From: an uncultured Pseudomonadota bacterium
Lineage (GTDB): Bacteria > Pseudomonadota > Alphaproteobacteria > UBA9219
Length of the DNA stretch: 42,886 nucleotides
Assembly: GCA_903920205.1 (NCBI GenBank)
Contig: CAIXLI010000153.1
Coordinates: 1-42,886 of the forward strand
Reading direction: 5' to 3'
Of this stretch, positions 1-42,886 are shown piece after piece (the first letter of the stretch is position 1; every line of letters begins with the position of its first letter). The notes under the pieces are model-generated. The model ran no database searches. It was given only the letters and a program-made list of their open reading frames with translations, and had not been told where the DNA came from. A program made the position numbers and the translations under genes.

Positions 1-208
1 GGTCAACGATGGCGTGAGCAATGGCATCGTTAGCAAAAATCTGGTTGAACTTTCCGAACGGCAGATTGGCCGTTTCAATCGTGGAGGTCAAAAAATTCGC
101 GCTTACGGGCGTCACACTCAACCGCCACGCCACCAAAAGCCCCACGACGATCACAACGGCGACAAGCGCGGCGAGTGACTCGACGATATAACGCAAGGAA
201 CGCAGCAT
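1..208 (-). CDS. AsmA/YhdP-like (DUF3971) membrane-anchored protein, N-terminal part only
   Basis: Reading the minus strand from an ATG at 208 gives 69 open codons that run off the left edge of the window, so only the N-terminus is here. It has a short basic start (MLRSLRYIVES), one strongly hydrophobic segment at about residues 11-28, then the stretch RLSVTPVSANFLTSTIETA. That post-membrane stretch resembles the start of alphaproteobacterial DUF3971/AsmA-like proteins, large inner-membrane-anchored periplasmic proteins of the YhdP group thought to help move lipids to the outer membrane. The gene diverges from the bcp gene, an arrangement I recall from other alphaproteobacteria. The open frame and membrane segment are seen directly. 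The family call rests on a short similarity and on context. Confidence 0.6.
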   Translation of the reverse strand, partial: MLRSLRYIVESLAALVAVVIVVGLLVAWRLSVTPVSANFLTSTIETANLPFGKFNQIFANDAIAHAIVD

Positions 209-373
209 GAGGTAACAGAACCCTTTGCAAGGAAAACAGGGGAAAAACCCGCCAAGCACTTTAAAGATAAAGAAAATTCCCTCCCGCAACGGGTGGGGAA
301 GGTTTTCGCGCTTTCGGGAAAGCCCTTTCCAAAATTCGCAAATTGGAGTAGGTTTACCACACAGGAGGCAGAC

Positions 374-862
374 ATGCCAACCACCACGAAAAAGTCCGAT
401 GAACTCGGAATCGGGGCAAAAAATCCGGCCTTCTCCCTTCCCGCCACCATACTGGGGAAGGTCGGTAGCGCGGGGCTGAAAGGCAAGCCTTTTGTCCTGT
501 ATTTTTATCCTAAAGACGATACTTCCGGCTGCACGGCTGAGGCTTGCGCCTTTCGGGATGCTTTACCTGATTTCTCGAAATTGGGCGTTACGGTTATCGG
601 CGTATCGAAAGACAGCCTCGAAAGCCACGAAAAGTTCTCGAAGAAATACGATTTATCCTTTCCGCTAGCGTCGGATACCGACGGGGAGGTGTGCAAAAAA
701 TTTGGTGTTTGGAAACAAAAAAGCATGTATGGAAAGACCTCTATGGGCATTGAACGTTCGACCTTTTTGATCGACGGTCAGGGAGTCATTCGCTCCGTGT
801 GGCGCAAGGTGAGCGTACCCGGTCATGCCGACGAAGTAAAAAAGGCGATTGCTGAATTATAA
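374..862 (+). CDS. bcp: Thioredoxin-dependent thiol peroxidase, Bcp/PrxQ type
   Basis: This 162-residue peroxiredoxin reduces hydrogen peroxide and organic peroxides using a cysteine pair that thioredoxin re-reduces. The active-site block reads YPKDDTSGCTAEACAFRD. The first Cys is the peroxidatic residue, and the second, five positions on, is the resolving Cys typical of the Bcp/PrxQ class. The downstream LIDGQGVIRSVWRKV strand and the length also fit. An upstream in-frame start at 293 would add 27 unlike residues. The ATG at 374 has a strong AGGAGG five bases ahead (363-368), so it is chosen. The stop codon overlaps the ATG of the next gene by one base (TAATG), so the two are probably translated together. 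Likely cytoplasmic. Confidence 0.95.
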   Translation: MPTTTKKSDELGIGAKNPAFSLPATILGKVGSAGLKGKPFVLYFYPKDDTSGCTAEACAFRDALPDFSKLGVTVIGVSKDSLESHEKFSKKYDLSFPLASDTDGEVCKKFGVWKQKSMYGKTSMGIERSTFLIDGQGVIRSVWRKVSVPGHADEVKKAIAEL

Positions 863-1824
863 TGACAGAAATCCTCTCTGTTGATGATGCCTCGATTGCA
901 CGCGCTGCTGCTTTGCTGCGCGAGGGCAAGCTTGTCGCCTTTCCGACCGAAACCGTTTACGGGCTTGGCGCGGATGCGACGAACGGGAAGGCTGTGGCCT
1001 CGATTTACGAGGCGAAGGGGCGGCCTTCGTTTAATCCGTTGATTATTCATGTGGCGGAAACGGGCGCACTGGACACCTTGATCGACTGGAACGATACGGC
1101 GCGGGTTTTGGCTTCCGCGCTGTGGCCAGGGCCGATGACACTGATTTTGCCGCGCCGGAAAGACGCGCCTGTCTCACTGCTAGCCAGCGCAGGATTGGAA
1201 ACGCTGGCGGTGCGAATTCCCTCGCATCTTGACGCGTTAAAATTGTTACGCGCCGTGGGCCTTCCCATCGCCGCACCCAGCGCCAACGCCTCAGGCAAAC
1301 TCAGCCCCACGACAGCCTCGCATGTTGCGGAATCTTTGGGCGAAGCCGTCGATCTGATTTTAGAGGGAGGTCGGTCGCGTATCGGTGTTGAATCAACCGT
1401 TATTGATGTGTCCGGCCCCGAACCGGTAATCCTGCGCCCGGGCGGCATCACGCAGGAACAACTGGCGGCAATCCTTGGGCGCAACGTCGCGGTGCCCGAT
1501 GCGGCAATGGGCGGGGATGACTCTCCGGCTTCGCCCGGGATGTTGACTAGCCATTATGCGCCCCACCTGCCCGTTCGCCTGAACGCCGAGGCGGCGGAGG
1601 ACAACGAAGCGTTTTTGGGATTTGGTTCTGTTGCGGGTGTGGGCGAGACGGGGCGGTTGAATCTTAGCCCCTCCGGCGATTTGAACGAGGCTGCCGCCAA
1701 TCTGTTCGCTATGCTGCGGGCTTTGGATTCCTCTGCCTATGTCGGTATCGCCGTCGCGGTCATACCTAATATCGGGCTAGGCGCCGCCATCAATGATCGC
1801 TTGCGAAGGGCGGCGGCGAGGTAA
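862..1824 (+). CDS. tsaC: L-threonylcarbamoyladenylate synthase, Sua5/YrdC/YwlC type
   Basis: The enzyme makes threonylcarbamoyl-AMP from threonine, bicarbonate and ATP, the first step of the t6A37 modification in tRNAs that read ANN codons. At 320 residues it is the long Sua5 form, with an N-terminal YrdC domain (about 1-205) and a C-terminal Sua5 domain. YrdC signatures include FPTETVYGLGADAT, the KGRPSFNPL nucleotide/tRNA-binding motif and PIAAPSANASGKLSPT. The linker carries SPGMLTSHYAP, the segment known to fold over the active site in Sua5 proteins. It starts one base inside the bcp stop codon, so it sits in a two-gene unit with bcp. The next gene converges from the other strand. Confidence 0.95.
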   Translation: MTEILSVDDASIARAAALLREGKLVAFPTETVYGLGADATNGKAVASIYEAKGRPSFNPLIIHVAETGALDTLIDWNDTARVLASALWPGPMTLILPRRKDAPVSLLASAGLETLAVRIPSHLDALKLLRAVGLPIAAPSANASGKLSPTTASHVAESLGEAVDLILEGGRSRIGVESTVIDVSGPEPVILRPGGITQEQLAAILGRNVAVPDAAMGGDDSPASPGMLTSHYAPHLPVRLNAEAAEDNEAFLGFGSVAGVGETGRLNLSPSGDLNEAAANLFAMLRALDSSAYVGIAVAVIPNIGLGAAINDRLRRAAAR

Positions 1825-1872
1825 AGGCGGAGAATGTCTTTGGCATTTTTATCCTGACTTTTCTGCGCTGAA

Positions 1873-3129
1873 TTAACAGCCCAATTCACCTAGCTTAGAT
1901 TCTGCCTTCCATTTTCTCTGTTTAAGAAAAACTTTAGGCCAAGCCAAGGCATCCCAAGCCCAGTCAAAGAGCCTTTCCTTGGGAAAGGCCTCAGGCTTTT
2001 CCTGATAGACAGGCGCTAGTGTATCCGGAGGAAGACAGAAATCGGGGTATTGAGTGCGCAACAGGGTTACGGCAGAGGCTCGCTCCTCGGCGCTATACAT
2101 GGGCGACCACGAAGGCGTTTCAAGAAAGGTTTTATAAGACTCAATACATTGATTGAGCAAACCAGAATATAGCTGCGGAATATACTTCTTCAAATAACCG
2201 GACTCTTTTGTTGTTTTGATGTAATCAAAATAACAGCCCTTGCCTCGGACAAAATTATCTCCCTGCGCGAGGGTAACCGACGACGCGTTGTAATCATCTA
2301 CCCTTATCGTTTCTCCCTTAAGCGTGCGCTCAATGGCATGCAACAACATGAAAATTGGCACATAGGGAGCGCTATGCGCCATACGCAATTCAAACTTGTG
2401 CGCCCCGTTTGGGTAACAACCTCCATCCATCTTTATGGTTCCGTCACGCCCAGACGATGCTAAGATCATCTGTGTAAACAAAACGTTTTGCGGGGTCTTT
2501 TCGGAGCGACTTGGTCGAAGAAAAAGCGCAGGGCAAATACATTGCAAGGAAAGAATGTTATCGGCGAGGCATCGCGCAAAATCGGAATATCCGTTTTGAT
2601 TGCCGTTCAGAAGATGGCCCTGACGCTTTTCCGCGCCCGTGTCTTGGATAGAAAGATGCCAATGCCCAGCCCCCATATAAAAATCCAGCCCCATCTTTTT
2701 ACCAATTGTCGTGATTTCCTCACTCAAGGATTGGTAGGTTTTGATGATGGATTCGGCCTTGCCGTGCATGAGGTTTAATTCGGGAGATTCGGAATCAATA
2801 AAAGGTTTTGAGCATAAGAGGTTGGCGCAGTTTTTATAAACCACGTCGATAAACCAATGTTCACGATCAATTATGGGTATAGGCAAATTCGAGTTACGGT
2901 ATCCGCCTATTTTTTGATCGCTCCTGCGATGACGGGCAAAGCTTTCGATATCCGCGCCTATCGTGACGGCGAGCAACTGACCCGATGTGCCCCATTTCTT
3001 ATAAACTGCCGGTTTCTTCCCGAGGAGACTTATGCGTTGTTCAAGGATTAGGATTTCTTGAAAAAGGCCTCCGCTGTCGCCCTCCGGCGTTATCAGTTTT
3101 TCCATAATCATCAATTTATTTATAAACAA
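1873..3129 (-). CDS. Atypical glutamine-synthetase-like protein
   Basis: A 418-residue protein with no confident family. The block GAGHWHLSI (around residue 155) resembles the GSGxHxHxS segment of glutamine synthetases. CPALFLRPSRS resembles the following HxPAL region, and KFELRMAHSAPYVPIF resembles the RIExRxxxxxxNPYL segment near the GS active site, in the same order and roughly the same spacing. The N-terminal 130 residues show nothing I recognise. A gamma-glutamyl ligase of the GS superfamily is therefore possible, but this is pattern matching only. The first codon is TTG at 3129, with AAGGA about six bases upstream. ATG codons at 3111 and 3105 are alternatives but lie farther from that site. 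No signal peptide. It converges on tsaC and has its own promoter space. Confidence 0.5.
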   Translation of the reverse strand: MFINKLMIMEKLITPEGDSGGLFQEILILEQRISLLGKKPAVYKKWGTSGQLLAVTIGADIESFARHRRSDQKIGGYRNSNLPIPIIDREHWFIDVVYKNCANLLCSKPFIDSESPELNLMHGKAESIIKTYQSLSEEITTIGKKMGLDFYMGAGHWHLSIQDTGAEKRQGHLLNGNQNGYSDFARCLADNILSLQCICPALFLRPSRSEKTPQNVLFTQMILASSGRDGTIKMDGGCYPNGAHKFELRMAHSAPYVPIFMLLHAIERTLKGETIRVDDYNASSVTLAQGDNFVRGKGCYFDYIKTTKESGYLKKYIPQLYSGLLNQCIESYKTFLETPSWSPMYSAEERASAVTLLRTQYPDFCLPPDTLAPVYQEKPEAFPKERLFDWAWDALAWPKVFLKQRKWKAESKLGELGC

Positions 3130-3231
3130 AAAATTCCTTCTTCTTTATAGCCCCCCCCCTTCGCGGCGTCAATCGCCATTATGACTTTCTTGGCGTTTCC
3201 CCTGCGGATAAACAGAAAATGATGCCAAAGA

Positions 3232-4080
3232 TTACTCCGCCGTCAATCGCTCGGTCTCGATGCGCATAAAACTAGCTAAGGCTTGAAAGAACATTGTCAT
3301 GGTGTGGCGTAAGGGTTCAAGGCCTTGGTGTTTTTGGATGGTGGTTTCGTCGAGATAGAGTTTGCGGTTGATTTCGATTTGGAGGGCTTGGGCGCCCTGC
3401 CCCGTCAGGCCGTAGCGACGGATAATCTCGCGGCCTTTGTAGATGTCGTTCACGGCGACACTGTAGCCCAGATCTTGAAGAATTTTTTGCGCTTGGCGCG
3501 TCAGGGCGGGATCGCAACTGGTTCCGTCGCGGTCGCCTAGGATGATATCAGGATGCGGCGCCTCTTTGCCGAGGCGGTTAGGCATGGAGTGAGCGTCGAT
3601 CAGAATACAAGCGCCAAATTTCTGGAAACGCGCTTCGATCAAGCCGCGCAGAGCATCATGATACGGGCGGTAATAGACGGCGATGCGGCGTTGCACTTCC
3701 GCGACCGTTAAGGGGGCGCGGTAAAGAGAGGCTCCGTTACGGCAGAGACGACGCACAAGGCCGAAACCCGCCACGGTCATTCTGTCGGGATTCAAAGGTT
3801 CGGGCCAAATGCCGTCGAGCGACGCGGGGTCTATATCGCTTTCGGCGCGATTGGCGTCGATCATGCTGCGGGGGAATTCGGCCATCAGGACGGTGGCTCC
3901 GGCCTCGGCAGCACCTGTGATGGCCTCGTCAACGAAGGCATCTTCGGCTTGGCGTAGTAGGTTCAAGGGGCATTGATAGGCGAAATCGACGGGGTAGATG
4001 CGTCCGCTATGCGGGGAATCGACGACGAGCGGCGACATCGCTCCTATGGGTTCGATCAGCGTGTAGGGAAGCAGAGCCAT
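3232..4080 (-). CDS. N-formylglutamate amidohydrolase family protein
   Basis: A 282-residue cytoplasmic protein of the FGase family, zinc-type hydrolases that release formate from N-formyl-L-glutamate (HutG in the histidine degradation pathway) or act on related N-acyl amino acids. The diagnostic blocks are VVDSPHSGRIYP near residue 20, AEFPRSMIDANR near residue 90 and ILIDAHSMPNR near residue 160, where the His and Asp/Glu residues are expected metal or catalytic ligands. The C-terminal ALQIEINRKLYLDE block is also conserved in the family. No other hut genes lie nearby, so a role in histidine breakdown is not supported by context, and general N-acyl amino-acid turnover is as likely. It is divergent from the PhaC-like gene at 4202. 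Confidence 0.85.
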   Translation of the reverse strand: MALLPYTLIEPIGAMSPLVVDSPHSGRIYPVDFAYQCPLNLLRQAEDAFVDEAITGAAEAGATVLMAEFPRSMIDANRAESDIDPASLDGIWPEPLNPDRMTVAGFGLVRRLCRNGASLYRAPLTVAEVQRRIAVYYRPYHDALRGLIEARFQKFGACILIDAHSMPNRLGKEAPHPDIILGDRDGTSCDPALTRQAQKILQDLGYSVAVNDIYKGREIIRRYGLTGQGAQALQIEINRKLYLDETTIQKHQGLEPLRHTMTMFFQALASFMRIETERLTAE

Positions 4081-4201
4081 TGATAAGACGCGTCAGAGGT
4101 TAAGTTCGAGGAAGAGTGACAAATTGGGGCAATTTTGTCTAACTTGTTTTTCGTGGTAGGGTTGGTATCACACTTTGAACCCTTACTTACGGTTTCTTCT
4201 G

Positions 4202-5320
4202 ATGTCCATAAAACCTCATCCTTTTGCCGGTATTGAAAGCCCTTTTTTCTGGCCTGTGGGCATGGCTTTGGCGATGGAGAAGGAAACGCTGGAGACGGCG
4301 GAGAAAAATCTGAAATTTTTTAAAGAGGTCGTGAAAAACGACATCGTTCATCCGATGCCGCAATGGGCGAGTCCGAATAAAATCGTTTATGATTTGCACA
4401 CATTCACGTTGCGGGATTTTTCGACGGCAAAGACGAGCGACGGGATTCCGACCCTCGTTTTACCGCCCTATGCGGGGCATACTTCGACCATCGCCGATTT
4501 TCATAAGAAGCAAAGCTTGATTGAAACGCTCGCGAATAACGGCGTTACGCGGCTCTTCTCCACAGACTGGCACAGCGCAACTCAGGAAATGAAGAATTAC
4601 GATATCGACCATTACCTTGCCGAGATTCATGTCGCGGTTAGCGATATTGGCGGGAGGGTCAATCTTGTCGGGCTGTGTCAGGGCGGGTGGATGGCAAGCC
4701 TTTACGCGGCGAGGTTTCCATCGCAGGTTGCCTCGCTGGTATGCGCGGGGTCGCCTTTGGATACGCAGGCGGGAACGGGTGGTTTGCGCGAATTAGCCAA
4801 TGATTTGCCGATGAGCTTTTATGAAAATCTTGTCGCGGCGGGCGGGGGTTTGCTGAAAGGCCAATTTATGCTGGAGGGATTCAAGAGCATGCATCCCGAA
4901 GAGCATATGGTGAGTAAATATGTCACCCTGTACGAACATATCGACGATCCGACTTTTTTGCGGCGCAACGAGGCGTTTGAGCGTTGGTATGAGAACACGG
5001 TCAATTTGCCCGGGCGGTGGTATTTGCAAGTGATACAGCAGTTATTTAAGGAAAACAGGTTTGCCAAGGGAGAGTTTGTGGCGCTGGGGCGGAATGTGAA
5101 ACCGCAGGCGATTACTTGCCCCCTCTACCTTCTGGCAGGAACGGCGGATGATATTACGCCGCCGGATCAGGTTTTTAATGCAACCAGTTTCTTCGCCACG
5201 CCTGCGGATCAGGTGGTTAAGGAGCTGACCACAGGCGGGCATATTGGGTTATTTATGGGGTCGCATGCGTTGAAGGAAAATTGGCCGAAGATCGCGGCGT
5301 GGTTGGTAAGACAGGGGTAG
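4202..5320 (+). CDS. PhaC-like alpha/beta hydrolase (polyhydroxyalkanoate synthase/depolymerase superfamily)
   Basis: A 372-residue alpha/beta-hydrolase. The nucleophile elbow reads GLCQGGWMA near residue 160. This is the G-x-C-x-G-G form typical of PHA synthases, which use Cys instead of Ser. The acid is probably in AGTADDITPP, and the catalytic His lies in TTGGHIGLFMG, a block very like the GGHIGxFxG of PhaC and of intracellular PHA depolymerases. It is shorter than class I synthases (about 560-600 residues) and near the size of class III PhaC. No phaA, phaB, phaE or phasin gene is nearby, so it may act on other hydroxyacyl thioesters or be a depolymerase-like relative. The ATG at 4202 is preferred to a TTG at 4175; neither has a good ribosome-binding site. 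Confidence 0.75.
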   Translation: MSIKPHPFAGIESPFFWPVGMALAMEKETLETAEKNLKFFKEVVKNDIVHPMPQWASPNKIVYDLHTFTLRDFSTAKTSDGIPTLVLPPYAGHTSTIADFHKKQSLIETLANNGVTRLFSTDWHSATQEMKNYDIDHYLAEIHVAVSDIGGRVNLVGLCQGGWMASLYAARFPSQVASLVCAGSPLDTQAGTGGLRELANDLPMSFYENLVAAGGGLLKGQFMLEGFKSMHPEEHMVSKYVTLYEHIDDPTFLRRNEAFERWYENTVNLPGRWYLQVIQQLFKENRFAKGEFVALGRNVKPQAITCPLYLLAGTADDITPPDQVFNATSFFATPADQVVKELTTGGHIGLFMGSHALKENWPKIAAWLVRQG

Positions 5321-5528
5321 ACGGCGTTTTGCCGAACCTATTCGTTAGGCTTGTGGGATGGACATGGATGCTCCGGCCTTAACTGCTGCTTAACCAAACA
5401 GGGGGCGTCATGCTTTATTTGTCGTAAAAAAACAAATTGGTAATGCTTGTTGTTTACAGTGAAACTTAAAAGAAGAATTAGTTTCCTCTTTTTGTGCTAT
5501 CATTTTTCCATTGGCGCGAAAAATATTT

Positions 5529-6403
5529 ATGCTGAACAAAACGGAATATAACAGGCTTTGGCAACGCCCCGACGATATGCCTTTGACGGGACGGGGATGC
5601 GTGATTGGCATTATCGATCAGCCCTTGTGGCGCGAGCATCAGGGATACAGAGACAATATTCAGGATAGTCAATCCATCAACGGGGCTAGACCGAACGACA
5701 CATCTTGGCATGGCGCTGCTGTTACTTCCATTGCAGTTGGCGAAATTGGCGTTGCACGGGATGCGAAGGTCGTGTACCGCGCCGTTGAATCGGGGCTTGG
5801 GCGCGAAATCAAATTAAAAAAAACGCCTGCGCTTTGCGTGACCTGAAGGCTTTCGTTGAGGCTGGCAATCATTTGGATGCGATAAGTGTTTCACTGGGCT
5901 GGTGGGAGCATGAACAGGGAGGTGCCGAAAATATTTGTCTCAGCCAATGGTTTGAAGATCGGAATATCCCTGTTTTCTCCTGCGGAACCACTCCCGTTTT
6001 TCCTAGCGGGCCGAAAGGGATTGCTGAGTTTCGACTGAAGACAGGACGCACGAAGCCTGAGTTGAGTGATGGTGTTGGGATTCCTTGCGATGCTCGATTA
6101 ATCGCTTGCGAGAATCCTCGTATAATACAAGAAAACGACGGCAAACTCTATGTCCACACCCCCGAAGGCGGGTTTAGCTGGGCTGTTCCCTTTGTCGCTG
6201 GAATGTTCGCGTTGGCGCGGGAGGCGCAGCCAGGGATAACGCGGAAGGGATTTACACAAATCCTTAATGACACGGCGCAAAAAGTTGATTTCGGGGAAGG
6301 TGTAATTTTGCCTATGGCGGACGTTGCATCGTTCGCAGGGGCGTTGACGCCTAATCCCGCAGCATTAATCAAAAAACGTGTTCACCCTCATCTAAAAAAA
6401 TAA
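5529..6403 (+). CDS. Subtilase (S8) family serine peptidase interrupted by a -1 frameshift in an A8 run
   Basis: Two overlapping frames together encode one subtilisin-like protein of about 290 residues. The first frame (5529-5846) holds the catalytic Asp in CVIGIIDQPLW (residue 30) and the catalytic His in SWHGAAVTSIAVG (residue 61). The second frame (open through 6403) holds the DAISVSLGWW block and the catalytic Ser in GFSWAVPFVAGMFALA, matching the GTSxAxPxVAG pattern. They join at a run of eight A residues (5816-5823), where stepping back one base turns KLKKT into KLKKN followed by ACALRDLKAF and restores the fold. The heptamer A AAA AAA is a known slippery sequence. The shift could be programmed, a recent disabling mutation or a sequencing error. 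No signal peptide is seen, so a cytoplasmic protease is likely if it is functional. A TTG at 5511 is an alternative start. Confidence 0.75.
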
Positions 6404-6464
6404 ACGTCCGCTTGACGGAACCTTCGTGGATGAAGCACGAACAATTTTTTTGAGGATAGGTTTG

Positions 6465-6519
6465 CTGGGTTCCGTGTTCGCGCCAACGCAAGGACGTTGA
6501 CGCGCCACGAAATGACGAG
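6465..6519 (+). repeat. Dispersed intergenic repeat, copy 1 (CTGGGTTCCG ... AATGACGAG)
   Basis: The segment begins CTGGGTTCCGTGTTCGCG and ends CCACGAAATGACGAG. A second copy in the same orientation lies at 28462-28515, and an inverted partial copy at 28321-28356. The copies align with short gaps over about 54 bases. It lies in the gap between two convergent genes, as is usual for palindromic repeats of this kind. No reading frame is conserved between the copies. Confidence 0.6.
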
Positions 6520-6531
6520 AAAAAGTGCATA

Positions 6532-7164
6532 TTACTCCGAAATTCGGATCATGATTTCGTTGCGTTTAAGGAAGGGGAGTTTCCACGGCGGGTCGTAGAA
6601 GGCGTAAGAGGGCGGGCCCATCGGGACGATGTTTTGCTTGTTGAGCCAATTCATGAGGATGGTCAGATGGTCGCTGAGATTGCCGTCTGTATTGAAGCCT
6701 GAAAAGCGGATAACGGCGACGCGTAAGGCGGGCATTTGCACAAAGTGAATGCGCGTATCGCTTGGAGCCGGAAGAGAGTCTAGCGCATACGCCGATGGCA
6801 TAACAAATCTGATTTGCCACGCGTTTTTGGTTTCCGACTCTTGCTGTGTTACTGGCGCTGTCATGGGAATCTTTTGGCCTTGCGCTTCTTTGGATTCCTG
6901 CGTTACCGGTGCTGTCATGGCTATTTTGGTCTGCGCCGTGTTGTCTCCCGAAATATAGGCAATCAAAATGCGAAAACCCGCGTTGATGGCGGCATATCGC
7001 TCGCCAGTCACAGTGGTTTCAGCGATAATCATCGGGTCATAGTCGCGCAGCTCGATAGCACCGTCTTTTTTGACACTATGCCAGATAGGCTCCGGCGTTT
7101 TCTCGCCCATGATACATCCTCCGATAAGAAGCAGCGCCAGCAAGGCGGGGGTTGATTTGTTCAT
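6532..7164 (-). CDS. SOUL family heme-binding-like lipoprotein
   Basis: A 210-residue secreted protein of the SOUL/HBP family. The start at 7164 gives a type II signal peptide, MNKSTPALLALLLIGGC, whose lipobox LIGGC predicts a lipid-anchored periplasmic protein. An in-frame codon at 7197 would only add 11 polar residues in front of this signal. Family features are IELRDYDPMIIAETTV near the start, two successive IAMTAPVTQ/IPMTAPVTQ blocks, and the late MPALRVAVIRFSGF and PSYAFYDPPWKLPFLKRNEIMIRI segments. SOUL proteins bind heme or related tetrapyrroles in animals and plants. The bacterial role is not established, so heme binding here is inferred. The neighbour upstream on the same strand is the host-attachment-like gene, whose stop lies about 25 bases ahead of this start. 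Confidence 0.9.
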   Translation of the reverse strand: MNKSTPALLALLLIGGCIMGEKTPEPIWHSVKKDGAIELRDYDPMIIAETTVTGERYAAINAGFRILIAYISGDNTAQTKIAMTAPVTQESKEAQGQKIPMTAPVTQQESETKNAWQIRFVMPSAYALDSLPAPSDTRIHFVQMPALRVAVIRFSGFNTDGNLSDHLTILMNWLNKQNIVPMGPPSYAFYDPPWKLPFLKRNEIMIRISE

Positions 7165-7189
7165 TGTATGACCATGTTTTTTTGTTGTT

Positions 7190-7732
7190 TTAGGCAACGC
7201 GGGCTTCTGTCAGCGTTTCTTGCAGATGCTCAAGGAGCGCATGGTTTTTATCGTTGGTAAAATCCTTGTCTATCTCGGCGATTACGCAGTCAAGCACCGA
7301 GGCGTCCATGTGTTGTCTCAACGCGCCAAGAATTTTGGGTGGTGCTGCAACCACCAAGTGATCGAAAGCCCATGTTTGGCGCACATGTTTCAGTTTAGTT
7401 GCTATTTTCTGAACAAGGTTTTGTTTAACCTCGTCACGAATATCCAGACGGGGAACGCAGGTATTATGGGCTGAATTCTGACCGCCTATCTTGAGACCCC
7501 GTCCGTCTGGCCCTACTTGAAAGTCTTTCAGAGATTCGGCTTGAAACGCCATATCGGGCACAGGGATCAGTTCATGGCGTTTGGACTCTTCCTCGCAAGG
7601 CTGTCTTTTTGTGTCTTGCATCGGCACAATTGTGGGATGCTTGTGATACCTGTAAACGCAGGCGCGTTCTCCGTCAGCGACCAGAACCCAGATAATCGAC
7701 GATTGATCTATCAGTACGGAATGGTGGAGCAT
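7190..7732 (-). CDS. Host attachment protein family (PF10116-type, RNase E/eRF1-like fold)
   Basis: A 180-residue protein of the family named after an Agrobacterium protein required for attachment to plant cells. The biochemical role is uncertain, and relatives (baeRF proteins) resemble the eRF1 middle domain. Visible features are the N-terminal strand IIWVLVADGERACVYR, the middle segment RLDIRDEVKQNLVQKIATKL, and the core FDHLVVAAPPKILGALRQHM, which is the most conserved part of the family. The start at 7732 is chosen because AAGGAAG lies about six bases upstream. A codon at 7768 would extend it without support. In other bacteria such genes often sit with general-stress genes. Here the small helical protein at 7832 on the same strand may be a partner, but that is inference. 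Confidence 0.85.
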   Translation of the reverse strand: MLHHSVLIDQSSIIWVLVADGERACVYRYHKHPTIVPMQDTKRQPCEEESKRHELIPVPDMAFQAESLKDFQVGPDGRGLKIGGQNSAHNTCVPRLDIRDEVKQNLVQKIATKLKHVRQTWAFDHLVVAAPPKILGALRQHMDASVLDCVIAEIDKDFTNDKNHALLEHLQETLTEARVA

Positions 7733-7831
7733 GAATCTTCCTTTGCAAAAAATATCGACGCTTATCATCCCAAACGGAACAGCCGACGGGCGCCAAAGGG
7801 CGAGCCGCCGACTGTTCTTTGGGCCTGTTCG

Positions 7832-8071
7832 TTAGGCTGCTTTGGCCTTAACGACATGCTCTTGCGCTTCCGCGTGAAGACGCTCGGCCTTTTTGGCGCA
7901 CTCTTCCGCTTTAGCTTTATCGCCGGATGTGCAGGCTTTGGCAGCGTTTGTATGCTCGGACGAAGCCCTGGTGCTGCACTCTGCGGCTTTCATGTGATGA
8001 TCCGCGCTTGCTTGAGGCGTGGACTTCTCATGGGGTTTGTTCATCGTTGATTGTGTTTGGGGCGTGATCAT
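7832..8071 (-). CDS. Small Ala/His/Cys-rich helical protein of unknown function
   Basis: A 79-residue protein with no signal peptide or membrane segment. It is almost entirely predicted amphipathic helix, rich in Ala, Lys, Glu, His and Cys, with loosely repeated units of the kind ADHHMKAAECST, SEHTNAAKACTSG, KAEECAKKAERLHAEAQEH. The spacing of His and Cys on the helices could allow metal binding, but this is a guess. The start at 8071 is well supported by AAGGAGA about six bases upstream. It lies 99 bases upstream of the host-attachment-like gene on the same strand, and a perfect inverted repeat (8153-8178) lies ahead of it. It resembles the short His/Ala-rich helical proteins found near stress genes in proteobacteria. 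Confidence 0.65.
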   Translation of the reverse strand: MITPQTQSTMNKPHEKSTPQASADHHMKAAECSTRASSEHTNAAKACTSGDKAKAEECAKKAERLHAEAQEHVVKAKAA

Positions 8072-8152
8072 GGCTTGTCTCCTTTGTTTGAGGGATCGGC
8101 ATGAAGATGGGAGCTTCTGTCGACAACCAACTGCCTACGCTGATTTGTTTGG

Positions 8153-8178
8153 GTTCTTTTGATATCCATCAAAAGAAC
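8153..8178. promoter_or_regulatory. Perfect 11-bp inverted repeat with 4-base centre, possible operator
   Basis: GTTCTTTTGAT, the centre ATCC, then ATCAAAAGAAC: every base of the two arms pairs. It lies 82 bases upstream of the small helical gene starting at 8071 (minus strand) and in the gap behind coaD. There is no T-run on either side, so a terminator is unlikely, and a protein-binding dyad is the simpler reading. Confidence 0.4.
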
Positions 8179-8275
8179 AGTGGCTCGGCAATTGTGAGCA
8201 CAAGTAACGTCGTGCGGAAAAATTTTCTTGCGCGTTCTTGAAATAAAAAAAATTTATCGGAATAAATAAACGTGA

Positions 8276-8305
8276 CGGCGGCCTTATGCAAAAAGGCAAC
8301 CGCCG
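8276..8305 (-). terminator. Hairpin directly after the coaD stop codon
   Basis: On the minus strand the coaD stop is followed at once by CGGCGG, a three-base bulge, CCTT, a seven-base loop, AAGG and CCGCCG. The sequence beyond is T-rich (TTTATTTATT and, further on, a run of eight T). This looks like a rho-independent terminator for coaD, although the T tract is interrupted. Confidence 0.55.
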
Positions 8306-8848
8306 CTAGTCCCTGACTTCGGGGGTTACTTTGCGGCGGCTTTTTTCGGCTTTGAAGCAGCGTTCGAGTTCGGAGGCTGTGGCTTCGCTGACGAAGGGGC
8401 GGACGTCGCCGCCAAGGCGGGCTATTTCTTTGACGAAGCTGGAGGCTATGAATTGCGTGCCTTCGGTCGCGGAAAGAAAGATGGTTTCGATGTCGGGATA
8501 CATGCGATAATTCATCGCCGCCATTTGAATTTCATATTCGAAATCCGACACGGCGCGAAGGCCGCGCACGATGACCGACGCGCCGATTTTCTCGGCGAAG
8601 TGCATCAACAGATTATCGAAAGGCATGACGGCGATGTCGCAATCGTGCAACGCCTTGACCTCGCGCTTGACCATTTTAACGCGGGTGGCGGTGTCGAAGA
8701 GCGGGCCTTTGCCGGAATTTTTGGCAACGCCGATCACGAGCTTATCCACGACACGCGCTGCGCGTTGGATGATGTCGGTATGGCCTTTGGTGATCGGGTC
8801 GAAGGTGCCCGGGTAGAGGCCGATGCGGCATAGATGGCGGTGCGTCAT
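8306..8848 (-). CDS. coaD: Pantetheine-phosphate adenylyltransferase
   Basis: A 180-residue enzyme that transfers AMP from ATP to 4'-phosphopantetheine to make dephospho-CoA, the fourth step of coenzyme A synthesis, in the cytoplasm. Signatures are the N-terminal YPGTFDPITKGHTDII block with the nucleotidyltransferase TxGH motif (here TKGH), VRGLRAVSDFEYE in the middle, and the ISSTxV-type motif in the form IASSFVKEIA. It is slightly longer than the usual 160-170 residues because of a Lys/Arg-rich C-terminal tail. In many alphaproteobacteria coaD follows gyrA directly. Here the two are close but separated by a PPDK-like gene on the opposite strand. A hairpin follows the stop codon. Confidence 0.96.
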   Translation of the reverse strand: MTHRHLCRIGLYPGTFDPITKGHTDIIQRAARVVDKLVIGVAKNSGKGPLFDTATRVKMVKREVKALHDCDIAVMPFDNLLMHFAEKIGASVIVRGLRAVSDFEYEIQMAAMNYRMYPDIETIFLSATEGTQFIASSFVKEIARLGGDVRPFVSEATASELERCFKAEKSRRKVTPEVRD

Positions 8849-9097
8849 GAGACTGTAGCCTTTTGCGCGGCGGTTGTTGTGTCCGGCGGTATATATCAGA
8901 TTCGTTTTGGGGAACCTCGTTTTTTATGTTTTGCCTTATAATCATCAGATTGGCGAAGCCGAAAAATCGACACCCATCTCTTTCAAAATTGAGAATAATT
9001 AACAAAACAAAAGAAAACCCCAAGGAAAGCCCCCATACTTTGCGTTGTGGTGGAAGTTCTTGAGGGTTTGATTTGCTTTCATCGGCAGGAGAGGATT

Positions 9098-10735
9098 ATG
9101 ATCGAAAATAATAATGAGAGCATAGGATTACAAGGATTTCATATGACAATGGATGATGTGTTATCGCCCGCAGAGGCGCAGCGTTTGCTTGAAGAAGGCT
9201 TCGTCGCACCTGTTGATGTTTTTAAACGGCTTAAGGTCGAAGACTGTACCTTCGCGCCAGAAATCGATGCACGGGGAGAGAGCCCGTTGGTTCGAACGGG
9301 TTTTTCATCTTTCGGATCGCCTGCTTCGGGACGACTTGCGTTTACACCGAAGGACATTCGGGAGAATGAGTCAAACGGGCGCAGCTCGGTTTTGGTGGTA
9401 GGGTTTGATGCGCTTTATAAATTCCAGCGGGATCGTGGTTATCTCTATAACGTAAAGAACGTTATCCTTGTTTGCCCGAACAATCAGTATTCGGATCGCA
9501 ATCATCTGGAACATTACAGTCACGCTCGCGGCATTATATCCAGTTACTGTTCCGCCTTGCTTGACCATCCCCTTCGCCCCCAAATTTCTTTTAAGGCCGG
9601 AAAAGATTTCATCACATTCTCCAAAGGCGGGAGTTTATCTGCGGGCGAAGAGGTCACGATAGATCCGGTGCGGGGCAACTTATGGCGTGGCGTGCACGTT
9701 AAAGAGACCTGCGCTTATGATTCAGGCCTGTTTCAGAAAACCGTTGATGCTCTTGGTTTTATGAAAACAGCGACCGAAGTCGCCTTTCATGTTCCGCGAA
9801 ATCGCGAGGACATGAGGGTTTGGGAAATAGGCCAAAAGTGGCAAACGCGGCAGAAAATAGGGCTGCTTCGCTCCGACATGGATTTTCTTGAACATCTTCA
9901 GGACATTAAGAGCTGTCCTGAATATCCCACTCTTTTACCGCTGGTAGAGGGAGCGGTTCCTTGTTCTTTTCAATTGTGGTACGGCGCAGGTGTTCACAGA
10001 AAAGAGGAGTCGCATTACCGCTTGCTTGACGTAACGGGATTGATTCCGTTTTTTCCTGAATCTTTAAGAAACGATTTCCCTGAACAGGATTCCCATATTC
10101 CCGGCACAAAGTTCTTTGCCCTGCGCAGCACGCTTTATACGCAGCAGATTCATATGGGGTATCGATTATTTCGTATAGAGAAAAATATTATCAATCTTCA
10201 TCGCCCTGCACCGCAGACGATTATTGTTCCTTCGGTGAAAAGCGTCGAAGAGGTTCGGTATTTTAAAGAACTTATCAAGAGGATGACGCCGCAGCATGCG
10301 GATCCCCTTATTCGCTTTGGCGTGATGATGGAGACGAAAGAAGCTCTGAAACACACAGAAGGGATTGCGCCTCTATGCGACAGCCTGTGTTACGGCACGA
10401 ATGATTTAACAAAGGAGATTACAGGGTTGGCGCGTGAGGAGATGGATCATTCGGGCTGGATGAAAGAGTGCGGCTATGAAGGGGTTAGCCCTTATGACGT
10501 TCTTGTGCCGGAGGTCATTGAGCCTGTGGCACAGAGCATCGCTGCGGCGCGGAAAGCGAACCCGAATATTTTTATCAATATGTGCGGCGACCAGACAGGC
10601 GGACATCATATTCCTTCGATTGAGGCGGTGCTCGACATGGGGGTGAATCAGATCACGGTGCCGCCGCGACTTGATTTGGGGTTGAGGGCAAAGCTGGCGA
10701 TTGCGCGGCATTATGCGCGGAAGTTGGGATTGTAA
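9098..10735 (+). CDS. Stand-alone PEP-utilising (PPDK/PEP synthase C-terminal-like) enzyme
   Basis: A 545-residue protein whose last 250 residues match the PEP-binding TIM barrel of pyruvate phosphate dikinase and PEP synthase. RFGVMMETKEA corresponds to the GxMIExP strand, CYGTNDLTKEITGLARE to the GTNDLTQ block, and INMCGDQTGG to the CGExGG loop that carries the catalytic Cys (Cys is kept). Further upstream, HYSHARGIIS may correspond to the TSHAAVVARG segment with the phosphorylated His, though it is diverged. The N-terminal ATP-grasp domain of true PPDK is absent, so the enzyme cannot perform the full reaction alone. Its phosphoryl donor and substrate are unknown. ATG 9098 has AGGAGAGG just upstream and is chosen over an in-frame codon at 9047. 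Confidence 0.75.
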   Translation: MIENNNESIGLQGFHMTMDDVLSPAEAQRLLEEGFVAPVDVFKRLKVEDCTFAPEIDARGESPLVRTGFSSFGSPASGRLAFTPKDIRENESNGRSSVLVVGFDALYKFQRDRGYLYNVKNVILVCPNNQYSDRNHLEHYSHARGIISSYCSALLDHPLRPQISFKAGKDFITFSKGGSLSAGEEVTIDPVRGNLWRGVHVKETCAYDSGLFQKTVDALGFMKTATEVAFHVPRNREDMRVWEIGQKWQTRQKIGLLRSDMDFLEHLQDIKSCPEYPTLLPLVEGAVPCSFQLWYGAGVHRKEESHYRLLDVTGLIPFFPESLRNDFPEQDSHIPGTKFFALRSTLYTQQIHMGYRLFRIEKNIINLHRPAPQTIIVPSVKSVEEVRYFKELIKRMTPQHADPLIRFGVMMETKEALKHTEGIAPLCDSLCYGTNDLTKEITGLAREEMDHSGWMKECGYEGVSPYDVLVPEVIEPVAQSIAAARKANPNIFINMCGDQTGGHHIPSIEAVLDMGVNQITVPPRLDLGLRAKLAIARHYARKLGL

Positions 10736-10736
10736 A

Positions 10737-10822
10737 AACACTTTCCACGACCATTTCTTTCAAAGAAAACAAATATCACGCCCGCCTACGCGGGCATTAC
10801 GGTATTTCTGAAAGAAAGTGTT
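10737..10822. terminator. Nested inverted repeats between convergent genes
   Basis: A perfect GC stem, GCCCGC-CTAC-GCGGGC (10780-10795), sits inside a wider inverted repeat with arms AACACTTTC (10737-10745) and GAAAGTGTT (10814-10822). It lies between the ends of the PPDK-like gene (plus) and gyrA (minus), so a bidirectional terminator is the likely role. The classic T-run is weak. Confidence 0.5.
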
Positions 10823-10838
10823 CCTTCCCTGCCCCGCC

Positions 10839-13595
10839 TTACGACTCCGATGTTTCGTCGATGTCTGATTGGGATAAATCGCCTTCACCGCCTTCACCTG
10901 ATTGGTCGTCTACCGCCGCGACGGAGACTACTTTTTCGGTTTGGTCGACGCGAAAGACGGTGACACCTTGGGTGCGGCGGCCGGCTATGCGGATGTCACG
11001 CACGGGGGAGCGGATAATTTGGCCTCCGTCGGAGACGAGCATGATTTCTTGGCCTTCCTTGACGGGGAAGGTTGCCACGATCAGGCCGTTGCGTTCGGAC
11101 ATGTCCATGTTCCAGATGCCTTGTCCTCCGCGACCGGAGAGGCGGTATTCGTAGGCAGAAGTGCGTTTGCCGAAGCCGCGTTCGGAGACGGTGAGGAGAA
11201 ATTCTTCGTAGCCGCCGAGCTCCGCATAGCGTTCGGGCGAGAGGGTGACCGAGGTCGTTGTGGATTCTTCGTCGTCGGCAGTGACGGGCGTTGCGTCTTC
11301 GGCTTCGCCAGCGGCGCGGCGGGCGGCGTTGGCTTGGCGCAGATAGGCGGCGCGTTCTTCGGGGGTGGCTTCGACATGGCGCAGGATCGACATCGAAATA
11401 AGCGCGTCGCCTTCCGCCAAGCGGACGCCGCGCACGCCGACAGAATTGCGGCCTGCGAAGACGCGCACATCGTCGACGGCGAAGCGGATCGCTTTGCCTT
11501 GTTTGGTCGCCAGCAGGATGTCGTCATGTTCGGTGCAGGTGTTGACCGAGATCAGGTGATCGCCTTCTTCCAATTTCATGGCGATGATGCCGCTGGGGCG
11601 AACATTGCTGAAATCCGACAATTGATTGCGGCGGACGGTGCCGCTGGAGGTCGCAAAAAGGACGTTGAGGTTTTCCCATGTCGTTTCGTCTTCGGGCAGA
11701 TGCAAGACGGTGGTGATGGTTTCGCCTTGCTCGAGAGGCAACAAGTTGACCAGAGCCTTGCCTCGCGCTTGGGGATTGGCAAGAGGGAGTTTGTAGACTT
11801 TGAGTTTGTAGACGCGGCCCAAGGACGAGAAGAACAGCATCGGCGTGTGGGTGCTGGCGACAAAAATATCGCTGACGAAATCTTCGTCCTTGGTCGCCAT
11901 GCCCGCCCTGCCCTTGCCGCCCCGCTTTTGGGCGCGGTAGGTCGAGAGGGGGACGCGTTTGATGTAGCCTGCGTGGCTTACGGTTACGACCATGTCTTCG
12001 CGTTGGATCAGGTCTTCGATATCGGCTTCGAATTCCAAAGGTTCGATCACGGTGCGGCGCGGGGTGGCGAATTTCAGACGGATCGCGGCGAGTTCGTCGG
12101 ACATGATCTGGAACACGCGTTCGCGCTTGGACAGGATGTCGAGATAATCGGCGATTTGATCGACGACTTGTTTCAGGTCGTTGCCGATCTTGTCGCGTTC
12201 CAATCCGGTGAGGCGGTGCAGGCGCAGGTCGAGGATGGCTTTGGCTTGAATTTCGCTGAGTTTATACGTCGCGTTGGCGACGGAGGAGTCGAAGGCTTCG
12301 TCGACCAGCGCGATCAGAGGGCCGACATCGCCGACAGGCCAAGCTTTCGCCATTAATTCCTGGCGGGCTATGGCGGGGTCGTTGGCTTTGCGGATCAGGG
12401 CGATGATTTCATCGATATTGGCGACGGCGACGGCGAGGCCAAGCAAGACATGGGCGCGGTCGCGGGCTTGGCGCAGTTCGTATTCGGTGCGGCGGGTGAT
12501 GACTTTTTCGCGGAAATCGACGAAGGCGACGAGGACGGCTTTGAGATTCAAAAGCTCAGGCCGACCGTTGTTCAGCGCCAGCATATTGACGGCGAAGTTC
12601 GTTTGCAGCGGCGTATGGGCGAAGAGTTGGTTCAAGACCACTTCCGGCATTGCGTCGCGTTTCAGTTCGACCACCACGCGCACGCCGTCGCGGTCGGATT
12701 CGTCGCGCAGTTCGGAAATGCCTTCGATGATTTTTTCATGCACGCATTCGGCGATGCGCTTTACCAGATTTTCCTTGTTCAATTGGAAAGGAATTTCGGT
12801 GAAGATGATCGCTTGGCGGTCTTTGCGGATTTCTTCAAAGGCGTGGCGGGCGCGCATGGTGATGCTGCCACGGCCTGTATGCATTGCGGAGCGGCATCCG
12901 GTTGTGCCCAAGATGATAGCGCCGGTGGGAAAATCGGGCCCGGGGATGATTTCCAGAAGTTCTTCGATGGAAATATCGGGGTTTTGAATGAGCGCAAGGG
13001 TCGCGTCGACGACTTCGCCGAGATTGTGCGGCGGGATGTTGGTTGCCATGCCAACGGCTATGCCGCCGCCGCCATTGACCAGCAAATTGGGATAACGCGC
13101 AGGAAGAACGGCGGGTTCTTGGGTCGATTCATCGTAGTTGGGGTGGAAATCGACCGTGTCTTTGTCGATGTCTTCGAGAAGCGTTTCGGCGGCTTTGTCC
13201 AGACGCGCTTCTGTGTAGCGCATCGCGGCGGCGCTGTCGCCGTCCATCGAGCCGAAATTGCCTTGTCCGTCGATCAGCGGCAGGCGCATCGAGAAATCTT
13301 GCGCCATGCGCACCATCGCGTCGTAGATCGCGCTGTCGCCATGGGGATGGTATTTACCCATCACGTCGCCAACGATACGCGCCGATTTGCGGTAGGCTTT
13401 GGTGCTGTCGTAGCCGCCTTCCTTCATCGCGTAGAGAATGCGGCGATGCACGGGCTTTAAACCGTCGCGCACATCGGGCAGCGCACGCGACACGATCACG
13501 CTCATCGCATAGGCGAGATAGGATTGCCGCATCTCGTCTTCGATGGTGACGGGCAGGATATCAGAGGGCGGCAAAGGAGCGGGTTTATCGGTCAC
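10839..13595 (-). CDS. gyrA: DNA gyrase subunit A
   Basis: The 918-residue subunit of the type II topoisomerase that introduces negative supercoils, working as GyrA2GyrB2. The N-terminal breakage-reunion domain has the catalytic Tyr in AMRYTEARL and the quinolone region [20 protein letters not shown]. The positions equivalent to E. coli Ser83 and Asp87 are Ser and Asp, the quinolone-sensitive state. The C-terminal half holds the beta-pinwheel repeats, including the GyrA-box-like [10 protein letters not shown]. It also has an insertion rich in Ala, Glu and Thr and an acidic tail. Translation appears to begin at GTG (13595), with AGGT upstream. Large open frames on the opposite strand here are composition shadows. 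Confidence 0.98.
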
Positions 13596-13709
13596 AGCAC
13601 TACCTGTTTGGTAAGGAATCTGGGGATTAAGAAACGAAGGTAATTTCTAGCACCCGCAGGGCAAGGCACCAAGAGAAAAATTGGGGAGAAAGCGTTGAAT
13701 ATCAGGCGG

Positions 13710-14753
13710 TTATAAGGCCATCTTCAACAAAATGGCGGTGGGGGGGCGGTGGGGCTGGAACAAGGGGGTGAGCGGAGTCCTTGCGCGGGGAGGCGAAGTT
13801 TTGGCGGAAAGCTCGCCGAGGGGGATTTTTCGCGAGGAGGCCAACGGCATCAGCGTGGTTACGAGGCCGTATCGATAGACATCGGCGGGGGAAAGAACGA
13901 CCCAGCGTCCTGCCGCGCTGGGAAGGGGTGGTTCTGCTTTATAGGCATCGCCCAGAGACTCGTTGAAGCCATAAAGCGGGATATAGGCCTCGTTCTTTTT
14001 TGTGAAGTAGCTTTGCTTGGTTAGACCTAGATGCGTGACGGGCGTTTCAAGGCGAGAGGATTCTATGACTGTGGCAATCGCCCTGCCCGTGTCGATTTTT
14101 CCTTTTTCGACGGGGGGTGCCTGATTGTTCATTACCCATGTTTCTCCGTCGACGCGTACAAGCACGACAACATGCCGGAAGCCGGCATCCTTGCCATCGA
14201 TTATGGCGCTTTCGCTGACGCAGCGAACATCTCGATCGGCGACGCCGAGTTTTTTGAGGGCAAAGAGTTTTAAAAGAGCGGTCTCGTCGCAAACGCCGCG
14301 ACCCTCGCGCAAAGTCTCGACCAGCGAACGGTGCGGCTTTTCTTCGTTGAACTCGGCTTTATCATAGACATTAAACAAGTTGACGCCTGCGTTCAGCGCT
14401 TCGATTTGCGTTAGTCGGTCTGGTATTTTTTTGATGGAGTCGATCATCGTGGCGAAGGACTTGATCCTTGCATCGCCTTCTGTCGCGCTTGATGCGCTGC
14501 GCGTGATGGCGGTTTCGAGTTCGGCTTTGTCTTTGAGATAGCCGAGGCGTCTGGCCTCTGCCCAATCCTTGTATCCTGATCCTTCGTAGAGAGAGGGAGC
14601 CGCTTCCTCGCGGTAGTTGCCCATTGTGAGAGGGGCGGCTGCGGCTTGATTGCCGCAGGGAGCCATGTTCAAGCTGGCGCCGAGAACAATCGCGGCGGTC
14701 TTGGCTTTGCGCCGCAGCGCCTTGCCTCCAAATTTATCCGATAGGGTCGACAT
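13710..14753 (-). CDS. Transglutaminase-like cysteine peptidase (BTLCP-like)
   Basis: A 347-residue exported protein. The N-terminus has a basic region and a hydrophobic stretch (TAAIVLGASLNMA, then GNQAAAAP), consistent with a signal sequence. The core resembles bacterial transglutaminase-like cysteine proteinases: IEALNAGVNLFNVYDKAEF is followed by GRGVCDETALLKLFAL with the candidate catalytic Cys, FRHVVVLVRVDGETWVMNNQ with the His and the third polar residue (Asn in place of the usual Asp), and a late LYGFNE segment. Family members are often linked to surface adhesins such as LapG in other bacteria, but no large adhesin is near it here. The last 45 residues are Pro/Arg-rich and poorly conserved in character. 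It is downstream of gyrA on the same strand, with 114 bases between. Confidence 0.75.
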   Translation of the reverse strand: MSTLSDKFGGKALRRKAKTAAIVLGASLNMAPCGNQAAAAPLTMGNYREEAAPSLYEGSGYKDWAEARRLGYLKDKAELETAITRSASSATEGDARIKSFATMIDSIKKIPDRLTQIEALNAGVNLFNVYDKAEFNEEKPHRSLVETLREGRGVCDETALLKLFALKKLGVADRDVRCVSESAIIDGKDAGFRHVVVLVRVDGETWVMNNQAPPVEKGKIDTGRAIATVIESSRLETPVTHLGLTKQSYFTKKNEAYIPLYGFNESLGDAYKAEPPLPSAAGRWVVLSPADVYRYGLVTTLMPLASSRKIPLGELSAKTSPPRARTPLTPLFQPHRPPTAILLKMAL

Positions 14754-14933
14754 AAATCAGCGTTCCCGTACGTTGACCGACGAGGGCAGTATAACCGATG
14801 AGGCGTGAATGAATGAATAGTTTCATGATTATTGTTATGGAACATGGGGTTAGAAATTGTTTTAATTTTTTTCGCAAGGGCGCGTTGGGAGGACTTGCTT
14901 AGGGGGCGGCGGCTTTGCCCTTGCGCAATCTTT

Positions 14934-15254
14934 TTACGACTGAACGCCGATGAGGAGTTTGAGGGCTTCGTCTAGGCGCGTTTTCCAGCCTTCGCCTGTC
15001 GCCTTGAAATGGCACAGGACATCGGGAGACAGGCGGATGGAGACAAGCTTCTTGGTTGGTTTTTTTTGCTGTCCGCGTTGTCCGGGCAGGCGCAACGCGC
15101 CGCGCCGATAGGCGTCCACAAGTTCGGGATCGACTTCGAGGGCGGGACGGGCGCGCTTGAACCACGCCTTGGTTAAAGGCGGACTATCGACAGCGGCTAA
15201 GTCTTGTCGCGTGATAGACAGTGCGGGCGTGTTTTGAGAATCACGTTTCGTCAT
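14934..15254 (-). CDS. BrnA-family antitoxin without a BrnT partner
   Basis: A 106-residue protein. Its C-terminal half, KKLVSIRLSPDVLCHFKATGEGWKTRLDEAL, matches the ribbon-helix-helix DNA-binding domain of BrnA-type antitoxins (consensus near VSIRLDPDVLxxFKxxGxGWQTRxNxAL). Such antitoxins neutralise the BrnT RNase toxin and repress their own operon. The N-terminal half, with ALSITRQDLAAVDSPPLTKAWF, is like the region ahead of that domain in other BrnA proteins. No BrnT-like frame lies before it: the stretch between its start and the lolD stop is only 62 bases. It is therefore an orphan or a repurposed regulator. ATG 15254 is preferred over a codon at 15308, which falls inside the operator-like palindrome. 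Confidence 0.85.
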   Translation of the reverse strand: MTKRDSQNTPALSITRQDLAAVDSPPLTKAWFKRARPALEVDPELVDAYRRGALRLPGQRGQQKKPTKKLVSIRLSPDVLCHFKATGEGWKTRLDEALKLLIGVQS

Positions 15255-15296
15255 TATAAGCCTTCCTTTCACGATCATTCGCTTTTCTGAGGCTGA

Positions 15297-15308
15297 TTGT
15301 ATATACAA
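15297..15308. promoter_or_regulatory. 12-base perfect palindrome ahead of brnA, candidate operator
   Basis: TTGTATATACAA reads the same on both strands and lies 43 bases upstream of the chosen brnA start. Ribbon-helix-helix antitoxins usually bind short AT-rich palindromes in their own promoters, so this is the natural candidate for autoregulation. It is a sequence-only inference. Confidence 0.5.
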
Positions 15309-15316
15309 AAAGCACT

Positions 15317-15997
15317 TTAGAGTGCCGACAACACCCCTGCCCTGATTTCTACCAGCTTGCTCATTTTGCGGGCGAGGTCGTGGTTGTGGGTGGCCATGAG
15401 GAGGGCTAGGTTTTCGGAGTGGACGAGTTTTTGGAGCATGGCGAAGACATGATCCGCCGTGTCGGGGTCGAGGTTGCCTGTCGGTTCGTCGGCGATCAGC
15501 AAGGCGGGGCGGTTGGCAAGGGCGCGGGCGATGGCGACGCGTTGTTGTTCGCCGCCGGATAATTTGCCCGGGCGGTTATCGGCGCGAGCGGATAGGCCGA
15601 TTTTTTCCAACAGGTCGCGGGCGCGGTGTTCGGCATCTTTGCGCCCTACCCCCGCGATCATTTGCGGGAGGACGATGTTTTCCAAGGCGGAGAATTCGGG
15701 CAAGAGGTGATGGAATTGGTAGACGAAGCCTATGGTGCGACGGCGGAGTGCTGTGCGTTCGGCGTCGTCGAGAAGCATGGCGTCACGACCGCCTATCAGG
15801 ACTTGGCCTTGGTCGGGTTTTTCTAAGAGTCCCGCGCTGTGCAACAGAGTCGATTTGCCGGAACCGGAGGGGCCTATGAGGGCGACGGTTTCTCCGGCAT
15901 GGATGGTCAGCGAACAGCCGCGCAGGATTTGGAGCGGCTCGCCCGCTTGCTGGAAGGTGCGCGTGATGCCGCACAGGTCGAGGACGGGTTCATTCAT
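15317..15997 (-). CDS. lolD: Lipoprotein-releasing system ATP-binding protein LolD
   Basis: The 226-residue ATPase of the LolCDE complex, which lifts outer-membrane lipoproteins from the inner membrane and hands them to LolA. ABC motifs are all present: Walker [10 protein letters not shown] (residues 42-50), the Q-loop [17 protein letters not shown], signature [15 protein letters not shown], Walker [13 protein letters not shown] and the switch His in MATHNHDLA. The [13 protein letters not shown] segment is typical of LolD rather than of the related MacB or FtsE. Its ATG lies 8 bases inside the end of the upstream lolC/E gene, so the two are translationally coupled. Confidence 0.95.
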
Positions 15998-17246
15998 AGC
16001 GCAAGGCCTCTACCGGATCGAGTTTCGCCGCTCGCCATGAGGGATACAAGGTGGCGAGGAAGGACAGAGCCAGCGCCATGACCACGATGCGCGTGACATC
16101 GACCCAATCCACCACCGAGGGCATGTGGGTCAGGAAATAGACATCCGCCGCGAAGGGGTCGGTATGCGTGATCGCTTGCACGAGTTGGCGCAGGCCTTCG
16201 ATATGGCGGGCGATAAAGAGCCCCAAGGCCAGCCCCGACGAGGTGCCGACGACGCCGATAAAAGAACCGTTGAGGAAGAAAATACGCATGATCATGCCGC
16301 GTGTCGCGCCCATGGTGCGCAGAATGGCGATGTCGCGGCCTTTATCTTTCACCAACATGATGAGGCTGGAGATGATGTTGAAGGCGGCGACGAGAATAAT
16401 CATCGTCAAAATCAGGAACATGACGTTGCGTTCGACTTGCAGGGCGGTGAAAAAGCTGGAATTGTTTTGCTGCCAATCCACCAAACGAATGGGTTGTTGC
16501 TGTTCGGGTCCGATGGCGGCGACGATGTCGCTGCGGACTTTGCGCAAATTCTGCGGGTCGCGGACGAATAGCTCTAAGGCCGAGACGCCGCTGCCGGTGC
16601 TGAAGAAGATTTGCGCGGCTTCGAGCGGCATGAAGATGAAGTTGTTGTCGTATTCGAACATGCCGACATCAAAAATCGCGGCGATTTTATAGCCGCGCAA
16701 GCGCGGGGCTGCGCCGAAGATCGTGCTTTTACTGACGGGGGAGATGAGGGTCAGCGTATCGCCTGTGCGCAGGTCGAGGCGTTGCGCCATGCGGACTCCG
16801 ATGGCGATGGCGTTGTCGCCGAAATCGTTCAAAGAGCCTTGGGCGATGTGGTTGGCGATGGTGGGGCGGTTGCGGATGGCCTCTGCCGACATGCCGCGCA
16901 CATAGGCTCCCGAGGCCGCGCCTTCATGCGTGATGAGCGCTTGGGCTTCGACCGTGGGCGCGAGGGCGAGGACATCGGGGACTTTGGCGATGCGGTCGAT
17001 CAGGGGTTGGTAGGTGTCGAGCGGCCCTTGCATGGCGTAGAGGTTCATGTGCCCGTTGAGGCCGATGACGCGTTGGAACAATTCCTGACGAAAGCCGTTC
17101 ATCACCGACATGACCACGATCAACGTCGCCACGCCCAGCGCGATGCCGATCAGCGAGAACCAACTGATGACGGAGATGAAACCTTCCTGCCGCCGCGCAC
17201 GGAGGTAGCGCATGGCGACGAGACGTTCGAAGGGGGAGAAGATCAT
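15990..17246 (-). CDS. lolC: Lipoprotein-releasing system transmembrane protein LolC/LolE
   Basis: The 418-residue membrane subunit of the LolCDE exporter. The N-terminus FERLVAMRYLRARRQEGFISVISWFSLIGI precedes the first membrane helix (about 25-50), followed by a large periplasmic domain (about 55-265) and three more helices (about 270-300, 315-350, 375-400) before the final [15 protein letters not shown], the coupling region typical of the MacB/LolC/LolE family. Alphaproteobacteria usually have one such gene that serves as both LolC and LolE, so the symbol is nominal. Its ATG overlaps the stop of the solute-binding gene (ATGA), and its 3' end overlaps lolD. Confidence 0.93.
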   Translation of the reverse strand: MIFSPFERLVAMRYLRARRQEGFISVISWFSLIGIALGVATLIVVMSVMNGFRQELFQRVIGLNGHMNLYAMQGPLDTYQPLIDRIAKVPDVLALAPTVEAQALITHEGAASGAYVRGMSAEAIRNRPTIANHIAQGSLNDFGDNAIAIGVRMAQRLDLRTGDTLTLISPVSKSTIFGAAPRLRGYKIAAIFDVGMFEYDNNFIFMPLEAAQIFFSTGSGVSALELFVRDPQNLRKVRSDIVAAIGPEQQQPIRLVDWQQNNSSFFTALQVERNVMFLILTMIILVAAFNIISSLIMLVKDKGRDIAILRTMGATRGMIMRIFFLNGSFIGVVGTSSGLALGLFIARHIEGLRQLVQAITHTDPFAADVYFLTHMPSVVDWVDVTRIVVMALALSFLATLYPSWRAAKLDPVEALRYE

Positions 17247-18127
17247 GGGCGTTGAACCTCATAGGGTTTGCCGATACGGAACAAGCTTCCTTGTTGCAGG
17301 GAATATTTGTCCAAAATGCGGTCGATCACGCCGTCATTGATAAGCGCGTCCGTGGCGGTATTCAACATATTCAAGAAGTCCGTTTCGCCCCGAGGAACCG
17401 AAAGATTATTGGGGATAATCCTGAGTGGCGGAAGCGGGATGCGGTGAAGCTTCCCCGGATTGGCTTGAAGAAACGGCTCCCCAGAAAAAGCGTCCATGCT
17501 CGTGACGTCGGCTTTGTTATAAGAGACAGCCATGAGCAGTTCCGAAAAAGAGACGGTGCTGGGCAGGCTGACCACATTGGCTTGGGGGAACATTTCGTCA
17601 TGCACGATGGAGCTAAAATCGCCGTCCATCGTCGCAAAACGAACATCGGGTGCGTTGATGGCTTCGAGAGAGCGGTCAAACCGGCTATCGTCCGCCCGCG
17701 CATACAGATAGTAGGGCAGATAGAAAATGGGACGCGTGTAATATAGCTGTTTGCCACGCAACGCATCAGGCCATCCGCCCGCGCATTCAAGATCAAACTT
17801 CCTATCATTTAAATCCTGAATATAAGTGCCCATATCAATTTCTTTAGCCCATTCGATTTTGACATGAAGGGCGCGGCCTAAAGCCTCGACATAATCATGG
17901 AAGATGCCTGAAAGCTCTCCCGTGTTAGGATCCCGTACGATGACAGGAGGCCAGACGGCATAGCCGCAACGGATTACGCCTGTGCGGATAACGTGGTCAT
18001 AGACGCTTTCCTGCTGTGGTTTCGGCGTTGAGGCGGTGTTGCCGAAAAAGGAAGCGACAAGCAAGCCGAGGAGGAAAAAAAGCGCGAAGCCTCCGAGGCG
18101 GTAAATGTTTGTCTTGTTTGCTTCCAT
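17243..18127 (-). CDS. Membrane-anchored family 3 solute-binding protein
   Basis: A 294-residue periplasmic protein of the SBP_bac_3 fold. Residues 10-29 form one hydrophobic segment without an obvious cleavage site, so it is probably an uncleaved anchor. The ligand-binding part begins VIRTGVIRCGYAVWPPVIV and continues with DPNTGELSGIFHDYVEALG, the usual first-lobe pattern. The hinge and second lobe include FATMDGDFSSIVHDEMFP. No permease or ATPase of an amino-acid transporter is nearby. The gene sits between proS (21 bases upstream) and lolC/E (4-base overlap), with GGGAGG before its ATG. It is a clear paralogue of the protein encoded at 23348-24229. The ligand cannot be read from the sequence. 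Confidence 0.85.
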   Translation of the reverse strand: MEANKTNIYRLGGFALFFLLGLLVASFFGNTASTPKPQQESVYDHVIRTGVIRCGYAVWPPVIVRDPNTGELSGIFHDYVEALGRALHVKIEWAKEIDMGTYIQDLNDRKFDLECAGGWPDALRGKQLYYTRPIFYLPYYLYARADDSRFDRSLEAINAPDVRFATMDGDFSSIVHDEMFPQANVVSLPSTVSFSELLMAVSYNKADVTSMDAFSGEPFLQANPGKLHRIPLPPLRIIPNNLSVPRGETDFLNMLNTATDALINDGVIDRILDKYSLQQGSLFRIGKPYEVQRP

Positions 18128-18148
18128 CTTATCCTCCCGATCGTTGGC

Positions 18149-19681
18149 TTAGTAAGCCCTTGCGAAGATAACGTCTTGGGTCGCGGGTTTGCCGGTTAGG
18201 ACGCAAACGCCTTCTTTTCCGTCTTGGTCGAAGGGGATGCAACGGATGGTGACGCCGAGTTCGTCGATAGATTCTAGGGAGCTTAGGTCGCCCGACCATT
18301 TGGCGCGGACGAAGCCTTGGTTACCGACAAAACCGTTTTCGTCATTTTTGCCAAAATAGGCGTCGAATGCGGCGCGGGTTTTGATGTCCGTGACGGTGCG
18401 GGAAGTCATGAAGGCCAAGGCTTGGTCGAAGAGGCCTTGTTGAATCGCCGTTAGTTCGTCCACAATTCCGGCAATGAATTCGCTGCGCAAGGGGAAGCGT
18501 TTGCCTTGATCGAGATGATCGCGGCGGGTGACGCAGACTTTGCCGCCTTCGACATCGCGTGCGCCGATTTCGAGAACCAAGGGGGCTCCCTTTTTAATCC
18601 AATCCCATTTTTTGTCCGCGCCGGAGATGTCGCGTTTGTCGAGTTTGACGCGGAGACGGTCGCCTGCGTAGGTCTGAGCTTGCAATTCGGATTTCAGGCT
18701 TTCGCAATAAGCCAGGACGGATTCCTTATCGCTGTCGCCGCGCAGGACGGGGACGATCACGACTTGCCATGGCGCTAGTCGCGGGGGGACGCGCAAGCCG
18801 TTATCGTCGCTATGCGCCATAACCAACGCACCCAAAAGACGCGTCGAAACGCCCCATGAGGTGGTGTGGACGTGTTCCAGATTGCCTTCGCGGTTTTGGA
18901 ATTGGATGTCGAGGGATTTAGAAAAATTCTGTCCGAGATAGTGCGAGGTTCCGGCTTGCAGGGCGCGGCCATCTTGCATCATCGCTTCGATGGAGAAGGA
19001 ATTGACGGCGCCAGGGAAACGTTCGTTGGCGGGTTTTTCGCCCGGGACGACGGGCAAAGCCAGAACTTCTTCGACGAATTGGCGGTAGATTTCGTGCATG
19101 CGGCGCGTTTCGGCCATCGCGTCTTCGTAGGTTTCGTGGGCTGTGTGGCCTTCTTGCCATAAGAATTCCGCCGTACGCAGAAGAAGGCGTGGGCGCATTT
19201 CCCAACGAACGACATTCGCCCATTGGTTCACAAGCAAGGGAAGGTCGCGGTAGGATTTAATCCATTTCGCCATCGCTACGCCGATGACAGTTTCGGAGGT
19301 GGGGCGCACGATCAGAGGTTCTTCGAGTTCGCCATCGGGAACAAGAACGCCATTTTTCGTCGAAAGGCGGTGATGCGTGACAACCGCCATTTCCTTGGCG
19401 AAGCCTTCGACATGGTCGGCTTCTTTTTGGAAATAGCTAAGGGGGATGAAAAGAGGGAAATAGCAATTTTCGTGGCCTGTTTCCTTGAAGCGGCGGTCGA
19501 GGTCGCGCTGCATCAGCTCCCAAATGCCGTAGCCGTTTGGCTTGATAATCATGCAGCCGCGCACGCCGGAAAGCTCTGCCATGTCGGAAGCGCGGACGAC
19601 TTGCTGGTACCATTCCGAATAATTTTCGGCGCGGGTGGGAGAAATGGCGGTTTTGGGGGCTTTGGCTTGGGGCGCGTTCAT
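18149..19681 (-). CDS. proS: Prolyl-tRNA synthetase, archaeal/eukaryal-type
   Basis: A 510-residue class II synthetase that charges tRNA-Pro with proline. The N-terminal ENYSEWYQQVVRASDMAE, then VRGCMIIKPNGYGIWE, is the hallmark of the archaeal/eukaryal (Thermus-like) ProRS group, which lacks the editing insertion between motifs 2 and 3. Motif 2 includes RPTSETVIGVAMAKWI and RWEMRPRLLLRTAEFLWQEGHTAH. Further marks are the anticodon-binding domain WQVVIVPVLRG and the C-terminal extra domain ending in a Tyr (ARAY), a hallmark of this type. Zinc ligands in the last domain appear only partly kept (Cys in IRCIPF and GVCVL). Most alphaproteobacteria use a shorter bacterial-type ProRS at this same place before lolC/E, so the gene may have been replaced in situ. 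Confidence 0.95.
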   Translation of the reverse strand: MNAPQAKAPKTAISPTRAENYSEWYQQVVRASDMAELSGVRGCMIIKPNGYGIWELMQRDLDRRFKETGHENCYFPLFIPLSYFQKEADHVEGFAKEMAVVTHHRLSTKNGVLVPDGELEEPLIVRPTSETVIGVAMAKWIKSYRDLPLLVNQWANVVRWEMRPRLLLRTAEFLWQEGHTAHETYEDAMAETRRMHEIYRQFVEEVLALPVVPGEKPANERFPGAVNSFSIEAMMQDGRALQAGTSHYLGQNFSKSLDIQFQNREGNLEHVHTTSWGVSTRLLGALVMAHSDDNGLRVPPRLAPWQVVIVPVLRGDSDKESVLAYCESLKSELQAQTYAGDRLRVKLDKRDISGADKKWDWIKKGAPLVLEIGARDVEGGKVCVTRRDHLDQGKRFPLRSEFIAGIVDELTAIQQGLFDQALAFMTSRTVTDIKTRAAFDAYFGKNDENGFVGNQGFVRAKWSGDLSSLESIDELGVTIRCIPFDQDGKEGVCVLTGKPATQDVIFARAY

Positions 19682-19787
19682 GAGTATTACCTGAGGGATT
19701 AGAATAAAAACTGGGGATTCGTCTTTGCCGCTTTGGCGGAAAAGGCTAAGTCCCTAGGCTTTTAACAAAATCCGCCGCCGATGCCAA

Positions 19788-20120
19788 TTAAAACAGCTTG
19801 CCGCCGTTGGGGACGGCTTTGTCGGGGCTTATCAGGACGACGGCTCCGTTTTCGTCGGGAAAGCCTGTGCATAGGAAGTTCGAGATAAAACCGCCGATAT
19901 TCTTGTCGCCCAGATTCAAACACCCGACGATTTGTTTACCAACAAGCGTTTCCGGCGTGTAGTGAACCGTGATTTGCACCGAGGTCTGGCGCACGCCGAT
20001 TTCAGGTCCGAAATCGGCCCATACTTTATAGGCTGGTTTGCGGGCTTTGGGGAATGGTTCGACCTGCACAATGGTGCCGACGCGCAGATCAACGGAGGCG
20101 AAGTGGTCGTAGGAAATCAT
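19788..20120 (-). CDS. csaA: CsaA-like tRNA-binding protein
   Basis: A 110-residue protein consisting of a single OB-fold tRNA-binding domain of the CsaA/Trbp111 type, the same module found at the C-terminus of bacterial MetRS. Family marks are DLRVGTIVQVEPFPKARKPAY, the GVRQTSVQITVHYTPETLVGKQI region, and VGCLNLGDKNIGGFISNFL followed by PNGGKLF at the end. CsaA proteins bind tRNA elbows and have been proposed as export-related chaperones. Its place between proC and proS suggests a link to tRNA charging, but that is inference. The ATG at 20120 has AAGGAG six bases upstream; a TTG immediately before it is ignored. Confidence 0.88.
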   Translation of the reverse strand: MISYDHFASVDLRVGTIVQVEPFPKARKPAYKVWADFGPEIGVRQTSVQITVHYTPETLVGKQIVGCLNLGDKNIGGFISNFLCTGFPDENGAVVLISPDKAVPNGGKLF

Positions 20121-20154
20121 CAAAGGCTCCTTAGAGGTTAGAGACGTTCAGCGG

Positions 20155-20940
20155 CTAGGCCGATAATTCTTTCGCGCGTCGCGCCGCCGCTTCCATAGCG
20201 CGAAAAAGAAGCGCGTCGAGGCCGTCCTCGGCTTGCAAATGCCCCAGCGCGGCAGCCGTCGTGCCGCCTTTGCTGGTGACGGCAACGCGCAAATCCGCAG
20301 CCGTTTCCGTCGCTGTTTCCAGTAGAGATCCGCTGCCGACGACGGTTTGTCGCGCAAGCTTCCTTGCCAGATCGGTGGAAAGGCCGAGATTCTCGCCCGC
20401 TTTCGCCATCGCTTCGACAAGTGCAAAAACATAGGCGGGACCGCTTCCGGAAAGCGCCGTTACCGGATCAATCAGGGCTTCGTCTTCGACCCATTCAACT
20501 TGGCCGACGGCGCTAAGAATTTCGGTGCACAAGTCGCGCTGAGCGGGGTAAACTTGCGCGTTAGCAAGGACGACGGTTATCCCCTTTCCCACACATGCCG
20601 GTAGATTAGGCATCGCCCGGACAATGGCGCGGGTATCGTCTCCGAACAGAGTGGCAAGTCGCGCCAAGGTCTGTCCTGCCGCGATCGAAAGAAAGACGCT
20701 GTCCTTATAGACGCCATACTGCGGCAATACTTCCGACATCGCTTGCGGCTTGACCGCAATGAGCACGGCATCCGGCGAAAAAAAAGGGGGGAGTTCCTCG
20801 CGCGAAGAAACGCATAAGACCGAAGGACCTACATCCGGTTTTGCCGGATCGACGACGGCAATCTCGTGTCCCTTGCCGGAAAGGCCTCGCACAATCGCTC
20901 CGCCCATCTTGCCGCAGCCAATAAAAAGAAGCTTTGCCAT
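20155..20940 (-). CDS. proC: Pyrroline-5-carboxylate reductase
   Basis: This 261-residue NAD(P)H enzyme reduces 1-pyrroline-5-carboxylate to proline, the last step of proline synthesis. The Rossmann start is LLFIGCGKMGGAIVRGL. The conserved C-terminal P5CR block reads ALSGSGPAYVFALVEAMAKAGENLGL, and the end has VTSKGGTTAAALGHL, another family signature. The start at 20940 has AGGAA six bases ahead and leaves a single base after the proA stop. A codon at 20967 would add nine residues and overlap proA. It forms a proB-proA-proC run, all on the minus strand. Confidence 0.95.
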   Translation of the reverse strand: MAKLLFIGCGKMGGAIVRGLSGKGHEIAVVDPAKPDVGPSVLCVSSREELPPFFSPDAVLIAVKPQAMSEVLPQYGVYKDSVFLSIAAGQTLARLATLFGDDTRAIVRAMPNLPACVGKGITVVLANAQVYPAQRDLCTEILSAVGQVEWVEDEALIDPVTALSGSGPAYVFALVEAMAKAGENLGLSTDLARKLARQTVVGSGSLLETATETAADLRVAVTSKGGTTAAALGHLQAEDGLDALLFRAMEAAARRAKELSA

Positions 20941-20941
20941 G

Positions 20942-22180
20942 TTATTTCCTGACATGCCCGTCGCCATAAACGACGTTTTTAAAAGTCGTAAGCTGCTCCA
21001 ACCCTACGGGGCCTCGCGCATGCAGCCGTCCCGTCGCGATGCCGATTTCCGCGCCCATCCCGAATTCCCCGCCATCGGCGAATTGCGTCGAGGCGTTGTG
21101 AATCACGATGGCGCTATCCACGTTCTTAAGGAAATACGCGGCGGCCTCCAGCGCGGAAGCAATGATGCTGTCAGTGTGATGCGAACCATAGCGTTCGATA
21201 TGGGCGACGGCTTCCCGAACGCCGTTCACGACTTTCACGCCGATGATCGCATCGAGATATTCCGTTCCCCAATCCTTCTCTGTCGCCGATTGTACGCGGG
21301 GGTCGGTCGCGCAGGACGGTGCATCGCCCCGCACTTCACATCCCGCATCTAACAACATCGCTACCAAGGGTTTGAGGTGTGTCGGGGCGCACGCCGCGTC
21401 GACCAGCATTTTCTCCGCCGCGCCGCAAATGCCGGTGCGCCGCATTTTCGCGTTCAACACGACATTCTTCGCCATCTCGAGATCGGCCGAGCCGTCGATG
21501 TAAACATGGCAGTTGCCATCCAAATGCGCAAAAACGGGAACCTTGCTGTCCTGTTGGACGCGCTCGATCAACGACTTGCCGCCACGCGGCACGATGACAT
21601 CAATGTAATCGCTCATCTGCAAGAGCTCGCCCACAGCGGCTCGATCCGGCGTTTCGACCATCTGGACAGCCTTGGTGGGCAATCCGGCCTCGACCAACGC
21701 TCTTTGAAAAATCGAGGCCAGCGCTTGCGCACTTAAAAAGCTTTCCGACCCAGGACGCAAAATGCAGGCATTGCCGGATTTAAGGCAAAGCGCCGCAGCA
21801 TCTGCCGTTACGTTCGGCCGACTTTCGTAGATCACGCCGATAACGCCCAAAGGCACGCGCACGCGGGTGATGCGCAGGCCCGACGGCACCGTCCATTCCG
21901 CTATTGTCTGTCCGACCGGATCCGGTTGAGCCGCGACGACGTCCAATCCTTTTGCAATCCCTTCGATACGGCTATCGTCAAGCTTGAGGCGATCGACCTG
22001 CGCGGATGTCAATCCTTCAGCCTCCTCTAAGTCCTGTCGATTGGCGTCCAAAATCGTAACCGTTTCTTGCCGCATCAAGGAAGCGGCAATTTTCAAAGCC
22101 TCGTTCTTGGCCTCGGTCGATGCGGTTTTTAGTTCTTCAGAGGCCTGTCTCGCGGCTTTGCCGATTTCAATCATGCTCAT
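20942..22180 (-). CDS. proA: Gamma-glutamyl phosphate reductase
   Basis: The 412-residue NADPH-dependent aldehyde-dehydrogenase-fold enzyme that reduces gamma-glutamyl phosphate to glutamate-5-semialdehyde, the second step of proline synthesis. Blocks typical of ProA are [36 protein letters not shown], the catalytic-Cys region [15 protein letters not shown], and near the end [18 protein letters not shown] followed by [14 protein letters not shown]. The length matches the family. The upstream gene proB is 99 bases away and the downstream proC follows after one base. Confidence 0.97.
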
Positions 22181-22279
22181 GACAGCGTCCGATTATGATG
22201 GCGTTGAAAAAGTTTAACAAACTTCGCCCCCAATTCCAATGAAAACAACTCATTGCCGGTCGGGACTATTGGTCGAGAC

Positions 22280-23083
22280 TTAGGCGATTGGATTCTGCGT
22301 GGTATCGATCCGCGTTCCGAAAGGTTCGTCTTGCAAAAGGCGAAGAACAACTTCGGGTACGCGTGAAGACGCGACATGAACGACAACCCCTTCCCTCGCC
22401 GCCCTAAGCGCCGATTGAAGTTTGCTGGACATGCCGCCGCGACCGGCTTCTGTTTGGCCGACCGTGTCGATGTCCCGATTAATGCTCGATGCATCAATAT
22501 AGGGTATTCTTTCCGCCGATGGATCCTTTTTAGGATCGCAGGGATAAATTCCATCGATACTTGAAAGAAAGACCAAACGGTCGGCATGGACAAGCTTAGC
22601 CACATATCCGGCAAGTTCGTCGTTATCGGTAAAAAGTTCTTGAATCGCTACGGGATCGTTTTCATTCATGATCGGCAGAATGTCGAGCCGTTTTTCAAGA
22701 ATGTGGAACAGCATGCGTTCGAGGTGCTGGGGTGCGTCAAAATGTTCCTTCACGAGGAGAATTTGGCTAACGGTTATGCCGCTTGCGGTCTCGTCGAGCA
22801 ATTCCTGATAGACGCGCATCAACAAGGGTTGCCCGACGCTGGCTTGGATTTGCTTTCTCGTTATATCGTCGGGACAGTCGGGAAAACTGCTGTCTGGTAA
22901 GATCACTCGTCCCATGCCAACCGCGCCCGACGTCACAAGAACGACGTGATGCCCATCCTTTTTAAGCGTAACCAAATCCGCGACAATCGAACCCAAAAGT
23001 TCTTTATCGACTGTGCCATCTTCTTTGCTGAGAGCCGCCGTGCCGATTTTCACAACTATTGTTTTTCTCTTTATAACCTTCAT
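22280..23083 (-). CDS. proB: Glutamate 5-kinase, short form without PUA domain
   Basis: This 267-residue amino-acid kinase phosphorylates the gamma-carboxyl of glutamate, the first and normally proline-inhibited step of proline synthesis. KRKTIVVKIGTAAL begins the AAK fold. VLVTSGAVGMGR, NENDPVAIQELFTDNDELAGYVAKL and GRGGMSSKLQSALRAAREG are the family blocks for nucleotide and glutamate binding. The E. coli enzyme has an extra C-terminal PUA domain of about 100 residues. This one ends soon after the kinase domain (RIDTTQNPIA), and I see no in-frame PUA remnant downstream. AAK-only kinases are known in other bacteria and in the plant P5CS fusion, so this is probably a natural short form. The ATG has GAGGGG close ahead. 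Confidence 0.95.
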   Translation of the reverse strand: MKVIKRKTIVVKIGTAALSKEDGTVDKELLGSIVADLVTLKKDGHHVVLVTSGAVGMGRVILPDSSFPDCPDDITRKQIQASVGQPLLMRVYQELLDETASGITVSQILLVKEHFDAPQHLERMLFHILEKRLDILPIMNENDPVAIQELFTDNDELAGYVAKLVHADRLVFLSSIDGIYPCDPKKDPSAERIPYIDASSINRDIDTVGQTEAGRGGMSSKLQSALRAAREGVVVHVASSRVPEVVLRLLQDEPFGTRIDTTQNPIA

Positions 23084-23347
23084 AACCCCTCGCTCTTCAA
23101 AAATTCGTTTCTAGCTTCCGCTGGAAACAGCATCCTTTATCCCCCTGATTGCGGGAGAAAAGAACGGACAAAAATGTAGGGTGAGAATTCTTTTTTGTGT
23201 GCGCTTAGACGCACGGCGGCAGCGGCGCGGGGGCGCTGGACACTGAAACGACGAAGGGCTGCACGTTCTTCATGCGGTGAAGTGTAAGGAATTTGGAGGC
23301 GGCGGGTCAAGGGTAATCAATGGTTTCAACTCTTACACAAGGGGATA

Positions 23348-24229
23348 TTACGAAAACGCCATGCTTTGATAAGGCTTGGCGACGCGGATGAAATCGCCGG
23401 AGGCGGATTCGTATTTTTTCAGCAGGCCTTCGACAAAGCCAGTGTTAACCATGGTTTCAACCAACGTGTCCAAAAGAGAGCGGAAGCTTGGTTGGTGACG
23501 GGCGATGGAGAAGCCGCAGGGGTAGACTTGAAGGGGGTCCTGCATCAGCGGGGCGATGGCGTTCGGGTGTTCGCGCAGGAAATTATTGGCGAATGCGAAT
23601 TCGAGAAAAGTCGCATCGGCTTTATGGGTCATAAGCTGGAGGACGAGTTCGGCGTTCGAGACGCTGTTCGGCAGGAAGAGAAAATTCGCCTTGGGACATA
23701 TTTCTTGGGCGATAGGGACAAAGCCTTCGCCTTCAACCAGCGCGAGGCGCACGTCGCTGCGGTTTAAATCTTGCAAGGTTTTAAAGCGATGCGTTTGATC
23801 GGGGCGCAGATAAACATTGAAGCCGTTATAGCATACAGGCCGCGTGAAATCGGCGCGGCGCGCACGCGATCCGTTAGGCCAGATATTCGCCGCCACGATG
23901 TCGTATCGGTTGGTGTAAAGGCCTTCAAAGGGGGTTGAAAAGCTGACTTCCTCGACCCATTCGACCTTCACGCCGAAATCGGCAGCAAGCTTCATCGTCA
24001 TATCGTAGTACAGGCCGCTTAACGCGCCCGTGTTCAGGTCTTTCACAAAGTAAGGTGGGTAGACGATATAGGCGGCGCGGAGAATGCCGTCTTTGAGAAT
24101 GCGTTCGAAGACATCCTCGGACGCGGTGGCTCCTCCCCGCGAGGCCGCTTCCGGCGCGAGGGCGCGGATGCCAGCCGCGCCTAAAACGCCAGCCCCAAGA
24201 AGTTTAAGAAAATCCCGTTTATTGGTCAT
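23348..24229 (-). CDS. Periplasmic family 3 solute-binding protein with Tat-like signal
   Basis: A 293-residue secreted protein. The N-terminus MTNKRDFLKLLGAGVLGAAGIRALAP resembles a twin-arginine signal with Lys-Arg in place of Arg-Arg, so Sec or Tat export is possible. The mature part is an SBP_bac_3 fold starting ILKDGILRAAYIVYPPYFVKD. This segment, with DLNTGALSGLYYDM, aligns directly with the start of the other solute-binding protein at 17243-18127. Shared features run to the C-terminal RVAKPYQ. No transporter genes are adjacent. Its ATG overlaps the stop of the unknown gene upstream (ATGA), so the two are coupled. The ligand is unknown. Confidence 0.85.
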   Translation of the reverse strand: MTNKRDFLKLLGAGVLGAAGIRALAPEAASRGGATASEDVFERILKDGILRAAYIVYPPYFVKDLNTGALSGLYYDMTMKLAADFGVKVEWVEEVSFSTPFEGLYTNRYDIVAANIWPNGSRARRADFTRPVCYNGFNVYLRPDQTHRFKTLQDLNRSDVRLALVEGEGFVPIAQEICPKANFLFLPNSVSNAELVLQLMTHKADATFLEFAFANNFLREHPNAIAPLMQDPLQVYPCGFSIARHQPSFRSLLDTLVETMVNTGFVEGLLKKYESASGDFIRVAKPYQSMAFS

Positions 24230-24714
24230 GCCGCCAAAGGCTCGCTTCCTGCTTTATGGAATGTACAAGTTTTTCTGTGCTGTTGGGGGATACATTCCGC
24301 CTCATTATAAGGGAGAAGTTCAACGTAAAGTGTTCTTCCTTGGGGCAAGGGATGCCCTTTTGTAACATCTGCGCGTCCAAGGCGTTTTCTTAATGAAGAC
24401 TCCTTATAAGACGCAACATCTACTTCTTTGCGAGACATGTATTGAACTGGTACATTGCCGTTTTTTACCCAATTTGTAATGGGTCTAGCGGCGCTCACGA
24501 AAAGCCTCAGTATGTCTTCGCTTTTATTATTGGGATGACGAAATTTATCAACTTTTATCCCGTAGGTAACCCCGTAAGAGGTAACCGCTATCCCGCTCAT
24601 GTGCTTATCGGGGTCTGATTGGCATAGTTCGGCTTCAACTTTTGCCAAATATTCTGCGGGGTTTTTTCTCCATTCACGAGAGCGAATATCCACAAAACAT
24701 AAAACCTCTTCCAT
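24226..24714 (-). CDS. Unknown protein translationally coupled to a solute-binding protein
   Basis: A 162-residue protein I cannot assign. There is no signal peptide or membrane segment. It begins MEEVLCFVDIRSREWRKNPA and is mixed alpha/beta in character, with Cys and His residues concentrated near the C-terminus (ECIPQQHRKTCTFH), which might bind a metal. GGGAGGG lies five bases before the ATG, which supports a real gene. The stop codon overlaps the start of the solute-binding gene at 24229, so the two are probably made together. It is divergent from odhB across a 246-base gap. Nothing more can be said of its role. Confidence 0.65.
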   Translation of the reverse strand: MEEVLCFVDIRSREWRKNPAEYLAKVEAELCQSDPDKHMSGIAVTSYGVTYGIKVDKFRHPNNKSEDILRLFVSAARPITNWVKNGNVPVQYMSRKEVDVASYKESSLRKRLGRADVTKGHPLPQGRTLYVELLPYNEAECIPQQHRKTCTFHKAGSEPLAA

Positions 24715-24960
24715 CGCACCCTCCCTGCCCTTTTGTTATATCGTTGCCGACAATCAGCTTTATGAGTCAGATTATATCTCTCAGCTAATTACTTTCAAAG
24801 AAATTTCCGACGTTTCTTCCATTAAAAATGAAGCGGAATCGAGGGGCGATTCACGCGCTTGGGGGGCGGGAAACTGAGGGGGCATGGAGTCATCCCCTTT
24901 GACTTTAACGGGATTCGGGGTATGAATTAACCATCTTTTCTCCTTATCTTTGGGGCTGTT

Positions 24961-26163
24961 ATGACCACGCCGATTGTTGTTCCACCTATGGGCGAATCCA
25001 TCACGGAAGCTTCCGTTGCCAAGTGGCTGAAGAAAGTTGGCGATGCGGTGCGTGTGGATGAGGCTTTGGTTGAGCTGGAAACAGATAAGGTAACGCTTGA
25101 GGTTAATGCTCAAGTTGCTGGAATCATCAGCGAAATTAAGGTTCCGCAGGGCGGTGCGGTCAATGTGGGCGCGGTTCTTTGTTTAATTCAGGAAGGGGCG
25201 GCGGGTGCTATGGCTCCTGTGGTTGCGCCCGAACCTGTCGCTGTCGCGCCTTTACCTGTTGCTCCTGTTGTCTCCCCTGCCGCCCCCCCTGCCCTTGCGC
25301 CTGCCGTTATGCCTGCAGCGCGGAAGCTGGCGGATGATTGCGGGATTAATACTGACGATATTGCTGGCACGGGCAAAGGGAACCGCGTGACCAAGGAAGA
25401 TGTGGTGGCTTTTACAGCGCCGCGCCAGCAACCAAGCCAAACTGCGGGGGCGCGGCCTCGCGCTGATCGTGAGGAGCGGGCGGCGTTGACTCGGCTGCGC
25501 CAGCGTATCGCCGAGCGGTTAAAGGAAGCGCAGAATACCGCCGCGATGCTGACGACATTCAATGAAGTGGATATGACCGCCATTATGGCCATGCGCACCC
25601 TTCACAAAGACGCGTTTGAGAAGAAGAACGGGGTTAAGTTGGGGTTCATGTCGTTCTTCGTCAAAGCCTGTATTCAGGGCTTGAAGGAAATTCCCAGCGT
25701 TAATGCCGAGATCGACGGGCATGATCTTGTTTACAAAAATTACTATGATATTGGCGTCGCAGTCGGCACGGCTAACGGGTTGGTCGTGCCTGTTGTGCGC
25801 GATGCGGATGGGTTGAGTTTTGCCGCTATCGAAAAGCAAATTGGCGAGCTTGGCGCACGCGCACGCGATGGCAAGCTGTCGATAAGCGATCTGTCGGGCG
25901 GCACGTTTACCATTACCAATGGGGGGATTTACGGCTCGTTGATGTCCACGCCGATTTTGAATACGCCGCAATCGGGCATTTTGGGGATGCATGCCATCAA
26001 GGAGCGACCCGTTGTGGTTAACGGCAAGATCGAAATCCGCCCGATGATGTATCTAGCGTTAAGCTATGACCACCGCGTGATCGATGGGCGCGAGGCGGTT
26101 ACTTTCCTTGTGCGCGTGAAGGAATGCTTGGAAAATCCGGAGCGGTTGTTGCTGGGCGTTTGA
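24961..26163 (+). CDS. sucB: Dihydrolipoyllysine succinyltransferase (E2 of 2-oxoglutarate dehydrogenase)
   Basis: The 400-residue E2 core of the 2-oxoglutarate dehydrogenase complex, which passes the succinyl group from the E1 thiamine intermediate to CoA. The lipoyl domain (1-77) has the lipoylated Lys in [13 protein letters not shown]. An Ala/Pro/Val-rich hinge follows (about 80-115), then a peripheral-subunit-binding domain ([30 protein letters not shown], given here in two parts of the fold, about 118-145), then the acyltransferase domain with the catalytic His in [14 protein letters not shown] near the end. It is usually preceded by sucA. Here the upstream gene is unrelated and on the other strand, so E1 must be encoded elsewhere. 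The assignment to SucB rather than pyruvate-specific E2 rests on the [13 protein letters not shown] start. Confidence 0.93.
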
Positions 26164-26277
26164 CAAGAATAGTTTCACGACTTAAGTTCCCCCGCATCGC
26201 GCAAGAGCGTGTTCTTACAATTTGTTTTAAAAAGCACAGGAACCACGGTGTGTGGTCGCCCTGTGAGGGATGATGCC

Positions 26278-27285
26278 ATGAATGATTTGATGAAGATTTT
26301 TGTTCCTGCTGGTCGATATGTTTTGCTTCCCCAAGATCCAAAAAAACTTTCATCCATAATGGTCGAGGTTCCCTACAATGATCTGGGTAAGATCAACCAC
26401 CACTGGAAACAGACCAACATGGAGGGAACACCATCAGGTATTTCCGACATTTTCACCCCATGCGTTAGCGAAACATTTAAACGCAACGTTATACATGGCA
26501 CGTTTGAGCCTTTTTTGCGTCGTCCCCATATTGTTTTACACGGAGGCTCGAAAGACGGCGCAGATCATTGCAAAGATCAGTTTGCTGAACTCGCCGAGGC
26601 CGTAGGAAGATTAGTCGCTGCGAACGGGTTTTGCCTGTGGTATGGCGGCAGCAAGGAAGGCCTGATGGGGGGGTTTATCAAAGGGTTCAAAGACGTGTTG
26701 GAAAATAACGGACCACGCGACGACCAATATTCTGTGCAAGTCTTGCCTTCCGGGTTTGTCTTCGCTGGCGAACGCGCCCACGGCATGCACGCTTCCAACG
26801 AGGGGCTCTCACACAATACCGATGCGGCCATTATCGTGCCGGACTTCGTCACACGGCTTGAATTGTTGAGCAGCCGATCCGCTGCGGCGATCACCTGCCC
26901 GGGAGGAAGCGGTACGCTCAACGAATGGAGCCATGTTCTTGTTCACGATAAGACGGGCTTGAGGGACATTCCTCTTTACACCCTCAATCCCTTTATGGGA
27001 GGAAGCCAAGAGGGATACTACGACTTTCTCTTGGCGTTCATGGAAAAAACGGTCGAGCATGGGCTGGAATCGGGGCCAGCCTTAGATTTTATTACCAGAG
27101 GGATTCGGCAAACGCCGGAACAAATCTTTAAGGACTTGATGCAAAGACTAGAACGGTCAAACGCGCTGCCGGATCAGGTTTATAAAGCCTATTGCGAAAA
27201 GAACGGCGTGAAACCATGGGAAGCAAAAAAGATAAAAAGAACGGCACGCTCCGACAAATACAGCTTTAGCACCCCCGGCCTTTAA
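26278..27285 (+). CDS. LOG family protein (lysine-decarboxylase-like, nucleotide 5'-monophosphate phosphoribohydrolase-type)
   Basis: A 335-residue protein with the Rossmann-like LOG fold in its middle. LWYGGSKEGLMGGFIKGF corresponds to the GGxxGLMG block, and TCPGGSGTLNEW is the PGGxGTxxE motif that binds the ribose-phosphate and carries the catalytic Glu. Small LOG proteins cleave cytokinin riboside monophosphates or other nucleoside monophosphates. This one has about 90 extra residues at the N-terminus and a Lys-rich C-terminal tail, so its substrate may differ. ATG 26278 is preferred to a GTG at 26209 because the extension looks non-coding. The 3' end overlaps the convergent tag gene by 20 bases. 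Confidence 0.8.
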   Translation: MNDLMKIFVPAGRYVLLPQDPKKLSSIMVEVPYNDLGKINHHWKQTNMEGTPSGISDIFTPCVSETFKRNVIHGTFEPFLRRPHIVLHGGSKDGADHCKDQFAELAEAVGRLVAANGFCLWYGGSKEGLMGGFIKGFKDVLENNGPRDDQYSVQVLPSGFVFAGERAHGMHASNEGLSHNTDAAIIVPDFVTRLELLSSRSAAAITCPGGSGTLNEWSHVLVHDKTGLRDIPLYTLNPFMGGSQEGYYDFLLAFMEKTVEHGLESGPALDFITRGIRQTPEQIFKDLMQRLERSNALPDQVYKAYCEKNGVKPWEAKKIKRTARSDKYSFSTPGL

Positions 27286-27799
27286 GCGCGGCGATTTTCT
27301 TATAAACCGCGCAGGTGGGACAATGGGCCCCGGGCAAGTAGCCTAGGCTCATCAGAAATTCGCCTGTGATTTCGCCGCCGGTGAATGTGAAGGTTTGGCC
27401 GAAGAGTTTGATCCATGCAGGTTTGCTTTGGGGGTGATGCGCGTTGAGCCATTTTGAAAAACCGCCATGTGTTTGGCGCATCGCAAGGACGGTTCCGGCA
27501 TTGGCGATGATCGCCTGAATTTTGAGCCGGTTGCGGATGATGGTTTCATTGGATAACAGACGGGCGACATCCCATGCCCCATAAACCGCAATTTTCGAGA
27601 CACGGAAATGGTCGAAGGCTTTGTTCAAGGCCTTGCGTTTTTTCAATATAGTTCCCCAAGAGAGGCCTGCTTGCATGATTTCAAGGCATAGGCGTTCGAA
27701 CAAAACACGCTCGTCGGTGGCGGGAAAACCGTATTCCGTGGCGTGGTAAACGGCGTGAATCGGGTTATTAGGGGCTGTTTGGCAGTAGGGAAGCGGCAT
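27266..27799 (-). CDS. tag: DNA-3-methyladenine glycosylase I
   Basis: A 177-residue helix-hairpin-helix glycosylase that removes 3-methyladenine from alkylated DNA to start base-excision repair. Family blocks are HAVYHATEYGFPATDERVLFERL near the N-terminus (shown as two adjoining parts), LEIMQAGLSWGTILKKRKAL, which contains the catalytic acid (Glu) region, RNRLKIQAIIANA, and the closing LGYLPGAHCPTC. The zinc-snap ligands known from E. coli Tag appear kept: an N-terminal Cys in PYCQT, the His of YHATEYG, and the His and Cys of HCPTC. SD-like AAGGA precedes the ATG at 27799. It converges on and slightly overlaps the LOG gene. Confidence 0.93.
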   Translation of the reverse strand: MPLPYCQTAPNNPIHAVYHATEYGFPATDERVLFERLCLEIMQAGLSWGTILKKRKALNKAFDHFRVSKIAVYGAWDVARLLSNETIIRNRLKIQAIIANAGTVLAMRQTHGGFSKWLNAHHPQSKPAWIKLFGQTFTFTGGEITGEFLMSLGYLPGAHCPTCAVYKKIAALKGRGC

Positions 27800-27856
27800 G
27801 TTTTCCTTCTAACCTCCTTATTTTGCTGCATCTTGGCGTTTTTTTTACAGTAAAGC

Positions 27857-27885
27857 TTGCAATTCTGGCTTCCTTTTCCTAGAAG
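27857..27885 (+). promoter_or_regulatory. Predicted sigma-70-type promoter of rpmE
   Basis: TTGCAA (27857-27862), a spacer of 17 bases, then TAGAAG (27880-27885), 39 bases ahead of the rpmE start codon. The -35 fits the consensus well and the -10 moderately. Predicted by eye only. Confidence 0.45.
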
Positions 27886-27923
27886 AATGCCTCGCGCATA
27901 GGCGTATTAGGAAAGCTACGAAA

Positions 27924-28238
27924 ATGAAAGACAATCTGCACCCCGATTATCACGACATCACCGTCATCATGACAGACGGCACGGAATTCCCCACGCGCAG
28001 CACTTACGGCGAACCCGGTGCCAAGCTGCATCTGGACATCGACCCCAAAGTGCATCCGGCTTGGACGGGTCTGCATCGCATGGTCGACCGTGGCGGTCAG
28101 TTGGACAAGTTCAACAAGCGCTTTGCTGGCCTTTCCGGCAAGAAGAAGGACGCCGCCGACGAAGCCGTTGCCGCGCCTGTCGAAAAGATCAAGCTGACGA
28201 CGACCGGCTCCGACGCCAAGAAGAAGAAAAAGGCGTAA
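27924..28238 (+). CDS. rpmE: 50S ribosomal protein L31 with C-terminal extension
   Basis: A 104-residue ribosomal protein of the large subunit (L31, bL31). The core is recognisable as [17 protein letters not shown], the [24 protein letters not shown] region and the [13 protein letters not shown] end of the domain, which together cover about 70 residues, the usual length. It lacks the CxxC zinc motif of the C+ form, so it is the zinc-free form. The remaining 33 residues are a Lys/Ala-rich tail that ends in a run of lysines and is unusually long. AGGAAAG lies seven bases ahead of the ATG. A terminator follows the stop codon. Confidence 0.95.
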
Positions 28239-28252
28239 CAAAAGATTTTCGG

Positions 28253-28277
28253 GATTCGGGGGAATTTCTCCCGAATC
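28253..28277 (+). terminator. Rho-independent terminator after rpmE
   Basis: An 11-bp stem with one mismatch (GATTCGGGGGA / TCTCCCGAATC), a loop of three bases, then the T-rich stretch GATTCTTTTCTTTC. It lies 14 bases after the rpmE stop codon, as expected for a terminator. Confidence 0.75.
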
Positions 28278-28320
28278 GCCGATTCTTTTCTTTCAAGACA
28301 TCCCCCGTTAATTTTAAAAA

Positions 28321-28515
28321 TCTGTCATTCCGTGGCGTGCGAAGCGCGAACACGAAAACCAGCGTGCTTATCCGCAAGCAATCTTCGCGCCTGATCTGCG
28401 GCGAGGACGAACGGAACCGTTGCGACGCAACACGCAACGCCCCTGTTCGCTGAAAAGCCAACTGGGTTCCGAGTTCGCGTCAACGCGCGAGCGTTGCCGC
28501 GCCTCGGAATGACAG
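28321..28515. repeat. Repeat element with inverted ends between rpmE and glpX
   Basis: The left end (28321-28356) begins TCTGTCATTCCGTGGCGTGC and is the reverse complement of the right-end type of sequence. The right end (28462-28515) begins CTGGGTTCCGAGTTCGCG and finishes CTCGGAATGACAGG, matching the repeat at 6465-6519. Between the two ends lie about 105 bases without a conserved frame. This inverted-end layout resembles small non-autonomous mobile or palindromic elements. With the rpmE terminator it accounts for the gene-free 304 bases here. Confidence 0.55.
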
Positions 28516-28542
28516 GTTTTGGAAATTGACGGATATGCCCGA

Positions 28543-29523
28543 TCAATCCACGAAAGGCTTCGTGCGGAAATTGTGGCGGGCTTCGATGATGCGGACGGTT
28601 CCGCTTTTCGACCGCATGACGACTGAGTGGGTCACAGCCCCACCCGCAAAGCGGCGTACGCCTTGCAGCATCGCGCCGTTGGTCACGCCGGTGGCGGAGA
28701 ACATTACATCGCCATGAGCCAGATCTTCGAGTTCGTATTTGCGGTTGAGGTCGGTGATGCCGATATTCGCGGCGCGGCCTCTTTCGTCGTCGTTGCGGAA
28801 CAGCAAACGCCCCTGCATAGAACCTCCGATGCATTGAAGCGCGGCTGCTGCGAGCACGCCTTCGGGCGCTCCGCCTGACCCCAGATACAGATCAACGCCC
28901 GTATCGGCTTGCGAGGTGGCGATAACGCCGGAAACGTCGCCGTCCCCGATCAGCATGATGCGCGCTCCGGTTTCGCGGACTTTGGCAATTAGTTCCTTAT
29001 GGCGGGGACGTTCGAGAATGCAGACCTGAATGTCGGAAATTTCCGCGCCTTTGGCCTTGGCAAGGTTGCGGATATTTTCAGCGGGGGTCGCGTCGAGATC
29101 AACGATATGTGCCGGAAGCCCCGCGCCGACCGCGATTTTATCCATATAGACATCGGGAGCGTTCAAAAACCCGCCCGCCTGAGCCAGCGCGATAACGGCA
29201 AGGGCATTCGGGCCTCCGCAGGCGGTGATAGAAGTGCCTTCCAAAGGATCGAGCGCAATGTCGACCTTAGGCCCATTGCCCGTACCGACTTTTTCACCGA
29301 TATAGAGCATCGGCGCTTCGTCGCGTTCGCCTTCGCCGATAACCACCGTCCCGTCGATATCAAGGACGTTCAGCGAACGGCGCATCGCGTTGACCGCGAC
29401 TTGATCCGCCCTTTTCTCGTCGCCGCGTCCGACCAAAAGCGAAGCGGAAAGCGCTGCGGCTTCGCTCACGCGAACCATTTCCATAGCCAGATTGCGATCA
29501 GAGTAAGCGGAATTATTCGACAT
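28543..29523 (-). CDS. glpX: Class II fructose-1,6-bisphosphatase
   Basis: The 326-residue enzyme removes the 1-phosphate from fructose-1,6-bisphosphate in gluconeogenesis and can also act on sedoheptulose-1,7-bisphosphate. GlpX family marks are DGTVVIGEGERDEAPMLYIGEKVG (given here as a continuous motif region of the metal site), DIALDPLEGTSITACGGPNALAVIA for the phosphate and metal-binding loop, LIGDGDVSGVI, and the region LYLGSGGAPEGVLAAAALQ. The closing IEARHNFRTKPFVD is also typical of the alphaproteobacterial form. AAGGA precedes the ATG. It stands alone between other housekeeping genes, with no glycerol genes near it. Confidence 0.95.
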   Translation of the reverse strand: MSNNSAYSDRNLAMEMVRVSEAAALSASLLVGRGDEKRADQVAVNAMRRSLNVLDIDGTVVIGEGERDEAPMLYIGEKVGTGNGPKVDIALDPLEGTSITACGGPNALAVIALAQAGGFLNAPDVYMDKIAVGAGLPAHIVDLDATPAENIRNLAKAKGAEISDIQVCILERPRHKELIAKVRETGARIMLIGDGDVSGVIATSQADTGVDLYLGSGGAPEGVLAAAALQCIGGSMQGRLLFRNDDERGRAANIGITDLNRKYELEDLAHGDVMFSATGVTNGAMLQGVRRFAGGAVTHSVVMRSKSGTVRIIEARHNFRTKPFVD

Positions 29524-29583
29524 GATTTTTTCCTTCAGTGAATGAGGTGCAGCGTTTTAACACGACAATCCCGTTTTGACTAC

Positions 29584-30078
29584 TCACGGTGTCGCTTTTA
29601 TGGCATCGGATTCGACTTTATCCCCTAGAGTCAGACCATCCTTCTTGGCCATGCCGCCTTTGATCTCAATCACGGCGATCACGGGTTCTTGGGACGAGAT
29701 CGGGGTTTTGTCTTGCGGCTTCGCCTCGGCTGCTATGCGCCCTAGGGTGCCGTCGGGGCGCACGAAGAGCATATCGAGGGGAATAAGGGTGTTTTCCATC
29801 CAGAAAGAGACCGCTTGGGGGGGGGTGTAGGGAAAAATCATGCCGTGGTTGTCGGGCAAATCTCGGATAAACATTAGGCCGTAAGACTGTTCCTTAACGC
29901 TCTTCGCCACCTCCGCCTCAAAGGAAAAACGTGTGCCATCGGGGCGGGTTATCACAAAAGCTGAATGTTCAAAAGGGGGTCTTGCCGAAGGGGCGTTTTT
30001 CAAGGTGTCGGAAAGCCAGAAGAATGCTCCCAAAATGCCTATGAGCAACCCTAAAGAAAATAACATTTTTTTTTGCAT
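29584..30078 (-). CDS. DUF192 family exported protein
   Basis: A 164-residue protein with one hydrophobic N-terminal segment (about residues 5-22) that is either a signal peptide or a membrane anchor, followed by the DUF192 domain. The domain has EQSYGLMFIRDLPDNHGMIF, FWMENTLIPLDMLFVRPDG and the closing AVIEIKGGMAKKDGLTLGDKV, matching its usual pattern (GLM, MxF, WMKNTxIPLDxxF, E-x-xG). The domain function is unknown. A short periplasmic role is likely by location. It is downstream of nothing obvious and lies between glpX (same strand) and anmK (opposite strand). Confidence 0.85.
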   Translation of the reverse strand: MQKKMLFSLGLLIGILGAFFWLSDTLKNAPSARPPFEHSAFVITRPDGTRFSFEAEVAKSVKEQSYGLMFIRDLPDNHGMIFPYTPPQAVSFWMENTLIPLDMLFVRPDGTLGRIAAEAKPQDKTPISSQEPVIAVIEIKGGMAKKDGLTLGDKVESDAIKATP

Positions 30079-30200
30079 TCAACGGCCTTTTAGGGGCAGG
30101 ATGGCTTTGGGATAGGGAGAAATATCATAGAAGTTAGCGGGGGGATAGAGGGGGATGGGATGCTGTCCTTTTCGAGGGACTGAAAAAATAAACAAATGGG

Positions 30201-30252
30201 ATTTCGGATAAAATCGCGTTTTGCGAAGAGCAAAAAGCGATTTTTCCGAAAT
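30201..30252. repeat. Long imperfect palindrome with GAAATGACGA tail, copy A
   Basis: Outer arms ATTTCGGA (30201-30208) and TCCGAAAT (30245-30252) enclose an inner stem AAATCGCGTTTTGC / GCAAAAAGCGATTT with one mismatch around the loop GAAGA. It is followed by GACGAAGAA. A structurally similar repeat with shared sequence lies at 40993-41034. It sits 31 bases ahead of the anmK start and could fold in the anmK leader RNA. Confidence 0.65.
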
Positions 30253-30282
30253 GACGAAGAATTTGAAAAGATTGTAGTGCCA

Positions 30283-31368
30283 ATGACATCCAAACTTTAT
30301 CGCGCTCTTGGCTTGATGAGCGGCACCTCGATTGACGGCATTGATGCCGCTTTGATTGAGACTGACGGGTATCATCATGTGCGGGTTTTGGGCTTTAGGG
30401 GGGAATCCTATGGCACGGAATTTCGGGAAAAGTTGCGACGGCATTTGGGCAATCGGCTTGGCGAGGCTGATCCCGCCGTCGCGGATTTTGCGCGGAAATT
30501 AACCGAACGCCATGCGGCGATCGCGCTTGGCCTTTTGCGCGAATTGGGGGAATCCGCCCATCTTATCGGGTTTCATGGGCAGACGCTTTACCATCATCCC
30601 GAAAAACGGCTGACGGTTCAGATCGGCGATGGGGCTTTTCTGGCGAAGCTTACGGGCATTGATGTGGTGAATGATTTCCGCAGCGCGGATGTTTTGGCGG
30701 GAGGGAATGGTGCGCCTTTGGTGCCGCTTTATCATCGGGCTCTTGTCGGCGATCTGCCTAAGCCTGCGCTGATTTTGAATATCGGCGGCGTGTCGAATGT
30801 GACTTGGGTGAATGGTGAGGGGGATGACGATATTTTGGCTTTCGATGTCGGCCCCGGAAACGCTTTGATCGACGATTGGGTGCTGCGGCATACGGGGAAG
30901 CCTTATGACCATAACGGCTTGCTGGCGGCGGAGGGCGTTGTTGACGCGACAACGGTTGACGAAGCTTTGGCGATGGACTTTTTCCATAAACGGCCTCCCA
31001 AATCTCTGGACCGTGACGAATTTTTTAAGCATGTGCCGGAACATCTTAACGCAGCAGACGGAACCGCCACGTTAACGATGATTACGGCACGAGCCGTTGC
31101 CGGTGCCCTGCTCTTCCTTCCGCGCAGGCCGAAGACGCTCTATGTCGCAGGAGGTGGACGGCATAATATTACTCTCATGCGTTGGATCCGCGATGTTTCA
31201 GGCCTTGAGGTGCGTTCCGTCGATGATCTGGGCTGGAGCGGCGACGGGCTGGAGGCGGAGGCATTTGGCTGGCTGGCGGTTCGTTCCGTTCTTGGCTTGC
31301 CGTTAAGCTTACCGAAAACGACGGGGGTTCCACACCCGATGACCGGCGGAAAGCTTCACAAGGCGTAA
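30283..31368 (+). CDS. anmK: Anhydro-N-acetylmuramic acid kinase
   Basis: This 361-residue enzyme hydrolyses and phosphorylates 1,6-anhydro-MurNAc from recycled cell-wall fragments to give MurNAc-6-phosphate. It is recognised by GLMSGTSIDGIDAAL at the start, the IGFHGQTLYHHPEKR block, VVNDFRSADVLAGGNGAPLVPLYH, NIGGVSNVTWV, the phosphate-binding DVGPGNALIDDW region and VAGGGRHNITLM. The upstream codon at 30196 would draw the repeat hairpin into the protein, so the ATG at 30283 (MTSKLYRALG) is chosen. No other recycling gene is adjacent. A terminator hairpin follows. Confidence 0.95.
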   Translation: MTSKLYRALGLMSGTSIDGIDAALIETDGYHHVRVLGFRGESYGTEFREKLRRHLGNRLGEADPAVADFARKLTERHAAIALGLLRELGESAHLIGFHGQTLYHHPEKRLTVQIGDGAFLAKLTGIDVVNDFRSADVLAGGNGAPLVPLYHRALVGDLPKPALILNIGGVSNVTWVNGEGDDDILAFDVGPGNALIDDWVLRHTGKPYDHNGLLAAEGVVDATTVDEALAMDFFHKRPPKSLDRDEFFKHVPEHLNAADGTATLTMITARAVAGALLFLPRRPKTLYVAGGGRHNITLMRWIRDVSGLEVRSVDDLGWSGDGLEAEAFGWLAVRSVLGLPLSLPKTTGVPHPMTGGKLHKA

Positions 31369-31424
31369 AAGCCTATTGCCGATGGGCGCGTTTTGGTAGA
31401 TCATTGCGCGACTGAAATATTTTC

Positions 31425-31444
31425 TTGGCATTGGGCCAATTTTT
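31425..31444 (+). terminator. Rho-independent terminator after anmK
   Basis: TTGGC, the loop ATTGG, GCCAA and then five T: a 5-bp perfect stem followed at once by a T-run, 57 bases after the anmK stop. The stem is short, so strength is uncertain. Confidence 0.5.
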
Positions 31445-31460
31445 GTATTGCGAGAACTGA

Positions 31461-31733
31461 ATGATTCAGAACTTTCCAAAAGGAAATTATGAGATCGTAG
31501 AAGGATCGCTTTTTCGACGCGGCATGGGCGGATCTATGTCGGAAATCGCCGAAGTCGTCGAAGTGGGGCGCGATCGCATGGGGATACCCCATGTCCGTTT
31601 CAACACGCATTTGGTGCGCGGCAGCTATGCGGCGCAAAATTCAGAACAACGCACGCTCGCGCTGGAGAGTTTTTGCGCGAGATATAAAGAGCGGATTCAG
31701 ATTAAAGAGAAGGCGAAGACGACTTTGGTTTAA
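31461..31733 (+). CDS. Small conserved-looking protein of unknown function
   Basis: A 90-residue cytoplasmic protein. It has no membrane segment and no motif I can name. It begins MIQNFPKGNYEIVEGSLFRR, contains a Gly/Met-rich turn (GMGGSMSEIAEVVEVG), then IPHVRFNTHLVRGSY, and ends with a basic helix. GAGAA precedes the ATG closely. It may be an RNA- or membrane-associated factor, but nothing in the sequence decides this. It follows anmK after a terminator and converges with sdhE. Confidence 0.65.
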   Translation: MIQNFPKGNYEIVEGSLFRRGMGGSMSEIAEVVEVGRDRMGIPHVRFNTHLVRGSYAAQNSEQRTLALESFCARYKERIQIKEKAKTTLV

Positions 31734-31810
31734 GGCTGGGCTGCGGCGGACAGCGGACAGATTTTAGAGAGGGCGTTGTCGCGCAACCGATGCGCCGATC
31801 CTAGTCGCTC

Positions 31811-31848
31811 TCCCCCCTCCCCGCTGTACACCCGCGAGGGGGAGGGAA
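31811..31848. terminator. GC-rich hairpin between convergent genes
   Basis: TCCCCCCTCCCCGC pairs imperfectly with GCGAGGGGGAGGGA around a nine-base loop. It lies between the ends of the unknown gene at 31461 (plus) and sdhE (minus). The same TCCCCCCTCCCCGC start recurs at 42732-42745 ahead of the transposase fragment. No T-run follows on either strand, so the terminator role is tentative. Confidence 0.4.
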
Positions 31849-31855
31849 TCTATGT

Positions 31856-32131
31856 TTACTCTCCCGTCGCTTTCTTTCTGGCGGCGTGGTGGGCGACTAA
31901 AAGGCGGAGAACTTCGGCGTCTTGATCGGGGGGGACTTTTTCCATGCCAGTGACCCAGGCGAAAACGTCGGGGTCGTTCATATCGAGGATCGCTTCGTAT
32001 TGGTCGAGTTGTTCGGGTGTGAAACTGGAGAGATGGGTTTCGGCGAAACGCCCCATCAGCAAATCCATTTCGTTCATGCCTCGGTGCCAGCTTCGGAAAA
32101 GCAGGGCGCGGCGGCGGTTTTTATCGTCCAT
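31856..32131 (-). CDS. sdhE: FAD assembly factor SdhE
   Basis: A 91-residue factor that promotes covalent attachment of FAD to succinate dehydrogenase subunit SdhA. The signature RSWHRGMNEMDLLMGRFA holds the conserved RGxxE motif that contacts the flavin site, followed by the short helical bundle (LDQYEAILDMNDPDVFAW). GGGGAG lies ahead of the ATG. In alphaproteobacteria sdhE is commonly divergent from recG, exactly as here, with 60 bases between them. Confidence 0.93.
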   Translation of the reverse strand: MDDKNRRRALLFRSWHRGMNEMDLLMGRFAETHLSSFTPEQLDQYEAILDMNDPDVFAWVTGMEKVPPDQDAEVLRLLVAHHAARKKATGE

Positions 32132-32191
32132 TGCAGACTCCCCAATTATAGATATGTGTTTATAATAAAATAAACCCTAACGCCAGATGCC

Positions 32192-34279
32192 ATGCGCCCG
32201 ACTGTTCTTTATCCTTTGTTTGCTAGTCTTACGTCCCTGAAAGGCATTGGGGCGCGGATTGGGGCTTTGTATAAAAAGCTTTGCGGCGAATCAGTGGTCG
32301 ATGTTTTGTGGCTTTTGCCTACGGGGGTGATTGATCGCAGCTATGCGCCGCAATTGAAGTATGCGGATAGGGATCGCGTGGCAACGTTGACGCTGAAGAT
32401 TGTCGAGCATAATCCTCCTTCGCGCCCCTCCCTGCCCTATCGGATTATCGGGGTGGACGATACGGATCAGATCGCGCTTACATATTTCAATGTTAAAGGC
32501 GATTACCTGAGCAAGCTTTATCCCACCGATAGCAAGGTGACGGTCAGCGGATTGTTGGAACGTTACCGCGCTTTATGGATTATGAACCACCCCGATTACG
32601 CTGTTGCAGCAGAACGCGCGGCAGAGATTCCCAAGTTCGAGCCTGTCTATCCCCTGACTGCGGGGCTAAGCGGCAAGATGCTGCGCAGGACAGTCGAGCA
32701 GGCTTTGGCTCGTGTGCCGGATTTGCCGGAGTGGATTGATGGGGCGTTGTTGACGCGGGAAGGGTGGCTTTCGTGGAAGAACTCTCTTATCGCCGCGCAT
32801 AATCCTACGCCTACGCTTTCCGGCGGGGTGGGCGAGGAAAAACAAAGGAAGCGTTTGGCTTATGACGAATTACTGGCCGATCAGTTGGCGCTGACTATTA
32901 TTCGCGCCCATCATAAGCACAGCAAGGGGCGCGTTTTTGCGGGAACGGGGGCGATGACGGGCGGGGTGGAAGTCGCCCTGCCTTTTACCCTGACTGCAGG
33001 ACAGAAAAAGGCGATTTCCGAAATTTCGGCCGATATGACGTCGCCGCAGCGCATGGTCCGTTTGCTGCAAGGGGATGTCGGGGCGGGCAAGACGATTGTG
33101 GCGTTGATGGCGATGCTGCAGGCGGTGGAATCAGGCTCTCAGGCGGCCTTGATGGCGCCGACGGAAATTCTGGCCAAGCAGCACCATGCGAAATTATCGC
33201 AGTTTTTAAAACCGCTGGGGCTTGAGATCGGCTTGCTGATCGGGCGCGGGCGCGGCGGAAATCGGCAGGCAGTTTTGGAGGCGCTGGCGAGCGGCGCGTT
33301 GAAGATGATCGTCGGGACGCATGCTTTGTTTCAGGACGAGATTGTGTTTCAGGATTTGGGACTGGCTGTGATCGACGAACAACATCGCTTTGGCGTCAAC
33401 CAACGTTTGCTGTTGTCGGATAAAGGACGCGGGGTGGATATTCTGGCGATGACGGCGACTCCTATTCCGCGCACGCTGACTTTGACCGTCTATGGCGATA
33501 TGGATGTGTCGCGGCTGACCGATAAACCAGCGGGGCGGCAGAGAATAGACACAAGCTTGATCGACATGGCGCGGTTGGACGAGGTGATCGGCGGCATCAA
33601 GCGCCAGATCGTCAAAGGGGCGCAGGTTTATTGGGTTTGTCCTTTGGTGGAGGAATCCGAAACTATCGATTTGGCGGCGGCAACGGAACGCGCTTCTTTG
33701 CTGAAACAGTTTTTGGGCGAAGATACTGTTGGTCTTGTTCATGGGCGCATGAAGGGCGAGGAGAAACACAGCGTGATGCAGGATTTCTCGGAGGGGAAAA
33801 TCAAGGTTCTTGTTGCCACCACCGTAATCGAAGTCGGGGTTGATGTGCCGCAGGCGACCGTGATGATCGTGGAACATGCCGAACGTTTCGGCCTTGCCCA
33901 GCTTCATCAGTTGCGGGGGCGCGTGGGGCGCGGCGCGGAAAAATCGCACTGTCTTTTGATGTATCTGTCGCCTTTAGGAGAAACGGCGAAGGCGCGGTTG
34001 AAAATGCTGCGCGATACCGAGGACGGATTTCTGATCGCCGAAGAAGATTTGCGTTTGCGCGGCGCGGGGGAATTACTGGGCGTCAAACAAAGCGGCTTGC
34101 GCGAATTTCGTCTTGCCGACCTTGCCCGCGACAGGGATCTTTTGGAAATCACCCATGACGATGCTGCGTTGATTATTGCCCGCGACCCGAAATTGGAAAG
34201 CGAACGAGGCAAGGCTTTGCGTGTTTTGCTTTATCTTTTCAACCGCGATGCCGCTGTGCCGTTGTTGCGCGCGGGATGA
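32192..34279 (+). CDS. recG: ATP-dependent DNA helicase RecG
   Basis: The 695-residue helicase reverses stalled replication forks and branch-migrates Holliday junctions. The N-terminal wedge domain is at residues 1-150, beginning SLKGIGARIGALYKKLCG. Helicase motifs follow: Walker A GDVGAGKT, MAPTEILAKQHH (Ia), DEQHRFGV (DExH box), MTATPIPRTL (III), VHGRMKGEEK and TTVIEVGVDVPQATVMIVEHAERFGLAQLHQLRGRVGRG (motifs V and VI in sequence). The C-terminal segment LRLRGAGELLGVKQSG is also RecG-typical. The length matches the family. It shares a short divergent promoter region with sdhE. Confidence 0.97.
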   Translation: MRPTVLYPLFASLTSLKGIGARIGALYKKLCGESVVDVLWLLPTGVIDRSYAPQLKYADRDRVATLTLKIVEHNPPSRPSLPYRIIGVDDTDQIALTYFNVKGDYLSKLYPTDSKVTVSGLLERYRALWIMNHPDYAVAAERAAEIPKFEPVYPLTAGLSGKMLRRTVEQALARVPDLPEWIDGALLTREGWLSWKNSLIAAHNPTPTLSGGVGEEKQRKRLAYDELLADQLALTIIRAHHKHSKGRVFAGTGAMTGGVEVALPFTLTAGQKKAISEISADMTSPQRMVRLLQGDVGAGKTIVALMAMLQAVESGSQAALMAPTEILAKQHHAKLSQFLKPLGLEIGLLIGRGRGGNRQAVLEALASGALKMIVGTHALFQDEIVFQDLGLAVIDEQHRFGVNQRLLLSDKGRGVDILAMTATPIPRTLTLTVYGDMDVSRLTDKPAGRQRIDTSLIDMARLDEVIGGIKRQIVKGAQVYWVCPLVEESETIDLAAATERASLLKQFLGEDTVGLVHGRMKGEEKHSVMQDFSEGKIKVLVATTVIEVGVDVPQATVMIVEHAERFGLAQLHQLRGRVGRGAEKSHCLLMYLSPLGETAKARLKMLRDTEDGFLIAEEDLRLRGAGELLGVKQSGLREFRLADLARDRDLLEITHDDAALIIARDPKLESERGKALRVLLYLFNRDAAVPLLRAG

Positions 34280-34622
34280 TCTTTTGTTGCGCGGACGCTC
34301 TGAAATTTTGTTTCCTAATAGATGCGGGACAAAGCAGAAACGATCCCAACCGCACACACTCCAAAATCGGCCTTTTACGCCTAACTTGTTTAAAATGTAG
34401 TTAATTTTTGCCGTTGACTAAGCGGAACGAGAGTCCTAGTCTCCCAAGACCAAGCAGATAAAGTCTATGTCGTTTCGGTATCGTTACATATCACATGCCT
34501 TGGCGTAATATATTTTATCTGTCCACTAGGGTACGGCTCGATCATCAGGCAGTTCTCGATTGGGTCATTCCTTCAGTGTTTTCTCTGTCTCTCATTGTAA
34601 AACCAACAGCAGGAGGATAGCC
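34280..34622 (+). promoter_or_regulatory. 343-base leader region of the amyloid-like locus with a predicted promoter
   Basis: No gene is visible here. A candidate sigma-70-type promoter is TTGACT (34414-34419), 17 bases, then TAGTCT (34437-34442), leaving a 5' leader of about 170 bases before the ATG at 34623. The leader is AT-rich in the middle (GGCGTAATATATTTTATC) and ends with a strong AGGAGG six bases ahead of the start. I found no obvious operator. The long leader and strong ribosome site suggest a regulated, highly expressed product. Confidence 0.4.
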
Positions 34623-35969
34623 ATGAAGAAAGCATTTTTAGGTTCAGTTGCTACCGGCGTTATGTTGCTCGCTCTGACAGGGGCTGGACATGCCGCAAAT
34701 CCCACCCCCCCCAACAACAATCAAAATACAGACCCTAGCGTCACCGTGAATACGCAAGTCGACGGGAATACCCTTGCGTCCAACAATACTTCGACCGACA
34801 CCACGACCAAGGTTATCGACTCGAACAACACCACTAACACTAACACTAACACTAACACTAACACCACCACCAATACCGACAACACTCAAAACACCAACAA
34901 GACATCGACCGATACCACGACCAAGGTTATCGACTCGAACAACACCTCCAACAAGACATCGACCGACACCACAACCAAGGTTATCGACTCGAACAACACC
35001 TCCAACAAGTCGTCGACCGACACCACGACCAAGGTTTCCGACTCGTACAACACCACCAATAAGACTTCGACCGATAACACGACCAAGGTCAGTAACTCCA
35101 ACAACACTACGAACAACACCACGAATAAGACATCAACCGAAAACACGAGCAAGGTCATCGACTCGTATAACTATGACCCCAAGACCTATACGACAAACAT
35201 CGACTCGTTCAACACTGCGAACACTGTTGATGTAGTTGCCACCCAAACATTGTCTTCGACCGTAACCGGCAACAACGCCTCGATCAACGCCTTTGGCGCT
35301 GCGGGCGCTGTCGGCGGCAATGGGTCTGGCGGCGATGGAGGCAATTCAATTGCGTTTGGAGCAAGTGGATCGGCTAAATCAAGCAGCACAGGCGGGTCCG
35401 TTAAATCGGCCGATGGCGGCAATGCCTCCGCGAAAAGTTCTGGCGGCGATGCTGGTCAATTCAGCTTAGGCGGCGAAGCTGGCAAGGGCGGCTCCAGCGG
35501 CTCTGTCGCAGCCAGCGGATCTGGTGGCGGAACCGGTGCTAGCGGAGCCGTTACGGGCCTCGGCAGCAACGATGCTAGCGGCGCAACAGGGGCAGCAGGT
35601 TCTGTCGTTGCGTCTGGCGGTACCGGCACAGCTGGTACTGGAGGCACTGGCGGCACAAGCTCGAACGGCTACGCCACTGGCGGCGCGTCGAGCGACACAG
35701 CGTCTGGCGGCGGCTCCTCGGCGAGCGGCACAGCTGGTGCTGCCTCGGCGAGCAACGCGACTGGAGCTGTTGCCTCAAACGCTAACGGCGGCGCTGCAGG
35801 CTCCGGCGTTGGTGGAACAGGCGGCGCGGGTGGATCGGCTTCGGCCTATACCGGAAGCCTGTCGGCCAGCACAGCTGGAAACGGCATCTACACTGTGGGG
35901 CTGAACTCCGGATTGAATTTTGCAGGGATCAACGCGACCAACGTCGCTGGTCAAGGCACGATTCACTAA
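34623..35969 (+). CDS. Repeat-rich secreted protein, candidate major functional-amyloid subunit
   Basis: A 448-residue exported protein. The signal peptide MKKAFLGSVATGVMLLALTG ends at GHA (residue 24). The mature part starts with Asn/Pro, then Thr/Asn/Ser-rich repeats of about 18 residues with the pattern STDTTTKVIDSNNTSNKT (one at residue 57, then a row at about 95-188). A bridging segment follows (VDVVATQTLSSTVTGN), then a Gly/Ala/Ser-rich region of about 200 residues with few bulky residues, then a short end TAGNGIYTVGLNSGLNF. There is no Cys in the mature part. Low-complexity Asn/Thr/Gly/Ser sequence, exported and next to a FapF-like pore and FapD-like peptidase, points to a fibre-forming FapC-like role. 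Direct homology to FapC is not visible. The start is fixed by AGGAGG and the signal peptide; an in-frame codon at 34560 is rejected. Confidence 0.7.
   Translation: MKKAFLGSVATGVMLLALTGAGHAANPTPPNNNQNTDPSVTVNTQVDGNTLASNNTSTDTTTKVIDSNNTTNTNTNTNTNTTTNTDNTQNTNKTSTDTTTKVIDSNNTSNKTSTDTTTKVIDSNNTSNKSSTDTTTKVSDSYNTTNKTSTDNTTKVSNSNNTTNNTTNKTSTENTSKVIDSYNYDPKTYTTNIDSFNTANTVDVVATQTLSSTVTGNNASINAFGAAGAVGGNGSGGDGGNSIAFGASGSAKSSSTGGSVKSADGGNASAKSSGGDAGQFSLGGEAGKGGSSGSVAASGSGGGTGASGAVTGLGSNDASGATGAAGSVVASGGTGTAGTGGTGGTSSNGYATGGASSDTASGGGSSASGTAGAASASNATGAVASNANGGAAGSGVGGTGGAGGSASAYTGSLSASTAGNGIYTVGLNSGLNFAGINATNVAGQGTIH
34905..35186 (+). repeat. 54-base tandem repeats encoding 18-residue Thr/Asn-rich units
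   Basis: Units start at 34905, 34959, 35013, 35067 and 35133. The first three are exactly 54 bases apart; the fourth is 66 bases long because of an added ACGAACAACACC-like piece. A further unit starts at 34791, separated by a stretch of the hexamer AACACT repeated about five times (34832-34861). Units read TCGACCGACACCACGACC and onward, and diverge stepwise along the array. Confidence 0.85.
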
Positions 35970-35983
35970 GCCTCGAAGGGTTT

Positions 35984-36041
35984 CCCGATCCGGCATCATC
36001 CCGATGCCGGATCGGGTTCTCTCTTCTTTCGGTTTTTTTTT
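35984..36041 (+). terminator. Strong terminator/attenuator between the major subunit gene and the accessory genes
   Basis: A perfect 14-bp stem, CCCGATCCGGCATC / GATGCCGGATCGGG, with the loop ATCCC, followed by a pyrimidine-rich stretch (TTCTCTCTTCTTTC) and nine T (36033-36041). It begins 14 bases after the stop of the repeat-rich gene and ends 31 bases before the next start. Partial read-through here would give much more of the first protein than of the rest. Confidence 0.85.
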
Positions 36042-36072
36042 GCGCGAGCTTATCGCGCCAGTGGAGGGGTCA

Positions 36073-36477
36073 ATGAATAGCATTCCCAACACAGAATTTC
36101 GTCGGACGCTTTGCTTGGCTTTCCTTCCGGCGCTCTTATTTTTTATCGCGTCTTTGTCTCTTGCCTCCGTGTCTCAGGCGGCACCTTCGGGTGATGATAC
36201 GCTCGTTCTCACGTCGGTCGGAGCTTTGAGCGCAAGCGATATGGAAGTCAACCGCGGTTCGGGGGGGACGACCACGACTGTGACCGTCACATCCAACCAA
36301 ACTATGGATTCGACATCCACGGGCAACACCCTGAACGTAGGGGGAAACCTGACGAACGGCCCTATATCCGTAGGCAATAATTTTGGCGGCAGCGGCTTTG
36401 GCAGCTACGTCATGAATACGGGCAACAATTCGGTCATCAACTCCGGTGTCAGTCTTAGCGTCTTGATGATGCAATAG
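36073..36477 (+). CDS. Small secreted protein with internal double-glycine-like leader, candidate minor fibre subunit or nucleator
   Basis: A 134-residue exported protein; a Sec signal (hydrophobic core at about 13-34) ends near SQA at residue 36. After a short spacer the segment ALSASDMEVNRGS (residues 51-63) fits the double-glycine leader consensus LSxxELxxIxGG at the key positions (L-12, S-11, D-8, M-7, G-2, S-1). Cleavage after residue 63 would leave a 71-residue Thr/Asn/Gly/Ser-rich peptide. This contains QTMDSTSTGN, similar to QTLSSTVTGN of the repeat-rich protein, and SYVMNTGNNSVINSGVSLSV, similar to a segment of the 271-residue protein downstream. GGAGG precedes the ATG at 36073. The C39-peptidase gene begins 14 bases later, so they are one unit. 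The role as a FapA/FapB-like component is inferred. Confidence 0.75.
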   Translation: MNSIPNTEFRRTLCLAFLPALLFFIASLSLASVSQAAPSGDDTLVLTSVGALSASDMEVNRGSGGTTTTVTVTSNQTMDSTSTGNTLNVGGNLTNGPISVGNNFGGSGFGSYVMNTGNNSVINSGVSLSVLMMQ

Positions 36478-36490
36478 GAGCGGTGCGCTC

Positions 36491-37318
36491 ATGACTGGAT
36501 GGACCAAAACTTTTAGCCCCGCGACGGTGGCTCTTTCGGCCTTGCTTCTTTTGGGGTGCGAATCAGGTGTGCGCGTTGACGCGACTTCTGTGTCCCCGGC
36601 GAGCCAAGAAGGCCTTGGGGCAGTTGCGGTCGAGAATGGGCCTAAAGGCGAAACAGTCGGCGTCGGGATTATTAGCTGGCGCGACATGCCGTTCCAAACG
36701 GTCAGACGTCAAGCCTACGACTATAGCTGCGGGTCGGCGGCGGTTGCGACGTTGGTTACATACGCCTATGGCATCCCCACTTCTGAAAAAGACGTTTTCG
36801 AAGAGATGTTTGCGCGCGGCAATCAGGACAAAATACGACGCGAAGGGTTTTCGATGCTCGACATGAGCAACTACCTGAACGCTCATGGGCTGCAAGCCAA
36901 GGGCTATAAAATGACGGAGGACGTGATCGAAAAACACAGGATGCCGTTTATCGCCCTCGTCAACAACAAGGGCTACAACCATTTCGTCGTCGTCAAGACC
37001 GTGGATAGTGGGCGCGTGCTGGTGGGGGACCCCAATACCGGTAATACTGAATATTCGCGCGACGATTTCGCCAAGATTTGGAACGGCCTCGCCCTTGTCG
37101 TCGTTAACAACGCTTCGAAGGCGCACGCGGCCTTCGGCGATCAGAAGGAATGGCGCTTTGCGCGTGCGCATGTGTCACTTCGCAACGGAAACGATAGTGG
37201 GATCGAGGCTTCGGAACTCGCGCCCTTATCGTGGCAAATCGCGCCGACGGGATCCGACATATTATCGTCGACAAAAATCGGCACGGTAGCGGTTTCAGCA
37301 ACGGGAGGCACACCATGA
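36491..37318 (+). CDS. C39-family cysteine peptidase lipoprotein, FapD-like
   Basis: A 275-residue protein. The N-terminus ends in the lipobox LLGC (Cys23), so it is likely lipid-anchored in the periplasm. The C39 peptidase domain has all catalytic features: Gln74 and Cys80 in RRQAYDYSCGSAAVATLV, His164 in GYNHFVVVKTV, and Asp180 in VGDPNTG. These peptidases normally cut after double-glycine leaders as a domain of bacteriocin ABC exporters. A stand-alone exported one next to a FapF-like pore is the FapD arrangement of the Pseudomonas Fap amyloid system. The two flanking genes both encode proteins with such a site. A C-terminal extension of about 70 residues (from about 205) has no clear function. 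AGGAG lies ten bases ahead of the ATG; the 3' end overlaps the next gene (ATGA). Confidence 0.85.
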   Translation: MTGWTKTFSPATVALSALLLLGCESGVRVDATSVSPASQEGLGAVAVENGPKGETVGVGIISWRDMPFQTVRRQAYDYSCGSAAVATLVTYAYGIPTSEKDVFEEMFARGNQDKIRREGFSMLDMSNYLNAHGLQAKGYKMTEDVIEKHRMPFIALVNNKGYNHFVVVKTVDSGRVLVGDPNTGNTEYSRDDFAKIWNGLALVVVNNASKAHAAFGDQKEWRFARAHVSLRNGNDSGIEASELAPLSWQIAPTGSDILSSTKIGTVAVSATGGTP

Positions 37319-38130
37319 AAGCCAGAACGATCATCGCATCGGCATTAGTTTTGGCCGTCGCTCTCTGCGCGTTCCCTTTGTCGGCACTTGCAGCTTCTGA
37401 ACTGGGAACTTTTTTCTCTGCCGGCGCAACGCCCATTGAGTACTACGAAGACCTGATGGATCAAGATTTGGATTCCTCGTTCTGCGCCGATGCGCTTCCG
37501 CTTACAGACTATGCAGGACTGGCAAGAAACGTCCGGACTGTCTCTTCTTTACCTCAGGCTCCTTTACCTCAGGCTCCTTTACCTCAGGCTTCTCTACCTC
37601 AGGCTTCTCTACCTCATGCTTCTTTACCTCAGGCTTCGGAACGTATTGTCCTTGCTGAAGCGACGCCCCTTACTTCGAGCGAAATGCAAGACATGCGAGG
37701 AGGATTCATTGACCCCAGTGGCTTGATTTATAACTTCGCCGTCGACGTACAGACCGCCCTGAATGGAGTCGCCGTTTTCACCCGTTCACTGACCATTTCC
37801 CCTTCAGGTTCTGGTGGACAATTTCAGGCGGCTGCCCACGCTAGTTTGCTGCCCAAAAACTTCCCGAGTAATTTTAACGTCACAATGATCGACAACGGGA
37901 AAGGCGTGACCGTCACCGATACAAGCGGCAACAGCTCGACGGTTTTGAATCAGTCCGCAAGCGGCGCCCCTACAAGCGTGATTATGAACACAAGCAGCAA
38001 CACAAACCTGTCGCAATCGGTCAACGTAACGCTGACTCTGAAAAACGTTTCGTCGGTCATGAACTTTGTTCACGCGACGACTCAGGCCGCCATGGGACAA
38101 CACGCGGCGATGCGTTCTCTCGGTTTCTAA
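37315..38130 (+). CDS. Secreted protein with Pro-rich repeats and internal double-glycine motif, FapE-like candidate
   Basis: A 271-residue exported protein; the signal peptide (hydrophobic to LSALA) ends near residue 26. Then comes an acidic part with one Cys (SSFCADALP), six copies of a five-residue LPQAx unit (about 78-107), and PLTSSEMQDMRGG (residues 118-130). The last fits the double-glycine leader consensus LSxxELxxIxGG position by position. Cleavage after Gly130 would release a 141-residue Ser/Thr/Asn-rich domain beginning FIDPSGLIYNFAVDVQ. That domain has VIMNTSSNTNLSQSVNVTLTL, similar to the end of the 134-residue protein. GGGAGG precedes the ATG, which overlaps the peptidase stop. 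Proposed role: exported amyloid-associated protein processed by the neighbouring C39 peptidase. This is inferred, not shown. Confidence 0.75.
   Translation: MKARTIIASALVLAVALCAFPLSALAASELGTFFSAGATPIEYYEDLMDQDLDSSFCADALPLTDYAGLARNVRTVSSLPQAPLPQAPLPQASLPQASLPHASLPQASERIVLAEATPLTSSEMQDMRGGFIDPSGLIYNFAVDVQTALNGVAVFTRSLTISPSGSGGQFQAAAHASLLPKNFPSNFNVTMIDNGKGVTVTDTSGNSSTVLNQSASGAPTSVIMNTSSNTNLSQSVNVTLTLKNVSSVMNFVHATTQAAMGQHAAMRSLGF
37546..37635 (+). repeat. Six 15-base tandem repeats encoding LPQA(P/S) units
   Basis: The unit is close to TCTTTACCTCAGGCT, repeated six times without gaps. Copies differ at one to three bases (CCTTT, TCTCT, CATGCT variants). Being a multiple of three, changes in copy number keep the frame, so the Pro-rich linker length could vary between strains. 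Confidence 0.9.
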
Positions 38131-38425
38131 GCTCCCGACAGGCGTAATTCGCGCCATGAGCGGTGGCGGGGGGCCGTGTTCGCGCATCCCCTAACCTTCT
38201 GAAGAACAATCCTAAAACAAGCCTGTTCACACCGCATCGGCTTGCCGATGCATGGTGTGATTCGAAAGGCGCACTTTACATAGAGGAAATAAAAGAATAA
38301 AAATTAGGTAGATTCTTCCTTCGCAAGACGGATGGGAAGAACAAGGAACCGTTCATTAACGGAAAATACAGATCAGCACCCCTTTGTAAATTTTTCTTCC
38401 TGCACCCTCATTCAGCGAGACGGCT
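38131..38425. promoter_or_regulatory. 295-base gap ahead of the FapF-like gene, with a dyad at 38227-38260
   Basis: No gene is visible. The main structure is TCACACC-GCATCGGC-TT-GCCGATGC-AT-GGTGTGA (38227-38260), a 15-bp inverted repeat with a two-base bulge and a two-base centre. No T-run follows, so it looks like an operator or a folded RNA rather than a terminator. An AT-rich stretch follows (AAATAAAAGAATAAAAATTAGG, 38287-38308), where a promoter for the pore gene might lie, but I see no clear -35/-10 pair. Confidence 0.4.
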
Positions 38426-39742
38426 ATGCAAAAACTTTCCTCTCTGGCGTCCTTGTGTCTTTTTGTTTTTTCTCTTGCGTGTTTCACGTCCCTGCCCGCG
38501 CAAGCCGATGTGCAAAGCGACATCAAAGAGCTTACGTCTCGGCTTAACCGACAGGAAAAACTTATCGAAGACCAGCAGCGCATGATCGACGCGCAATCTC
38601 AGGAAATTAAGAAACAAAAAAAACTTATCGAATCTTCGATAGATAAAACGGAGCCCAGGAAAAAAGAAGTGGCGGTATCTTCAGAGAAAACTTATTCCGC
38701 AGCGCCGCAACAAGCTAAGACAAGCCATGCCATCGCGCCGCAGCCGACGGTTCAAGCGTCGTCCATGACTCCCCTGACCGCCCCACGGACCGAAGAACCC
38801 GCACGCCCCCAAATTGATGCGTTGGCCAGTCAGGGAGGTATTTTGTCTCCGGCGGGTTCGCTGACTTATGAAAACACTTTTGAATACACAAATACGACGC
38901 GCAACCTTTTTACCTTTAACGGCGTCGAACTTTCACAAGTCGTTTTGGTTGGCGCGGTCAACGATACTACCGCACGCCATCAAATTGTGCAGGAGACGGG
39001 ACGCTTGAGGCTCGGCCTTACGAACAGGCTCGAAGCCGATGTTCACGCGCCTTTTGTCTATCGCAACGATGCCCTGACGAATACCGATACGACGACGCAC
39101 GCCGTTCAAACGACCTCGCTGGAAGGCGCGGATCTTGGCGATATTGATGTCGGCCTTGCCTATCAGCTGAATAACGGCACGCAGGGGTGGCCGTTCCTGA
39201 TTGGCAACCTGCGTTACAAAGCCAACAACGCCGATGGCCCCTATGATATTCCCTATAACGCCAGCAATATCGCCACACGGTTGCCGACCGGAACGGGATT
39301 CCAAACCGTCGAGGCCAGCGTCACCGCGATCAAGGTCAGCGATCCCGCCGTATTGTTTGGCAATATCGGTTATGTTTACGACGTGCCGCGCGACATCAAC
39401 CGTAATTTTAGCGGGACACATGTCGGGCGTGTCAACCCGGGCGATGCCGTTAACGCCTTGGTAGGCATGGCATTTTCCATCAATCAGGATACGTCATTCT
39501 CGCTCGGCTACAAACACAGCTATGTCTTCCCGACGATTCAGAGCTCGATCAATTTGTCATCGGGAGCGGCGTTCGACACCAATAGCGGCACTTCTCAAGT
39601 GGGGGCCCTGACTTTTGGCCTTTCCCACGCCATTACGCCGACGACAAGCATTAACTTTAATGTCGAGGCGGGCGTGACGAACGATGCCCCCGATGTTCAT
39701 CTGGTCGTCCGCGTCCCATTCCAGCTTGGGAACGTGTTTTAA
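38426..39742 (+). CDS. FapF-like outer-membrane beta-barrel with N-terminal coiled coil
   Basis: A 438-residue outer-membrane protein. The signal peptide ends at AQA (residue 27). Residues 33-69 form a striking heptad array with Ile or Leu at 40, 47, 54, 61 and 68 and Gln at 43, 50, 57 and 64, a parallel coiled coil. A Pro/Ala-rich linker follows (about 75-135). The barrel runs from ILSPAGSLTYENTFEY to the C-terminal RVPFQLGNVF, with alternating polar and nonpolar strands, GLTNRLEADVHAPFVYRND and AEAGVTNDAPDVH-like blocks (here VEAGVTNDAPDVH). From memory, strand by strand, this resembles the Pseudomonas FapF amyloid-export pore, a trimer whose N-terminal helices form a coiled-coil plug. The start has only a weak ribosome site. 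Together with the C39 peptidase gene this is the strongest evidence for a Fap-type locus. Confidence 0.85.
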   Translation: MQKLSSLASLCLFVFSLACFTSLPAQADVQSDIKELTSRLNRQEKLIEDQQRMIDAQSQEIKKQKKLIESSIDKTEPRKKEVAVSSEKTYSAAPQQAKTSHAIAPQPTVQASSMTPLTAPRTEEPARPQIDALASQGGILSPAGSLTYENTFEYTNTTRNLFTFNGVELSQVVLVGAVNDTTARHQIVQETGRLRLGLTNRLEADVHAPFVYRNDALTNTDTTTHAVQTTSLEGADLGDIDVGLAYQLNNGTQGWPFLIGNLRYKANNADGPYDIPYNASNIATRLPTGTGFQTVEASVTAIKVSDPAVLFGNIGYVYDVPRDINRNFSGTHVGRVNPGDAVNALVGMAFSINQDTSFSLGYKHSYVFPTIQSSINLSSGAAFDTNSGTSQVGALTFGLSHAITPTTSINFNVEAGVTNDAPDVHLVVRVPFQLGNVF

Positions 39743-39847
39743 CAGGAATTGGCCCAGGATAGACGTCCCTCTTTGGTTACGGAATGGCGCTTATATATCA
39801 ATACATTAAGCGCTTTTCATGGTCCTTTTGTTCAACGATCAGCAACA

Positions 39848-39876
39848 TTGTTTTCAAAGGACAAGCTTGCTATATA
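39848..39876 (+). promoter_or_regulatory. Predicted purC promoter
   Basis: TTGTTT (39848-39853), 17 bases, then TATATA (39871-39876), 51 bases ahead of the purC ATG. The -10 is strong and the -35 moderate. A small terminator-like hairpin sits right after the expected start of transcription. Confidence 0.5.
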
Positions 39877-39890
39877 ACGCGTACCCTTCG

Positions 39891-39910
39891 TCCGCTGGGC
39901 GGAGTTTTTT
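39891..39910 (+). terminator. Short terminator-like hairpin in the purC leader
   Basis: TCCGC-TGG-GCGGA is a perfect 5-bp stem followed by G and six T. It lies between the predicted promoter and the purC start, so it could be a terminator of the upstream gene or a leader element. Confidence 0.45.
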
Positions 39911-39926
39911 CCCTTGGTATTAAGAT

Positions 39927-40697
39927 ATGAACTTTCGCATAGGCCGCCGTCGCCGCATTTTTGAAGGAAAGGCCAAGGTCTTGTTCGAAGGCCCCGAGCC
40001 CGGAACCCTTGTGCAGTACTTCAAGGATGATGCAACCGCCTGTAATAATCAGAAAAAAGGCACCATCACTGGCAAAGGCGTGTTGAATAACCGCATTTCC
40101 GAATATCTGATGGTTAAGCTTGGCGCTATCGGCGTGCCGACACATTTTATGCGACGCCTGAATATGCGCGAGCAGTTGATCCGCAAGGTCGAGATCATTC
40201 CTATTGATATCGTGATCCGCAATATCGTCGCAGGGTCGCTGTCCAAGCGTTTGGGAATTCCAGAAGGCACCGTTTTGCCCCGTTCCATCGTCGAGTTTTA
40301 TTATAAGAAGGACGAGCTGGGCAATCCGATGGTGTCGGACGAGCATATCACCGCCTTTGGCTGGGCAAGCCCACAGGAAATTGACGAGATCATGTCTTTG
40401 TCGCTGCGCATCAACGATTATCTTTCCGGCCTTTTCCTTGGCATCGGGTTGAAGCTGGTCGATTTCAAGCTGGAATTCGGGCGGCTGTGGGACAATGACG
40501 AATTGCATATCATTCTCGCCGACGAGATCAGCCCCGATAATTGCCGGTTGTGGGACGTTAAGACGAACGAAAAGATGGACAAAGACCGATTCCGCCGCGA
40601 TCTTGGCCGCGTCGAAGAAGCCTATCAGGAAGTTGCCCGCCGTTTGGGCATTATGCCTGAAATTACAGCCCTAGTGCCTGAAAGCGAGAAACCATAA
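39927..40697 (+). CDS. purC: Phosphoribosylaminoimidazole-succinocarboxamide synthase
   Basis: The 256-residue SAICAR synthetase joins aspartate to CAIR with ATP, a middle step of de novo purine synthesis. Family blocks are [28 protein letters not shown] (the N-terminal nucleotide-binding hairpin region), the [12 protein letters not shown] helix, [20 protein letters not shown], and the substrate-binding [22 protein letters not shown] and [15 protein letters not shown] regions near the C-terminus. The length is typical. The stop overlaps the purS start by one base (TAATG), a coupled arrangement. Confidence 0.97.
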
Positions 40698-40936
40698 TGA
40701 AAATACGCGTTGATGTGATGTTGAAGAACGGCGTCCTTGATCCTCAGGGCAAGGCGATAGGCCATGCTTTGGGCAATTTGGGATTCAGCGGCATCGGCGA
40801 CGTGCGTGCGGGAAAAGTGATCGAGCTCGATCTGGCGGAAACCGACAGCGCCAAGGCTATTGAGGCCGCCAAGCAGATGGCGGAAAAATTGCTCGCCAAT
40901 CTTGTGATCGAGGATTTTAAGGTTAGCGTGATTTAA
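40697..40936 (+). CDS. purS: Phosphoribosylformylglycinamidine synthase subunit PurS
   Basis: The 79-residue small subunit of the three-part FGAM synthase (PurS, PurQ, PurL) that makes formylglycinamidine ribonucleotide. Family marks are the start [21 protein letters not shown], GLGxxVxDVRxGK in the form GFSGIGDVRAGKVIELDL, and the closing AEKLLANLVIEDFKV. In most alphaproteobacteria purQ and purL follow purS directly. Here a repeat hairpin and a degP-like gene follow, so purQ and purL must lie elsewhere. Confidence 0.95.
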   Translation: MKIRVDVMLKNGVLDPQGKAIGHALGNLGFSGIGDVRAGKVIELDLAETDSAKAIEAAKQMAEKLLANLVIEDFKVSVI

Positions 40937-40992
40937 GCTGCCCAAAGCGATTCGGCAATTCTTGCACCAAGAAACCAAATGGGCCCCCCCAT

Positions 40993-41034
40993 AAAGTCGC
41001 ATTTTTTGCAAGCAAGAGCAAAAAAAGCGACTTT
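40993..41034. repeat. Long imperfect palindrome, copy B of the 30201-30252 family
   Basis: AAAGTCGCATTTTTTGC pairs with GCAAAAAAAGCGACTTT around the loop AAGCAAGA, with one mismatch in 17 bp, and is followed by TGCAGAATGACG. The stem order (TCGC, T-run, GC, loop, GC, A-run, GCGA) and the trailing GAATGACGA match copy A upstream of anmK. It may also act as the purS terminator. Confidence 0.65.
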
Positions 41035-41103
41035 TGCAGAATGACGATAAAGTGTCAGAAGGTTGATCCTGTTTATCAAATAGCCCCCCCCCCTGCGCCC
41101 CCC

Positions 41104-41132
41104 CTTGAAACGTGCCATAAAAGTGTCACATT
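41104..41132 (+). promoter_or_regulatory. Heat-shock (RpoH)-like promoter of the DegP-type protease gene
   Basis: CTTGAA (41104-41109), 17 bases, then CACATT (41127-41132), 45 bases ahead of the start codon. The -35 matches the alphaproteobacterial RpoH consensus CTTGAA and the -10 resembles its CYTATNT weakly. A promoter of this type would suit a protease gene of the heat-shock response. Confidence 0.45.
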
Positions 41133-41177
41133 GGGGTGTAGTCTTTCGAATAACTTTCCACTTTTGCGTACGAGGTT

Positions 41178-42662
41178 ATGGACATGAGGATTCTTGCACG
41201 TTTTTTTGGCAGGATGTTGGTCTGTTTTTTTGTTTTGGCGTTGGCGGTTCCCGCTCCGGCTTGGGCGCGAAGCGGGCCGCAGGGGTTTGCGGATTTGGCG
41301 GAGAAGCTTTTGCCCGCCGTTGTGAATATTTCGACCTCGCAGACGCTGAACGCCAAAGACGGGGTTGAGGGGTTGCCGGATTTGCAATTGCCTCCTGGAT
41401 CTCCTTTCGAGGATTTCTTTAAAGACTTCATGCAAAAACAACATGGGCAGGAATCGCCGCGCAAGCGTAAAGCAACCGCGCTGGGTTCAGGATTTGTGAT
41501 CGACGCTTCGGGCTATATCGTCACCAATTATCATGTCATCGACGGCGCAGATGAGATCAACGTCATCTTGCAAGACGACACCAATTTATCGGCGACCATT
41601 GTCGGCAGCGACAAGAAGACCGATCTGGCTTTGCTAAAAGTAACAACGAAAAAGCCGCTGACCGCCGTTTCATTTGGCGACAGCGACAAGGTGAGGGTGG
41701 GCGATTGGATTTTGGCTATCGGCAACCCTTATGGGTTTGGCGGGTCGGTTACGGCGGGGATTATTTCCGCACGCGCACGCGACATCAATTCAGGGCCTTA
41801 TGACGAATACTTGCAGACCGACGCGCCGATTAATCGCGGCAATTCGGGCGGGCCTATGTTCGACATGGACGGCAATGTCGTTGGCATCAACACGGCGATT
41901 ATCTCGCCTTCCGGCGGATCGATCGGGCTGGCTTTCGCTATTCCTTCGTCTTTGGCCAAGAACATTGTCGAACAGTTGAAATCCAACGGGCATATTCGCC
42001 GCGGCTGGCTGGGCGTACGCATTCAAAGCGTGACGCAAGAAATCGCCGACGGGCTTAATCTTGGGCAACCGCGCGGCGCTTTGGTTTCCAGCGCCTCGCC
42101 GGACAGCCCTGCCGCCAAGGCGGGGATTCAGGCGGGCGACGTTATTGTCAGCTTTGACGGCAAGGACGTTCCCGACATGCACCGCCTTCCTTTGATGGTC
42201 GCGGAAACGGATGTCGATAAAACCGTGGATATCGGGATAGTCCGCAAGGGCCAAAGCCTTACGGTGAAGGTCAAAGTTGGCGAGCTTTCCTCTAAAGAAA
42301 CCGACGACGAGGAAGAAAACCCAAAGGACAAACCTCACGCTGCCCCTACTGGTGCGGAAAAGGTGGATGATTTGGGTTTATCGGCTGCACCCCTGACCGA
42401 TGCCCTGCGCACGCGTTTTGAGATTAAGAAAGGCGTGTCGGGGGTTGTTGTGACTTCGGTCGCCCCCGAGGGAATCGCCGCCGATCAAGGCATCCAAGTA
42501 GGCGATGTCATCAGCGAAGCGGGGCAGCAAGAGGTGAAAAAGCCAAAAGAACTGTCCGAACAGGTCAAGCAAGCCAAAAAGAACGGTAGGCCTTTATTGT
42601 TGCTGATCAACCGTCACGACGATTTACAGTTTATGGCGATTACGTTTGGGAAGAAGAAGTAG
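41178..42662 (+). CDS. degP: Periplasmic DegP/Do-type serine protease with two PDZ domains
   Basis: A 494-residue secreted trypsin-like protease/chaperone. The signal peptide (hydrophobic core about 12-27) ends at AWA/RS. The protease domain has the triad His in TNYHVIDGA, Asp in KTDLALLKV and Ser in INRGNSGGPMF, and a Q-linker region with MQKQHGQE near residue 90. The first PDZ domain begins GHIRRGWLGVRIQSV and contains PAAKAGIQAGDVI; the second follows after an acidic Lys/Glu-rich linker (KETDDEEENPKDK), with AADQGIQVGDVI. The layout and length match the Do/DegP family. The start may be ATG 41178 or ATG 41184; the latter has better spacing from GAGG. It lies behind a heat-shock-like promoter and follows purS. 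The symbol is generic: DegQ or MucD types cannot be excluded. Confidence 0.93.
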   Translation: MDMRILARFFGRMLVCFFVLALAVPAPAWARSGPQGFADLAEKLLPAVVNISTSQTLNAKDGVEGLPDLQLPPGSPFEDFFKDFMQKQHGQESPRKRKATALGSGFVIDASGYIVTNYHVIDGADEINVILQDDTNLSATIVGSDKKTDLALLKVTTKKPLTAVSFGDSDKVRVGDWILAIGNPYGFGGSVTAGIISARARDINSGPYDEYLQTDAPINRGNSGGPMFDMDGNVVGINTAIISPSGGSIGLAFAIPSSLAKNIVEQLKSNGHIRRGWLGVRIQSVTQEIADGLNLGQPRGALVSSASPDSPAAKAGIQAGDVIVSFDGKDVPDMHRLPLMVAETDVDKTVDIGIVRKGQSLTVKVKVGELSSKETDDEEENPKDKPHAAPTGAEKVDDLGLSAAPLTDALRTRFEIKKGVSGVVVTSVAPEGIAADQGIQVGDVISEAGQQEVKKPKELSEQVKQAKKNGRPLLLLINRHDDLQFMAITFGKKK

Positions 42663-42755
42663 GCGGGGTGGGGCGGCGATCAATCTTGTGGCAACACGGC
42701 GCGTAATTCAGAAATATTGCCCTTAGGCAACTCCCCCCTCCCCGCGCTACGGGAT

Positions 42756-42886
42756 TCACACATTTTCTGAGCCATTTGCCAAGAGCCAACCTTCTTTGAT
42801 GGCATCGAAGCGTATGAGGCCGAGATGCATGATCTTTGGACCCGGAGGTTTATAATAGCCCGTCCAACCTCCAAGCCGACCGATGA
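42756..42886 (-). CDS. Transposase, IS4-family-like, C-terminal end (runs off the window)
   Basis: A minus-strand frame open from the right edge to a TGA at 42756-42758 encodes 42 residues: IGRLGGWTGYYKPPGPKIMH, then LGLIRFDAIKEGWLLANGSE and NV. The LGGWxGYxKPPGPK block is typical of the C-terminus of IS4-family (IS4/IS50-type) transposases, just before the end of the protein, and is often followed by a helix with LxRL-like sequence. The rest lies beyond the window, so intactness cannot be judged. A different frame through the same bases gives an apparent 64-residue protein, which is a shadow. The presence of an insertion sequence at this edge means the neighbouring order may be recent. Confidence 0.7.
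   Translation of the reverse strand, partial: IGRLGGWTGYYKPPGPKIMHLGLIRFDAIKEGWLLANGSENV

Follow-up and report, generated by a model that had tools for sequence, protein, structure and literature searches.

The closest described relative of the locus analysed here is the Fap system (fapABCDEF) of Pseudomonas, whose subunits FapB and FapC carry three repeats each (PMC12392863); absence of FapA is common in canonical Fap too (PMC3792158). Fap has already been reported from many Pseudomonadota families and some other phyla (PMC12822426, 2025), and the surveys of 2025 describe it as evolutionarily fixed, almost always with three repeats. These surveys (PMC12392863; PMC12822426) demanded matches to the FapB/C repeats, and a branch with other numbers of units would tend to escape them. 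FapC secretion depends on the catalytic Cys38 of FapD, and mass spectrometry detects no N-terminal peptides at all for FapE, alone among the Fap proteins; no canonical C39 site had been recognised in Fap proteins, and the target of FapD has been posed as a question (PMC5557850). FapD is also "thought to process" FapE and FapF (PMC12822426).

The window, by which we mean the whole stretch of 42,886 nucleotides that was analysed, comes from a bacterium that the original prediction took for an alphaproteobacterium, an assignment that we accept. Five adjacent same-strand ORFs for exported proteins, at 34623-39742, lie between recG (ends 34279) and purC (starts 39927). All five had been predicted, and all are found in the ORF listing with an N-terminal signal peptide, as judged from visual inspection and a simple in-house score; signal peptides and gene starts are calls of simple heuristics. 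The features are as follows.

34623..35969, + strand: large exported subunit, 448 aa, in the position and putative role of FapC (ORF and family profile)
35984..36016, + strand: 14-bp perfect hairpin, then a U-rich tract, between the large-subunit and small genes (folding against shuffles)
36073..36477, + strand: small exported subunit, FapB-like, 134 aa, with signal peptide, leader and one Fap-type unit
36226..36261, + strand: leader LSASDMEVNRGS, double-glycine type, in the small subunit, with a predicted helix at 54-60
36491..37318, + strand: FapD-like C39 peptidase, a Sec-exported lipoprotein, 275 aa (Pfam and NCBIfam)
37315..38130, + strand: FapE-like exported protein, 271 aa, with signal peptide, disordered linker, leader, beta domain and C-terminal helix (FapE profile and AlphaFold model)
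37544..37637, + strand: 15-bp tandem repeat encoding an LPQA[PS] spacer from signal peptide to leader of the FapE-like protein
37669..37704, + strand: leader LTSSEMQDMRGG in the FapE-like protein, predicted cleavage after Gly130, before FIDP
38426..39742, + strand: FapF-like outer-membrane barrel, 438 aa, with N-terminal coiled-coil region and linker (NCBIfam, PDB, tree)

The gene order is thus large-small-D-E-F and not the canonical B-C-D-E-F, and it recurs in relatives, where large, small, D and E usually follow in this order and F adjoins E in variable orientation. The ORF listing contains no sixth gene or FapA between recG and the large subunit. Rfam and tRNA scans of the window returned nothing, and a promoter scan gave matches no more numerous than in shuffles.

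The 275-aa protein is a C39 peptidase (Pfam PF03412, E 6e-24) with the lipobox LLLGC and with invariant catalytic Cys80, His164 and Asp180, and it matches the NCBIfam FapD model at 148.9 bits (E 1e-43; cut-off 330). In the HMM search proposed with the original prediction, the 438-aa barrel matches the FapF model at 127 bits (E 7e-37; cut-off 700), and it also matches the FapF crystal structure 5o67 in the PDB (E 6e-23), so that both the FapD-like lipoprotein and the FapF-like barrel are confirmed. All matches of the window's proteins lie under the curated Fap cut-offs, and since those to FapD and FapF fall far below, the two proteins are relatives rather than equivalogs. A neighbourhood survey, likewise proposed at the outset, found the C39 protein paired with the FapF-like barrel in nearly all relatives, and this co-occurrence is not a matter of chance. 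The E98-K401 pair of FapF is required for FapC secretion in Pseudomonas. The window barrel keeps E111, R157 and one PTG motif of FapF; the pair itself has become Q136-R429 and F103 has become Ser, at a position where most clade members have Thr or Ser and canonical FapF has Phe. With these residues changed, the plug mechanics of the clade's barrels may differ from those of canonical FapF.

The reading of the fourth protein as FapE-like is upheld by its family, which matches the canonical FapE profile at 94.8% (E 5e-8; 0.05% for the reversed control), the matched region covering the leader and the first part of the mature domain. The NCBIfam FapE model matches 5 of 43 family members and not the single window protein, and Foldseek and VIA-align searches with the structural model of that protein were uninformative, finding nothing at E 0.001 or Z 5. 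Downstream of the signal peptide, FapE-like proteins carry the motif L-x3-[ED]-[LM]-x3-R-G-G-F, which is LTSSEMQDMRGG-FIDPSG in the window, and the AlphaFold model predicts a helix at 121-128 on this leader, followed by the beta domain. Double-glycine leaders in the C39 literature have a hydrophobic residue at -12, an acidic one at -8, a second hydrophobic one at -7 and Gly at -2/-1, and the FapE-like leader has the same spacing. With the pattern fixed, the leader is found in a first set in 27 of 27 FapE-like proteins (shuffle mean 1.6, maximum 8), in 20 of 27 small proteins (shuffle mean 0.4; the other seven are without the strict motif) and in 11 of 13 canonical FapE (shuffle mean 0.6), where the two misses are near-matches, LADDELSDMHGK and VDDDVLATQTGK; it is found in 0/13 FapB, 0/13 FapC and 0/24 large subunits. 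A second set, the best 80 of at least 592 named stretches, has it in 75 of the 77 FapE-like neighbours and in 46 of the 77 small proteins, with the reservation that two loci (L106, L107) match first-set contigs, leaving about 78 new ones, and that related species are not independent. The canonical FapE motif ends in Lys or Arg (RGK, RGR) instead of RGG, and the leader of the window's small protein ends in GS, not GG. In the window's FapE-like protein the 15-bp repeats lengthen the LPQA[PS] spacer that separates signal peptide and leader; the FapE-like proteins of the same-genus loci L074, L075 and L078 are without it.

Other loci that combine a C39 peptidase and a barrel, namely the Fil type and a small third type, also have a comparable leader, carried by an exported protein encoded next to the C39 gene. 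In the FilC-type loci L196-L200, exported proteins encoded upstream of the C39 gene start, after the signal peptide, with [ML]xDxx[LM]xxxTGQxG (for example AMDDSSLSSVTGQAGI), in which Gln replaces the second Gly. The third type (L033, L035, L037, L032) has a small exported protein with a GG leader (LSDTQMDSVVGG, LSATQMDAVAAG; LSxxQMDxVxGG-like), together with a free C39 peptidase and a barrel distantly related to FapF. Canonical FapA has the strict pattern in 2 of 11 cases, no convincing enrichment. Its conserved LSDxDFxxxxSG stretch, for example ELSDSDFAGVTSG (L081, L083-L085, L104, L105), resembles a double-glycine-type leader ending in SG, and FapA may, by this resemblance, be a ligand or substrate of FapD.

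The double-glycine-type leader is new here and was missed by the first reading; the open-access literature on FapD substrates, on periplasmic C39 systems and on Fap in Alphaproteobacteria describes neither the leader nor the clade that carries it. It is probably the cleavage or recognition site of FapD; it could also serve for binding and not be cut. It gives a precise candidate site for what FapD cuts and, since the motif is common to the sister branch and canonical FapE, reduces the question of the FapD target to single-site mutagenesis.

The large subunit consists of the signal peptide, N/T-rich 18-aa repeats (a 54-bp tandem repeat at 34894-35107 in the gene), a G/S/A-rich middle and a C-terminal 32-aa unit resembling the Fap repeat, which agrees with the predicted secreted repeat-rich subunit. 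It is mostly of low complexity, 77% being G/N/S/T/A/Q. With the unit HMM the large subunit of the window reaches only 1.8 bits (reversed -3.0), and it was the family profile that placed its C-terminus (GNGIYTVGLNSGLNFAGINATNVAGQ). Pfam and NCBIfam give no family at a meaningful score for the window's large, small and FapE-like proteins, and AlphaFold orders only the signal peptide and leader helix of the small protein, with no confident fold for the mature part. The statement of the original prediction that these subunits have no readable homology to FapB/FapC stands for the single proteins and falls for their families. The small-protein family matches the canonical FapB profile at 68% over one repeat, the C-terminus of the large family matches the small-family profile at 64%, and direct profile comparison of the large family with FapC gives nothing (0.02%). 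A canonical Fap-repeat HMM exceeds 5 bits in 41/77 small proteins (0/77 reversed), and an HMM built on the terminal unit of the small proteins matches 12/13 canonical FapB (median 12 bits) and 54/96 large subunits (1/96 reversed), usually once and at the C-terminus. By these matches most of the clade's large subunits retain the terminal Fap-type unit, and the suggestion that the subunits are new is not sustained: one Fap repeat is present in the small family, and a single unit closes most large subunits. The three repeats of about 39 residues of FapB/FapC are not found in these families, which usually have one Fap-type unit, with four in the large subunits of L183 and L185, eight in L026 and twelve in L028. 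L183 and L185 (Neoroseomonas, Caldovatus) branch early in the clade and are possible intermediates to canonical Fap. A same-genus relative (L078:3421-5571) has extra Gly-rich exported ORFs upstream of the large subunit.

The hairpin behind the large-subunit gene has a z of -5.7 in the window (0/200 shuffles). A hairpin of at least 10 bp stands in the same place in 57 of 71 named loci from the best 80 of at least 592, against 2.3 expected by mononucleotide shuffles and 8 of 45 in other same-strand intergenic regions. The window hairpin is a probable attenuator or 3' stabiliser. Such an element is expected there if a major subunit is made in excess, and its conservation suggests that the large protein is this subunit.

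Of the genomes sampled, 16 of 289 from the class and 37 of 398 from the phylum have a FapF-like barrel, and larger stretches were taken around these barrels and around FapD matches in near relatives. By FapF score and gene content the loci sort into canonical Fap (defined by a FapF E below 1e-100 and FapB/C with SGNIGVNxAAGxxNxQ repeats), the window's type and the small third type. In a quick-search FapF tree with 65 rows, support is 100 for canonical Fap (13 rows) and 98 for the clade of the window (49 rows); the two stand on opposite sides, with the window among its own genus and family; on this tree the clade is sister to canonical Fap and not inside it. It comprises Alpha-, Beta- and Gammaproteobacteria, a Myxococcota member and a Geobacteraceae member. 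A named-genome scan with the FapD-like query gave at least 592 stretches, at least 583 of them confirmed relatives, of which the best 80 were kept. Among the sampled Pseudomonadota genomes the sister branch is about as frequent as canonical Fap, and some genomes (G123, G342, G391) have both types; it is widespread and apparently undescribed. The locus is thus divergent, as predicted, but it is one member of a large clade rather than a lone variant. The expected widening of the range of Fap is modest, since canonical Fap is already present in 3 of 289 sampled Alphaproteobacteria and a broad range has been reported (PMC12822426). In L096:3817-7870, two equal-scoring FapD ORFs and two identical downstream FapE-like ORFs show that part of the cluster was recently duplicated in tandem.

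We consider it likely, taking the proposed model as a whole, that the locus encodes a fibre-export system of Fap type, from a branch that is sister to canonical Fap. The homologies, the gene order, the leader, the catalytic residues and the hairpin are direct observations. Judging from the signal peptides, Sec would carry all five proteins across the inner membrane. The FapE-like and small FapB-like proteins would then present a second, C39-type leader, L-x3-[ED]-[LM]-x3-R-G-[G/S], which the lipid-anchored periplasmic FapD-like peptidase would recognise and probably cut after RGG/RGS. The processed proteins and the leaderless large subunit would leave by the FapF-like barrel, presumably trimeric by homology. 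By analogy with Fap, the large low-complexity protein would be the bulk fibre subunit, the small single-repeat protein a nucleator or tip and the FapE-like protein a cell-surface anchor, and the hairpin would hold the large-subunit mRNA above the level of the downstream genes. The assembled material would probably be an amyloid-like fibre for adhesion or biofilm. There is about an even chance that this reflects a general route, with Sec export to the periplasm, removal of a second double-glycine-type leader by a free C39 peptidase and exit by a FapF/FilC-class barrel, common to four lineages (canonical Fap, Fil, the window's clade and the small third type), in which FapE, and here the small subunit too, would be the FapD substrate.

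That the same machinery exports a non-amyloid surface polymer, such as a silk- or adhesin-like gel, is rather unlikely; the composition of the large subunit, with at most one unit resembling the Fap repeat, speaks for such a polymer, but most large subunits of the clade have terminal Fap-type units and those of L028, L026, L183 and L185 have several. A canonical Fap operon whose subunits have drifted beyond recognition would account for the D, E and F homologues and the Fap-type units in the subunit families. It is nevertheless improbable, as the FapF tree separates the clades (100 versus 98), FapA is absent, the large gene precedes the small one, the subunits have usually one and up to 12 units rather than three, and the leader ends in RGG, not RG[KR], and is present on the small subunit too.

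Readings outside fibre export fare worse. Export of a bacteriocin or microcin, with the barrel as outer-membrane exit, is suggested by the C39 domain and double-glycine-type leaders, which are hallmarks of such exporters; we regard it as very improbable because the peptidase stands alone as a Sec-exported lipoprotein with no ABC domains, the proteins with the leader each bring a signal peptide and have Fap-type units in their mature parts, and the barrel is FapF-like, not TolC. Least credible is an uptake channel for hydrophobic compounds (COG4313 type) beside unrelated exported proteins: FapF is structurally related to COG4313 channels (PMC6173800), but FapF models and structures are the best matches of the barrel, and the FapD-FapF pairing with leader proteins recurs in 75-77 of the 80 best of at least 592 named loci.

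As a probable fibre-export system of a Fap sister branch, the locus can be compared with four described kinds of system. Curli (Csg) sends a Q/N-rich repeat subunit through Sec and then through an outer-membrane pore of its own, and the window's system would resemble it in both steps; family searches gave no Csg-type match. C39 ABC transporters (PCAT1, ComA, LahT) have in common with it the C39 fold, the catalytic residues and the double-glycine leader logic, but the window's peptidase is a free periplasmic lipoprotein of 275 aa, without ABC or membrane domains and not a C39-ABC fusion, and its putative substrates have their own Sec signal peptides. The putative FilB/FilC pilus (NCBIfam NF050078, NF050079) likewise has a C39 peptidase, a related barrel and a leader-like motif (VTGQ), directly after the signal peptide of an exported protein; the window scores 112 bits for FilB (cut-off 475) and 75 for FilC (cut-off 630), against 149 and 127 for FapD and FapF, and Fil substrates have no HMM match to the window's families. 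Pseudomonas Fap agrees with the window's type in its FapD, FapE and FapF homologues, the D-E-F order, a comparable FapE leader, and the possession of a small and a large family of exported subunits, both with Fap-type units. The window's type differs in forming a sister FapF clade without FapA and with the large gene first, in bearing a canonical GG leader also on the small subunit, in the lipid anchor of FapD in its family, and in changes to the E98-K401 pair and to F103 in the FapF plug. Its 1 to 12 units contrast with the three of the "evolutionarily fixed" Fap (PMC12392863; PMC12822426).
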